The position numbers were made by a program, and so were the translations under genes. This document shows, piece after piece, positions 1-64,000 of a stretch of DNA of 64,000 nt. The stretch is from Allacma fusca. Taxonomy: Eukaryota > Arthropoda > Collembola > Symphypleona > Sminthuridae. Positions within the stretch are counted from its first letter, which is position 1, and each line of letters starts with the position of its first letter. The DNA is taken from positions 7,469,060 to 7,533,059 of the forward strand of contig OX359247.1 of NCBI GenBank assembly GCA_947179485.1. Reading direction: 5' to 3'. The notes under the pieces were generated by a model that worked only from the letters and a program-made list of their open reading frames with translations, was not told where the DNA came from and did not search any database.

Positions 1-219
1 TCGTCTGTTTATTAATTATTCTTCCTAAATACTGTTTCCATAAAAATATATATTATAGATATAAATATATATTTTAGCAACAGTCTGAAATACAGTTACA
101 GCATGTTGTAAGGTTAAAAGGGTATTAACAATAAGCTATATGTATTTAGAATTACTAAAAATACCGACAGAATTTTCCAACGGAAGTTCCATTATTTTCA
201 TAAAATTCATCAAAATGTC

Positions 220-489
220 TCAAATCTCAACATATCCAAATACTCGGGTACAATGGTCGCGGGTACGGGTAAATGACACCATTATACCCGTACCCGGTGG
301 GTATATACCCATTTTGAAATCCTTGTACCCGTACCCATACCCGTATCCGTACCCGAAATTTTGAGCCGACCAAAGTGTACCCGGGTAGTACCCGTAATTG
401 TTCGGGTACACAAAATCCGTACCCGGGTAGTACCCATACCCGTACCCATACCCGTTTACCCGAGTATTACCCATACCCGTGCCGAGCAC
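220..489. repeat. TACCCG-word low-complexity block, probable hAT element fragment
   Basis: The block is made of degenerate TACCCG / CGGGTA words on both strands. It ends at about 489 in GCCGAGCACTG, whose reverse complement (CAGTGCTCGGC) resembles the start of a hAT terminal repeat. No matching left end is seen, so the left side is probably truncated. Tyr/Gly-rich open frames across it are products of the repeat and not genes. Confidence 0.5.
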
Positions 490-1221
490 TGACTTGAACT
501 TGATTATTCAAGTAATTTTTTCGTAAATGAATAAACAATACTAAAAATTTCGTCCACAACCACCATAGCTAATAATGGCTAGGTCGTGATTAGGATACAC
601 TAAACGGCATGCAGGTGATATTCTTTACTTTAAAATTGCTAAAAAATTTAAAATACTTGATCAAATAACTGTAAACATTGTAGTCCAATCTAATTTAATA
701 ATTTGCATTACTAAGAGTTTAGAAATCACATTACTAGTCTGTTCACATTAGTGTTGCACTCATCTGGTGAGTGTAACCAGCAGTTATATTCATAAAAATT
801 TTGTTTAACATAATAATTATGTTGATTTATAAGATTGTTGGTTGTTCGTCTGCGCCATCATGTTTAATATTAGCAAAAATTATTTTTACATGAAATAATA
901 AATTATTCTTAAACTTCTTCTTAGCTTCAGAACAGGTGAAGTGAACAATCACTTCATTTTAATAATGGAACAAGAACCCCGAGTATCAAGAACATGCTTA
1001 TAAAACAATAAGACGGAAATTTTAATTATTCAAAATTCAAGTATGGAAACAGGACACAAGAATTATTTTCGACCACTGGCCACTGGACTTCGTAGAGGCG
1101 ACTTTAATGTCGATGGAATGAAAACAAATCCAAAGATGTCATTATTATTATGATTGACGCCCAATATTATTTTTAGTGGGATACAATGATGCCACTATTA
1201 GGCATTGCTTACATTGCTTTT
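490..1221. other. Intergenic, no gene seen
   Basis: AT-rich sequence. A short CTTGAACTTGA remnant sits at about 490-520. I see no coding frame with splice signals. Confidence 0.5.
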
Positions 1222-1482
1222 CAGTGACAAAAACTCAAGTTATACTCAAGTTTTATTCAAGTACTTCCATTCATTGTACTTGAACTTGACTTGATTTTAC
1301 AATCAAGTAATAAATTATTAACTTGAACTTGATCGAACTTGAACTTGAAAATTCAAGTTAAAATTATAATTTCACTCTAACTTGATGTTCAAGTTTCAAG
1401 TTACAAAATTGTCTGCACTTGACTTGAACTTGATACGCACATGAACTAGTCAAGTTATACTTGAACTTGAACGCAGCTCTGG
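1222..1482. mobile_element. CAAGTT-word hAT-like non-autonomous element
   Basis: The block begins CAGTGACAAAAACTCAAGTT and ends GAACGCAGCTCTG. The interior is almost wholly CAAGTT / AACTTG words. The ends are only partly inverted repeats and I find no clean 8-bp duplication (TTGCTTTT left, GTCCAGCA right), so the boundaries are uncertain. It uses the same word as the better preserved element at 46724-47668. Confidence 0.45.
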
Positions 1483-1785
1483 TCCAGCATAATTCATATT
1501 AACTAATATAATTTCAAAACAAGGCTGACTAACAAACATTTGATTTGCTTAAATGGTTTAAGTTTTAAAAGCATTATAACGTTGGCTAAATTCTAAAAAG
1601 TACCATTTTCATTGGAGATCCCATTTAAAAAGCATTAATTATTTTAAAAAACGTTTATACCCCGCAACGTCAGATTAATTTACAAACATTTATGAAATTA
1701 ATTTTTTATCAACCGAGCTACAGGCATCCTAACCGAATTTAAAAAACAACTGATCCGATATTGACCCTTTAACATAAATTACAAC

Positions 1786-3508
1786 CAAAGATGGGTCGCT
1801 TGCCTATATCTAGGCCCTTTTATAGGCACAAATTCTAGGGAGGAAGCAAAGAAACAAGAATCTAGGCTAGGATATAGGCAAGGTTCAATGGGATTTATAT
1901 GCAAATAAAATATTATAGAAAGTTTGGGGAATAAATATAGGCACCTAGAAAATTTAGGCTAGGGGCTTCATAAATAAATTAATGTGAAGTGAGCAGGTAT
2001 GCTACTGATACCGACATGCCGAGTAGGGGTACAGTCATGCAACTGATGCACTGAACAATAAAACGTATTTATTATTATCTACGTATCTATTATATACGTA
2101 TTGTATTATATTTCGAAGAGAAATTTATAATTTTGCATTGGGAAATCCCTACCTTTATACTACAACAATTAGCAATGGTTGTAAAAATGCAGAGAAGTAA
2201 AGCATGTTATAGCACGATTGTTAGGACATCTGGTCGACAATGATGTAACAAATTTTCAGCGTGGAACAGACCAACAAGTAATAAATAAATATAGTACTTA
2301 GGGGCCATTCAAGTAATTCATAACGCAAAATTGGTCAAAATTTCACCCCCACCCACATGGTGTAACGCTAGGGTAACGCTGACTAAACTACCACCTACCC
2401 GACATAACGCGTTGCATGTTTTTTTAAATGCTGCCTTAGGAAATACATTAGATTAAATATTTGTATGACTGCTTAAAGAAAGACTACGATTCATCCGGTA
2501 AAACTAGGTTTATTCAATTTGTGGCTTCAGCCTCACATTCAACAAATGGACTTTTTAACCGGTCACGAATACTTTCAATAACTTCAATGTCACTGTCTGC
2601 AAACCCGTGTACAACACATTCAATAATGTCCTGCGTTTATACTTTCAATTGCTTGAACAAATGAAGTCAGGCAGAATTTACGAAGTAAATTTCCACAGCT
2701 TAAATCTACAGCGTGATAATCACTTCCTTGACCACCCTCCGGGATAACCCGAAGTGGTTCAACGTGCTCCACATCCAATAAATTGTGCCATTTAAAATTT
2801 TCTAATTAATTCAATATATGATGCACAATACTTGAAATCTTTAAGGCGAATTTGGCTTTTCCATGGACAAATGTTTTTAAGGGTATATGTGCAAAATCGT
2901 ATATGTATGAAATTTACGTTACGTGTATCTATAATAGGACCACCAACTCGTCGTAAACTTCGAAGCTATAAAGGCGAGTTATTTAATTTTCAGAGGTAAG
3001 AAGGATCATCAAAACTGCGTTACGTACCAAGGTGATTTACCACCCCCCGATGCACGTAACAAAGCATAACGTTAGTTTGTTAGACCACCCACTACCCCTG
3101 CGTTATGAATTACTTGAACGGCCCCTTATTATTAAGTACAGGATATTTCGACATACATGCGGGGTTTTCAGTTTTCTGTAGGAACTTCAAGGGTGTACTT
3201 ATTTAGGGAAGCAGTAGTTTTGAACTTCCTAATAGGGTATAGTTGCATGATACTCCCAAAAGGAATATTATAAGAACATTTATAGGGATATATGTAGGTA
3301 GGGCATCTCCCTGTTTCCTATATTATACGAAGGAACTTCGTGTTGCTTTAGCCTTTATATGATTTAAGGAAGGCGTTTGGTTGAACATTTCCTTAAAAGG
3401 GGGAGATAACTTGACGAGGATAATAATTATAGGCAAATAGGGAGTCGCATTATGTTATTTTAATTATAGGAAGGAGGTAGGCTAAGTGAATGAAAAGGCC
3501 CATCTTTG
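1786..3508. mobile_element. hAT-like element with TAGGC words, split by a nested element
   Basis: The left end is CAAAGATGGGTCGC and the right end GGCCCATCTTTG, forming inverted termini. The flanking 8-mers are ATTACAAC (1778-1785) and GTCACAAC (3509-3516), which match at 6 of 8 positions. The interior is rich in TAGGC / ATAGGC words. A second element (2301-3125) is inserted inside it. No transposase frame is present. Confidence 0.65.
2301..3125. mobile_element. PIF/Harbinger-like non-autonomous element, nested
   Basis: Inverted termini of 26 bp (2301-2326 and 3100-3125) differ at one position. They begin GGGGCCATTCAAGTAATTC on the left and GGGGCCGTTCAAGTAATTC on the reverse of the right. 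They are flanked by the trinucleotide TTA on both sides. A 3-bp TTA duplication with GGGGC termini is the PIF/Harbinger pattern. It sits within the hAT-like element at 1786-3508, so it is younger. Its 67-codon open frame (2461-2664) has no recognisable domain. Confidence 0.75.
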
Positions 3509-3516
3509 GTCACAAC

Positions 3517-4351
3517 AGATAAAGCCACTCCAGCAATGAAGTTACTACAAATAGGTATTTACGAAACAGTGTAACAGTAATTATTTCATATTAGAAAATA
3601 TCTGAAATAAGCTACAGACGGAGCAAATTGGACAGTTAAACCCTTCGTGTTAAGATTATATAGCTGTTTTGTTATTTTATATAATAATTCTGTAATTACT
3701 TCAAAAATAGAACTTCTAGGGTATTTATATCAAGTATTATTGTTGCATTCAATTTATTATTACAATTAAAATTCATTGCCGCCCGACATTCCATCCGCCT
3801 CGGCGGATGGCCTGATTGCTAGTAACCTTTTTAACTTGACTCTTAACAAGCAGTATATCATTAAAGTCGTTTTTTATTATTTCTCATTCTGGTTCTCCAA
3901 AATTTCTAGCGTCATTGGCATTTTTGATGAACTTTGTACAGCGCAAAAAATTATACCTGTATTGCTTTTCGGTGAAGATTGGAATTAGCAACTTTTTAAA
4001 ATGTTTATAATATAAAGTACACACGTGGTTTTATAGACTATTAAATGTGTCCGTCTCCTAAACTCTAGAATCACACCATTTAAAAATTTTAATCCAGGCA
4101 CTTTATATCAAACTCATTTTTTCTTGTTAGTTATCTAAATCTAACTCTACAATTTTTTTATTATTCGAATAATAAAAAAAATCATCTGATTTAAAGAATT
4201 CAACCATCGCAAAAAATCACAATGCATTGAGACTTGCGACTAAGAATACAAGTACATAATCAAACAGGGAATTAAAAAAACATTTATGCGTAATTATATC
4301 CTTTCTACTAAGTTGAAAGAGTGGGCCGTCATCGTCTTCGTCTTGGTGTAA
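3517..4351. other. Intergenic AT-rich stretch
   Basis: Apart from the Helitron-like terminus at 3791-3822, I see nothing coding here. Confidence 0.5.
3791..3822 (+). mobile_element. Helitron-like 3' terminus
   Basis: A GC-rich hairpin (CCATCCGCC, 2-nt loop, GGCGGATGG; 3791-3810) is followed 8 nt later by CTAG (3819-3822) and then T. Hairpin plus CTRR plus a following T is the classical Helitron 3' end. The site at 6730-6761 has the same layout. The 5' end and any Rep/helicase gene were not found. Confidence 0.55.
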
Positions 4352-4700
4352 TACGAATTTGAGATTCAAATTTCCGCGCGCTGTTTTTCATTGGCTGAGC
4401 CAGAAATAACTGGCTAAATAAATTATTAAAATTATTTTTTTTTAAATTAAAAAAAATTATTAAAGCATTATACTGTTTTGTGCTTTTTCTTTTTCCTGTT
4501 TGAATAATTTTTCTCAAAAATGAAAAAAGGATGCTAAAAAGTCTTAATAATTTGAAATTAATAAAAAAAACTTTTTAACATTTTTTTTATGGATTTGAGA
4601 TTCAAATTTAAGCGAGCTTTATTTTTATTTGCTGAGCCAGTAATAGCTGACTAAATAAATTATAACAAATATTCTAAAAAAAATAAAAACATTATACACT
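4352..4700. repeat. Direct repeat of about 115 bp, two copies
   Basis: Copies at about 4352-4470 and 4593-4700 share TTTGAGATTCAAATTT, a GCTGAGCCAG core, the ACTAAATAAATTAT stretch and a final CATTATAC. They lie about 240 bp apart in the same orientation and have diverged by substitutions and A/T indels. Confidence 0.6.
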
Positions 4701-4792
4701 AGCAAGGGTGGCGGCATTGCAGGGGCAGCCGTCCTCAACCAAGACGGTCCACTCTTTCAAATTAGAAATTAGCCTAATTATATAATGTCAAG

Positions 4793-6676
4793 CAAACATG
4801 GGCGCCTGCCTAGATTCTAGGCCCTATAATAAGCTAAGGCTCAAGGATGCTGCAAGTTGGGATATAAATCTAGGCGAGGTTCTAGGCTGGGCAATCACCA
4901 CTACAATATAGGCTTAGGGACAATCTAGGCTATTCAGATATTTCCGAACAAGGGACTGGGCTATTCAGGCAGGCTACAAGTTCGTTCAAGTAAAGGCTAG
5001 GCATTAGTGGCGAGCGGAATATTCTCAAAGCACGAATTGGTAAGGGATATGCCACAAATGACGTCATGCATTTAGTCACTATTGTCCGTGCATGATTTAA
5101 CAAGATGTACTCAGTCAGTCCCTTCTTCATAACATGACGTCATTTTCTGCACCTATTTAACCCAGACCCTTTGTTACTCTTATATAAAATCCCGTGCGAG
5201 TTCGTAAGATTAAATAACGACCTCAGCATCCAAAGTCATTAGTTCCGCAACTAATTCACAAAGTCCCCGAGTTATATCGGTAAGTAATATAAGGGACAGA
5301 GTAACTGACTCATCTTAGTACTTCTCAACTAAAAGTTATATACGTTCTGTTTAAATTTCCTCACATCATACGGCTGAGCCGATCTTCAAACAAATAACGT
5401 CGGTTGAATAGTTTTTTACCGAAGGAAATCAAAATGGTCACATATAAACACATGGTAATACCTGCATCATCGGCAGATGGCGCAGTCACCGTTTACCAAA
5501 CTGAAAAACTGTAATGGTTCTTATTGCGGACCGATAGTATCAAATACGATCCTAAAGTTGGTAGGGTCATCCATCTAACCTTGGAAAAGTATGTCACACA
5601 TAAAGCACATTTTTATACATCATAGAAATCTATTGATCTATGCATTCTATCATTTGCTCTCGCAATGGAAAAACCTTGCGATACGATTTTCGCACGAATG
5701 GATGGGTCAATTTTTGACGGGAGGAGCCGTGGGTAATAAATCATTCGATAACGAGACATGCAAACTGTTTGGGTGATTTGAGAGTAAATTGATTTTAAAA
5801 AATTTCCAGGTGAAATTAGTTTTCTATTGTAAAATGTTTTTGTTACATTATTTTAAAATTATTGCCTGAATGAGTGGCCCACTTCAAATTACCTTTGACC
5901 TCATTGTTAATCTTCTACTTTTATTACGGTTATAACCGATGGCTAATAAGAAAATCTCGATGGTGAAAACAAGGTAAACAAAGCCGATTAATTGTTGCCA
6001 ATTAATAATGTTTTTCGCAAACGAACTCAGTTTTGAATAATAAAGCACACTGTGGCATTAAACAATTCCCATGTATACATACACATATGACGTCGTATAC
6101 AGTCAGTCAGCCTTCGTTGTGACGAGGAATGATCATGCAGTCAGCCAGTCGTAATTTACCAGGTTTTTTGATGACGTCATTTGTGGCACATCCTTAAGGA
6201 CAGGATTACAAGATCTTTGGGAAAACGTTTGCAGAGACGGACTGAGAATGAGGCGGGAATTACTTGAAACCAGTAATTACCAGAGTGAATGAACATGTAT
6301 ACCACAGTACATACATAATGGTCCCGTATTTATTCCCACTGGATTATGTAGTTTATAAAAGAATTAATCAAACCCATACATTGGTTTCCAATTGCATGTG
6401 ACACTGCATATGGCTTGCACTATCTAAAACTCACAATTATATCGCCTATATATGGGCTGGCAAAGCGCTGCCAGAAGCTATACAGCAAATATAGGCAGGC
6501 AAGCAATGCACACTAGGACAGATATAGGCTAATAGGCAGGCAGTGAGAGTACTTGACCCTTGGTATCAAGGCTCTTCTTTTCGTTGAAACAACCTATTAA
6601 CCTATATAGGATGGCGATATTTTTAGAAAGAAAATAGGCAGGCTTTACGCTTAGGCGCTTCATTTGCCCACCTTTG
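4793..6676. mobile_element. hAT-like element with perfect 8-bp duplication, split by a nested element
   Basis: The ends are CAAACATGGGC (left) and GCCCACCTTTG (right), which are inverted with three mismatches. Both sides carry ATGTCAAG (4785-4792 and 6677-6684), a perfect 8-bp target duplication. Interior sequence next to each end is full of ATAGGC / TAGGC words. The middle (5044-6194) is a separate nested insertion. No transposase was found. Confidence 0.8.
5044..6194. mobile_element. Element with GGATRTGCCACAAATGACGT termini and TAA duplication
   Basis: Inverted termini of about 23 bp, centred on GCCACAAATGACGTCAT, lie at 5044-5067 and 6171-6194. TAA flanks both ends (5041-5043 and 6195-6197). 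A 3-bp TAA target suggests a PIF/Harbinger-type element. The palindrome TGACGTCA (CRE/ATF-like) lies inside each terminus. A TATATAAAA sequence near 5180 is followed by about 100 bp of less AT-rich sequence, but no long reading frame. It is nested in the hAT-like element at 4793-6676. Confidence 0.7.
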
Positions 6677-6729
6677 ATGTCAAGTTTAATATTTTGTATA
6701 AATTACAAATTATTGCAATCCCAGTTTTC

Positions 6730-6761
6730 CCATCCACCTGGGTGGATGGCTTGAATGCTAG
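6730..6761 (+). mobile_element. Helitron-like 3' terminus, second copy
   Basis: The hairpin CCATCCACC, 2-nt loop, GGTGGATGG is followed by 8 nt and CTAG (6758-6761), then T. Spacing and layout equal the copy at 3791-3822. The hAT-like element at 4793-6676 lies just upstream and appears to have landed inside this older element. Confidence 0.55.
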
Positions 6762-7500
6762 TTTATTTTAAATGGCTACAACTTATTCCTTTGAGCAACA
6801 CACGTATAAAGTAAAGTAGTAATACACCTAAGTAACATTATTAAGACATAAGGCACTGAAAAAACAAGTAAATTCTCGTAACAATTTAAAACTCATTAGA
6901 GTGAAATAAGGCTAAACTCAATGCACGATCAATTAGTGAGGTTGGAACTATTACTAAAAATATTTGTTTATTTGAGCCGATGTCAAAATAATTCGAGCAT
7001 TTTCAAGGTAAGTGAAAGTATTTTTAGGAATATTCATCAAATTTTAAAAGCGAAATAGAAGTAAAAGTTATAGATACTCAGGCTATAACTGATTGTCTGT
7101 CTTAATATATACATTCATTTTGCTTGACATTTAAAGTAAGTATACTTATGACACTTGTAATGTTGTAAATTGTTGCTTGTAATGTTTAGGAAGATATGTA
7201 AATAAACAGCAAACAGAATAGCTGAAGATAATTAAGTGTAGCATTTGGGTCCTTTCGGGTTTTCAAGACAATTTTATTTCACAAATCAACCATCACCTAG
7301 AACTACACAATATGTGATAGCATTTTAATCCGTGTGATCTTGTCAAACTTTACCTGTACATTGAACAACAACGCAAAATTTTTAGTAATTGAATCCCATT
7401 AACCATTTAGAAAAAATCATGGTTGAGCGCACTTGGAAACTTCCCACCAAGGCCCTGCCCATGCCCCATATTTGATCCGTAGATCGCGGCAGGGAGTTAT
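6762..7500. other. Intergenic, no gene seen
   Basis: AT-rich sequence with no supported coding exon. The minus-strand frame at 7382-7579 has no splice or homology support. Confidence 0.45.
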
Positions 7501-7700
7501 TCCCAGAGATGCGCAAAGGAAATAGCCTTCCTTCAAGCCTTCGAAGGCGAAAATTCAGTAAAAATTTCCCCTTCAACATGTCGTAAAATGAAGCCCTCTA
7601 AAAAATCTGCCTTCCTTCACCCTTCCTTCCAAAATACATGCGCTCATTTTTGCCTTCAGCCTTCTTCTAAAAATAGCCTTCCTTCAATGTTAAACTACAA
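7500..7700. repeat. CCTTCCTTC / GCCTTC-word block
   Basis: Repeated GCCTTC, CCTTCCTTC and GAAGGC words include a CCTTCGAAGG palindrome. The block resembles the word-filled hAT interiors elsewhere in the window, but I could not define termini or a duplication. It lies directly upstream of the MADF-like gene. Confidence 0.4.
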
Positions 7701-7743
7701 CCCGCTTAAAAACGTTTTGCACCAGCAGGATTCAGTGCAGTGA

Positions 7744-10700
7744 AGGGCAAGAAGTAAACTAAGAAGTAAAAGCAAAACTTACTCTGACCTTCGAGGAAAT
7801 CTCCGTCCATCAACACCACAAATTAATACTAATGTTATGAGCTCCCAAAGTACAGAATCAAATGTATCCTCTGCCACTCCGATTGCCACAATTGGTTCAT
7901 CAATTCATGTTACAAATTCATCCGTAAGTACTAGTGCCCCTCATGGGTACAGGTACTACCCGGGTATTTGGGTACAGGTACAGGTAAAGGTAAATACTGG
8001 GTAATATTTTTTTACCCAAACAGAATGGGTAAATTCTGGGTACAAGCCAATTTTACCTAAATATTGGGCACATTTACGGGTAAAGGTACAGGTACAAAGA
8101 AAACATGAAACGGGTTTTACCTGACAGGAGCAGGTACAGCTTCAAAAGTACCTGTACCCGTTCAGAAAATACCTGATTCATACAAGGTACTTTTTTATTA
8201 TCTGCTTGCGTCCTCTATTGCATAAAACTGAATTAAAGTGGTTCTTTCCATGACATTCTCGTGCCACTCCATTCAACAGTCTTCCACTGCATGCTCGTTT
8301 CCGTGTCATGAAATGAGATTCCTTATAAACGTGTTCTAGCATTCCACCGACTGACAATTCCATAGGAGATACCATTAGAAAATGCTTCTGTCTGAAAGCA
8401 TGGACGAAGATCAAATGTGCAGAGTTCGGAAGTACTAAAATGACCGCGATTGCAAGATTGATGGCTGGAAGCTCAAGTAGTTATTAATTTTAGCCGTATT
8501 CAATTTTTTGAAAAACATGATGCAATAGATTATAGGGGAATAAATTGGAGCACATTATTAGAATAATTTTTTTAACTGAATTCGCATCATCATAAAAAGT
8601 ACCCGGGTAGGTAAAACAAAGTACCTGGGTAAAGGTAAAAATTCGGGTACTTTTTGGGTATAGGTAATTTTCAGGAACAGGTAAAAGTTAAAAAAAAAAG
8701 GTTTGGGTACAGGTACCTTCATTCAAGTATTAGGTACTTCAAAGAAGGTACAGGTAAAGGTACAACATACTGAAGTACCCATATTTGGGTACAGGAACAG
8801 GTACAGGTACCACGTTTTAGTACCCATGAGGTGCACTAGTAAGTACATTCCCAAGCAAAACCACTTCACCTCAAGAGAAGGTCATAACTCCGGCTGCATC
8901 ACCAGGAACTGTAATAATTATTCCCAACCGAATTAATTCGACTTCATTAGGAAAGATCACTGAAGCTTTAGAAGCTATTCAGTTAAACTATGGAAGCGAT
9001 GAAGATGATGAAATCAGTGATCCAGTCCCGTATGCTCGAAGTGCTTTGTACATTAATGATTCTGAGTTGGAGAAACTCGGGGATACGTTAATGCATATAG
9101 ATGATGATCTCTGTTTACTTGAGTCTACTGAAAGTTACGCCGAGTCATCCGACTCCGAAGATCTGTTTAGCTTCGATAGTATAGAACAGCCACATCAAGA
9201 AGTTCCTCCAGTAATTCCAAATACCGATTCCCCACCTCCCAGCCCTGTCGCTGGACCCTCTACTTCTCCATTGGACATGCCACCACCTCAAGCTAGGCCT
9301 CCCAGAACTCCTAAAAAGTTGAAGCCAAACAAAAAACCAGAGAACTCACCAACTCCTGCTAGGAGAATATATGCTCCTGATCCACAGCAAGAGGAAGCAC
9401 TTGCTTCCATAGGCATCCACCGTGATCCCTCAACACTGAGTACCCTAGAACTTGCAAAAAATCCGCACGCTCTACAAGCAGGGATTTATTTTTGCAACCA
9501 ACTCATGAATGAAGAAACCACAGTTGAACAGTTATCAAAAAAACTTCAGTTAACTACCAGTCAAAGTAGTACACCTTTACTACCACCTCCAAGACCTCTG
9601 AGTCCAGATATAACTTTGGTCTGTTCAGTCAGAAAAGCAGTGAAGCGAGGTATGGATGCAGCAGCTTCAAGTTCCGTACCAAAAATCAAACAAGAGTGTA
9701 AAGGCAGGAAACAGATAGATTCGGATGATGCTGAGAACGGTACAAATCATGATGCAGCACTCCCTCTTCTCCATGAATTGATTCGTAGGAAGCAAGATAT
9801 TGAAACCAGGCAGCTACGGTATGAACCTCAAGGTGAGCTAGGTTTTCAAATTATCAACATGGTGAAAGAGATCTCTTATAGAAATATCTACACAAACAAG
9901 GATATGTTTGCAATTTTCTGATGTTCTAAACATAATTGTTACTCAGGGGACGAGTATGATCTTTCTCAGTCGTCCGTATGCATGACGAACCTATGGCATG
10001 ACTATCCTGACAGAAGCAGAAGCTACAAGAAAAGGGCTAGGTGAATTTCTTTTCATACTTCGAAATACATATCAGTTACTGCTAATTACCTATATGTAGT
10101 GGTAAAATAGTTAATATTACATATTAGGAATTAATAAATAAATTAAATACTTGCTCAAACTGTGTAAATTCTTTGATATTCACATAGACGAATCCAAAAA
10201 CTGACGGAGGCTGAAATTACTCGCTTATTTAATGACAAGGTTAACAGTCTTCGTAATATGATACAAGGTCGGATAACGTGTCAGAGATTCGATGTAAGTA
10301 AAACAGTTGTCATTATGAATATCTGCAATTTGTTAGTTTTATTTTTTTAGTACAGATTTTAGAAGATTTATTATTTCAAAAGTTTGCGTCTTATTGTTTT
10401 CAGCTCTGGAGAGCCAGAAGATTACCCGATGGTTACAGTAAGATGCAAGAACTCCGGAATATAAATGTTGTTACCCCGTTTACAGAAACACAGGGCAATT
10501 TCATAATAACACTTCTTGAGAGAGAGTTCGTGACACACGTTACTAACAGTCTGCAGGTGAAAGCAGTTAACAAGTTCTTGGATTGGCTTTTTAGTTGTAT
10601 TATGTTGGCATTGACCAATACTAGGGTTTTTACCGTAACGATGGTTTTGAAAGTCTTGGTTTCTTTGGTAGATTGGGGAGTTTTTAAATTATGTCCTACT

Positions 10701-10803
10701 TCCTGAAGCACTAATAAGGATTTACGCTGAAGTAAATGGAAGGTCGTACGAACAAGCGGAACATGAAATGCGGAACGGCGCAACTGGAATTGAGCTGGAG
10801 TAG
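7744..10803 (+). CDS. MADF-like nuclear protein, multi-exon, interrupted by a hAT element
   Basis: Supported exons are about 7744-7923, 8847-9832, 9947-10040, 10188-10293, 10404-10556 and 10672-10803 (stop TAG). The last four junctions are canonical GT-AG with agreeing phases (1, 2, 0, 0). The N-terminal half is low-complexity: Ser/Thr-rich, then an acidic stretch (ESSDSEDLF), a Pro-rich linker and a basic PKKLKPNKK / TPARR patch that could be a nuclear signal. The part spanning exons 9947-10293 (NLWHDYPDRSRSYKKRAR, then LTEAEITRLF and VNSLRNMI) resembles a MADF/Myb-SANT-like fold (Trp-His-x-Tyr, later LR). The C-terminus contains VLLPEALIRIYAEVNG and ends GIELE. The first listed exon opens after an in-frame TGA at 7741, so its true start or upstream exons are unresolved. 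A 907-bp hAT-like element plus duplication splits the coding exon, in the same frame on both sides. Reading straight through it hits stops. Family assignment is tentative; exon structure is firm from 8847 on. Confidence 0.7.
7932..8838. mobile_element. hAT-like element (GGGTACAGGTA words) inside a coding exon
   Basis: The termini TAGTGCCCCTCATGGGTAC and (reverse of right end) TAGTGCACCTCATGGGTAC match at 18 of 19 positions. GTAAGTAC flanks both sides (7924-7931 and 8839-8846), a perfect 8-bp duplication. The first and last 200 bp are filled with GGGTAC / AGGTA words. Element plus one duplication copy is 915 bp, a multiple of three. The host gene's frame is open and in phase up to the left duplication and from the right one. 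Confidence 0.88.
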
Positions 10804-13020
10804 AAGAATAGCTCGTAATAACAAGTTTATGTTATTTCAGTCATGCACGGTTCTCCTCTCTCCGTGAACGGATATTAAGAGAGGGTTTTTAAAAATGAGG
10901 TTACACTTGTCTTTGTAGTGCGATAGTTAAAGTCTGAAAAGTATAACTTGGGTGACAGTGCTAGTTGTAAATAATAATGTTACACTGTATGTGTCTTAGT
11001 TTTGATTTAGTATGCTGTTTATAAAACTTACAGTGACAATTCAGCTAATGAATTTAGTGTAAACACTAATTCATACATCATTCTGAAAATAAGTACAAAT
11101 TTACGTTGCATTTTTTTAGTAATCAAGTAGTATTTAATGAGGGATTAGTTAAAGAGAGTGAGTAATGGTCTTGCTAAACCACTTCCTCCGCAGTTTTATC
11201 GTATTTATTAGATTTATATTAAAATCAGAGACCTGAACATTTATGCTTAATAATGTCGGACCTTTAGGAAATAGTTACGAAATTCTAGAGACTAGTACTA
11301 GATTTGGATGAATTATTTCCTATTATTATTATATTATCACATACAGTTATACAAGCTGTACGAATTTGTAGCAAGTTTATGCAAAAGTACCGGGTGCTGG
11401 GTACGAATTAATATAGGTAATAAAATTATAAAATGTTACCAAAAATCTTAAATTAAGTTAGTATTTGTACTGAAACTCAATTTTAAGTTGAAGACATGTA
11501 CTTTTCAAGACTATATGAATTTAACAGTGCCGTAAAATATTTTTGGAGTTCCGCTTCGGTAGCATTATATATTGTGCACTGTGACGTTCGTTATCGTCCC
11601 TTAGTCTCCAAGAGAACTTCTAATATTTTCGAATTATTAAACAGTAAGATATTTTTCTGTTTGTTTAATATGCTTGATAATTTACTTGGTTCATTACATC
11701 TTTGTTTTTACCAATCTGGACTGGGATCGTAAACAATTTTATATTGTAATGTGTCGTAGATCATGTGCTAGAAGTAACCCAAACGTTTATTACTTCTTCC
11801 AGGGTACAGGAGAAATGAGGCTGATGAATGGTTATCAGAACGGATTTATAAACCACGGTTGACATTATGACTTCGGTTGGTTGACGTAATTTTTCAATCC
11901 ATAAATCAATTTTGGCTGTCGTTTACATATATATTAGTGAATATGCTCACGTTAATGAAAATATTTCATTGCAGCACACTTTGAAACGTGGAATTAGAAG
12001 CTAATAATAAAATTCCAACTTCGGATGGTCGACGTTAAACAGATTTCATGATAACTAAATAAACCTTGAGATGATATTTATTTCATTGGAATCACTGAAG
12101 CCGAGAAGCTTTGTCACGCAAAGAATACAGTGCGAAATGAATTTCGCAAGTCAATTGCAAGCAGGTTTGTTACTATTTTACTCGACGAATAATAATCTTA
12201 TGAAACATCGGTGAAATTGCTCGAATTTGACGGGCACTGGTTTTATTATGTGCAGCTGTAATTCGACTTAGAAGTAAAACTTCTAATAATTTCTAACTAA
12301 TCTATATAGTCACGAATGCTACTCTGAAAATTCATTGTGCACTTCTGATTTCCATGGATGGATGTTCGAGTAAGTTGGAAGGACGAATGAGTTTCAAATG
12401 TGCAATATCTATAACTTATTGTTAGGCATAGCTATTTTTTTAATATCTTCATAATTTGAGCAGAATTCTGCCTGCTTTTGATATTATTTTTCACTCCTTT
12501 CTTAAACTCATTATGAACATTTTAAGGGTCTGTTTTTCCATTGTGCACAACGATCATTTACTGCTACTCTGTTATTATATTATTATTTATGTTATTGTAA
12601 GTAAAATTTAATTTAATTTCAAATCAATTCTCATAATGTATTTTACGTAAGTAAATTATATTGTGTGTGCGATATATGGAGTCTTTGAAAGTTTTGAAAT
12701 GCATAAATGAAAATTTCTCAAGAGTTCATTTGTAATGTTGATCTTAAAAAACCTTTTATATTGGAGTACCGTACGCAGCAGTAAGATTTACCTGTTTATT
12801 TTTTCGGTTCTGTGGGGTTTTGATTTGCAGACTGCGTGTGGGTTTGCCTAAATTATAACCCATTACTTGAACATTCTAAAATAGGCTGATATGAGCTGCA
12901 ATATAATCAGTACAATCTGAATGGTACAATTTGTAGTTGAAACATTACTTTTTAGAAATTATAAAAGTTTCTTCACGAAAGTTTCCTGGTTACAATCAGG
13001 TTTTATTTTTGACTTGTAAC
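10804..13020. other. Intergenic region with a possible MADF-like exon relic
   Basis: This lies downstream of the MADF-like gene. A short open segment at about 12091-12168 reads ITEAEKLCHAKNTVRNEF, resembling LTEAEITRLFNDKVNSLR of the upstream gene, and ends at an AG|GTTTGT donor-like site. Otherwise the stretch is AT-rich with no supported gene. Confidence 0.4.
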
Positions 13021-14362
13021 TAGAGTATGTCGATTGGAAATGCCCTGCTTTTTTTGCCCGCCCAGCTGAAAATGCCCATAATGCCTGCCCACATGCCCAA
13101 TTATTGGACACGTGGGCAACTTTTGAAAATGCCCTGTTTTTGGGAAGTTTGGGAAGGGCAAGTTGTGCATTTTAATGGGTCAAATTCTTTGTGTTAATGA
13201 AAAATAGTTTTTGAGTACCAAAATTGAATCGCTAGCTTAGATTCAGAATATAGATATCATCCAAATGTACAGGAGTACAGCGATAGAATTAATTACAGAA
13301 ACAATGACAGCCAAATAAATTTAATTTCAGTGACATGAGATCATGTAATTTATTACTCTTATGAAAATAAATGTTACAAATACATCACTGAAAGGCGGTC
13401 AAAAATATTATTTTCTTACAGTGAAAATCTCTGAGGCTAAGGGACCAGTCAAATTTTCTACGGTGGTAAAGCTGAATTCCATGCTCTTTTTATTGTACAC
13501 CAAAATTGTTTGCAGTTTGCAGCTTCAAAATAGCATGATTGACATGCAGAATAAAAATATTATGAATCGTAATTCCTGGAAAAATGACTCGAGTAAAAAT
13601 CAATGTACGTCCTCTCACAGGTCCTCCAAAGATTGTTTTTTGCAGTTTTCATATGTGAAAAAAAATTACAGTACGGGTCCAAAGTTTAACAGAAAACACA
13701 TCTCTGATCGACATCAGTAATATGCACACACGTATAGGCGTAAATTCATATGTCCAGCATGCAAGAAGTTCATTTTACGTCATCTGCAGTTTGGCAAAAC
13801 AGTTTCTAGAATAATTTAACTATATGTATAAGCATTGTCATATCATGCACAGGTGTTTCACAAATTCTAATGTCCAATTGGGCATTTCACATCCAAGCGC
13901 ATTTATCTAAACAGTTAAATTAACTTGCATTCGACAACATTAATTATTATTACTGTAAATTATTATTAGCAGTACTTCGTCCACTGTTATTCCACCTTGA
14001 CCCTTATAACTAATTTTTAGGACCTCAACGTGGATCAGTAGTAAATTAAAAATTCAAGCAATAAAAATGTTCCTACATAAACCAAAACCACAGCAATGAA
14101 AATACCCACCAAGGCATTTTCGTGCACTTTTCCTGCAAAATTGTCAAGAGATTTACAAATCAACAGCCGAATTGTATAAATTGTTCAATTTTATTCCACG
14201 ATTTTGCCCAAATTTCCCAATTTGCCCTCGAATGAAAATGCCCAAAATGTCATTGCCCAATATGCCCTATTCTGCCCTTCTCCCCCTCAGACGAAAATGC
14301 CAGGTCATTTTGGGTGGGCAAGTTGCTCAAAATGCCGGCCATTTTCAAATCGACATACCCTA
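13021..14362. mobile_element. hAT-like element with ATGCCC words
   Basis: The termini are TAGAGTATGTCGATT (left) and, reversed, TAGGGTATGTCGATT (right). The flanking 8-mers are CTTGTAAC (13013-13020) and CTAGCAAC (14363-14370), matching at 6 of 8. TGCCC / AATGCCC words cluster just inside both ends. The 119-codon frame at 13361-13720 has no recognisable domain. The same words recur at 57470-57600. Confidence 0.7.
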
Positions 14363-14684
14363 CTAGCAACATCAGTTTAGTATAGTCTTGTCTGGAAATT
14401 ATTTTGATTGCGAAAGTAAATTTAAAGGTTTATTTACTTACCCAATATGTAGTGAATTATTAACTTAAATAATAATAGTAGCGTTTCAAATTCGAACCAT
14501 ACAAGCAAAAAAAATTACTGCACACTGATATTTATACCGTATATGTATGAGCTGTAAATGAAGTCAACATTGATTTTGATGGACTGTCATCAATCTCAAG
14601 TAAAGCATTCGTACTTTTGGAGACTTTGCACTGCAAAGTTTACAGTATGTTATATAAACAACATTTTATACTGTTGTAGTTAGT

Positions 14685-14690
14685 TTTATT
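14685..14690 (-). terminator. Poly(A) signal of the cuticular protein gene
   Basis: TTTATT on the plus strand is AATAAA in the gene's direction, about 100 bp past the stop codon. Confidence 0.5.
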
Positions 14691-14791
14691 ACAAAAATAT
14701 AGTGCTTGAAAGCGATACATTTGCCATAGAAAACTGTACAAATGCGGCATTCACAACAGACTTAGAAACAAGTTAATAAAAAACATGAATT

Positions 14792-16160
14792 TTAGTATTG
14801 ACGTTGTTGTTGTTGTTGACCAGCACCGCTGGCGCCTCCATAAGCTACTTCCTGGGCTGCACCAGGTTCAAAGTTAATGGAGAAAGTTCCGCCATTTCCC
14901 AAGTCAAACTGTCCTTGGTAGGGTCCAGCGGGACCAGCAGGAGTGTAGGGATTGACATGAGAGTGCATTGAACCTCCGAATCCGGAGCTTGCGCCTTGGA
15001 ATCCTTGGTAGCGCCCTTGACCTTGTCCACCATGGGATGGCAAGGATTGTGTGTATTGAGTTTGAGGAGCGCTTTGGTATTGTCCACCAAAGGATTGTCG
15101 TCCAGCATCAGCATCATAGTAAGGAGAAGGAGGATTGTAATTTGGTCTGCTATTGTAAGGACTAGACTGGTAAGGAGAAGGAGCGGGGCTTGCTTGGTAT
15201 TGACGAGCACCTTGATGATGACCACCTCCTTGATGAGCTGCAGAGTAATGAGAAGGGGCACCACCATAGTAAGCTCCAGCTGATGGAGCACCACCACCGT
15301 GTCCACTGTGTCCTCCATGACCGCCGTGGGGTCTGGCAACAACCTCATCCTTAGTCTGAGGAGCAGCAACGTTGGGTTGTCTGGGAAGATGAGCTCCCTC
15401 CGCAACAAAACCGTTCTTTCCAGCAGTGTACTTGACAGTCAAAGGTTTGCCATCAGCACCAATGTAGGAGTAGAATCCTCGGCGAGTACCGTCCGGATCA
15501 ACAGATTCTCCTTGTTGAAGGCCATTGTCAGCAGCGTATTGGAAATTGATGGTTCCGTCGTGGTTCAACTGACGATTATCTTGGAGCAGTTGGGGGTAAG
15601 TAGGCTTTGCCGCAGCAGCACCACCGTGCTGAGCTCCGGAAAATCCTTGGTAAGCTCCACCATGTTGCGAATAAGCTTTATGACTAGGGGCTTCTTCACT
15701 GCTGTAGGCGACTCCAGCATGTTGACCCGCACCAGCATGTTTACCGCTTCCAGAGTAAGGGCCTGCCTTTTGAGCTTTCTGTGCCAATGCAACAGCAACC
15801 ACTGCCAGGAGCTATTATGCAAACAAATATCCGTGAAAACTTAAACCAAACATAATCTTATTTCAACTATAATCTTGCAATCTTGGTCATGGATTTTTCC
15901 AAGTTCAATATCATATTATTTGACTGCACAAATTATTTACCCACACATGCGTGAGCTAGAATTTTTATAAATTAAAGCCACTTAAAAAAATGGCCCAATT
16001 AACTTCAAAATTAAAAAAAATATTTTTAGATAATTATTTTAAATTTAAAACTCTGGTAGATTTTTTTTAAATTATGGTACTGCCCAGTTGTATTTTAAAA
16101 TTCAGCCAAGAAGGCCGAAGAAAGGTTGAATGTATAACTTACCACAATAAAGGGTCTCAT
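14792..16160 (-). CDS. RR-1 type cuticular protein
   Basis: There are two coding exons: 16143-16160 (MRPFIV) and 14792-15811, joined in phase 0 (donor GTAAGT, acceptor ATAATAG), giving 345 residues. The short first exon completes a signal peptide, MRPFIVLLAVVAVALA, so the protein is secreted. Residues about 91-149 are a chitin-binding Rebers-Riddiford domain (chitin_bind_4). They begin DGTINFQYAADNG and contain GFYSYIGADGKPLTVKYTA and NGFVAEGAHLP, which is the RR-1 form associated with flexible cuticle. The N-terminal side (about 20-75) is Gly/Ala/His-rich; the long C-terminal tail is rich in His-Gly, Tyr, Pro, Ser and Gln and ends in a poly-Gln run. A tiny first exon cut inside the signal peptide is typical of arthropod cuticular genes. 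The frame is intact. Confidence 0.93.
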
Positions 16161-16256
16161 TTTAGGAAATTAGCTCCACACAGATGAATGTAAGTATCAC
16201 TGAAATAATTACTTTCAGGCAGTTCAAAGTAAGAAATGCACACAAAGAGAGTTAAG

Positions 16257-16300
16257 ACTGAACACTAAATCCAAGAGCCAGTCGACAGGTTCCTTATAAG
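16257..16300 (-). promoter_or_regulatory. Candidate core promoter of the cuticular protein gene
   Basis: In the gene's direction, TATAAG (16293-16298) is followed by the arthropod initiator TCAGT (16257-16261). The TATA-to-start spacing is about 39 bp, somewhat long, so this is a candidate only. The initiator lies about 100 bp upstream of the ATG. Confidence 0.35.
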
Positions 16301-19300
16301 CGCTGCCGAAGTAAAATGATGTGGATTTTGCACATGTCATGCGGTTTTATAGCGATCTTGGATTTCCACCGCTTCCACTACGGAACCAAATGAGTGCATA
16401 AAAGTGAGCAAGGCATTGTATTCTTTGACCATTTGATACCTCCCCAGAAACGTGCGAACGAACCCTTTTGTGTAATAATGAAAAAATGAAAACACAAATA
16501 TATGCACGCGTGCCGTTTCTACCTTAACGGTTGAGCTCGACAGCTAGAGCAAAAGGTATGCTTATCGCCATAGTGTCTCTCCAAACGTTGCACCTTGCAT
16601 CTCAACGAAATGTTACGTATAGCTGATTTCATTACGATGGATTCATTGAGACAGTAAATTGTAGCATAAAGTTGGAGCCTGGATACATACATAATCCTTA
16701 ATAAGAGATTAAAGAAAAATTCTCCTTTGCAAATGAGACGGCCGGCATCCATAAGAGTATTATATATGTGGATGAAGATAAGCAGGGAGCTACTATAGTT
16801 ACTAGAGATAAGCAATTCATGTGCATGAAACAAAGTCAGTAGTCCATAGCCCTTGAGAAAAACCAGAGAAAGTTTTACGCGAGATACACACTGCAACAAC
16901 AGTTACTATTAAGTAAAAGGACTGACTCTCTGTGCGAGTTAATAAACACAGTTCTTAAACTGTAGTAAAAAGCTTAAGGTTCAATGTACATACATACGGG
17001 AAGCTTGTGAGTATGCTACATTGAAACTGTACGGATGAAGATATTTATTGTTCATTGTATCGTATTTGATTTTAATAATGCACCTCCATTCGCACACGAG
17101 TAAGCAGGGACTAAAAGTAATGGTTAGTGTTGATGTCACTGTACCGTTATTAAAATTAACTTTAACTAAATTGCACGGTACGTTGGTTCAGATTCCATCC
17201 AGTGAGTAACAATCCCTGTGAAATATGAAAACATCTCTACAGAGCGAGCTCATTATATTATCTGCATATATGTACATATGTACTTGCAAAGGCAGTAGTC
17301 ATAGGTCGCAAATAATATCCCAATGGAAAAGCGCGTGAATTCATTCATTTGTTCAGTACAGGTTTATTTACTCTCATGAACCGAACCAAGCGTCGGAAAA
17401 GAAAAACGTAAGATTATTACTTCGAGAAAACAAGCATAATAAATGTGAGGGATCCCCTGAGCCACAAGTAATAGTTGAGTTGAAAGTGGTTTCCTATTTA
17501 TTTCCCTATCTCTGATTAAGATGACATGAGCTTCGGGTATTAGTATTGATACAACTTCACCACTAAAAGCAAAGAGTTGTTGTGGCTTCAAAATTAAAAA
17601 TTTCACATTGTAGACATTAATTTCAGACAAAACATAAAACAGAGCGCATACGCATCACGAACGAATCTTATTTTTAAACGTCGTGCTTTCCTCCGGTGGG
17701 AATGATAACGATCCTACCATTCCTTTCCACTTTGTTTACTCAATTTTAAAACATTTCAAACCCAATATTCCTTTTAGCAATAATGGGTGGAAAAACTGAA
17801 CGGATTGGTAATTAAAATGTGGATCAGTATCTCTGTGAAGCAATACAAACAATGGGAGTCTTGGCAGTAATCTATCTTGTTAATTATGCGGTAGCAAATT
17901 ACTTCGTTAAATTCACTTAGTCTTATGATGTTCCGCGCATTGGTTTTGTTCTTTCTAATAGAGGTGGAAAAAATACAATGCCGATCGCCCTTTGTTTCTT
18001 CTTATTTTTTTACCAACACTTTGTCGCTAATAATGAAACTCAAGTTAATTTGAGGTAAAAATCCCAACAAAAATAGAGCGGATTTTGTAGCACGGTTAAC
18101 AAGTCGTGAAAAATTGCGTGTGTAACAACTGCCTCAACTGCGTTTAAAAATAAGTAAACTTGATGCTACCAGAAGTTCTCATTTGTTCATGGTTTGCAAC
18201 AATGATTTGCACATGCATGCACGAAGTCTCCTCAGGCCTTTGTACGTACATATGGACGTATATGAGAAGAACAAGGAAAACATTTGGGCTGAAGTTGACA
18301 TTTTCATGGCTTAAATTATGACATCTTTCATAACTGTTTACGACTTGCTTCGGTTTGCTAGGAAACTTGTTGTTATCTTCTGTACCAGATCCATAGATAC
18401 ACAGAATATATACATATAGTTCATATTAGATGTAACCGAACCATAGGAATTGTAGGTGAATACATACGCATTGGTTCACTGATTTGTTTCCCTGCGGTAA
18501 ATGCTCAGTGTTGCGAGGCATTCGTTAAATATTATCTATCTCTTTATAAGGGGTATCCGACGGCATTTAGATTTAATACACACTGATTGATACACGGTAT
18601 TTTGAACCTATATAAAATTATATGAATTGAACATATTTTGTATGCATTCAACAAAATTTGTATTATCTTATAGCTCTACTGCTCCTCATATGCAGTTCAG
18701 TAACCAAAATCCTTTGAGAGCCTGGGACGAAAATTTTACATCCCGGAATGGCAGTAATAAGACTATACATAGAGTCAAGTTTCTTGCGAGATTATAGTCC
18801 AAGTAAGTTATGTGTATGCATTAGCGTGGGAAATGTCACGAGTGATTTGTTTTGCGTCCCATTACACGCAGACATTCTCTTGAGACTGAAACACATTTCA
18901 TGTAATACCAGAAGTGATGCGGAGGTGTAGTGTAGAACTTGCGGACACCTTGTAGTGCCTGACACAATCAATAACCAAAAGTAGAACAATCATGTCGAAG
19001 CACCAACAATGCAGCAGTTACAGTGCAATATACCCTATTGGACTGACTTGAAATGTACAATGGGTACAGTACATACAGGTAATTGGCAATTTTGGTATCC
19101 GAACAAAACGCTCATACGGTCTACTAGTACATGTGTGGAGAACATTTGAGGGAGCACCTGACCACTGGCAATTCTTGGAGCAACAGATTCTACTACTAGG
19201 AACATACATACATAATTACATAGATCTAATACAGTAATAATAGTATCATGAAAGTCTCTCATTTCCAAAAAACAAGATAATTAATCTTTTTATAAATTGC

Positions 19301-22300
19301 TAATAATTTTTGAATGCCATTCAGTTACGAAACCCAATGCAGTTTTTACATCAAACTTAACAACCTAGTGGTTAATACATACATCATGCATTCATCCGAA
19401 GGGTATAGGCAGAGATGCAATTTGCACTTTTATTCCTATTTTTACCCTGTGCTGTACATAACGGACACATATAGGGAATAAAACCTGCATGATTTTAGAA
19501 ACAAATGATAATGGAAGGAATTAAGCGTGAAGGTTCTTGTGATCATTGAGCTAACTGTAAGTTTTTTCAATCAAAGCAATATATCTATATGTTCCCTCTG
19601 TGTGTTCACTAACCTTTGATGGTTATTTAATTTCATGTAAGTTCCACTGGCAATGAGCATTGCGGCCACATGGGATGTATATAATTTTTGTAGTATCTCG
19701 ACGAACACGTGCTCTTTTCAATCAACCTCTTTTGAATGAAGTAATTTCGATTTCAATGGAGATGCTCACGCAGGTTTCCTATGGGAACCTGAGATATTAG
19801 ATTATTTTTTACTTTTCAGCAATGTTACATAATTATGTATAATTATACATTAACACTCTGGGACCATTAAGCACCAGGAGTAGCCTGGAAACGGGAAGCT
19901 GTGCTTCAGAATATCTGTAACACAAATAATATTTCATTTCCTATATGGAATTATTACAGGAGATAATTGTGGACAAAGGAGAAATACTTAGTTACGCTAT
20001 TATTATGAAAGGGTTGTCGGGAGTACAAATATTTGCATGTCATGAGGACGGAAGCAACTTTATGCAAAGCAGAGCTGCATAGTACACAGTGACAATCATA
20101 CATTGTTGTTGTGAAATACAATAATTAGTACTATTGCATTGCAACATTCCACTAATTGGAGTAATTCGTATTGACGCTAATTGATCCAACTTTCCATTTG
20201 TCTCAAGGAAACCAACTTCCTGGGTTTACAATAGTTGATACTTCATCCATACAAAATACATATACGTATATAGCCACACGTACATAATTATATCTGTACG
20301 TATGTATGTATGGACTCAAATCTTGATGATTATTTTCTCATGCTTTTAGAGGCATGCTCTACGTACACGCTCTCCACGCTTTTTCCTAATAATACTCCCT
20401 TCTCCTTATCTTGATTTCCACACCAAATTATTCTGTCCATACCTTTGTTTTAATAAAGCCCAGTACATATAGTGTACTGGTGTTTGCAAATGCGAAAACA
20501 AAATCATATCTTATACTTTTGGTAAAACAACCCAATTAGTCCCATCCAAACCAAATGGATGGACACTGTATCAAGCAAATTGCCCATTTAGCCAAACAGA
20601 TGTAAAACCCGATTTACAAGATAGATTTTCGATTTCTCTATGATGTAATTACTGGGGGGAAGACTTTGACCAGTATCAAGAGCAACCGCTGTGAGTGAGT
20701 ACTCATTAATGTCATTAACCATAATAATAATTTAGCTTATTAGAGAGAGGTTTAGGTTGAGCTCAAAAATTTTTTATCTATATTTCTACAGATCTTGAAA
20801 TTATTTATCCATTTTAGATCCTTCAGAGATATAACTCACTGTAGGTATAAATGTGTGTCTATCTTCCCTTGTATCCCCTATACTCTCCGCTTGTTCGTCA
20901 TGTAATGGCTTGGGTCCGTCAAGTGTGAAAATGGTAAAAAGTATCAGTGTGCTTATACTTAACCATGGAAAACTAAGTGTGAGAAAACCATTTAATGTGC
21001 TTTATGTTCTGATGACCTGATACAATCTATATGTAGCTGTAAAATTAAGTGCACAATTTGAGGTTTGCCGTAGACACGTATCTTTGGTTGGCATGAGTGC
21101 ATTATTTGAAATGATTTTTTTGGCAATTACCATTCAAATAACAAATAATTTTCAGTTTCTGAATTAATAGCCGCTTTCTTTTGCGTTTTGATGGTCTTAA
21201 TTGCGTGGCGTAGATCTGAACAGATCTCTGTGGGGGAGAAATAAAAAGCGTTGAGACAATATAATGGGATGATATAATTACATATACACTATATTGCTTC
21301 AATTGATCGATGGTTCACCTCATTATTAAGTCATATAACTGTCAGTTATATTCAATAGTTTTTAGTTCAAGTTTCAGTCAATGTAGACATAAGCCCGTGC
21401 TTACTATTCAGGGTAAAAAACTTTTACGATGAGAAAAATACTGCTATTAAAAAATTCTAGGTAGAATTTTTATCTTTGGCAAAGGAAGGTCAGTATATAG
21501 CGAATAATATTATGACTTTTTGCCTATGTGTGAAAATGTTTGTACGCCTTTTGGCTCGAACAACATATTTAAAAATATACAGTAAAACATATGTCTAGAA
21601 GTGTATGTGTGCATTCGTACATGCAAACATAAGCAAACATGTTCAATGCAGTACCTTCGGCACAACATCGTAGAAATATTTTAGTAGTAAAAAATGAGCA
21701 AGTTCACAAATCGATTTTCATATTTCTGTAAAACATACATATGTAATATATGTAAATATATGTAAATGTGAAAATATGTACATGTAAAGAAACAATGGTA
21801 ATTTGAAAATCAAAATCAACTGAAATCTTATCCCGATGTATGCAAGAATAAAACTACAGATAACTCACAATCAGTTGGAGCAAAAGGATACAGTATTCAT
21901 CAAACAATAAACAGCAGGTTGTGGGTTTAACATATTAAAAGTTATTTTTTTAAATTATTTTGTCTCTACAATATTTTCAAACTCATGTAGGATTGGAAAA
22001 AATAGCCCTATAAGATATATCGAGACTGAACGTGATATATTTTGTTAAAAATAACCTCCTAGGGCCTTCATTACCCCGTAGTATATCTTTCCCAACCAAC
22101 CAATGAATATTATTGGGATGCTCGGCAAGCGTTTGCAGCTTCAATTTCTAAATATCATAATTTGTACAAATATTGTAAGTAAGTGTTTAGCTAGAAAAGC
22201 AAAATAAAACAAAAGTCTTCATCATATTATGCGATAAATGATACGACAAAAAGCAAACAGTTTGGGCCCAAACAAAAACGGACGAAATTTTCTCAACCAT

Positions 22301-23136
22301 TTTTTTGCTCGTATGTAAATACGTACATAGTGCATTCTGCAAATGAATAGGATATATTCACAGCAATAACTTCAGAAGATTCCTGCATTTCAAGACCAAG
22401 AGAATGCTACTGTAAATTAATGTATATCTAGTCTCAGAGTTTGTCGTTTTAATAAACGAAATTAATTACTACGTGAATTAAAGCAAAGAATTTCCAAACA
22501 AATTGAACTAATATTTGTTCTTCTTCAAATAGCCAGAACGTTGGCTGAGCTGTCAAATCGTACTACTCCTTTGAAGAAATAATACTGTATAGTTCTGTGT
22601 ATGTTCAATGCTAAAAATTTTGGGGTAAAAGCTGGACGGGTTTTAGACAAATGGTTAAACTACTAAAAGTATGTAACAATAACTAATTTCTCAATTATTA
22701 TTTCAAGTTCTTCCTTCGCGAATGTGACAATAATAATAAATTATTTCTAAATTTAGAGTCCTAGTAATTACATAATAATTTATGGACAAGAAATTTAATT
22801 GAGACAGATGTACATATATGGTATATGTATGTACCTTCATTAAATAATTTTCCATCAGTGTTAATTCGTTGCTTTCCTATAACAAAACTTAAAAATATGA
22901 CTGGAGGAGAAACCTGGGTTTCGATTTTATGTTTCAGAAATAAAATGTGTTAATGAAACAAATTGAATTGAGTTGAAAAAAATCTTTCAAAATTGTCGTA
23001 CCCAGAGAACATTCATTACTGTGTGCTATTCGTGCAAATAACTTCAATTAAAAATTAACTTGAATGTAAAATCTGTTTACTGAAAGTTCCTTTTTTAAAG
23101 TTAAAAAGTTACTCTACGAAATATGTACTACAAAAT
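16301..23136. other. Long intergenic region, no supported gene
   Basis: About 6.8 kb of AT-rich sequence with scattered ACATAC / TATGTA microsatellite tracts (for example 17262-17285, 20222-20312, 21720-21785). The open frames in it lack coding character, splice context and recognisable domains. It could include distal regulatory sequence, which cannot be read directly. Confidence 0.45.
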
Positions 23137-23308
23137 CACTGTCAAATCTGTATATAACGTGTGCTTACGGGACGGCTAATTTTTTTACGTATTAAAGATT
23201 TTTTCGGTTATACTCCTTAAACATTACATATACGGACTTGGGACGGTCAAATTGTAAGTTATATGTATAATATCCGTTATATCCTTACGCTGTAACGAGA
23301 TTTGACTG
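23137..23308. mobile_element. Small inverted-repeat element with 12-bp flanking repeat
   Basis: The ends are CACTGTCAAATCTG and, reversed, CAGTCAAATCTCG. The perfect 12-mer GTACTACAAAAT ends at 23136 on the left. On the right it lies at 23308-23319, overlapping the element's last base. A duplication this long would suit a Mutator-like element; the termini also resemble degenerate pogo-type ends. Confidence 0.5.
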
Positions 23309-23477
23309 TACTACAAAATATTTTTTTATCAATGGTTGCCTACATACTTAAAGCCCGATACATATATACCGGTTACGTGCACTAGTGTCGTTACAAGTTA
23401 CAATGTAGCAGTTAAAATAGATGGTAATCTTTGTGACTCTTTAGCTTTTCCCGAACACATCTTTTGAAAATAAATAC

Positions 23478-25736
23478 CTATCCCATCAACTTTAGATGCT
23501 CAACGTCAAAGAAGTGGGTAAATGTAATGAGTCGTTTGGTTTCTCCGGTTTTCAGCTTGCTTATGGAAAATCTAGTCCTCGAAGTGTTGTCGGCTTTGGT
23601 TTTGAGTTCTTCATCATTAAAATTTAGAATGTCGTATTTGTCGGGGTGGAACACAATATTTTCAATTAAGACTGTGAGCAGAATTCCATGAGAAATTGCA
23701 AGGATATTCTCATCTTGATTGTCATCTGCCTCGTCCACGATCTTCAAAATTTCCTGTAATATCAAATTGTATTTTCAAAATATAAAAATTATTGCTGAAC
23801 TGTAAAATTACTTACATATAAGTGCATATAATATTTGTTTAAAAATAACTAATTATTTCATGACAACTTTTGATTACCTATCTACAATACATACATAGTT
23901 ACATGTTTATACTATGATTAGTAGGATTAATTTCTATGTAGCAATTATCATAAAAGACGACTCTAGGTCAATTTTCTCGGGGCAAGTTGTGATAAAGAGT
24001 TTGATGTTTAGTTTATTGTAAGCACACGATATCTCAAGTCAACTACCTGAAGCTTAGAAATCCGTGTAAATCCAATATAACTAATTCTATCATTTAAATT
24101 AAGTAATTAATTAGCACGACAATTACATGATTACTCAACAAACCTCGAAGAGATTTAGCAAGAAAAAAAAAGGATTTTCTCATTCTCACTATACCCCTGA
24201 CCAATGATGGGCAAATAATATGCCTATCCTAAAACCTTGTCTACATTTTGGCAGTTTTTCTAGTCTACATAGTAACGTTAGGTATTTCTGCTTTTTGCCT
24301 CCCTACTGTAAGTGGGCAAATAGTCAGTCTACCTATTTAGTATTGTGAAAAAATAAAATGGCTGTTTTACCCTATTTCATTAAATATAGAATACTTGATG
24401 AATATATTACATTGATATATTACAAATTACAATACAGGAAAAACTCGATATAACGGATTTTCAGGGGACCAGTAAAATTTGTCCGCTATAAAAAATGTCC
24501 GTTGTATGCAATAATTTTAGCATTGGTTATATGGGAGCCGGACAAACAAATCTGTCCGGTGTAACTAAATTTCCGTTGTAGAGCCATCCGTTATATCGAG
24601 TTTTTCCTGTATCCCCTACCCGTAACCCAAAAATGTACCTCTGTACCGAACCTAAATAGCTAGTCGATGGAACCACTATCCGATAACTTAATAATCCCCT
24701 ATCTTTCAAAAAATTCCAGTATCCGTAATCTGATCTGTGTCTCCAAATTGCGACGAAAAGAGTTTAATGGAACATTATAATTGTAATGTTGAAGATCATC
24801 ATTTTAGTAACCGTCCTCTATCCGTAAACCCAAACATTTGCCCCTATCTATTGCCCAAAATTCTTTCCCCATTTGAAAACGGAACACGTACGGAAGCACG
24901 GACATCACCGGCATTTTTACAATAGTAAAGAATATGAAGACCATAGTAATGAACTCACAGCAAAAAATTGAGCGGCTCTTTGTTGGCACTCCTCGTAGGT
25001 TTCACCATTGGGAATATCCACAAGGTGATGTTGGTACGGGAGTAATCCCATCTCTTGCGTTTTCATGACGCACACCTTAGTTGGCAAAAATTCCCAGTCA
25101 CCAAAATTCTGCAGAATTTAAAAAAAACATTACTTTTACTTATTGTATAAAAACAAATATACTTTTTGACAGTGCCAAAATTTGAAATGTTACCCTTTCT
25201 CTCAGCAGTGGAGTAAACTTCACTTTAGGCACATCTGTATTTAGTTGGGAAACCAAGTATTTTGTTGTTAGTCGTGTTCGCTCCAAGTCGCTGGAATATA
25301 TCCGCGTGAACACTTCATCTTTCAAGTGCACACCAAGACTTTTTGCCTGTTGGGTAATGTTTTGTAAAAATTTAAACCAAGTTATTGAAATTATTTTTGA
25401 TTGAAAAGTTAGTCACTCAATGGAACAGAATTGAATTCAATTGGTTTGAAATACATACGGCGTAATGCTAAAATAGTACCACTACAAAGATACATGTAGA
25501 TATACATACCATATTTGCACCTCTAGGTGTAAGTTCGCCACCGGTTCGACTTTGCACAATCCCCGCGACATTGTATGGAGTTTCTCCACTGAAATTAATT
25601 GACTATAATTTAGTTATGTACAAATTTTGTAAAAAAAGAAAGTATTTTGATACCTATCCAATTTAATGCGGATACATTAAAAATGAAAGCTTAGCTTATG
25701 AAAAACTCACTGTCTCACTATAGAGAAATAAATCAT
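23478..25736 (-). CDS. Histidine phosphatase family protein (TIGAR/PGM-like), copy 1
   Basis: Five exons (25711-25736, 25510-25588, 25194-25346, 24959-25108, 23478-23753), all GT-AG, give 227 residues. This is branch-1 histidine phosphatase (phosphoglycerate mutase fold). The motif VRHGE has the phospho-acceptor His at residue 9, with the His codon split across intron 1. YSSDLERTR follows, then LRERNFGDWE with the acidic acid/base region at about 85-92, and the second catalytic His in ISHG at 158. The combination RHGET, LRER and NGETYEE resembles TIGAR-type sugar-bisphosphate phosphatases, but the substrate is inferred. No signal peptide is apparent, so it is probably cytosolic. Exon lengths equal those of the neighbour at 26795-28947 except the last, which is 3 nt longer. 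Intron 4 carries a pogo-like miniature element. The frame is intact. Confidence 0.88.
24435..24609. mobile_element. pogo/Tigger-like MITE
   Basis: Inverted termini CAGGAAAAACTCGATATAAC lie at both ends, with a TA duplication (24433-24434 and 24610-24611). This terminus closely resembles the pogo/Tigger consensus. It lies in intron 4 of the first histidine-phosphatase gene. Confidence 0.85.
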
Positions 25737-26733
25737 CTCAATGGATGTCAATCGCCGGTTTTTATTATATGCTTGCTAATGTCACTAAAGGACATGGACT
25801 GACAGAGCGACGCTCAGGAACAGCACGAAACTATCGCAGACGGTGTAAAACTGATATTTGCACAATATCACAAAATGCTATGATGAGCTGTTACTTAAGC
25901 ATGGATACGTAAGACGATGGGTCCAAATGTCTATAGTGTGTAACTGTAAACATAATTTCGCAAGCTCGCATTATACCCGTACAGCAGCAATGTTAGAAGG
26001 GTTGTCTAGCATGGAATGTTATTAGCAACAGAAAAAAGAGGCTGACGTTTGTCCTATAAATGGCAATACGTGACCTTGCTTCACTTCATTGCTATTAAAG
26101 TAAGAAGCGATACAAGATCCGAGGGAACCATGGAGGTTAAAATTATCAGGAGTCTACGACACATATGCTATATGCAACGAAGTAAATGCACATGGAACAA
26201 GCTTTTCGCAACGGACTCGCTACTTGGGAAAAAAGTAGTCAACATTTGGCACATCATGTTGCTACTGATTTTGAGAAGAACTTGAATATCGACCTACGCT
26301 TTTTCGCAGACTACATTATTCCATGCAACAGTATTATGCCTCTATATCATTGCAATGTTTTACGGCACATTTAATGGTGTCTGCCTGATATAGCTTATAT
26401 CGGGGAGGTAAATACTCTAATCCAAGTTTATCATGACACTTAGGCCACTATGTGACAACACATGACTCTCCTTTGAGTTTGATAGATGACGTATGCTAAA
26501 ATGTTCCCCAGCGGTGAAGATATTTATTTTGTACAATTAATTTTTCTGATAATTTAGTTACTGATAATTTTGTCTACACATGATTATTTTAATACAATTA
26601 TTATTCTAAAATATACGCGTCGACAACTGTAGTAGTTCTTGAAAGTTTTGAAACGGTCTTAAATTGAAACTGGAGTAAATTATGTTGAGAATATTTTCAA
26701 TTCAATTCACAGGTTGTGTATACAGGTTTAACA

Positions 26734-26739
26734 TTTATT
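26734..26739 (-). terminator. Poly(A) signal of histidine phosphatase copy 2
   Basis: Plus-strand TTTATT (AATAAA in the gene's sense) lies about 56 bp past the stop, with a second TTTATT 9 bp further on. Confidence 0.45.
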
Positions 26740-26794
26740 CAGTTTATTGAAAAAACAATATTTTTGGCACAATTACATAGTGCTAGGGATCAAC

Positions 26795-28947
26795 TTAATT
26801 ATTTAAATGCTGAACATCAAAGAAATGTGTGAATGTTATTACACGTTTTGCTTCGTCGCCGGGCTTTACTTTGCTGATAGAAAATCTGGTTCTGGCTGTA
26901 TTGCCGGATCTAGTATTTAGCTGCTCCTCATTGAAGTTACGAACTTCATACACTGCCGGACTCAGCACCAAATTCTCAATAAAGCAAGTAAGAAATATGC
27001 CATGGGACACAACTAAGATGTTTTCTGTATGATTTTCATCCGACTCATCAACTATGTTGCAAATATCCTGCAAGAAATGTAAAAACCACTAACTATTATA
27101 CTTCGCATTTCGTCATCAGTATTGCAATTATTACATTGTCACAGTAATTAATTTTATTTTGCCCATTCGCAGTTTTTAAACACAAGCAATTTAGGGTTAT
27201 CAATTTTGTATTCACAAACATGCAATGAAATGAATGAAAAAATTTGCGATTACTGGCAATTGTACTCAGGGTGACCACATTAATTTACCCCCTCTACCAC
27301 TTGTGTGAAAAAAATTTTGATCCATATCTCTAAAATCTAATTCATTGCCCTAGGTCAATATTTGGGGTTATAGCCGTCACGAACGTGAACAACGTCGAAA
27401 TTATCTAGTAGTAACTCGTTTATAATTGCACACACAATTATTTAGGAATATATTTTGAACCCCATTGAAGCTACCTGATAGGTCGCTTACACGATCACTT
27501 TGCTTAACAGTCGTGCCCTTTGCGGCCCCAAATATTGACTTGGGCCAATGAAGTAAACTTGGAAAATCCGGAACAAAAGTTTCCAACAAATTGGGGCTAT
27601 CAAATATTTTGTGAGTCATTCGCTTATGTTGTCTACAGGGGGAATCAAATGATTCTTGTCACTCTGTATCTGTTGATATGTAAACATTGAAAAGGCATAA
27701 ATATACTTAATCACATATAAACATTGACCACATTTTTAAATCGGAACATCGAAATGCAAACTTTAAAATTGGCATCCCATTAAAATTTCCTACTATACAG
27801 TATAAACTTCCAACAGAAATTTATGTGAACTATAATACGCAGTTCAAGACAAAAAATCAAGCTACACACGCAGTTTAAAAAGTTTACTTAAAGAGTTTAA
27901 GACTGGCAATACTGTAACCCTCACTATCTGTACTCAGCACTATAAAATCACGATAGATATTCCTTCCATGAAAGTCTTACTCTTAACAAATAGAAAAACT
28001 AATATCCATTATATTTTTTATATGAACGCTAATAATAATCGTAAACATGATCAAAACCTCTCCTTACAGAAAAAAATCGTCCGGCCCTCTTCCGTACTTC
28101 CTCATAGGTTTCACCATTCGGGACCTCAACCCTGTGGTTTCTGTACCATGGAAGTCCCATTTCTGCCATTTTGTCCCGAACTAGCTGGGTATCCAAAAAC
28201 TCCCAATCTCCATAGTCCTAAACACATTCCCATCATCATTTACATACAAATAAATCCTCCAACAATAACAATAATTTCACTCTTACTCTCATATTTCCAC
28301 AATTTTTTAAAACCGCACTCAAAAATATTAACAATAAAGCCTCACCCTTTCTCGTAAACTAGCCGTCAACTGGATGTCTGGGGCTTGTGTTTTTAATTGA
28401 GACACTAAATGATTCGTAGTCTCACGGCATCTTTGCAGGTCACTGGAATAAATTCGGGTGAAAGCTTCATCTTTTAAATGGGCTCCGAGACGTTTGGCCT
28501 ATAGGACATTTTTTCCAAATAATTATTATTCCTGGAACAACAGCTTCAACTTATAATTTATGAAGAATGGGGCAAAACCAGTCATGAAAATACTCATCTA
28601 AAGAACAAACCGTTACCATTACCTGATGACAACATTTTGTATTAACTTAAATTTTGTGTCTGTTTACCATATCAGCACCCTTGGGAGTGAGTTCCCCGCC
28701 TGTCCTACTTTGAACTATTCCCGCTAAATTGGAAGGCGTCTCCCCGCTAAAATGTTCAAAATAAAATGTCACAACTTTATTTTTACACAATCGGAGGCAT
28801 GCTATTAATATTCTGTCAATTTCTGTTAATACAAATTAAGTAATAGCAGGACTGGTATTAAATTGTGGCTGACATACTTATTAATTAAAAGTATTTGACC
28901 CAAATAAATATTTCAACTTACTGGCGAACTAATGTACAGATGAACAT
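26795..28947 (-). CDS. Histidine phosphatase family protein (TIGAR/PGM-like), copy 2
   Basis: Five exons (28922-28947, 28668-28746, 28346-28498, 28068-28217, 26795-27067) give 226 residues. The first exon encodes MFICTLVR plus two bases of the catalytic His codon, completed by exon 2 to VRHGETPSN. Later motifs match copy 1: IYSSDLQRCRETT, LRERDYGDWEF, NGETYEEVRKRAG and the second His in VVSHG at residue 158. The last exon ends FFDVQHLNN. Intron positions and phases are identical to copy 1, so the pair arose by tandem duplication, and both copies keep every catalytic residue visible. Intron 4 (27068-28067) is long and holds a probable inverted-repeat element (27266-27666). Substrate is not shown by sequence. 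Confidence 0.88.
27266..27666. mobile_element. Candidate inverted-repeat element in intron 4
   Basis: The left end CTCAGGGTGACCACATT and the right end GTCACTCTG (reverse CAGAGTGAC) form short imperfect inverted termini, with CCCC tracts about 20 bp inside each. The right flank starts TA. No convincing duplication was found, so the class is unknown. Confidence 0.35.
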
Positions 28948-28989
28948 TGTTGAGATTTTGTTTTTCAAAGATAATTATAATAGAAAATT

Positions 28990-29611
28990 ATGGGACGCTT
29001 TCACAGTAGAGGTAATCTAATTATTGTAAGCTCAATTACAAGCAGTGCCTTAAAGCACAGGAACAAATTGGATCTAACAACGAGGCAAAAGCTTGAGAAC
29101 AGTCTTGCGAGGAGAAGGAATTCGCACATGTGTAAACTACACTGCAATCCTGTCACGTCAAGTGATGTAACCTGCTACTACAATGACCTTGGCCAGATGC
29201 TCACATTACAAAAGGAGTTGGATACGTCAAGGCGCATATTACAAGCCAGGATAGAGTTTTGCAAAAATCAATTATTCGCAATTCTGTTTGGAGGCATGGG
29301 AACCCTCCGCATACGAATTATGTATGTATGTACATATATGACTTTCCTGTGAAACTCAAATACCGGCAACATGTGCAAAAAAGATAATATTCATTCATTT
29401 ACTTCCTGAAATCGAGCATTTTTAATTCCAGACCGAAATACATCCATTCTCTTGTCCCGTCTCCTGGAAAGCAAAGCCCTTAATGAGTACATGTTGTCAT
29501 CTGACATCCGCTTGATAATTGGAACCTCTCCGTCGATATGTATTACGGTGTTGACACAAGCTAATTATTTGCACATGGAAGTTGTGCTATGGCATACATA
29601 GATGCATATAT
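28990..29611 (+). CDS. Possible uncharacterised two-exon gene
   Basis: A 120-codon frame (28990-29352) starts MGRFHSRGNLIIVSS and holds a basic stretch plus a heptad-like LGQMLTLQKELDTSRRIL. A splice from a T|GTACAT donor near 29331 to the TTCCAG acceptor before 29432 would join, in phase, a second open segment reading NTSILLSRLLESKALNEYM. It runs to a stop near 29611. It lies head to head with histidine-phosphatase copy 2. I recognise no domain, and chance open frames of this size occur in this window. Confidence 0.2.
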
Positions 29612-30805
29612 GCAGATAAGTATAGATATATGTACATAGTATCTTCGCATCTTTATACAACAAACTTTTAAAGACGGGTTTGTTTACGTTTTTCAATTTT
29701 ATGATCTGACGAAAGGTAAAATGTTTCCATGACTCTGCTCATATTTTGGGTAATAGTAACAACGTCACGGCAATTGTATAAATATTGTAATACTGTACAA
29801 GATGGGCAACGTTTTTCGATGTGCATGAAAGTAGAGTGGACAAACAGCATAATCCATTATGAAAGTTACACTGTACATGTACAAGGCATTAATGTATGTT
29901 TATATATATGTATATGTACATGCACTATGGACCATATGCACATATACATATATCGGTATATGAGACATTAGTCTTCACGAGGACAAACTGGAGAAAGGAG
30001 TTTTTCACCCAAAAGGTACGAATAATGTTGGGAAGGTACTATATAGCTGACCCAGTATATAAACTTGAGGATAAAATACAACGAATGAAGTTTATGTAAT
30101 CATAAAATGCAAGGAATTTCCTAGTTGGACATAAACTGACAAGAGTTGTTTGGAAGGTTTTAAGGTGGGTAGATCATGTTGCTGGAACGTCAATGTTTGG
30201 ACATGCTGTAGCTTCAACTTAAATAAACTTTATAAGCATTTATAATGGAAGGAATCTTGTAGGTCCGAGGATCATAGCATTGTGGAAATTAAAAGGTTTC
30301 CTCCGAGAAATGTCACAATGCCTGCGAAGTACTGTAGTTTTTATGATCAACCTCCCTCACTTTCTCTGGGTTTATCGAGATTTTACAGGAATGTGGTATT
30401 ATTTTTACGCTGCTAAAGTGAGGGTTTCATCAGGGTTTCAAAAATTCATGGGTAGAGACATTTGACTGTAATTTTTTTCCATCAGGTCTGCAATCCCGGA
30501 AAGCATGCGACTTTAGCAATATGATCTTTGAAGGCACTGACGTCCAGTGAATTTTCCAACACTGTAGTATTATTTACCTTGTGTACAGTAGTGGTTGCTG
30601 CGATGCTACTAAAATTTCCTCCCTAAATAATTAGTATTACAAGGACGAGGAAAGAAACAAATAAAATTATCGTACTAGTTATGGTGGACTTGTACAACAT
30701 ATACGGAAGATGAAGTTCAAAATACAAAAATCTCGATTACAAGATCGGAAATTGAAAAGATAGCTTGTAAAGTGGTGAGTATAGATTTGCAGAAATTACC
30801 TCGTA
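29612..30805. other. Intergenic, no gene seen
   Basis: AT-rich sequence with TATGTA/TACATA microsatellite tracts at about 29590-29640 and 29880-29960. No supported exon. The 5' untranslated region of the copine gene probably lies at the right end. Confidence 0.45.
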
Positions 30806-33800
30806 ATGGCTGCCGCAATCAAGGCGGCGAATAGGGCAAAACTTGCCGCAATTGCTGTTTGTAATATCAATGGGTATGTACTTTTTCTCCGAGTAATTGT
30901 AAAAATTAGACTTACTATTAAGTTCGGCCAAGATATAGAAAATGTACAAGAGAATGGAAATAGATTTTTTTTTAAATGAAATGATATTAACTAAATAAAT
31001 ATTTTAAATATCTCTTTCAAGTCGTGATGACGCCTGGAAGCCTCCAACAGGGATCACTTCAACCATAGAAATATCCATCGCATGCAGGTGAAACAATACC
31101 ATAACTATTGCTTTTGCAATGTTGAAATCTCTAAAATGGTCATTGAAACAATAATGACTTGAACTCGTCATAATACTGTATTAACACAGATTCTACTATT
31201 AAAATTATATTTTCGCTAATGTTTTTGTCAACAGGAATTTAGTCAATGTTGAAATTTTGTCGAAATCAGATCCAATGTGCGTGGTTTTGTACCGCCCACC
31301 AGGGTCCAAAAATTGGGTGCCGTTAATGCGTACAGAAGTTGTGGATAATGATCTCAATCCTGATTTCGCCAGAAAAGTATGTGTTTTAAATTTTTACGAA
31401 TTTAACCCTCACAAATAATATACAGTGGGAATAACGTGCTGATAATGAACGTTGAATGCACACAGCTTGTAGACACCCTCCCCCTCGGCAGAAAAATTTT
31501 TTGAAGACAAATTTCTGAAGAACCTTTTTTAATTCCACTAGAATGTATGACAGCTTTGAAATTTTAGTTATGATAATTCAGGTTATGTATATTTCAGGTC
31601 ATAATGGTGTACCGATTTGACTCTGCACAAAAACTTCGCTTTGAAGTTTATGATGTAGACAGTGAAGATGACAAAACTTCCAGTGAAAATAGCTTGGGCT
31701 ATGTGGAAACTCTTTTAAGCCATATTGTTACAGCGGGGGAAGCAGGTCTGACATTGGAACTGATCGGAGTGGCCCTAGGAATGGAGGGAGATGAGAAGCC
31801 TGAAACGATAATTTTGACTGCTGAAGAGTTAGATTCTGAGAAAGATGAAGTTTTCTTAAAATTGGCTGGCATCTCATGTGGAACATGGACGGCATGTATC
31901 CCTCCCAAAACAATGTTTGCCCTTTCAAAAATTAATGAAGCTGGGAAATACATTATGGTACACCGGAGTGCATGGGCCCGAGGATCAAACCCAACTTGGT
32001 CTCCGCTAAGAATGTCATCCAGGCTGTTATGCAATGGGGATCAAGACCGTGAGCTGAAATTGGAAATATTTCAAAAGGACTTTAAAGGGAACAGTCATTC
32101 TAATGGAGTTTGCATTACTACTCTCAACAAACTCCTGGCACATTGTGACAAACAAGACTCCATTGAACTTTCTGACACGAAACCGCAGGTACGATCTTAC
32201 AGTGTTATAATAAGCTGGTCATTTTCTAAATTAATTGATCTTCGCCTTAGGAGCTCCCCGTGTGACAGCTTCCTTAAAATGACACGGAATAATTAATTTA
32301 ATTAATACATATATTATTTCGGGATACTTTACAGTTGCAAGATAAATCTGCGATCAGGGTTGCTGCTTGCACCTTAACACCTATTCACACATTTGTCGAA
32401 TACATCCAAGCTGGTACTCAGATTCATTGCTGCTTTGCAATTGATTTTACTTGTAAGTTCAAAGACTTATATAATTTTTAACTATGGACTATAGTAACCT
32501 CAGGATTAGTTGACAATTTTTGAGTATAGTAATTTATAATTTTAATGATCATTCTAGGTTCAAACGGGGACCCGGCTGACATCCTATCCCTTCATTTTAT
32601 TTCAAAAACAGGAAACAACCCTAATCCTTACGAGCAAGCCATAGAAGCCGTAGGTACTATTCTTGAAGATTATAACGAAGTAACTTCCTTCCCCACGTAT
32701 GGCTTTGGTGCCCGGATACCTCCTAAAGGTGTAATTTCATACGATTTTAATGTTAACTTAACAGAGGATCCGAATTGTGGAACTGTTCCTGGAGTGTTAG
32801 AAGCTTACAGGTAATTACAATTTTCAATTACTAAACATTTGGTAAAGTCCATCCATCTGTATCTCTGTAATATTCTTGAGGTCATTCCAAGCGCATCAAA
32901 AATTTCAATTCGTGAATTAATGTAATCACTCGTGTGTGTTAAAAATTGACATTGGATGATTTTACAGACATTGCCTTACTCAAATACAATTGTACGGGCC
33001 TACAAATTTCGCCCCTATAATTAAAAATGTTGCTACTATAGCAAGCAACAGTAAAGCTGGACAAGATTACTACGTACTTGTTATAATTACCGATGGTGTC
33101 ATCTCCGACATGGCTAAGACTAAAAAGGTAAGGTTTTCGTACTATACATATATGTCAATCGCTAAAACTAACCTTATTTTGTGACACATGAAAATTTTAA
33201 AAATTAACTTGTAGATACTTAGATGGTTAATTACCATAATCTAGTATTTATTGTGTGTATTTATCCCTAGGACACTCCTAAAGTTTAAGCCTATGTCCTA
33301 AATTGCATGTGTACTCTGTAGGAGATTGTGGCCGCGTCGAGTTTCCCACTATCAATTATTATAATTGGTGTGGGTGAAGCCGATTTTGATGCGATGGAAG
33401 AGCTGGATGGTGATGCACTACGTCTCTCCTACAATGGAAAGGTTGCAGAACGGGATATTGTACAGTTTGTTGCCTATCGAAGTGCCAGATCCTGGTTGGC
33501 AAGCACTGGAGAGCGAACTGCCAATGAGTTGGAAAATGAAGATGAAGATGAGCCGGTTGTTGCACAATGGGACAATTACGCTGGAAAGGCATTCGACGAT
33601 GACGAGCCCGTGACTGGGGAGAAACCGCCAGAACCCGTAGAGGAAGATAAAGAAACGCGTTTGGGGAAAAGTGCTCTGGGGAGGGAGGTTCTAGCTGAGA
33701 TACCCGACCAGCTGACCAGTTATATGAAAACTAAAGGAATTTTTCCTGGCACCATAGTTAAACGTCCTCGTGAAGTTTGGGTTCCACCTAAGAAACCTGA

Positions 33801-33909
33801 CGAAGAGTGGGACAAAGTATTAGAAGCAGCAAAAAATGGGGAGGAAGGGAACGATGAAGATGCTGATGAGGACGACGATGCAGTAACTGAGGAGGTGGTA
33901 GATAAGTAG
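30806..33909 (+). CDS. Copine, calcium-dependent phospholipid-binding protein
   Basis: Eight exons (30806-30873, 31022-31087, 31235-31376, 31598-32188, 32335-32452, 32558-32810, 32968-33127, 33322-33909), all GT-AG with consistent phases, give 661 residues. Residues about 35-165 are the first C2 domain: [10 protein letters not shown], then ILSKSDPMC and [14 protein letters not shown] second C2 follows (about 175-300). The copine/VWA domain begins near 310 with [13 protein letters not shown]. It has the metal-site motif DFTCS (Asp326, Thr328, Ser330) and TDG at 454-456, and typical [18 protein letters not shown] and [12 protein letters not shown]. The C-terminal tail after about 530 is unusually long and acidic, ending in Asp/Glu runs. 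In the first C2 loop the usual leading Asp appears replaced (NVEI before LSKSDP), so calcium affinity may differ. Exon 1 is the least certain part. Copines act at membranes in signalling and trafficking. Confidence 0.92.
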
Positions 33910-34232
33910 GCTGATATTTTGTATGGCATTCAGTTATTCCGTATGGGAATGGCAATAAGTTTTTAAAATGAAATAAGCCATATCTTGTTAACCTTGGTAC
34001 GGAAGACATCTCGTTGATTAGCTATGAATAGGATCGTTTTAAGGTAAACCCCTTGCAACCCCAAATTTCGAGGACGAAATGGAAATTGAATTTCTTTAAA
34101 ACCCTGTGTTTGCTTTTCAAACGGATAAGCTCAAATTGAAGATAAATGAAGCTAATTTTACTTTTTCATCGTAACTTATGCGTGAAACTGAAAAGCACAT
34201 ACAGGATAATTTCGCTTGACGAAACGATTGAA

Positions 34233-34238
34233 AATAAA
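34233..34238 (+). terminator. Candidate poly(A) signal of copine
   Basis: AATAAA lies about 325 bp after the copine stop codon. Confidence 0.35.
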
Positions 34239-35282
34239 TAGGGTGCCAAGAAACGATTTACCCCCAGCTGTAGATACCTCCCGTAAGGAGGGGCATTAAC
34301 AAATAATTAAGTCTCCCAGGTTTTAGCAAATCCTTTTCGTTTCTTTTAAATTTCCCCTCTCTAGCCCTTTAACTTTAAATACAGCGGTCAAGGAAATTGC
34401 GCAATGATTTTGTGATTGGGTTGTAGGAATTGTATTGGATTTTCAGGCAGCTATTGTGCAGATCTCTAATACCCAACACGGACAGCAACTTCTGTGTTGA
34501 CATAAATGTGGTGACATGCATATGCAAACATAAACGCACAGCATTGACATATAAATAGTGCAGCCAATGAAATGAAGAAGAAATATGTGGGTAAAAACAT
34601 GGCTATTTTTAGCGGGCCTGGAGTTTGAATGAAGAAGGTTCCAGCACATAATATACATAATTACTTTGTCAAGTTTTTCCCGCACAACATTTAGTAACTT
34701 GCATATGTCACGACTTGTGCTGACACAAGGCTCACATATCTATGTGAGAACCTGTGCAAGCCACCTCCCACTTATGTCAGTGTACGTACGAACGCACAGC
34801 ATTTCTGTGTCAAACATATGCAAGTCAGCACAGATTTCGTGCTGTCCGTGTTGGGTATAAGTTAAGGATTGTGAACAAGACTTGTAAAAGCAGTGAGCAA
34901 GGTTGAAGAAATCTATCTTGAGTAGAGTAAATGCAGAAAAGAAAAGATTTTGACGTAACCATTTTTCTTGGACGATCTGTCGTTCATTATTAGAATATTT
35001 CAAAACTCTTCGGCTGATAGCAAATTTCATGGGGCATTATTTGACCCTAGCATGATCATCACAAGTCAAAAATGCGATCTCAGAAGCTTGAAATGGAGGC
35101 AAGATCATGAATGGTTTTAGAGTAAATCATTTTAATTTTGCCTTACATATTTGTTTCTAATGGGCTTAGTTTTTTTAAATTGTTGTTATAACGATTATAA
35201 TGATGTTACGTTTCTATGAAATTTTCAACAAACACAGTCTTCCGAAATATTTTTGTGGTCCCCCCTCCACCCAGAGCGGAGT
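34239..35282. other. Intergenic, no gene seen
   Basis: No supported exon. Imperfect inverted copies of GACACAAGGCTCACATAT-like and CAGCACGGACAG-like words occur between 34470 and 34860 (ACCCAACACGGACAG at 34471 against CTGTCCGTGTTGGGT at 34842), suggesting an inverted-repeat relic of about 390 bp. Confidence 0.4.
34469..34858. repeat. Inverted-repeat relic ending in ATACCCAACACGGACAGCA
   Basis: ATACCCAACACGGACAGCA at the left end is matched in reverse by TGCTGTCCGTGTTGGGTAT at the right end. Internally, TTCTGTGTTGACATAAATGT on the left faces related CACAGAAAT / TGCAAGTCAGC words on the right. It is probably a small non-autonomous DNA element; flanking TAA and AAG do not form a clean duplication. 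Confidence 0.55.
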
Positions 35283-35449
35283 TGAGTTTGAATTCGTAAA
35301 AATGAATAAAATTACGTTTCCCGGCACGGCTGGGACTAAGTTAAAAATTAAAATAAGTGCTGGTGACACCTTGTAATACAGGATTAAAAATCCAACTATG
35401 TAATATTCCCCAGTGTGAGCACCAGACAGCCCTGAACTGAAAGTACCAC
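35283..35449 (-). pseudogene. Decayed fragment of an MFSD4/NaGLT1-like transporter gene
   Basis: This stretch matches the coding exon of the transporter at 41375-41530 in the same orientation. The shared core ACTAAGTTAAAAATTAAAAT continues unbroken for about 35 bp, and GTGAGCACCAGACA/GTAAGCACCAGTCA align near the end. Indels and substitutions break the frame. No flanking exons remain intact, so it is a relic of a duplicated locus. Confidence 0.75.
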
Positions 35450-37282
35450 ATCTCAGAAACTTTCCTACAGACGGCAGAGAGAGATCAAATATTTTTCACA
35501 CATCTGAATAACCATTTGACTATGATGAAAGAATTTTTTAAATTTTGCTCTTCCTCCTGGACGTACGTTGTAGGTTCGCGAGTACAAATTATCATAAAAG
35601 CTAAATGGGTCGTATATATGCCGTATATTCTATATTATATATTTTCCATTGGTGAAGCCGATGGCTGTTTATGCTATGTGTACACTTCCAAGTGACGAAA
35701 CAGTTTTACAAGTTATTTAAATGGTTTCTTGTAGGAATTAATTTCAGTGGATAAATAATTGCAGCATTGGTTACTGCTAAACCTACAATTGTCCATTGTT
35801 AACCTTTATGTCCTTAATATTCAGATTTAGTTGATTATAGTGTTGGCAGAATGATTAAAGAGTGCTGGGAAACGGAAAACCATTTTACAGTTACAAACAA
35901 CTTCAATTTTTTGAAAGGGGTACGTGAAACTTGTAAATGTTCATGTCAAATGCCATGTCAAATTTTAAGTTTTGAATTTCGGTCCGAATTGACTTTGCAC
36001 TAATTTTTTTTCGAACTACAAATGATTTTTCAGGTGGCTGGTATGACTTAAAGAAATGCTCACGCTATGAGCAAACTAGTTTTGGTGGAGTTTCGAAAAT
36101 CTGGAGGGGGTACCAATATAGGCTTACTTGTTAGCCTATGCTTGTATGCGCATGGTCCCACAAAATATTTTTCTAGTTCTTGCATGAAATGAAGCTGAAA
36201 AACATTGAAAGTCCCATTTTGCTGTGTTGAAAATTTAACAAAAACTTCATGTTTAATTTAATACCTGAAGTAGTATATAAGTATTTACAATGAGGTAAAA
36301 ACAAATGTATCTATGAGTCTCTATCTATAAATCTATCTATCAGACTCGGAGCATTGTTTTTGTAATTAGGATGGGATAAAAAAGCTGTAGTGTAAGATAT
36401 CAACGCTATACCAGAAACATTCTTGTCCCTTGTCGCCAATAACTGTCTTCACCGCAAGTAATGGCATTGATCAGTGATATTACTTTTAAAAATTTGAGAA
36501 ACAGTTTTATAACGTGAATTCTTATCCTGACTTAAGAAATATTCTTAAAAAAATAGATAATAGACTAAATATCAGTAAGAATTTAAAGCAGAAACCATTT
36601 CCCAAAGGAAAAATCTGCTCTATAATTTGGAGTTCCCTGGAGAATTTTTCTATCTCAATATTAAAATAAAATGTTTGTTTAATTTTCAAAAATATTCATA
36701 GAAGTAAAACAACAGATACTTTGAAAGTCCTCTCAATTAAATTATACTCTCAAGGCTTCAGAAGTTGTAACCTTGAAAACTTAGATAAAGAATGAAAATT
36801 TACAAACCAATTAGCAAACCTTACCTCACATTTTTAGTTTGTGAGGTCGCATTTTGTGTCTTGTGATGATGGTATTAGGCTCAAATGAATCCCCATGAAA
36901 TTCATCATAAATACAGTGTTTTGAATTATTCTTAGGGGCGACAGGCTGTCCAAGAAAAATGATAAGTTCAAAATCTCTTATTTTCTGTATGTTCGCTCCT
37001 GAAAATGAATTTCCTTAACACAAGGCATGCTCATTATTCTCAACAGATAGACCTGTTTGTTAGCTCCGTGAAAAACAATTACAATTTCCTGCAACCCAGC
37101 CTAAAAATATGCTTGGAAAAAAAATGTGAGTAAACAATTTGTAAAGTCCAAAATTTACTTTTCCAAAATTATTCTGACTTTGTTCAACTTCTTTGACCGC
37201 TGTCCCCAGAGATGGGGTGGTGGGATGAAATAAATTTTGAAAAACCGGGAAACGGATTTGTCAAATTATGAGAGGTTTGAAT
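35450..37282. other. Intergenic with locus-duplication debris
   Basis: No intact gene. The stretch 36830-37010 belongs to the dispersed family described at 40480-41070, 43545-43860 and 45120-45290 (shared AATCCCCATGAAA, then a segment near GAAATATTTTTATGAG). Confidence 0.45.
36830..37010. repeat. Dispersed local repeat, copy 1
   Basis: The sequence contains GCTCAAATGAATCCCCATGA and, about 25 bp on, an ACAGTGTTTTGAATTATTCTT segment followed by GACAGGCTGTCCAAGAAAAAT. The same order occurs at about 40510, 43590 and 45180. Confidence 0.55.
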
Positions 37283-38225
37283 CATACTTGCAGTCGTTCA
37301 GTTCATTACGTGGTGAACTGAACTGAACTAGCCCATATTTTCATTGTTTTTGAATGAACTTGAACGAACTAGCTAAATGCAAAATTTTGATTGAGTGAAT
37401 TTGAATTGAACTCAGCGGAACTTATTATGAATGTGAACGAACGTTCATCGTACGTTCAAGTACCATAAACTGAACTGAATTGAACTTAACAGTCCAGGTT
37501 TGAATATATGAACTTTGAAGGTATGAACTTTTATATTCGTGAACCCAACACGGATATGATCAATCACTAAATTGCATGACCATATATTTTATAGTTGTAA
37601 TCTCAAAAACTAGCACGCTGGTTTTTGACTATTCAGTGACATTAAATTACAAATCAAAGAAATTGTTATTTACAAGAAAGCCGATATCTTACATTTAATA
37701 ACGCATATTTGGCACATTTTGGACGAAATCGTATGCAATAAAACGCGCAATAATTGTAAGCATATTTATATGATTTATTATCTTGGAATAGCTTGGTTTA
37801 CTTGGATTTATCGTTTACAGGTAGCTCAAAGTCAATACTGCTTTCAAAATACCGGTGATTTGAAAGTAGTTATCTAATCAGTCATTTAGTCAAAAATCAG
37901 TTAGTCAGAGTTCATGGTCGGCTATAAAATATAACTAAATGCCACTAAAATATACCATGCATGACTTAAACTAATTAGCTCGCTAATGACAGATCAAGCG
38001 AACTGAACTGAACGACCAAAAAGTATATAATGAATTGAATTGAACTTTGAAAAAATACTGCAAGGGTGAACTGAACTGAACGTAACGACTGAAAAGTACG
38101 TAGGGGAATTGAACTGAACTACGACAGGCTTTGGACAAGGGGAACTGAACTTAACTGAACGGCACGAAAAATTTGGGGGTGTGAATGGAACTGAATTTGA
38201 ACTTTGGACCAAAACTGCAAGTATG
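37283..38225. mobile_element. hAT-like element with GAACTGAAC words
   Basis: Perfect 12-bp inverted termini CATACTTGCAGT lie at both ends. GTTTGAAT flanks both sides (37275-37282 and 38226-38233), a perfect 8-bp duplication. The outer 200 bp at each end are built of GAACTGAAC / GTTCAGTTC words. No transposase is present. Confidence 0.88.
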
Positions 38226-38233
38226 GTTTGAAT

Positions 38234-40510
38234 ATTCTTTAACATCCTCTCTTTATGTGAGTTAGGGCTGGGGGTAAATTGTTTCTTAGCTATGTATAGC
38301 TGTAACTCAAAAAGCAGATATAAAATCAAACATATGGTTCCGAATTAGTTTGTGTTGCCCGAAATATCCGATTTTCAGGGTTATACATGGCTTACCTTAA
38401 AACAATCCCTTCACGGCCCCGACAAATTCCCAGGAAACTTCTTTCTAGCTACAATTTTAATAAGATAAGACTATTTTAAATTTTATTTTGCCTTTCCTGT
38501 AATTATTAATAGAATGCCAATTTTATTCGAATAAAATGTACTTCATTGCGGATTATCAGAAATATATTTGATTAGTTAATTGATTTAGCATGAATTATGT
38601 AATAAGAAAGCACCGACGACTCATCGGTATGGTCAAAGTAACCTTTTTGTGAAATGAAGTTATGTGGGTAATTGACCAATGTCCCTAAGCACCTCTAATT
38701 TCTGGCCAGCTCACCTTATTGGTTTTAATTTTAGATAAACCTCACCCATATCACTTCAAACTTTTCAATTTGTCTTAATAAAAGAAAGAAATGTCAGATT
38801 CGATCAAAAATAAGAAATACAATGTGGTTCAAACCTTCTTGACACTGCTGTTCATTGAAAGTAGTCATTATTGGCTAAGTATACTGTTTTACGTAATTTA
38901 ATTAATTAATATCCATTATTTATTTAAATATACATACAATTCTGATATTTATGACGAAAATTACCTCCACACTATTAAGTAATTTGAAGAAGAAATGCAA
39001 AACTCGATATAACACCAGAAATATCAAGCATAGACGCAAGTGCATTCTATTTTCCGAACCGTCTTGATAACCCCGAATCAAGTTTAGAATTACTATTAAT
39101 TCCAAATTTACTCTAACAAAACTATTTTCATTTACATTTTATCCATTTTCATTGGGGTAATGTGAAGCAGTTTTAAAAAACAATTTATTGTTTGAAATTG
39201 TACAATATTGCCTGACTTTATTTCATTATCCTATGAGACGGCAATTATTCCCAATATAATTTAGTGAAACCAAGTTTTGAAAATCTGAAGGAAAATTTCC
39301 CAATGCTGTAGATTTGTAGAGTGTAAAAATATAAATCGCAGGTTCTTTCCAGGATTTCTTTTCTCATTGGAGGAATGTCACAGTTCAAGAACTCATCATC
39401 AAGTCTGATTTTCTACCCCATTATTTTCTTGATGAATCCCTCAGCAAAGTTTTTCTGGTACATATTCAGTTCAAACCAACTGTATGTCCAGATTATGTTT
39501 ACACTTGCAGAGGGCTGTAGTTTTTTAGTTATTGCTTCTGGGGGAATTCTAGGAGCTTACGTTCAACTTGTCTTTTGAAAATGTTACTCATACTTTAAGG
39601 ACCGACATCGTCACTGCAAACCACAGTCAAGTTAAATTTGGGGCAAGGGACGTTTTTATTCAGCAGCAATTCATTTGATCATACTTGTCTTAATAATTCT
39701 AATTATTGAAGAATCGTATTATGAAATCACGTTGAGATTATCAGAGCAATCAAAACCTGCCGAATACTTTAGCTGCCAATTAAGAATTTTAATCGGGTTT
39801 TTTTTCAAAATTGATATTGGCCTTCAAAATTGGTACTCTAGCAGCAGGGAATCTGATGCTTTTCATGGCAATCAACATTTGCAGACCGAATCCTATTGAA
39901 TCCTTGTTGAGTTGTTACTAGCGACAGATATAACCATTAGGTTTCTGGCACTATACGACCAAACTTTCTTCATCCCATCGAGAATAATAAGGCTGATTGA
40001 TATAACCATTGGGTTTCTGGCACAATACGACCAAACTTTCTTCATCCCATCGAGAATAATATGGCTGTAGTAATGCATTCTTCTGGTGTCAGACAAAATC
40101 AAAGAAGGGGAAAATTTCCACAACATGGTTAATCGAACTTTGGGACCAATTCGTTCTTTGCCTATTTTCTCAAGGTTACAGCTTTTTATATATCTTTTTT
40201 AAAGAACTGCGTTATACTGCAATTTCTGGAAAAATGAATTCCAATACAGCGATAATAAATAAATGATAGATAAATGACTGTGGATTTAAATATTTACTGA
40301 TATTTAGTCTATTATCTATTTTGTTTAGGATATTTCTTAAGCCCTGATACGTATTCACTTTAAAATAACTTCCAATAAGTCAAAAATTGCGTTTCAGAAG
40401 TTAATAATGTGAAGAAAGGTTTGTGTTGTTTTAGAGTGAATTTCTTCTTTTTTTTCAATCTTGCCTTTCTTTCTTGGTTCCCACGAAATTTTTAACTTGA
40501 AGATGATGTT
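38234..40510. other. Intergenic, no supported gene
   Basis: No exon with splice support. TAGGGCTGGGGGTAAATT at 38263 resembles a hAT end also seen at 56874, but no partner end is visible. The frame at 39375-39578 is hydrophobic but has no family match I recognise. Confidence 0.4.
39927..40066. repeat. Tandem duplication, two units of 72 bp
   Basis: Units starting at 39927 and 39999 both read GATATAACCATT, GGTTTCTGGCAC, ATACGACCAAACTTTCTTC and ATCCCATCGAGAATAATA, with only about three differences. The high identity marks it as recent. Confidence 0.85.
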
Positions 40511-41070
40511 AAACTTACATAAATCCCCCATGAATTTTGCTAAAAACACAGCGTTTCGAAATATTTTCATGAGCACCAGACTGTCGACAAAAATGGAACA
40601 TTAGAGATTCCTCCTTTCCCGCATCTTTTCCTTTCTAGGATTCATACATGAAGCTAATTTTTTGTTTTTACAGGGCATGCCCACAATTCTTACGTAGAAA
40701 CTTGTTCGATAATTCCCTGGAAACTAACAAAATTTCCAAACAAACATCAAAAGTATTCAAAAAATAAATTGAATAAATTTGACGGGGAAAAAATTTGTGA
40801 TATCCTCCTTAAAATATCTCGACTGTGATTTAAGCTTTTATCAATAATTCTAACGAATATTCTCGTCAAACACCATGTACAAAGTAAACAAATTCACTTG
40901 TAAAATAGATTTTAGTAAATAGAACAGTAGTTCTTCAAGACTAATTTTGTAAAACATCTACATTGCGTATCAATTAGAATACTTATTGCTTACACATTAG
41001 ACCTCAAGAAACTAGAAATACACATGCACAATAACTTCACAAGGTACATATACGTTTACAGTCTGCCGGA
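40480..41070. repeat. Dispersed local repeat, copy 2 (3' flank of the transporter)
   Basis: The 3' flank of the transporter gene shares ordered blocks with 43545-44260: ATCCCCCATGAA, CGAAATATTTTCATGAG, CACAATTCTTACGTAGAAA and AACATCAAAAGTATTC. A later block, ACTTCACAAGGTACATAT, is next to the stop. This shows that the duplications included the 3' end of the gene. Confidence 0.6.
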
Positions 41071-42719
41071 TTAAAATCCCACTTGAGGGTTAGAAACTCT
41101 CTTCCTTATGACTGTCATGTAGTAGATACTGGAGAACATAATGGTGCACATTGACAAGCCAAAGAAGATGACATACATCAACACTAATGGCTTCCGCTCT
41201 ACAGAATCCCCTACAATTAATGGATACACCGCTGACACCAGTCCACCAACCACAGCGTTACTTGCCCCAATTAAGTTAGTGATTTTCAAATGTTTCTCAA
41301 TATAGTCAAAAATACAGGCGAAAACAGTTGAGTAACCCAAACCCAAAAGAACGGCCCCTGTCCAGAGCAAGGTTACGTTTGAATTCGCAAAAATCAATAA
41401 AATTATGTTCCCCGTCGTGGCAAGGACTAAGTTAAAAATTAAAATAAGTGCTGGTGACACATTGTAGTACGTAATTAGGATCCCAGCTAGTCGTCCCGCA
41501 GTGTAAGCACCAGTCATCCCTGAAAGTACAGCAGCTCCGTCTGGCTCAGGAAAAGCGAGATCAGTGTAATGAGTAAATGTGGGCATAAACTGGAATGTAC
41601 AATTTTCCATGCCCTGGTAAAAGCCAACAATTAGTGCTAACTGTCCCGCCAGTGCTATTTTGTCCCACTCTAGATTCCTCATTTTTGTAAATAATTTAGC
41701 AATTGACCCTGTATCATCACGTGAAATGTATTCTTGATTCACTTCAGTTTCCTCTGACTGGCCCTGTGTTGGAGGGACATACTTGTCAAAGCAAAATAAA
41801 AATAAAATAGAACTTGCTCCCAGCGTAATTATGCTTCCGCTAATGGAAAGAGGAATATACAGTTGTGATTCTCCCGTACTGTTTGACACTGAGGACGGCA
41901 TTGTGGTTGGGAAACTGTCTGGAAATGATGTCTCAAGAGTGATATTTTTATCCTTACTTTCCTCCAGAAGGAAAGGCTTGAGTAGCAAAGGAGCGACTGT
42001 GCTCCCAAGAGCGTAGAAAAAGAATTGGGCTTGAATATACACACCCGCTTCCCCCCGCCACATTTCCAGCATCCACACTGTTTGTGAAGTGTCGAAGCCA
42101 CCGGCAGTGAAACCGATGACTCCTGCAATGACGAAAAACAACGTCTCTGTCGGAACATGAGGTATGGAGAAAACTCCAGTTGCCATTATGCATGACAAGC
42201 CTACGACCATCAGCTGTCGGTTGAAGTAGTTGAACAGAATTCCACCTTCGCAATTTAAAATAATATATATGTACATACATACAAGTGCATACAAAAATCC
42301 AAAGTGTGGCATAATTTGCCCGAACAAAAAATACTTTCTTACAAGTCAAAGCCCCACTCAAGTACGCCAGCAAAACGACGATGAAGACATTGGAGATTTC
42401 ATCAATAGTTGTCTCATACTTATTTTTCATCTCCACAAGTAGGGGAGAAAGTAAATTGTTTGCGATCCCCTAATGAATATAAATAGTAGTAATAATTAGT
42501 GACGGAATCACTTTAAAAAGTTCACCTGAATATTCACAGGAAGTTCGTATTTTAGCTAACATTCCTGAAAAATTGATGAGGATCCTAATTAAAACATTTG
42601 ACGAGAGGAAAAATATATTTTGTGGTTATGTCACTTACGAACGAAAAATAGGAAAACCAAAGTGCAATGGAAGTAACACGCTTCATTGTTACGGAAATTT
42701 CCTTCACGTGGGTTTCCAT
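41071..42719 (-). CDS. MFS transporter, MFSD4 / NaGLT1 (sodium-dependent glucose transporter 1)-like
   Basis: Three exons (42639-42719, 42343-42469, 41071-42245), phases 0 and 1, give 460 residues. The start METHVKEISVTMKR precedes the first membrane helix. Exon 2 holds GIANNLLSPLLVEMKNKYE and the TIDEISNVF motif usual for this family. Exon 3 has LFNYFNRQLM (the loop after helix 2), a WMLEMWRGEAGVYIQA motif, APLLLKPFL, then a Ser/Thr-rich external loop and further helices including AGRLAGI and LLGLGYSTVFACIFDY. About 12 membrane segments are expected. Family members move glucose or other small polar solutes across the plasma membrane; the substrate here is inferred only. The length is near the family norm and the frame is intact. 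Decayed copies of this locus lie at 35283-35449 and 43545-44260. Confidence 0.88.
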
Positions 42720-43544
42720 TTTGTTTTTTTTTCAGTACTAAGTCACTAATGCATTAAAAGCCAAAGGAGCAGTTGTCCCAATGCAATGGTAGGAATTTAA
42801 ATATCTCATCGATTATAAATTACACTATCTGTATTTATAGAAAAGATGCACAAATTGTTATATTGCTTTAAAATTGCTAAATTCAGCTTACACTCTCAAA
42901 ATATAACTAACAACTTTAATTAAAGCCTTGCTTGCAATAAATAAGAAATTGCAATATATGCAAGAGCCTTCAAAAGTTGTTCCGCACATTCCTGGTAGTT
43001 AATCAATATAGAGAGAGTGAACTACAGATTAGGCTCTTTTATAGCAGGAAATATACATAGAATGTGTGGGTAACGACAACTTTGAAATGAGTGATTGTTT
43101 TGACTTATAATTTTTTGATTCTTTTTCTTCTTTTGAATGAATTTATTTTGAATAATTATCATACGTAAGCCTCTGACATTGTCAACAACAATTTACATAT
43201 ATCAGTAGGCAGTTCAGCTCTGTGATTGAGTTTTAAAGCCAATTAAATATGTAATTATTGGGTGTTTCAGTGAGCACGTTCTATTGTGGGAATTGTCTGG
43301 GAGATAACTTCACTTGCATTAAAATAATTTCCATACACCATGGGCAGAGTACATTACGTGTAACCTACAAAAAAACATAGATGTACATACAAGGCCGCCG
43401 GGTAAATTAATGCCCTATGAATGAAACTAAACCTCTTTTTATATGTGAAGGGTCCTACGAAATATGTGGTCACTTTGTAGTGTAAAAAATTCACACTAGA
43501 AGCATTCGTAAAACATTTGTCCGTGTCAATCTTGTCTTAGATTT
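42720..43544. other. 5' flank of the transporter, no further gene
   Basis: AT-rich sequence. No TATA/initiator pair convincing enough to call. Confidence 0.4.
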
Positions 43545-44278
43545 TGGTTCACACAGGCGCATTCTCAACTTAAAGATGATATTATAAGCTCATATGAATC
43601 CCCCATGAAAGCTAAAATCACACGGCTCCGAAATATTTTTATGAGTGACAGACTGACCACGAAAATGCAAGTTTTCCTCAATTCTAATAGCATTCAATCT
43701 TGAATATGAGTTTTTCCAACTTTGCTATCTGTTTTTGTAGGTCATTTCCATAATTCTCACGTAGAAATCTGTTGAATAGGTTTCTGGGAAGATTGTACAA
43801 TTTTCGACAAATATACATCAAAAGATATTCGACAAAGAAATTGACGGGTGGAAAATATGTGATGTCTAAAATAATTGTGTATGTGGATCGTGCTCACGTT
43901 TTTGACAACGGTGGTGCCAAACGGATAAATATCTCAGCAGAAGGAACAGAAGCTACTTGTCGTCCAGTAGCTCGTGCCCGACTGTACATGACATCTAGAA
44001 ATATTATTGCATACACATTAAACCGCAAAAAGCACAAAAGACATACAAATACTGTATACACAGTGTTTCAAAAATTGTCCAAGGCCAGTGAAACAAATTT
44101 TAGACAATATGAAAAAGAATTTACTACAAACTGGGGGAATCAAATGTTTAATAAGTTTTTCCCTTACTTGGACATTGGGGGAGTAAAAATCTATGAAACA
44201 TCATGTATACATAATTTCATAAGGTATATTTTTACAGTCAGTCAAAAAATACATAAAGCATACTCGTCAACAAAATGA
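43545..44278. repeat. Dispersed local repeat, copy 3, with a 168-codon open frame
   Basis: The sequence aligns in order with the transporter's 3' flank (AATCCCCCATGAAAG, CGAAATATTTTTATGAG, ATAATTCTCACGTAGAAA, ACATCAAAAGATATTCGAC), and later CATAAGGTATATTTTTACAG echoes the end near the stop. The plus-strand frame 43772-44278 (MNRFLGRLYNFRQIY at the start) lies over this repeat and shows no known domain. I treat it as chance rather than a gene. Confidence 0.55.
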
Positions 44279-44371
44279 CTGGGAAAACTTTAGATATTTC
44301 GTCAATTGATGTGCTATTCTGATCATAGTTATAAAATTCTCACATTTTATTGTCACTGCCTTCGCTGCTAG

Positions 44372-44866
44372 TAGTGTTTCTGTTCGGTATCGGGAATTCC
44401 CGAGGTTCCGGTTCGGTTTCGGTTCCGGTACGGTTTCGGGTCAACGATTTAAAGAACCGTTAAATTTCGGTCCGGTTTCGGGTCAACGGTTTAAAGAACC
44501 GTTACATTCGGTCCGGTTTCGGGTACAAAAATCAAAACCGAAAGTTTTCGGGAAGGGTTTGGTAAAGCTGCCTTTTTGGATGAAAACGTGAAACATGCAT
44601 TTGTCAAGCATTTGTCAACTATCATTTGAAAACGCGACACAATTTTGACATCGATGAAAATGAATCCTATGCATTTTCTTCCGGTTCGGGAAGGAACCGG
44701 AACTGGTCCGGGAACCGATTTTATTTTCCGGATCGGTTCCGGGAAGGCAAAAATCTCCCGGACTCGAACATATCGGTTCCGGTTTCGGGAACAGAAAAGG
44801 GATTTTTTTCGGTTCGGGAAAACGAGTCGGGTCGAGTCCATGTTTTTGGACCGTTCAGAAACACTA
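44372..44866. mobile_element. hAT-like element with GGTTTCGG words
   Basis: The termini are TAGTGTTTCTGTTCGG and, reversed, TAGTGTTTCTGAACGG. The perfect 8-bp duplication GCTGCTAG lies at 44364-44371 and 44867-44874. The interior consists of GGTTCGG / CCGGTTTCGGG words on both strands, making it much more GC-rich than its surroundings. Confidence 0.9.
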
Positions 44867-44874
44867 GCTGCTAG

Positions 44875-46715
44875 TGATGACATTGGCCGATAACATGACA
44901 GTGTGAATATTTTTTAAATGTAATTTCACCACAAACAAAATTGAGGAACAGCTTCATATTATAATATGAATGGAACAAGGAAATATTTTTTCTTCCTTGA
45001 ATGATATGATTTCTTCAGATGATGGAGAATTCTTCTATCTCAAAATTAAAATTAAATTACACTTAAAAAAAAAGAAGTTCTTATCAAATAAAAATTCAAA
45101 AGCTGACGATAAGATACACACCAAGCTAACCGTGTCTTACATTTCTAGTTCGTGATACCAAATGTTTAAACTTAGTAAATTATGCTCAAATGAATCCCCA
45201 TGACAAATATTACAAACACCGAGTCTTAAAATATTTTTATGAACGATAGGCCAACCAAGAGCAAATGGTAAGCTCAGAAGAACATTAACACGGTGTGAAA
45301 ACATTTTGTTTTGTACTCCAGATCATCAATCATATATCCGAATGCTATATTATGGGGATTAATTTGAGTGGCACAACATTATCCCAAGTCAAAAATTTAC
45401 TTCTCGGGACCTAAATATGGGGAAATATTTTAAACAAAGACAAGTTTTTATTTGTATTACAACACTTGCTACACCCTGACCATTGGTTTTGGAAGTTTGG
45501 TATTCCAGTGGCCTCTAGCGACCAAACTCAGGCGAACCAGAATGTTCACTCTGTGAACTGATGATTTGCATTCCTGGACATACAAATCCATGAGTTCTAT
45601 GTTTTACTAAAAATGTTAAATCTCCCAACTATATTTTAATGTGCTATTTTATGTTGGAATACTCTGGTTTTGATTTAAATATTTTTGTGAAACATTCAAA
45701 TGGATCTTCAACCTTTTTTGCTAAAAGGGTCTTACTTTTGTTCTGTAAAAATTACTCATTTGATTATCTGTGCAGGAATTTTGAGTGACTGTGTCACTCT
45801 CAATATCCTGCATGAAATATTGTATAGGTTACTTTTTCTAGCTGGAAAAACTGTACAAAAAAAACAGTCTTGTTCAAAATCTACTACAGTACAGAGCTAT
45901 TTGAAAGTTAGTTACTAAGTCTCACTTTTCCCCTGTTGATTCTTAAAATACAAAAAATAAATTCTCAGCCAGTTATTATCATGTTAAAAGTCTCACCTTA
46001 CACCATACATCATTACACTACAATTTTGATCGCTCTTACTGTTCGTAGTTGCTAAAAAGAACAAGTACTCACACAATCACCCATACTCTCATTTCACTTA
46101 GTCCGCTTTAGTTGCATTATCTAACCCAACCAACCGTTCGAACATTTTAACATATGATTTTCGTTCAGCGCGAAAACACAGAACAACAATTACTTTATTA
46201 GGGGTTGGGACACTGGGCCTAAGTTCGCCTAAGGCCTATCGCCACACAAAGTTTCAATCCGATCCGCGCTGTCCATCCCTAGAGACTCCCTTGTTAAGGA
46301 GATGCTACTTAAATGAAGCATTCACTATTGTGGAGTTTTTTCGAGGGTTAAAAATCAGCATTTTCGAATTTAAAAACCTTAACTTCAGTTTATGTGAATT
46401 TAAATTTTGATTTTTTTTCAATTATTAAACACTAGTCATCATGAGTCAATTAGTACTGAGAGGCGAGGGCAGGTCTCAGATAATTCTTTTAATGCCAAAA
46501 AAATGTCATGTCAAACAACAGATCAAAATTTACGGTTTTTAAAAAAATATCTGTAAAAATTTTGAAAACCTGTAAATTAAAATCAATATTTAATTCGGCC
46601 ATCGCTACCGCGACGCTTCAAACGATGTTATTTGTTTACTTTGGGAGTATCTTGGAATTTTGAACAAGAATAATTATTCCGTTAGAATAATCTCAATTTT
46701 GTGGTTTATTATTAC
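44875..46715. other. Intergenic, includes dispersed local repeat copy 4 at about 45120-45290
   Basis: GCTCAAATGAATCCCCATGA and TTAAAATATTTTTATGAACG (45183-45245) place part of this stretch in the local repeat family. The rest is AT-rich with no supported exon. Confidence 0.45.
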
Positions 46716-46723
46716 TACTCATC

Positions 46724-47668
46724 CAGTTCTGCGGACAAGTTCAAGTAATACTTGAGTTTTCAAGTCAAGTTCAAGTTCGGGTCAACTTCAAGTAGGCCAA
46801 ATATTTTTACTTGAATGGTTCGGGTCAAGTTCAAGTACGTGCTCGGCTTGACCATGACATTCTAAGACAAGTCAGGTTCAAGTACAAGTAAGGCAAATAT
46901 ACTTGAACATCAAGTCAAGTTCATGGTCAAGTTTTTTCTTCCCTTTTACTTGACCCTGAACTTGACTTTTATATTTCGCATGCCATAAAGGACGGAAGCC
47001 ATTTCAAAATCACAATCCAACTGTGTGTCATGTCCCGAGTAAAGTGACCATGAACTTGAGTTTCCATGATGATTTTTGTTTGCGCATGTCATAAATCAAA
47101 GGATAAAATTCAAAAACAAAGTCCATTTTATGCGTTTTATGAAAGTTTTGTTTACCTGACGTTGTTCATTATTAGTTGTCACAGCGGCCTCTCCATGAAA
47201 TAAAAGAATTGCCTTGATAATTCATACTTTTGCTTCGAATTATTAGTTTGAACTTTAGTAAATAAATTCCAATATAAAATGAGCTCGGAAGCATCTCAAA
47301 CTGAGGGAAATAGCGACGTTAATATAGGGGATAGAAAGGTCACCTGCTCCCAGTCATTTTATTTTCTGTCCAAAAAAGGGCAAATACCTGTGCAACCGCT
47401 GTTCGTAACTGGTTCTTCTTTCTTGTGATATTTAACTTGAATTATCAGGTTCAAGACGCGTTCAAGTCAAGTCAAGTTTGGAACTGTAACTACTTGATCA
47501 AGTTCAGGTCTTAGAAAGTTTACTTGATTACTTGAACTTGACAAGTCAAGTAATTACACGAACGCGAGTTATCAAGTTCAGGTTGTGCCTTGAAAATTAC
47601 TTGAAGTTTCGTGGTCAAGTCAAGTTCATGGTCAAGTTTTGAAATTACTTGACCCGATCGCAGCACTG
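46724..47668. mobile_element. hAT-like element with CAAGTT words
   Basis: The termini are CAGTTCTGCGGACAAGTTCA and, reversed, CAGTGCTGCGATCGGGTCAA. The flanking 8-mers are TACTCATC (46716-46723) and TTCTCATC (47669-47676), 7 of 8 matching. Both ends are packed with TCAAGTTCAAGT words; the middle 500 bp is not. It uses the same word family as the copy at 1222-1482. Confidence 0.85.
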
Positions 47669-47803
47669 TTCTCATCTATATTAACTAATTTTAAAATTAC
47701 TTCCTTGCAAATCTTTGCAATTGGACCAATTTGAACCATTATACGCTGTAAATATGAAAATGAAATTTTTACAGTACACTCTCTCTCTACCTATAAAAAT
47801 AAC

Positions 47804-49034
47804 ACAGATGACACAAATAATCAGATTCTCTGGTAATTCGTGAAGATAAAAGATATCATTGTGTTTATCAAGAATATTTTCGTAGTTTGACCTCTACACA
47901 CAAAATATGCTCTCGCAAGGGGTCTCCAGTGGCGGGAGTACACCAGTGCTGGGCCTTGTACTCTACCGACAATAGAAGTAGAGGAAAAAGTAGAGTAGAA
48001 GTCAAAATAAATGAGCCAAAAAGAGTAGAAATAGAATAGAGGTAACGCTACTATCCATCGAGTAGAAGTAGAAGTAAATAGAAGTCGAATTTAGAATTAA
48101 GCAATTAGAGTAGCAGTATTTAGCTGTCAAGCCAGCATCATGCGGTAGAATGAGAAATAGAATAGACGGGCAATACAAAAGCCGGTGGTAGAAGGAGAAG
48201 TAGCATAGCATATACATATAAATTCATACATGCATACTATAACGTATCATTAAAATCATTAATAATACAGGTAAAAATGTTGAAAGCATTTAAACTGCCA
48301 TCCTGTGAATTCAAGAAGAACTAAGGTAATAATATATAATACACTGTACTACCGTGTACAGTCCAAACGAACGAAAAGCTTTGATTTGTACTTCAAATAC
48401 GTTTTAGAATCCGGGAATTAAGCATTACTTTGTACTTAGTAGAAGTTGCGATAGGTAGCATTATTGTTGCATTCGAACTGGATAGAATAGAAGTAGAATA
48501 GTTAGCACTACGGCAGGAAATGTAGAAGTAGAAGTAGAATAGAAAGTATTAGTAAAGGCGTAGAAGTAGAATAGAGGGAAACGAAAAATTCTGGAAAGTA
48601 GAATAGAATTAATAGAAGCCGGATGCTCGCAATTTAAGGATAGAGGAGAATAGCATAGCTGAGATACAAACGCCCAGCACTGGAGTACACTGTCTATTGT
48701 TCTCTGACGCTTCCGAAGAACTCAAGGCTATGTAATGTGAAGGTTGCTGATGTCATGCGTGAGTACAACGCATGGGCGTTTTTAGATTGTCCCAAATCAT
48801 TAAGCACTTTTTCACTGTTTGTAGCTGTAAATACCTTCCAAGACTCAGTTTACTTTTTCATGTGGAGCAGTGTACACACCGGTTGGCCGTTGCCATTAAA
48901 GACTAATGGGCTAATTTCTATATTTAACATCATTATAGTGTAAATTAAAAATATGGAGATGATCAATGTTGGATCATTTGGGATCTTCAAATTCCATTCA
49001 CAGTGGGATCGGAGTCCCATCCTTCACGTAAATG
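47804..49034. repeat. Three-copy dispersed repeat, copy A (interrupted)
   Basis: The sequence matches 56251-56853 over its length: ATCAGATTCTCTGGTAATT, ACAAGGGGTCT, TGTCTATTGTTCTCTGA, GCTTCCGAAGAACTCAAGGC, GATGTCATGCGTGAGTA and, at the end, CACGTAAATGAGATTT. It carries a 739-bp hAT-like insertion that the other copy lacks. Confidence 0.8.
47944..48682. mobile_element. hAT-like element with AGTAGAAG words and a documented empty site
   Basis: The termini CAGTGCTGGGC and (reversed right) CAGTGCTGGGC are identical. The perfect 8-bp duplication GAGTACAC lies at 47936-47943 and 48683-48690. The interior near each end is GTAGAA / AGTAGAAG words. The paralogous copy at 56378-56385 has a single uninterrupted GAGCACTC followed by the same TGTCTATTG, giving the pre-insertion state. 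Confidence 0.93.
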
Positions 49035-49045
49035 AGATTTATATA

Positions 49046-49284
49046 TCGTCGGCTAAACTTCCTAACCGGCAATAATTTAAAATGCGGGATGTGGAGGGGA
49101 AATAATGGGATTATTATTAGTAGATGGGTAGTACGGGGATTAGTGTAAGGGGAGCGGAAGGTGTGGTCAAGTTGAGGCAAATGGGGGAATTATGGCTGGT
49201 TTGAGTTTTGAGCGACAGCGCTATATAGCTGGTCTGCATTCTAAGCATTTTTTATTTTAGCCGGTTAGGAAGTTTAGCCGACGA
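49046..49284. mobile_element. Tc1/mariner-like MITE
   Basis: A perfect inverted repeat (49043-49070 and 49260-49287) has the core TCGTCGGCTAAACTTCCTAA. TA flanks on each side make a TA-duplicating family likely. Copy B and copy C of the surrounding repeat continue without it, so it inserted into copy A at the AGATTTA position. Confidence 0.85.
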
Positions 49285-49286
49285 TA

Positions 49287-49714
49287 TAGTCTTGGGTGCA
49301 ATAAAGTCAGTAGTCATAAAGTGTCATATTTAGAGGCTCGACATTCCTGAAAATATAAATTATTCTCCTGCTAGAACAAATATCTCAAATATAAAGACTC
49401 TCAGCTATTACTACTCTTATCATAATTATTTCATGTTTGCATATTTTTGCAATATAATCAATTGAAACCAGCATACGTGGATCAAATTACAAAAATGAAA
49501 TTTCATCCATCTGGTTTAAAGTTTTCCTGATATCCTGTGTGTCCATTTAAATAGGAAAAAACTAATAAATAGTAGGTTAATCTGGATAATTGCGATGGTA
49601 TATGTTTTGACATTATTATGGAACAATGAACTTCATATGTACTTGTTGTGTGTACATAATGTTCTTAATATACCACAAATGATAAGCCCTAGTGTTTCAA
49701 AAACTGCTCAATGT
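49287..49714. other. Intergenic, no gene seen
   Basis: AT-rich sequence with no supported exon. Confidence 0.4.
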
Positions 49715-49722
49715 TCTCGCAC

Positions 49723-50278
49723 TAGCGGTGAGTATCTCGCTGGTTTTAAAATTTTCGTTTGTCTCGTTCTCGTTTTTGAAAAAAATACGAGAACGATATA
49801 TTTTGAAAACGACAGTAGAGAGAGTACGCAATGAACGAGACAAACAAGATAAGGCAAAAACATTGTTTTTGTCAAGTATACAATACTTTATTGTAATTTT
49901 CACAATTTCGGACGACAGAACAATTTTTTAACAACGATAGAACTACCAATTTTACTAATCGAAACAATCACAAAACGCAAGCTGTTTATATTTGGGTATA
50001 GTATGAACCATTAAATTTGAAATCAAATAAAAGTCTTGAAAAATATAAATGAACACCTCCAGCAATAAATATTAGGACCAAGAGTTAAACAGGTTAGTAA
50101 TTTTCTCAATGACAAAGCAAAACGCCCGAATTTTTAGTTTGTTACGGACTCTAGTAAAAAATTAATTTCAAACGATATTCTCGGTTAATAAAACGAGATG
50201 TCTCGTCCTATCTCGTTGATGTAAAAAGTACGAGCCAAACGAGATTCTCGTTTTGTTGTCTCGTAATGCTCACTACTA
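49723..50278. mobile_element. hAT-like element with CTCGTTT words
   Basis: The termini are TAGCGGTGAG and (reversed right) TAGTAGTGAG. The perfect 8-bp duplication TCTCGCAC lies at 49715-49722 and 50279-50286. The ends are filled with TCTCGTTTTG / GAACGAGAC words. Confidence 0.85.
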
Positions 50279-50499
50279 TCTCGCACGGAAGAAAATTTAC
50301 ATATTTAAATATAATTTAGTAACCCTCAAATTGACCTCCGTGAGCAAAGAATTGTGTATTAGCCTCGATTATGCCATTTAAAAAATATCCAACATGGCAT
50401 ATTCAAGGTCAATTATTTTGTAAAGCTATTTGACCTAATTTTGAACCAGGAGTTTCAATAAACTGTGGCTGGACGTCTCGTTTGACGCTATATGGCCAA

Positions 50500-50840
50500 T
50501 CCACATCAAGAGAACCATTCTGAAGCTCTTGTACACGAAGTCACCAAGCAGCCCAACCAAGCAAGTTTTATTCGTTTCTATTAAATTTCCCCTTTCAAAA
50601 AACAGGAGACCTTTCGTGTAAATCGGGTGTCTCAGGCTGTTAATTTATGTTTGCAACAACCTTTTATTAAAAATTAACTGCATAATAGATGTAGGCTTAC
50701 TTGAAAAATTTAATTTTTTAGCTTCCTGGCCGGCCAATGTGGGTCATTTGTCAGATTTAAAATCCTCGCGTATTAGATTCAGTGGGATAAGAGTCCCATC
50801 CTTAATGTAAATCTAATTTTTCCCCATGGGTAATTATGAT
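50500..50840. repeat. Three-copy dispersed repeat, copy C (partial)
   Basis: Shared segments with copies A and B are GCCCAACCAAGCAAG, TTCTATTAAATTTC, GGCCAATGTGGG-like sequence, then AGTCCCATCCTTAATGTAAA. Only the 3' third is recognisable. It lies just past the 3' end of the GMC gene. Confidence 0.55.
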
Positions 50841-51089
50841 CACGACGAGACAGTTTCTTAAATGGTGATCATTATCCCTCATTGGAAATATAGTAATTAT
50901 TTTTACAACCTCAAAAATTATTTAAGTAAACGTCAAAAAAAGGGAATCCTACGCTTACTTATGGCACCACCCTCGTAGTGTACTTCGAACCAAACTTTTG
51001 AAGGTTACGTTAAAATTCGTGGAAAGCGGTATGTATATACATTAGTTTTCTCTTAGTACACAGGTACAACAATGTTTGTGCATTTCCAA

Positions 51090-51095
51090 TTTATT
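51090..51095 (-). terminator. Possible poly(A) signal overlapping the GMC stop codon
   Basis: In the gene's sense the stop reads TTAATAAATTGG, so AATAAA begins within the TAA. A more distal signal may be used. Confidence 0.25.
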
Positions 51096-54000
51096 AACGA
51101 GAGTAATGCGTCTTGTTGCTTCCTGCTATAATGCTTGCTACTGTTTTCTCTGCAATTGCAAGTACAGCAGCGGCAAGGTTAGCATTTGGAATCCGGGGGA
51201 TGACTGAGGCGTCAATAATTCTTAATTTTTCAACTCCATGAACTCTGGTTCAGAAAAGAGCGATTTTCAAATGTAAAGAATCAATTTTGCTTTGAGCTAC
51301 TATTTTACCCTACAACATTAAAGGTTGGCTTTAATTCATATACAATACCTTAATTTTGAATCGACAACGGATCTGTGGATATCATTTGGCTTCCCCATCC
51401 TACAAGTGCCAGAGCTATGATAAAACGTACTCCCACGTTGTTTAATGTAACAAGCCCAGTAGTCTTTCGAACGAAATTTTGTGTTTTTACAAGGCTCTAT
51501 TGGCTCTGTAGTGAACTGGGTACCAATGTCTTTGAAGGTTTGAGTCCCCTCAAAAATTTTAAAGATGAAATCAATGCCTGAAATATGTTAAAATAAATTA
51601 CTAGTGTAGTTTAAATAAGCAAATAAAAGCATTAATGTTAAAAAGATTTGTTTTGAGATTAATAAATATCAGGTCAACGACGAATTTCCAATAACCATCA
51701 AGTAGAACGTCCATATCGCTCCTTTCTTCCAAGTAGTGCGGGTCTATAATGGGTAAATTGTTATCCTCCATGCTTGTGGCGCTGGTGTTGAATTTAATTG
51801 TACCCCTGCTATAAGGACGGCCAAATAAAAGGAGGATATCCAGGACATTTGTATCTTTGTGTTGAAAATCAAAATTAAGCTGCAAGTCTGGCCAATAAGG
51901 GTTTTCTTTTCGATCCCTCCGGGAAGTGATGTAAGCTACCCCATTCGTACCAGGAAGGCCTACAAAACCTGAAATTATTGACGAACATGTCAAACATGCC
52001 AAAAACCTTGAATTGTTTGATTTCAATGAATCTTGAGATATTCGACGGAAAATCCACCAATATACTGTATAACGTGCGCATCCTAGGTCTAAATGTGAGT
52101 GGCATTACTATTTCGTTTGCTGAAGAAGTTAAATAAATGCTCACCCTTCCCTTCGTATAGAAACTCGTTAAAATCACTGAAACTCAAGTTTTTTATCAAA
52201 CTCCAAGTCCTGGAAGGATCTTTGACCGTAAATGGAGTGACACGTAATGCGATATGGTCGTGCAGGTTCTTTCCCACTTGTGGAGAGATAACGATTGGCT
52301 TTGCCTGTAGCATTATTATGAAGTTTTCAGAAAGCATTTCAAATATTCATTCAGGCTTATTAAAAACTGCAAAGTATGATTCAAAATACCTTCGCATCGT
52401 ACAGATCTTCTTTTGAACCGATGCCAGATTTAATTAGCAAAATCGGTGTTACAAATGTGCCAGTACAAAGAATAACCTCTTTGGAAGCCGTCGCTACCCT
52501 CGGGATACCGTGTCGATGGTAAAGAACGCCCCGGGCTATTTTTTTCTCAAACAAAACCTAGATGCAAAATTGAATTTTGCTCGAGTTCTTCAGTAAACAT
52601 TTAGTATGTCTTGGTGTAAAAAAAATGAAACGATACTTTAGAAACTGGAGAGTAACGCCGGACATCAAGCTTTCCCTCGTAAGATTTTTCCACAGGTTTT
52701 ATGTACGCTTCGTATGTGCTCACCCGCCTACCAAAATTGATGAAGTTTGTGGCCGGAGAGAAACCTGGAGTATCGTGTAGTATTAGGTTAGCATTGGGAA
52801 GGATTTATTGTATTAAATTAATTTAATTTTGTGTGCAGAACACGTCATACCTATTGTTTGTGGTCCGTTAGCGTCAGTAATGGGAAATGACAGTTCTTCA
52901 CCTGCCTGCAGCCAAATATCACTTTGTGGGAAGTGAGGACTTGTTATTGTTATGGGACCGTCAAAGCCGTGTTGGTCTGGTAAAAATGAATCTTTGATTT
53001 AATTTTCAGTTTAGGAGCTACTACTCATATTAGTATTTAAAGGGCACCCATAAGCAGAAGATTCTGTCGGATTATTTTTTCATAGGCGTATTCTTTATTC
53101 TGTACAGACATTACGTACATATATGCATAATCAATGCATATCTGATGGTGAGTGTTACGGTTACCGTAAAATCACTATTAAATACGCAGAGTCGTGTATG
53201 GATGTTCTATTACGTAGATAGTATGTGTCGACTGTGTAGAATTGACATATATGAACATCAAACTGAAGTAATTACCCGTATTTACCCAAGAGAAATTTCC
53301 CATGTAGTTCTCAAATTTCCGGAAATACTTTAATAGTTTAGGATAGCGCCAGCTACTGTCCCCCGTGAGCTCTGCCCAGCCATTGTAATCGAAGGGGGAT
53401 CCGCGTTGGTAAATCATGGAGTTGTCCATTGAACTGCCCCCGAGCATTTTGCCCACTGGTGTCTGCACAATCTAATTGTAAGCAATGTGTGAACTTCTCA
53501 GATGAATGGATTCACAACTTTAATACTCCTGCTTCAAGATGTTTTCCCAACTCATAATTAACTTACCCCGTTTACGCGCTGCCCTATATTCCTCTGCGGC
53601 ACTGTCTTGTACAAATAGTTGATCTCTGGGTGGAACTCTTGTAGAAAATCACCTGTTACTGCGGGAACGTATTGTATTGGGGGTGGCGTACCTCCCGTCT
53701 CCAATAACAACACCTTGAAGTTTGCATCGGCCAGACGTCTCGCCACAACACAACCTCCAGTCCCCCCTCCGACTGCAGTTACAAAGCACAAAGTATTTTT
53801 AATTCACCGGAAAATCATTTTAAATGTAAGAAATGAAAGCTTTTACCAATTATGTAATCAAAGGATTCCAAAACAGGCAAATTGAAATCTGAGGGATCAT
53901 CTGGGAAAGCCTTGAGACGATCAATCTCACGGTATCTATTGGCGTATAGGCTTATGAGCAAAGGTAAAGACGTCAGCAGAAGTTTACTGGCAAGGGTCAT
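51094..54000 (-). CDS. GMC oxidoreductase (glucose dehydrogenase-like flavoprotein)
   Basis: Ten exons give 596 residues with no break: 53847-54000, 53567-53772, 53276-53471, 52851-52976, 52637-52764, 52390-52557, 52145-52304, 51696-51968, 51349-51577 and 51094-51244. All junctions are GT-AG and phases agree. A hydrophobic N-terminus (MTLASKLLLTSLPLLISLYA) suggests a signal peptide or anchor. The FAD-binding motif is VGGGTGGCVVARRL (about 52-65). GKMLGGSSMDNSMIYQRG (about 128-145) is GMC signature 1, and EVILCTGTFVTPILLIKSGIG (near 297-317) is signature 2. VGKNLHDH is the conserved later FAD/substrate segment. The C-terminal catalytic pair lies in YHSSGTCRMG (His about 524) and IPNANL (Asn 567-569). 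Family members oxidise sugars, alcohols or ecdysone and some act in cuticle or defence; the substrate is not evident. I chose the ATG at 54000 because the longer frame begins with GTG. Confidence 0.92.
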
Positions 54001-54356
54001 CGTATTTTCAGGCACTTAAGAAATCCTGAAATTTGACAACTAACAAATCAAATGTACTGCAGTTACAGTGACGGTATGTAGAACAAGGAGTACTGTCATA
54101 TCGTCTGTGAGGAGGTAAAATGGTGGAGTTGAATTGTCGATTAAAAGTAAAATGTAGTCTTCATGAATTTTTGCTTGAAGACTGAAAATAAACTAATAAG
54201 GCAAAGAGAATAATAGTTTTCCCTGAAAGCAAAACGAAACACACTATAAATGTTTTATAAAAGATGCGATGTTTCTTGGTTTTTAGATAAATTATTCCAC
54301 TTTTAAAGCACTTCGATTACTCTAAACTTTCAAAGCATGGATTTAAGTCCTTATAC

Positions 54357-54968
54357 CAAAGGTGTCCACCTATCCTATTTATAGACCTATTATATATAGG
54401 ATAAAAATAGGTAGGATGCAAAATCCAAGTAATTATAGGTAGTAAAATAGGGTACAGTAATTACCGCTAAAATTAATCCTATATTATATGTAGGAGCTAC
54501 AAGACTTCACTTTTTATTTAGGAACAAGGTAGGCAGTTTGCGAAGGTAAAATAGGCATATTTAATAATCTATTGACAAATTTGTCAAGCAATTATTTGAT
54601 TTAACTTTAAATTAATTTCAAAAATATTCTTCAAATACGTGACATTTTAGTAGTTCGATTTTATTGTGTTACGATTGCACGTACATACATAGATGATTTT
54701 TATTTGAAAGAATAAGCCTTTGTAGGCTAAAAATAGGCCTTTACAGGCTAAAAATAGGTGTTTATAGGCTAAAAAATTGGCCTTTATAGGCTAAAATATA
54801 GGTCTTTATAGGCTAAAATATAGGCAGAAACATTACAGGAGTATATATATGTAGGCAAATAGGTAGGCAATTTATTTTTGATAAATAATGTAGGTTAATA
54901 TGTAGGGAAGGCAAAGCTGCAAAAAATATGGAGCATTTTAGGTAGGCTGAACCTTTCGGACACCTTTG
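54357..54968. mobile_element. hAT-like element with ATAGGCTAAA words
   Basis: The inverted termini CAAAGGTGTCC are perfect at both ends, with perfect 8-bp duplications CCTTATAC (54349-54356 and 54969-54976). The interior is made of TATAGG / GGCTAAAAATAGGC words. It lies 350 bp upstream of the GMC start codon. The same terminus begins another copy at about 63652. Confidence 0.93.
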
Positions 54969-54976
54969 CCTTATAC

Positions 54977-56250
54977 TGTAATCTATTTAAAATATTTTGA
55001 TTTTAAACCAAAATGCATCTAGACCATTGCATGTCTTCACTGACGATACAGCATCTACCGGGGAGAGACAATAAAAGTTATTAGTCCCGTCAACTCTAGC
55101 TGTGAGGAAATGCTAAATAAAGGTAAGTGTTTGGCTCCGGCAAAAGTAGTTTTTGCAATTCTCCACAAGGACTAAAGATGTTGAAATGGATTCTGCTAAC
55201 CGTAAAACGTTAGGATTCGGGGTGAAGGTGTACTTTTTTTTATGTTTTAAAGATCCTCTACAGTCAGGTAAATCCCAGGCACAAGTGAGCTCCAGAAAAT
55301 TAAACCAACAGTTCTCATATTGAAAAAAAGAGTACAATACTGGTATTTTAAATTCTTACTAAACCTGACAATGAGATATACGAATTACAGGCCCACTTTA
55401 AAAACTTTAGTGAGAGACTAATTTAACAAGTAATGTATCGCAAAATAACTTATTCACTTTAAGGTTAAAATTAATTATCGGACCCAACACTGTTTAAAAA
55501 TAGTCAATTAATACATTAATAACCAACAAATAATTTTGATAGTGGAGTTTTTTCTTGAATTTTCAAGTGATAAGATTTTGTATTCCTTGTAATAAATAGT
55601 GACTGTTTAGAAAGAGAGAGAGAGAGAGAGAGTTGACCCTTACCATTAATACTTATGCGTGAATGAAATCAGAATAGTGTTTGAATGTTTGTGTCTGAAG
55701 GGCGTTATGTATGCAACGTTCATTCATGATATATTCAACATGTGATGTTATTAATTCACAACAGATTCTTCCCCAGGAAATTCACAGCTTGGTTATTCAA
55801 AATGTATAAGATTATCACAAATTACGACATCTAACTGTGAAGATGAATTTGTATTCGAAACGAACATCTTTGTGTACATAATGTGTGGTTATAAACGTAA
55901 AACATTCTCTGTGGGACACCCATATGAGGCTTCTGGGTCCAGCCGTTGATTTGATGGGATGTATCCGAAGGTATCCCAAGAAGTCTCTAGCGAAGCGGGT
56001 GGGCCACAAGATCGGGATAACAATGCGTGCCCCATTATCAAATTAAACATATTTAATATTCATTCTGCTCCGCAGCCGGAATCTATCATGAAATATTTAT
56101 CAGTAATACATATTTTAATAAGTAGCAACGTTTTTTTAGATCTAGAGACTTCTTCCAACAAGAAGTTCACTGATTTCTGCAGACGGTTCGAAGAGTTCTT
56201 CGATATACACGATAATATAAAAATCATCGGGAACCAGCACTATGAGCTAA
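54977..56250. other. Intergenic, with small unsupported open frames
   Basis: A minus-strand ATG frame near 55320 reads MRTVGLIFWSSLVPGIYLT, signal-peptide-like, and a plus-strand one near 56090 reads MKYLSVIHILISSNVFLDL. Neither has enough downstream support to call. A (GA)n microsatellite lies at 55611-55632. Confidence 0.35.
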
Positions 56251-56853
56251 GATGACAGAAATTATCAGATTCTCTGGTAATTAGCAAACATGAAAATAAT
56301 CATTGTGTTTAACAGGGGTATTTTCGTGGTTTGACCCCTACACAGAATATGCTCTCACAAGGGGTCTGCAGTGGCGTGAGCACTCTGTCTATTGTTCTCT
56401 GATGCTTCCGAAGAACTCAAGGCTGCAATGTGAAGGTAGCTGATGTCATGCGTGAGTATACAACGCATGGACGCTTTGAAAGCGTTCCAAAACATTAAGT
56501 ACCCTATCATTTTTTCTATTCAACGTTTCCGTAACTGTACCTTCTAAGTCTCAGTTTACTTTTTCATGTGGAGTGTGCTCAACTGTTGGTCGTTCGTACT
56601 AACGACTATACTTGCTAGTACTGTACATCTTCCGAAACGTGTAGTGAACCCAACCAAAGCAATGCAGACGCTACAACCAGGACTCTGGAAGCACTTTTAC
56701 CCGAAAACATCATAACGCTAAGTTTTGTTCATTTCCACTAAATTTCTAAATAATTTAAAATTATGCAGATGGACAGTGTTGGGCCAATTTGCATCTTCAC
56801 ATTCACAAGAAATTCATTGCATCCCATCCATCACGTAAATGAGATTTTTCCTC
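56251..56853. repeat. Three-copy dispersed repeat, copy B (uninterrupted)
   Basis: The sequence matches copy A throughout but has neither the hAT-like nor the mariner-like insertion. It serves as the empty-site reference for both. It also shares CCCAACCAAAGCAATG with copy C. Confidence 0.8.
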
Positions 56854-57469
56854 CATGTGTTATTTGTTTGACTAGGGCTGGGAATAAATTCTTGAGTGCT
56901 GATTATTTTAAAATTCGTTCCATTTTTTTAATTTTAACTTGAGATTTAATGCCTCAATTCGAAGACAACATTTAGATTCATTGGTAAGACATTGGTAAAA
57001 AAAAGTGTTGCGTAATTATTGCCATAACACTTACAATTAGATTATACCATAAAGTGCCGTGCTCGCAGGAAAGTTAAAAAATCGATGTGACCAATGAAAT
57101 TGATTTAAGTTCACAAGAATCAGCGTTGGTCAAATCATTCTCAACAAATCCAGCACCGCGTTCGTAAAAACAAATTAGACTTTGATAATCATGTATATAG
57201 AATATCACTGCAACCCCTCTATTGAAAAAAAATTATTCTAGATGACGACGAAAATTGCAGTTTTACTTTTCACGAGTCCGAAGATGAGTTGCTGTTGAGA
57301 ATATTGTTGAATTAGATTAACGATACACAGGGGAAGAAATGGTGGAGAAAAACTAACAGTTTACAAATTGCGATATTTTCGATTAATTAATTCCGTAAAA
57401 TGTATATTTTTGAATGAAGTTTGACATTTAGAAAAAATCTTTAAACAAGAGCGGCAATGATTATTTCCA

Positions 57470-57595
57470 AAATGGAAAAAAATTGAAATATGCCCAAAAT
57501 GCCGGGCATTTTTAAAGTTGGACATTTTCGGCATTTTTGACATTTGCAGGACATTTTGAAGCGGGCAGGCATAAAACCGAGGGCAGTTTCATTTG
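57470..57595. mobile_element. Right end of a hAT-like element with ATGCCC words
   Basis: ATGCC / TGCCC words end in GGCCAACCCTG (reverse CAGGGTTGGCC). This matches the terminus class of the element at 59557-59956. No left end was found; TAGGGCTGGGAATAAATT at 56874 is a different terminus. Confidence 0.5.
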
Positions 57596-57633
57596 GCCAA
57601 CCCTGATAATTTCATAATGAACAAGCTTACAAG

Positions 57634-58320
57634 CATACCTCGGCGAACTCAAGAGTTCCGAGTTCTGAACTCGAACTCAGCTCACATTCGAGTTCCATAA
57701 AATCTGGTTTTGAGTGCGAGTTCGGAGCTGTTTTAAAAGCCGCCGCGACTTGAGGCTGAGAGCCAATCATTTCTGGCAGAACTCAAATGAATGAGTGCGA
57801 GTTCGAAATGTAGACCTCACCAACACCAACCTCCTAATTCCATCTATGCGTAAATATTTATATTGTGGAATAACGATTGTTGTGCTCATTTCTTTTTATC
57901 GAATTCGGTCAATGAAGCTTGTGCAAAATAATGGTTTAGGCGTTTAAAATAAAATGAAAAAAAAACCGAAAGCGCTAATGTTACTAATGTTCGTTTGAAT
58001 TTTGTAGATACATAAAGTATAATATTTTGCTCACGTTCTTGTTATTATTGCGAAGATTTGAAATAAAAAAACTATGTGGCAAAAAAATTTGTTTAATTGA
58101 ATTGACGATTTAAATGGCAGTATACTTTGATTCACGAAACGTAAATTGATGATTACGTGAGTTCAAGGCTGAGTTCCAAAGGGTAATAAACGAGCCCCAG
58201 AGTTCGAGTTCGAGGTAAAGAATTACATATAGCTAAATTACTCTATGAGTTCGAGGCGTAGAGATCTTGTACATGTTAAACTGAGTGCGAGTTCGAGTTC
58301 TAAATTTTTGCCGGGGTATG
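57634..58320. mobile_element. hAT-like element with GAGTTCGAG words
   Basis: The termini are CATACCTCGGC and (reversed right) CATACCCCGGC. The perfect 8-bp duplication CTTACAAG lies at 57626-57633 and 58321-58328. Both ends are dense in GAGTTCGAG / GAACTCG words. Confidence 0.9.
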
Positions 58321-58395
58321 CTTACAAGTAACCCTCGCCACATACCCACTCGGGATCGGAATGATATTTTGTGTGAGCTTAGATATGTGGCCAAA

Positions 58396-59429
58396 TAGAT
58401 GCACATTTTAATTTCGCTCACCCTCACCTCACACTCATTGTCCATGAAGCACAGCTCACTCGCCCGCACACTACCTCACAATACTGTATATATACATATT
58501 GTAATCGCCCTCACGCTCATGAGCGCACCAAAAATAATTATGCGCTCACCCTCGCTCTCATGAGTGCACTCATTTAATCTACGTTACATTTACATTGAGT
58601 TTGACTAGTTCAATTGTATACTATTGTCTTGAAATTGTCCGTTTGCATTTATTTTTTACACATTTTAATACTAGGCTTCCGTCAGCCAGCGTATGCATAT
58701 AAAATCGAACACAAAAATGCATACATTGAATATTATTGCTGATGTAGTCGAATATTTTTATGGCAGGAAAGGGATTTTAGTGCACATTAGTTGAAAAATT
58801 GAGAAATACGATATTATGTATGCATCATTATTGATTCTCTTTTAATATTCTTTTACTATAACTTAAATTGTCCTTCGTATTGATAATTATTTTGAATTTC
58901 AGATAAGATTTGGAGATGAAAAATGGACGCTTCTTATATGTTTCATTTTTTAAAATTACCTAAAATTGTTTACCTTTTAAAAACAGGTTTTAAGCCGTTT
59001 TAGGTGAAACCGAGTTTGTTTTTCACTGTAGATTTGTTTTGATGTTTTAAGCAAAATTGTTGCGTTGTCTTTTTGCTTTGATTCACTCATTTTCAAACAC
59101 GAAATCGTGTTTTATTAAAATAACATGATAATTTTTCTAGAAGTCGCTCGTAGAACTGAATTTAAAATCACACTATCGATAATATTCAGCTCATTTTTAC
59201 TTTCTATCGAAGCTGGATAAATAATTATAACCACAACGCAAAATGACATCATTCTATATATTTATTTACGTGTGCTACCGTGTCGTGAGTGCGATAAATC
59301 CTCCTAACTCACACTTCGTGATTACAATATGAGTACCTACTGCCCTCACTCTCATACAGTGAATACATCGTAGTCCTCTTGAGGGTGAGCGTGAGCGTTG
59401 CTCTCATCCCTCATGAGGGTGTGCATCTA
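58396..59429. mobile_element. hAT-like element with CTCACCCTCA words
   Basis: The termini are TAGATGCACA and its inverse TGTGCATCTA. The subterminal words are CTCACCCTCAC and CTCATGAG on both sides. The flanking 8-mers TGGCCAAA and TGGTTTCA agree only in part, so the duplication has decayed or the boundary is shifted. Confidence 0.65.
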
Positions 59430-59556
59430 TGGTTTCAACCCACCTTGAGAAATTGCATCAATGCGCCGCCATTATGAAATTCGCAGCCGAAACATTATTC
59501 AGATGGGTGAGAGGTGACGCTGACCACGTGAGCGTTTACGCGTAGTGACGAGTAAG

Positions 59557-59956
59557 CAGGGTTGAAAAAAAAACCGGATTTTATCAATAAAGGCCAAGCC
59601 AGTGGCAAGAAATGGTAGCAACCGGTTTTTATTGGACAGTGGATTTATTTGGATAGTATTAATTATGGCCATTTTATACCAACCTATACAACAGCTCCAG
59701 GCCGGTTAGAACCGGATTTTAACCAATAATGACCAGGCCATTTCTTGCCACTTGGCAACCCTTTGTTAATGAATGCGTAATATTAGCCAAGCCAGTGGCA
59801 AGAAATGGTAGAAACCGGTTTTTATTGGACAGTGGATATATTTGGATAGTATTAATTATAACCATTTTATACCAACCTATACAACAGGTCCAAGTCGGTT
59901 AGAACCGGATTTTAACCAATAATGACCAGTCCATTTCTTGCCACTTGCCAACCCTG
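59557..59956. mobile_element. Small hAT-like element with an internal 195-bp duplication
   Basis: The left terminus is CAGGGTTG and the reversed right terminus CAGGGTTGGCAAG. The perfect 8-bp duplication CGAGTAAG lies at 59549-59556 and 59957-59964. The interior consists of two direct copies (about 59593-59761 and 59788-59953). Each is itself a fold-back unit that begins CCAGTGGCAAGAAATGG and ends with its inverse. Confidence 0.9.
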
Positions 59957-59964
59957 CGAGTAAG

Positions 59965-62900
59965 TGAATGGGACTCTAGTACCAAATTAAAGTTAAAAGT
60001 AGTTAATTAGTGCTTTCACATAAAGGTGAAATCCATGAGGAATAGTTGTATATATTTTGCAATGGGAGAGAGAAAGTGGACGCTATTTGCGTATTAATTT
60101 CCAGAATAAAAATATGATTGACCCTAATTCTTGAGAAAATGGCTCAAGTAAAAACCAGAAAAAATTTAAATTCAGTAATTATCTATTTCAGACCCGTATA
60201 TATAATTTTAAAACCTCAAACCTCTTTAATCTTTAAAGGACACCGCACAATCCTTACAAGAATATGCCCCCTGTTTGATCTCGATAAGAAAATTCCTGGT
60301 GGGTGCGCCTTGAAGAGTAGATCATTTTTGATAATTGGCCCAAAGAAATCGTAAAACAGGATTTGGAGATATCCGGGGTTAAAGTTACCCAAAAATGAGG
60401 GGGGGCTCATGGGGTACCAAAAAATTCAAACAGTGAAAATTAGCAATATAACTTCAAAAATGGCAAGAATAAAAATTAAATAACGTGTACAAAATTTTTC
60501 AGCGAGATCTGACCTCAGAACTCCGAGATATTGACCTCAAGAGGTCAAAGAGCGTCGATACCGGTTTCATAATCTAACCGGTATTTACATGAAATGTAAA
60601 TGCTGGATAGCTTCCTGATGTAAACAAATATGTTGTCATGTTCACATTACCGGTACTGTTACCGTGATAAGAATGAAAACGTAGACAATTCTAGTATGGG
60701 TTTTAATTTTTACTTTTTTAATCATTGGACTCATTTAGCAACTCAATTGTCCCAGGCTTTATTATACGAATACAGTACTCTTGTAATCCACAGTAAGTGA
60801 ATTATTGTCGAAACGAAGAAGTGCTTTTTTCCTTGATTTTCTATCTATGGTTTGACATCGTACTAATCACTATAACTTCGATTCTTTGTATTTTTTGAAC
60901 TTTGTTACATACGTTCCTATTAAGTGCAATAAATGATTTTGGTTATGGTAAAATAGTTCACATGATTATCATCGGCATTTTGTTTAAAACATTAACATCA
61001 AGTGGTCAATTTTTTCTGAATTTTCCTTGCCTTGATTCAGAAAACAATGTTCCATAAGTCTGACATGTTTTATTACCAAGTGCTATATCTACATAAATTG
61101 TTTTACAACTATTCATTGTATTGCCCGAATATATCTTTTTTACGAATTGTAAACAATGATTGTTATCACGTCTTACAATTAGTACGTCAACCAAATTTTT
61201 TGCACTAATACAATAACGTTTGTTTCGTATCATCCTTCAGAAGATTTCCAACTCGTACTCCAATCATTTTGATCTGCAATTACAAATTATTTTAAACATG
61301 TTCTATTGGTATAATTTCCTTTTATTAAGCATCCTTGCAGGTAAATATGCGCTATTTATAAATATTGTGTAATTATTTAAAACACGAATTGCTATTTTTA
61401 CACGCAATTATATTAAAATAAATATTATTATACATATATCTATAAAAATTACTTGTGGTATGGTCAAAACCACCCATAGTGAATTATTAAGATGCATTAA
61501 CAGGTAAAGTTACTGTTTGAGATATACACGTGTTTGCTGATGAAGTATGCAATTAATTAAATATGAATCTTCCTGTCGAGGCTAAGGGGCCATAATAGTT
61601 GGATTACATCATATGAATTTGTAAGGTTTTAAAAATTTAAAGTATAAATGGCCAATAGACAATCAATTCCAGCACCGTAGTTTTTCTTATGAATTTTTTC
61701 AACGCTCAAATCTAAGACCGCAATCAATTTGAAAGACACTAAAAATAAACAAATATTTGTTTAACAAGGTTCAAATCCATGTTGGGGTCTGGTCAAGGTT
61801 GCAAGAATTTCTCTGGGTGTATCCAATGAGCTGTGCCGGCAATACTCGGAATTCAATGCTAGTAAATTAATGCCACAATCTCCAAGTAAATCCGCTTTAG
61901 GACCAAGCAAGAACTTGGCTGTTGAAATACGATGGGCAAGATGTGGTATGTAAATCCTTTCTCATTGATTGGTCGATTCTTCGCTCACTTAAAATCTTTG
62001 GAAGGTCACTTTCCTTCATACAAATGTTGTTACATTCTGGGAGATGTCCGGATTCAACGGGCTTTGAGTGCTTTGAATAAATGACCGTGTATGGATATCA
62101 GTTCACGGACAGATAAGTGAATCTGATGAGTAATATTAGATATCAGTTCTTGTATTTCGGTTACCTCTAGATACTACTTTCGTTCTAGATTTAATTTATC
62201 GTGGCTATGCATATTTTATAAAATATAAATCTTGATAACTACTTTGTTCAATTAGACAAATATTTGGTTAAGTTGAACAATTCTTACCCGTATACATTGA
62301 ATTAGTAATTATATTACCGAAAAGGTAGCCAGGTTGTAAACATTTGACCGAGTTTGGGATGACCCTACCTTCGGTCCACGGGTCTTACTCGAAGCTTTCG
62401 ATTCCCTTCGTCGTAAAGACTAAAATATCATTCATCTTTACAGGACGAATCTTATCGCAGCTTATTTTATTTCGTTTGGGGGAAATATTTATTGGTTAAA
62501 GAGTAAATATATTCGGGATGTTACATCTGTTTCCCCCCCCCTAACCCGTATAAAGGAGTAATTCATAAAATACTTGATTCTCCCAGTTTGTTGCAATTTC
62601 TTGTTCAGAATTTCTAAAATTTATTTCATTGGTCTCAGTCAATTTTTGCGGTCACCGGAGCCATGGATATGTACCAAAGACGGGAATTTTTGTTGTTTAT
62701 TTCAGCAAAGAATTTATACATTTTCTAACATTTCCTTTTATTTTGCGGAAGTGTGGGTTTTACAGACGGTCACCACAATTCTCTCGAGACAGTGTTAAAA
62801 GACAGTTAAAGACAGTGTTAGACTCAAAGGAATTCCCATTCAATTTGCAACAAGCAATACTGAAATAATCCCAAGACCGGTGGAATCAAACATTTTATGA

Positions 62901-63640
62901 GTTACTCCATTTTTGGGCTGGGGATATACTTATGTATGACGGATATCAAGCGCCACGCACACTGTAGATAACAAAATAAAGGTATTATTGAATATTCATA
63001 CTGTCAAAGGGTTTAAATGTTGAAATTATAAGCAAAGCTCCAAAATCTCAAGAATGAACTGAAATATCAGTGAACCGAAAGTGTATGAATTTCTACAAAA
63101 TTTGGTCAAATTCCCGTGTAATTTGGAGTTATTTGGAGTTTGCATGAAAATTTCATCGTCATTTAATTTTTCATGCCGATTCTAAGCATACACTGAAAAT
63201 TCATTCAAGTTCATAAACGCTCTTGGAATAAAGCTGTCGTGTTGGTTCAAGTATGCCTTGTATTGTTCTTATGGAGGTTTAATTCCGGAAGAAATTATAT
63301 CTATAGAAGATGTAATATTTAATTCATGGGTGACTTTATGGGCCTGCTTTAAACTTTTTACCGTGGCCCGCCTAAGGTGGCACCCCTGGATGTAAAAATA
63401 TTTGATATAACTACTTTAATGACTATAATGACTGCTTATGTATACACCCTAACTTATGGAATACTGGATGTTCATGTTATACAGATCCTCCTGGAGAATG
63501 TTTACCGTTTAGGTTCCACGTTTTGTCAGGACAACCTGGTAAGAAAATAATACTTAACGTAGCTGAACTTTTTCATTTATATATTTGTTCATACACATGT
63601 AACGCGGGATTTGGCTGCGAAAGTAGGCCTTCCTCCCAAT
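59965..63640. other. Long intergenic region, no supported gene
   Basis: AT-rich sequence. Frames at 60118-60354, 61006-61233 and 62574-62868 have no domain or splice support. A C-rich homopolymer run lies near 62533. The right part may belong to a gene outside the window, but I see no exon. Confidence 0.4.
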
Positions 63641-63651
63641 AGCTCGTAACA

Positions 63652-63860
63652 AAGGTGTCCAATTGACTCAGCCTATCCTGTATCCTTCCTATTTATAAAA
63701 TTTGATCCGAGCCTACATTTATGCCTACATTTTAACCGCCGAATAGATCAGCCTATCCTACATCCTTCCTAAATAGGGACCAGCAAGCCTACATGTTAGC
63801 CTACATTTGACTGACATACTGTATTAGTTGAACGAATTCTACACCCTTCCTAAATCTTAT
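63652..63860. mobile_element. Left end of another CAAAGGTGTCC hAT-like element
   Basis: CAAAGGTGTCCAATTG is followed by CCTATCCT, CCTTCCTA and GCCTACAT words, resembling the copy at 54357-54968. No right terminus was found before the window ends, so only the left end is claimed. Confidence 0.55.
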
Positions 63861-64000
63861 GTGCTTTTCGTAAATGAGAGTCTATTTAAGAGCATTCTAC
63901 TCTAATAAATTAAAAATCCTGTGTCAAGTATGTAAATGTGGTTGAGATAAAATAGATTAGTTTAATCACCTTACCAAAGCCCTAAGAGCAAAATAGTATG

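Follow-up and report, generated by a model that had tools for sequence, protein, structure and literature searches.

The interruption of a coding exon by a 907-base element in the analysed stretch of Allacma fusca DNA (the window, 64,000 nucleotides, C10:7469060-7533059) is very probably an ordinary, recent gene-breaking insertion of a non-autonomous hAT-like transposon in one copy (copy A) of a host gene with two paralogs on the same contig. It is proposed that a recently active, non-autonomous hAT-like transposon of about 907 bases entered the coding exon of copy A by means of a transposase, presumably of the hAT type, which would have been supplied from elsewhere. The exon appears to have been cut with an 8-base stagger at GTAAGTAC, as shown by the exact duplication of these letters and by the empty site in two paralogs. 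A copy A transcript that contains the element would hit stop codons or be mis-spliced, so that the insertion most likely disables copy A, and it would be tolerated because two longer uninterrupted copies lie nearby.

The left target site duplication GTAAGTAC (7924..7931, + strand) is original exon sequence and is matched exactly by the right copy (8839..8846, +). The element itself (7932..8838, +), which is delimited by its termini, its family copies and the duplications, adds up with one duplication to 915 bases, a length divisible by three, and this is the insertion unit that the initial annotation had described. The ends of the element form a terminal inverted repeat of 19 bases, TAGTGC(C/A)CCTCATGGGTAC, in which 18 bases are matched and one is mismatched. 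The left repeat TAGTGCCCCTCATGGGTAC (7932..7950, +) corresponds to the exact termini of the family in the genome, and the right repeat TAGTGCACCTCATGGGTAC (8820..8838, - strand) was assigned by the pairing of the terminal repeats. Allowing for up to three mismatches, the terminal motif occurs in the window only at the two ends of the element, and shuffling expects 0.01 occurrences. The right boundary CACTAG, which had been singled out earlier as a possible acceptor, is real and consists of the end of the element and the first G of the duplication. Inside the termini lie subterminal GGTACAGGTA-type repeats, on the left at 7965..8100 (+, direct repeat families D1-D3) and on the right, of the same kind, at 8622..8809 (+, direct repeats), and the left ones include the donor-like sequences CAG/GTAAAG (7984) and AAG/GTAAAT (7990). 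The longest inner frame of the element spans 100 codons on the minus strand, and searches of Pfam and the PDB with these 100 residues gave no match. An RNA gene inside the element was considered and rejected, the one Rfam hit (E 0.77, under the gathering score) being taken as chance. Repeat blocks were seen by eye in the window at 240-490, 1210-1480, 1790-3516, 4795-5010, 7503-7710 and 13020-14350, with short and degenerate motifs (GTACCCG, CTTGAACTTGA, AGGCCTA, CCTTCCTTCAA and TTGCCCA); positions 320-490, which are part of the first block, are 66% similar to the element.

A DNA search with the element through the genome (392,743,791 bases, 91 contigs) returned 1,490 first-look candidates, of which the best 40 were scored and show 88-100% identity over most of the length. 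The exact termini, with any letter accepted at the variable position, are found 487 times genome-wide (236 forward, 251 reverse), and the reversed-pattern control gave 0. The sample used here consists of the window copy and 39 further copies, read together with some 1.2 kb of flanking sequence, that is, the 40 copies most like the one in the window; loci L002-L008 are the same places as L009-L015 and were left out of the counts, and L038 and L040 have an equal duplication and similar flanks and may be one event that was copied. Exact 8-base duplications flank 29 of the 40 sampled sites, including the window, the other 11 being damaged or different. These duplications favour nTnnnnAn: of the 29, the second base is T in 21 and the seventh is A in 23, and 16 have both letters. 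Features that mark hAT elements, namely 8-base duplications, the nTnnnnAn preference and short terminal inverted repeats of 10-25 bases (here 19), are thus all present. The nearest of the 39 compared copies (C10:2279206, L009) differs from the window copy by 1 substitution and 1 gap, and the second nearest (C9:20912351) by 3 substitutions and 3 gaps. Because only one substitution and one gap separate it from its nearest copy, the insertion in the window is judged to be very recent and the element very young.

As judged by the 8-base duplications and the termini, the element is a member of a non-autonomous, hAT-like family. The label rests on these features because no autonomous partner emerged among four longer pairs of like ends, 1.9-7.0 kb apart, which were read; exact duplications are found in three of them and the longest frame has 155 codons, and by eye nothing in the four is transposase-like. 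A stretch of 5,957 bases (L069, 21-5977) carries the terminal repeats of the element and an exact duplication CCAAGAGG, has a longest frame of 111 codons and is apparently a larger non-autonomous relative of the window element. Dimerisation domains of the hAT type are common in the genome (150 of 860 candidates were scored, and the matches listed are all over the cut-off), and none of them was tied to the ends of the element.

The host frame had been described as open on both sides and closed by straight read-through, which is borne out. When the flanks are joined with one duplication the frame is open from 7744 to 9832, and the first stop encountered on reading through into the element is at 8002-8004. 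Searching the genome at the protein level with the translation of the joined flanks led to two paralogs, B (C10:7439426-7440598, +) and C (C10:7370240-7371412, -), which are located 38 and 107 kb from copy A. Each carries TCCGTAAGTACAGTCCC once and has no insertion, which amounts to an empty site in a stop-free stretch of 1,029 codons; B and C thereby supply the empty site in relatives or paralogs by which a recent intron is recognised. The comparison shows that the insertion struck exon sequence, and it argues strongly that GTAAGTAC was no native splice donor. The earlier claim of a hAT-like insertion in a coding exon is therefore upheld by the two empty paralogs and the 8-base duplications of the family. 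Its companion, that the duplication is a splice donor, survives in so far as the duplication resembles one, but the target was exon and not a native donor, GTAAGTAC being present once in both empty paralogs. The donor-like appearance arises because the exon happened to contain GTAAGTAC.

The left remnant of the host exon (7755..7931, +) is 95.3% identical over 171 bases to paralogs B and C, with nothing upstream. The homology of copy A to B and C starts only at about 7755-7761, and the repeat sequence before this point is unrelated. A search for the missing 5' part of the exon in the rest of the window and in the neighbouring stretches L066 and L067 (7454501-7459060 left out) did not find it, which marks copy A as a 5'-truncated duplicate in a three-copy gene. 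The left open segment, in addition to what the initial annotation had noted, is the whole remaining 5' side of the window gene copy. The right part of the exon (8847..9832, +), supported by its open frame, the paralogs and the donor score, ends at the donor AAG/GTGAGC and is followed in a manual model by exons at 9947..10040, 10188..10293 and 10404..10556 (all +), for which boundaries were placed by eye, with splice scores, and which are identical to B. The last exon, which contains the stop (10672..10803, +; boundary by eye, splice score), has weak similarity to PWP3A-B_C (Pfam E 0.0075) and RTC4 (E 0.21), both under the curated cut-offs. The 1,029-residue stretch of paralog B had no match in Pfam, and the host gene gave just two hits in the PDB with E about 0.8. 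Upstream of paralog B (L064, 1-1675) there is a perfect inverted repeat pair of 709 bases, which is matched once by the flank of paralog C, and a Chitin_bind_4 cuticle gene is found near the insertion. A heterozygous inversion has been reported for Allacma fusca chromosome 3 at about 5 to 45 Mb (PMC10427803), and the window lies inside it.

Copies A and B differ between about 7761 and 9150 by 20 substitutions and 2 whole-codon indels, with no frameshift or stop; over 159 codons dS is 0.077 and dN 0.034, which gives a ratio of 0.44 (Fisher test for unequal rates, p 0.10). From 9151 to 13923 they are letter-for-letter identical over 4,773 bases (in B from C10:7439912). This sharp switch at 9150, from about 4% divergence to identity, points to a recent conversion, exchange or duplication with B, or else to an assembly artefact. 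Because the frame is open on both sides and free of frameshifts and stops relative to B, copy A may have been a coding copy until not long ago and could even now yield a shorter protein. The element may in turn be a recent lesion in copy A that arose while the copy was still open, since the frame came through the older divergence intact and the element is much more recent. The truncated copy could also represent a short gene with a promoter or start of its own downstream of the element, in which case the insertion would lie outside the coding part. The open right part and the four open downstream exons, together with the identity to B beyond 9150, would suit such a gene, but a recent duplication or conversion explains this identity equally well, and the explanation is considered unlikely.

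It is quite unlikely that the insertion is a newborn intron, as had been put forward originally, which is spliced out in frame and leaves a functional host copy with some codons added or lost. In-frame removal, if true, would make this a very young animal intron of transposon origin with two uninterrupted paralogs as built-in controls. Read from the letters of the locus, the frame kept on both sides, the donor-like CAG/GTAAAG, the acceptor at 8906 and the existence of in-frame joins count against gene breaking, and the host frame was kept until recently. Precedents are found in the hAT element Ds of maize, which is reported to be spliced (cited in PMC2836002), and in hAT-like MITEs of carrot that are reported to form splice variants (PMC12595863). 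The in-frame, stop-free joins named earlier do exist (7964 to 8840, 7924 to 8878 and 7924 to 8881), with the correction that the left donor, which had been placed near 7962, is located at 7964. Neither the splice matrices nor the U1 end had been trained on this species, so that the scores, including those which speak for splicing, are rough. The manual host model has four donors scoring 2.4 to 7.4 and four acceptors scoring 0.6 to 4.4, and the three joins score 0.0 and -4.7 (7964/8840), 0.3 and -4.8 (7924/8878) and 0.3 and -1.2 (7924/8881) for donor and acceptor. Better in-frame pairs are present at 7990/8881 (3.9, -1.2), 7964/8906 (0.0, 2.5) and 7984/8881 (3.7, -1.2). However, acceptor 8881 is below all four acceptors of the host model, and the exonic acceptor 8906, which outscores three of them, can be joined in frame to weak donors only.

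Dinucleotide-shuffled elements placed at the same site match or beat the best in-frame pair in 51 of 300 cases; donors were looked for within the first 40% of the element and the 60 bases preceding it, and acceptors within its second half and the 68 bases that follow. For simulated insertions at random points of the host exon, the observed score is reached in 63 of 300 cases when the element is in sense and in 4 of 300 in antisense; the GGTACAGGTA repeats provide donor-like sites in sense, which is the one point in favour of splicing. Overall, the splice signals at the insertion are no better than chance. Removal of the element with no net change to the exon is possible only where AGGT occurs across the duplication and the bases next to it. 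None of the 29 duplications allows this in sense and one does in antisense, and at the window target GTAAGTAC such removal is impossible. In addition, the host copy lacks its 5' part. The low-scoring splice pairs, the target that does not permit removal without net change and the 5' truncation together speak against the newborn intron of the initial annotation. A more specific form of the intron reading, in which the truncated copy is transcribed and the element is removed in frame through donor 7984 or 7990 and acceptor 8881, is very unlikely.

Joined-flank frames were determined at the 40 sites of the family, and the one in the window is the longest with 420 codons. It is the only one above the 99% level (206 codons) of a null from randomly chosen positions in the flanking sequence of the copies, for which the 95% level is 145, and it falls between the 95% (339) and 99% (424) levels of a null from random positions in the window, which holds this exon and others. 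L021 (189 codons) and L047 (156) exceed the 95% level of the flanks, L047 being damaged and without an exact duplication. The copy L019 (C10:54035457-54036363) interrupts an exon that encodes an astacin (Pfam E 1.6e-17), and its insertion is found directly after the HELVHAIGFWHEQ motif of this exon; five astacin relatives nearby with 74-90% identity are open across the site and one with 71% has two stops. L021 (C8:30594322-30595219) interrupts a gene from a large family, and three relatives, 83-86% identical, are open across the site. L009 (C10:2279206-2280117) may touch coding sequence, for which Pfam gave no match; there the duplication TTGAGTGG is followed by TAAGAT, so that the right boundary reads as a donor-like GTAAGAT. 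The three clear exonic insertions (window, L019 and L021) are suggestive of tolerated gene breaking, which fits because all three have neighbouring copies that are open at the site, although these are three cases among the best 40 copies.

The same copies bear on the possibility that the family is introner-like, i.e. adapted to make introns, with a duplication that systematically supplies a splice site. Introners of Aureococcus with 8-base duplications are reported to add codons (PMC9860276), and the excess of sense over antisense scores at random exon sites goes in the same direction. Exonic sites are few among the best 40 copies, however, and comprise the window, L019 (supported by Pfam) and L021 (supported by its gene family). 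The best in-frame splice pairs differ between the window and L019, the two exonic copies in sense orientation: in L019, which is oriented as the window copy, the best pair is elsewhere and its sum is below zero. The best pair of L021 also has a sum below zero, and because this copy is antisense it tests the sense-orientation introner reading less. Splicing without net change is ruled out at nearly all duplications as described above, and a GTAAG, GTGAG or GTATG core is present in 1 of the 29. GTRAG directly precedes a family terminus at 3 places genome-wide where about 2 are expected (roughly estimated from how often each base occurs in the 29 duplications); at the other two sites, no right end was found in L073 and no left end in L075. 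A regular supply of splice sites was thus not found among three exonic copies scored with these untrained matrices. The earlier suggestion of an introner-like origin, given this lack of a regular splice-site arrangement and the few exonic copies among the best 40 sampled, is highly improbable. That GTAAGTAC was already the start of a native intron, into whose first bases the element inserted, can practically be dismissed, and a native donor as target was rejected: U1 pairing at 8839 (-7.0, with the untrained U1 end) is within the range of the host-model donors (-6.8 to -9.6), but both paralogs run open through the site for 1,029 codons, and on either side of it A and B differ by indels of whole codons.

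As a gene-breaking insertion the case in copy A is an ordinary one. Its value lies in the combination of a young and numerous family, a chromosome-scale assembly and an exon that survives without the insertion in two nearby paralogs. The exonic members of the family could be used to estimate the frequency with which new hAT-like insertions are spliced, this being the proposed first step in the birth of introns from transposons.

With its 8-base duplications and terminal repeats of 10-25 bases the element resembles non-autonomous hAT elements of insects and hAT-like MITEs, and its nTnnnnAn preference is like that reported for the hAT element Hermes (PMC2803484). In length it can be set beside the BuT2-derived short copies of Drosophila willistoni, which are reported to be 532-927 bases long (PMC3942097). 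A point of difference is that no autonomous element with these ends was seen among the four longer pairs. The insertion in a coding exon recalls Ds of maize. Splicing of Ds was reportedly described by Wessler in 1987 and 1991. The removal of Ds is shown by experiment (as cited in PMC2836002), whereas the splice signals of the present element do not exceed chance. Transposon-derived introners have been described across eukaryotes, among them some whose 5' splice site comes from the duplication and some that add codons (PMC9860276). The element shares with the introners derived from DNA transposons the duplication and terminal repeats, the exonic insertion and a duplication that resembles a 5' splice site, and differs from them in that no regular splice-site arrangement was found, that exonic copies are few among the best 40 and that its removal by splicing is hypothetical. 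In Daphnia pulex, recent introns are reported to stem from the repair of staggered double-strand breaks, as seen in population data (PMC4202315). The site in Allacma fusca is like these gains in being a candidate recent intron gain of an arthropod with direct repeats at the site, and unlike them in that a transposon insertion gave rise to the repeats and the intron is a candidate proposed from its letters.
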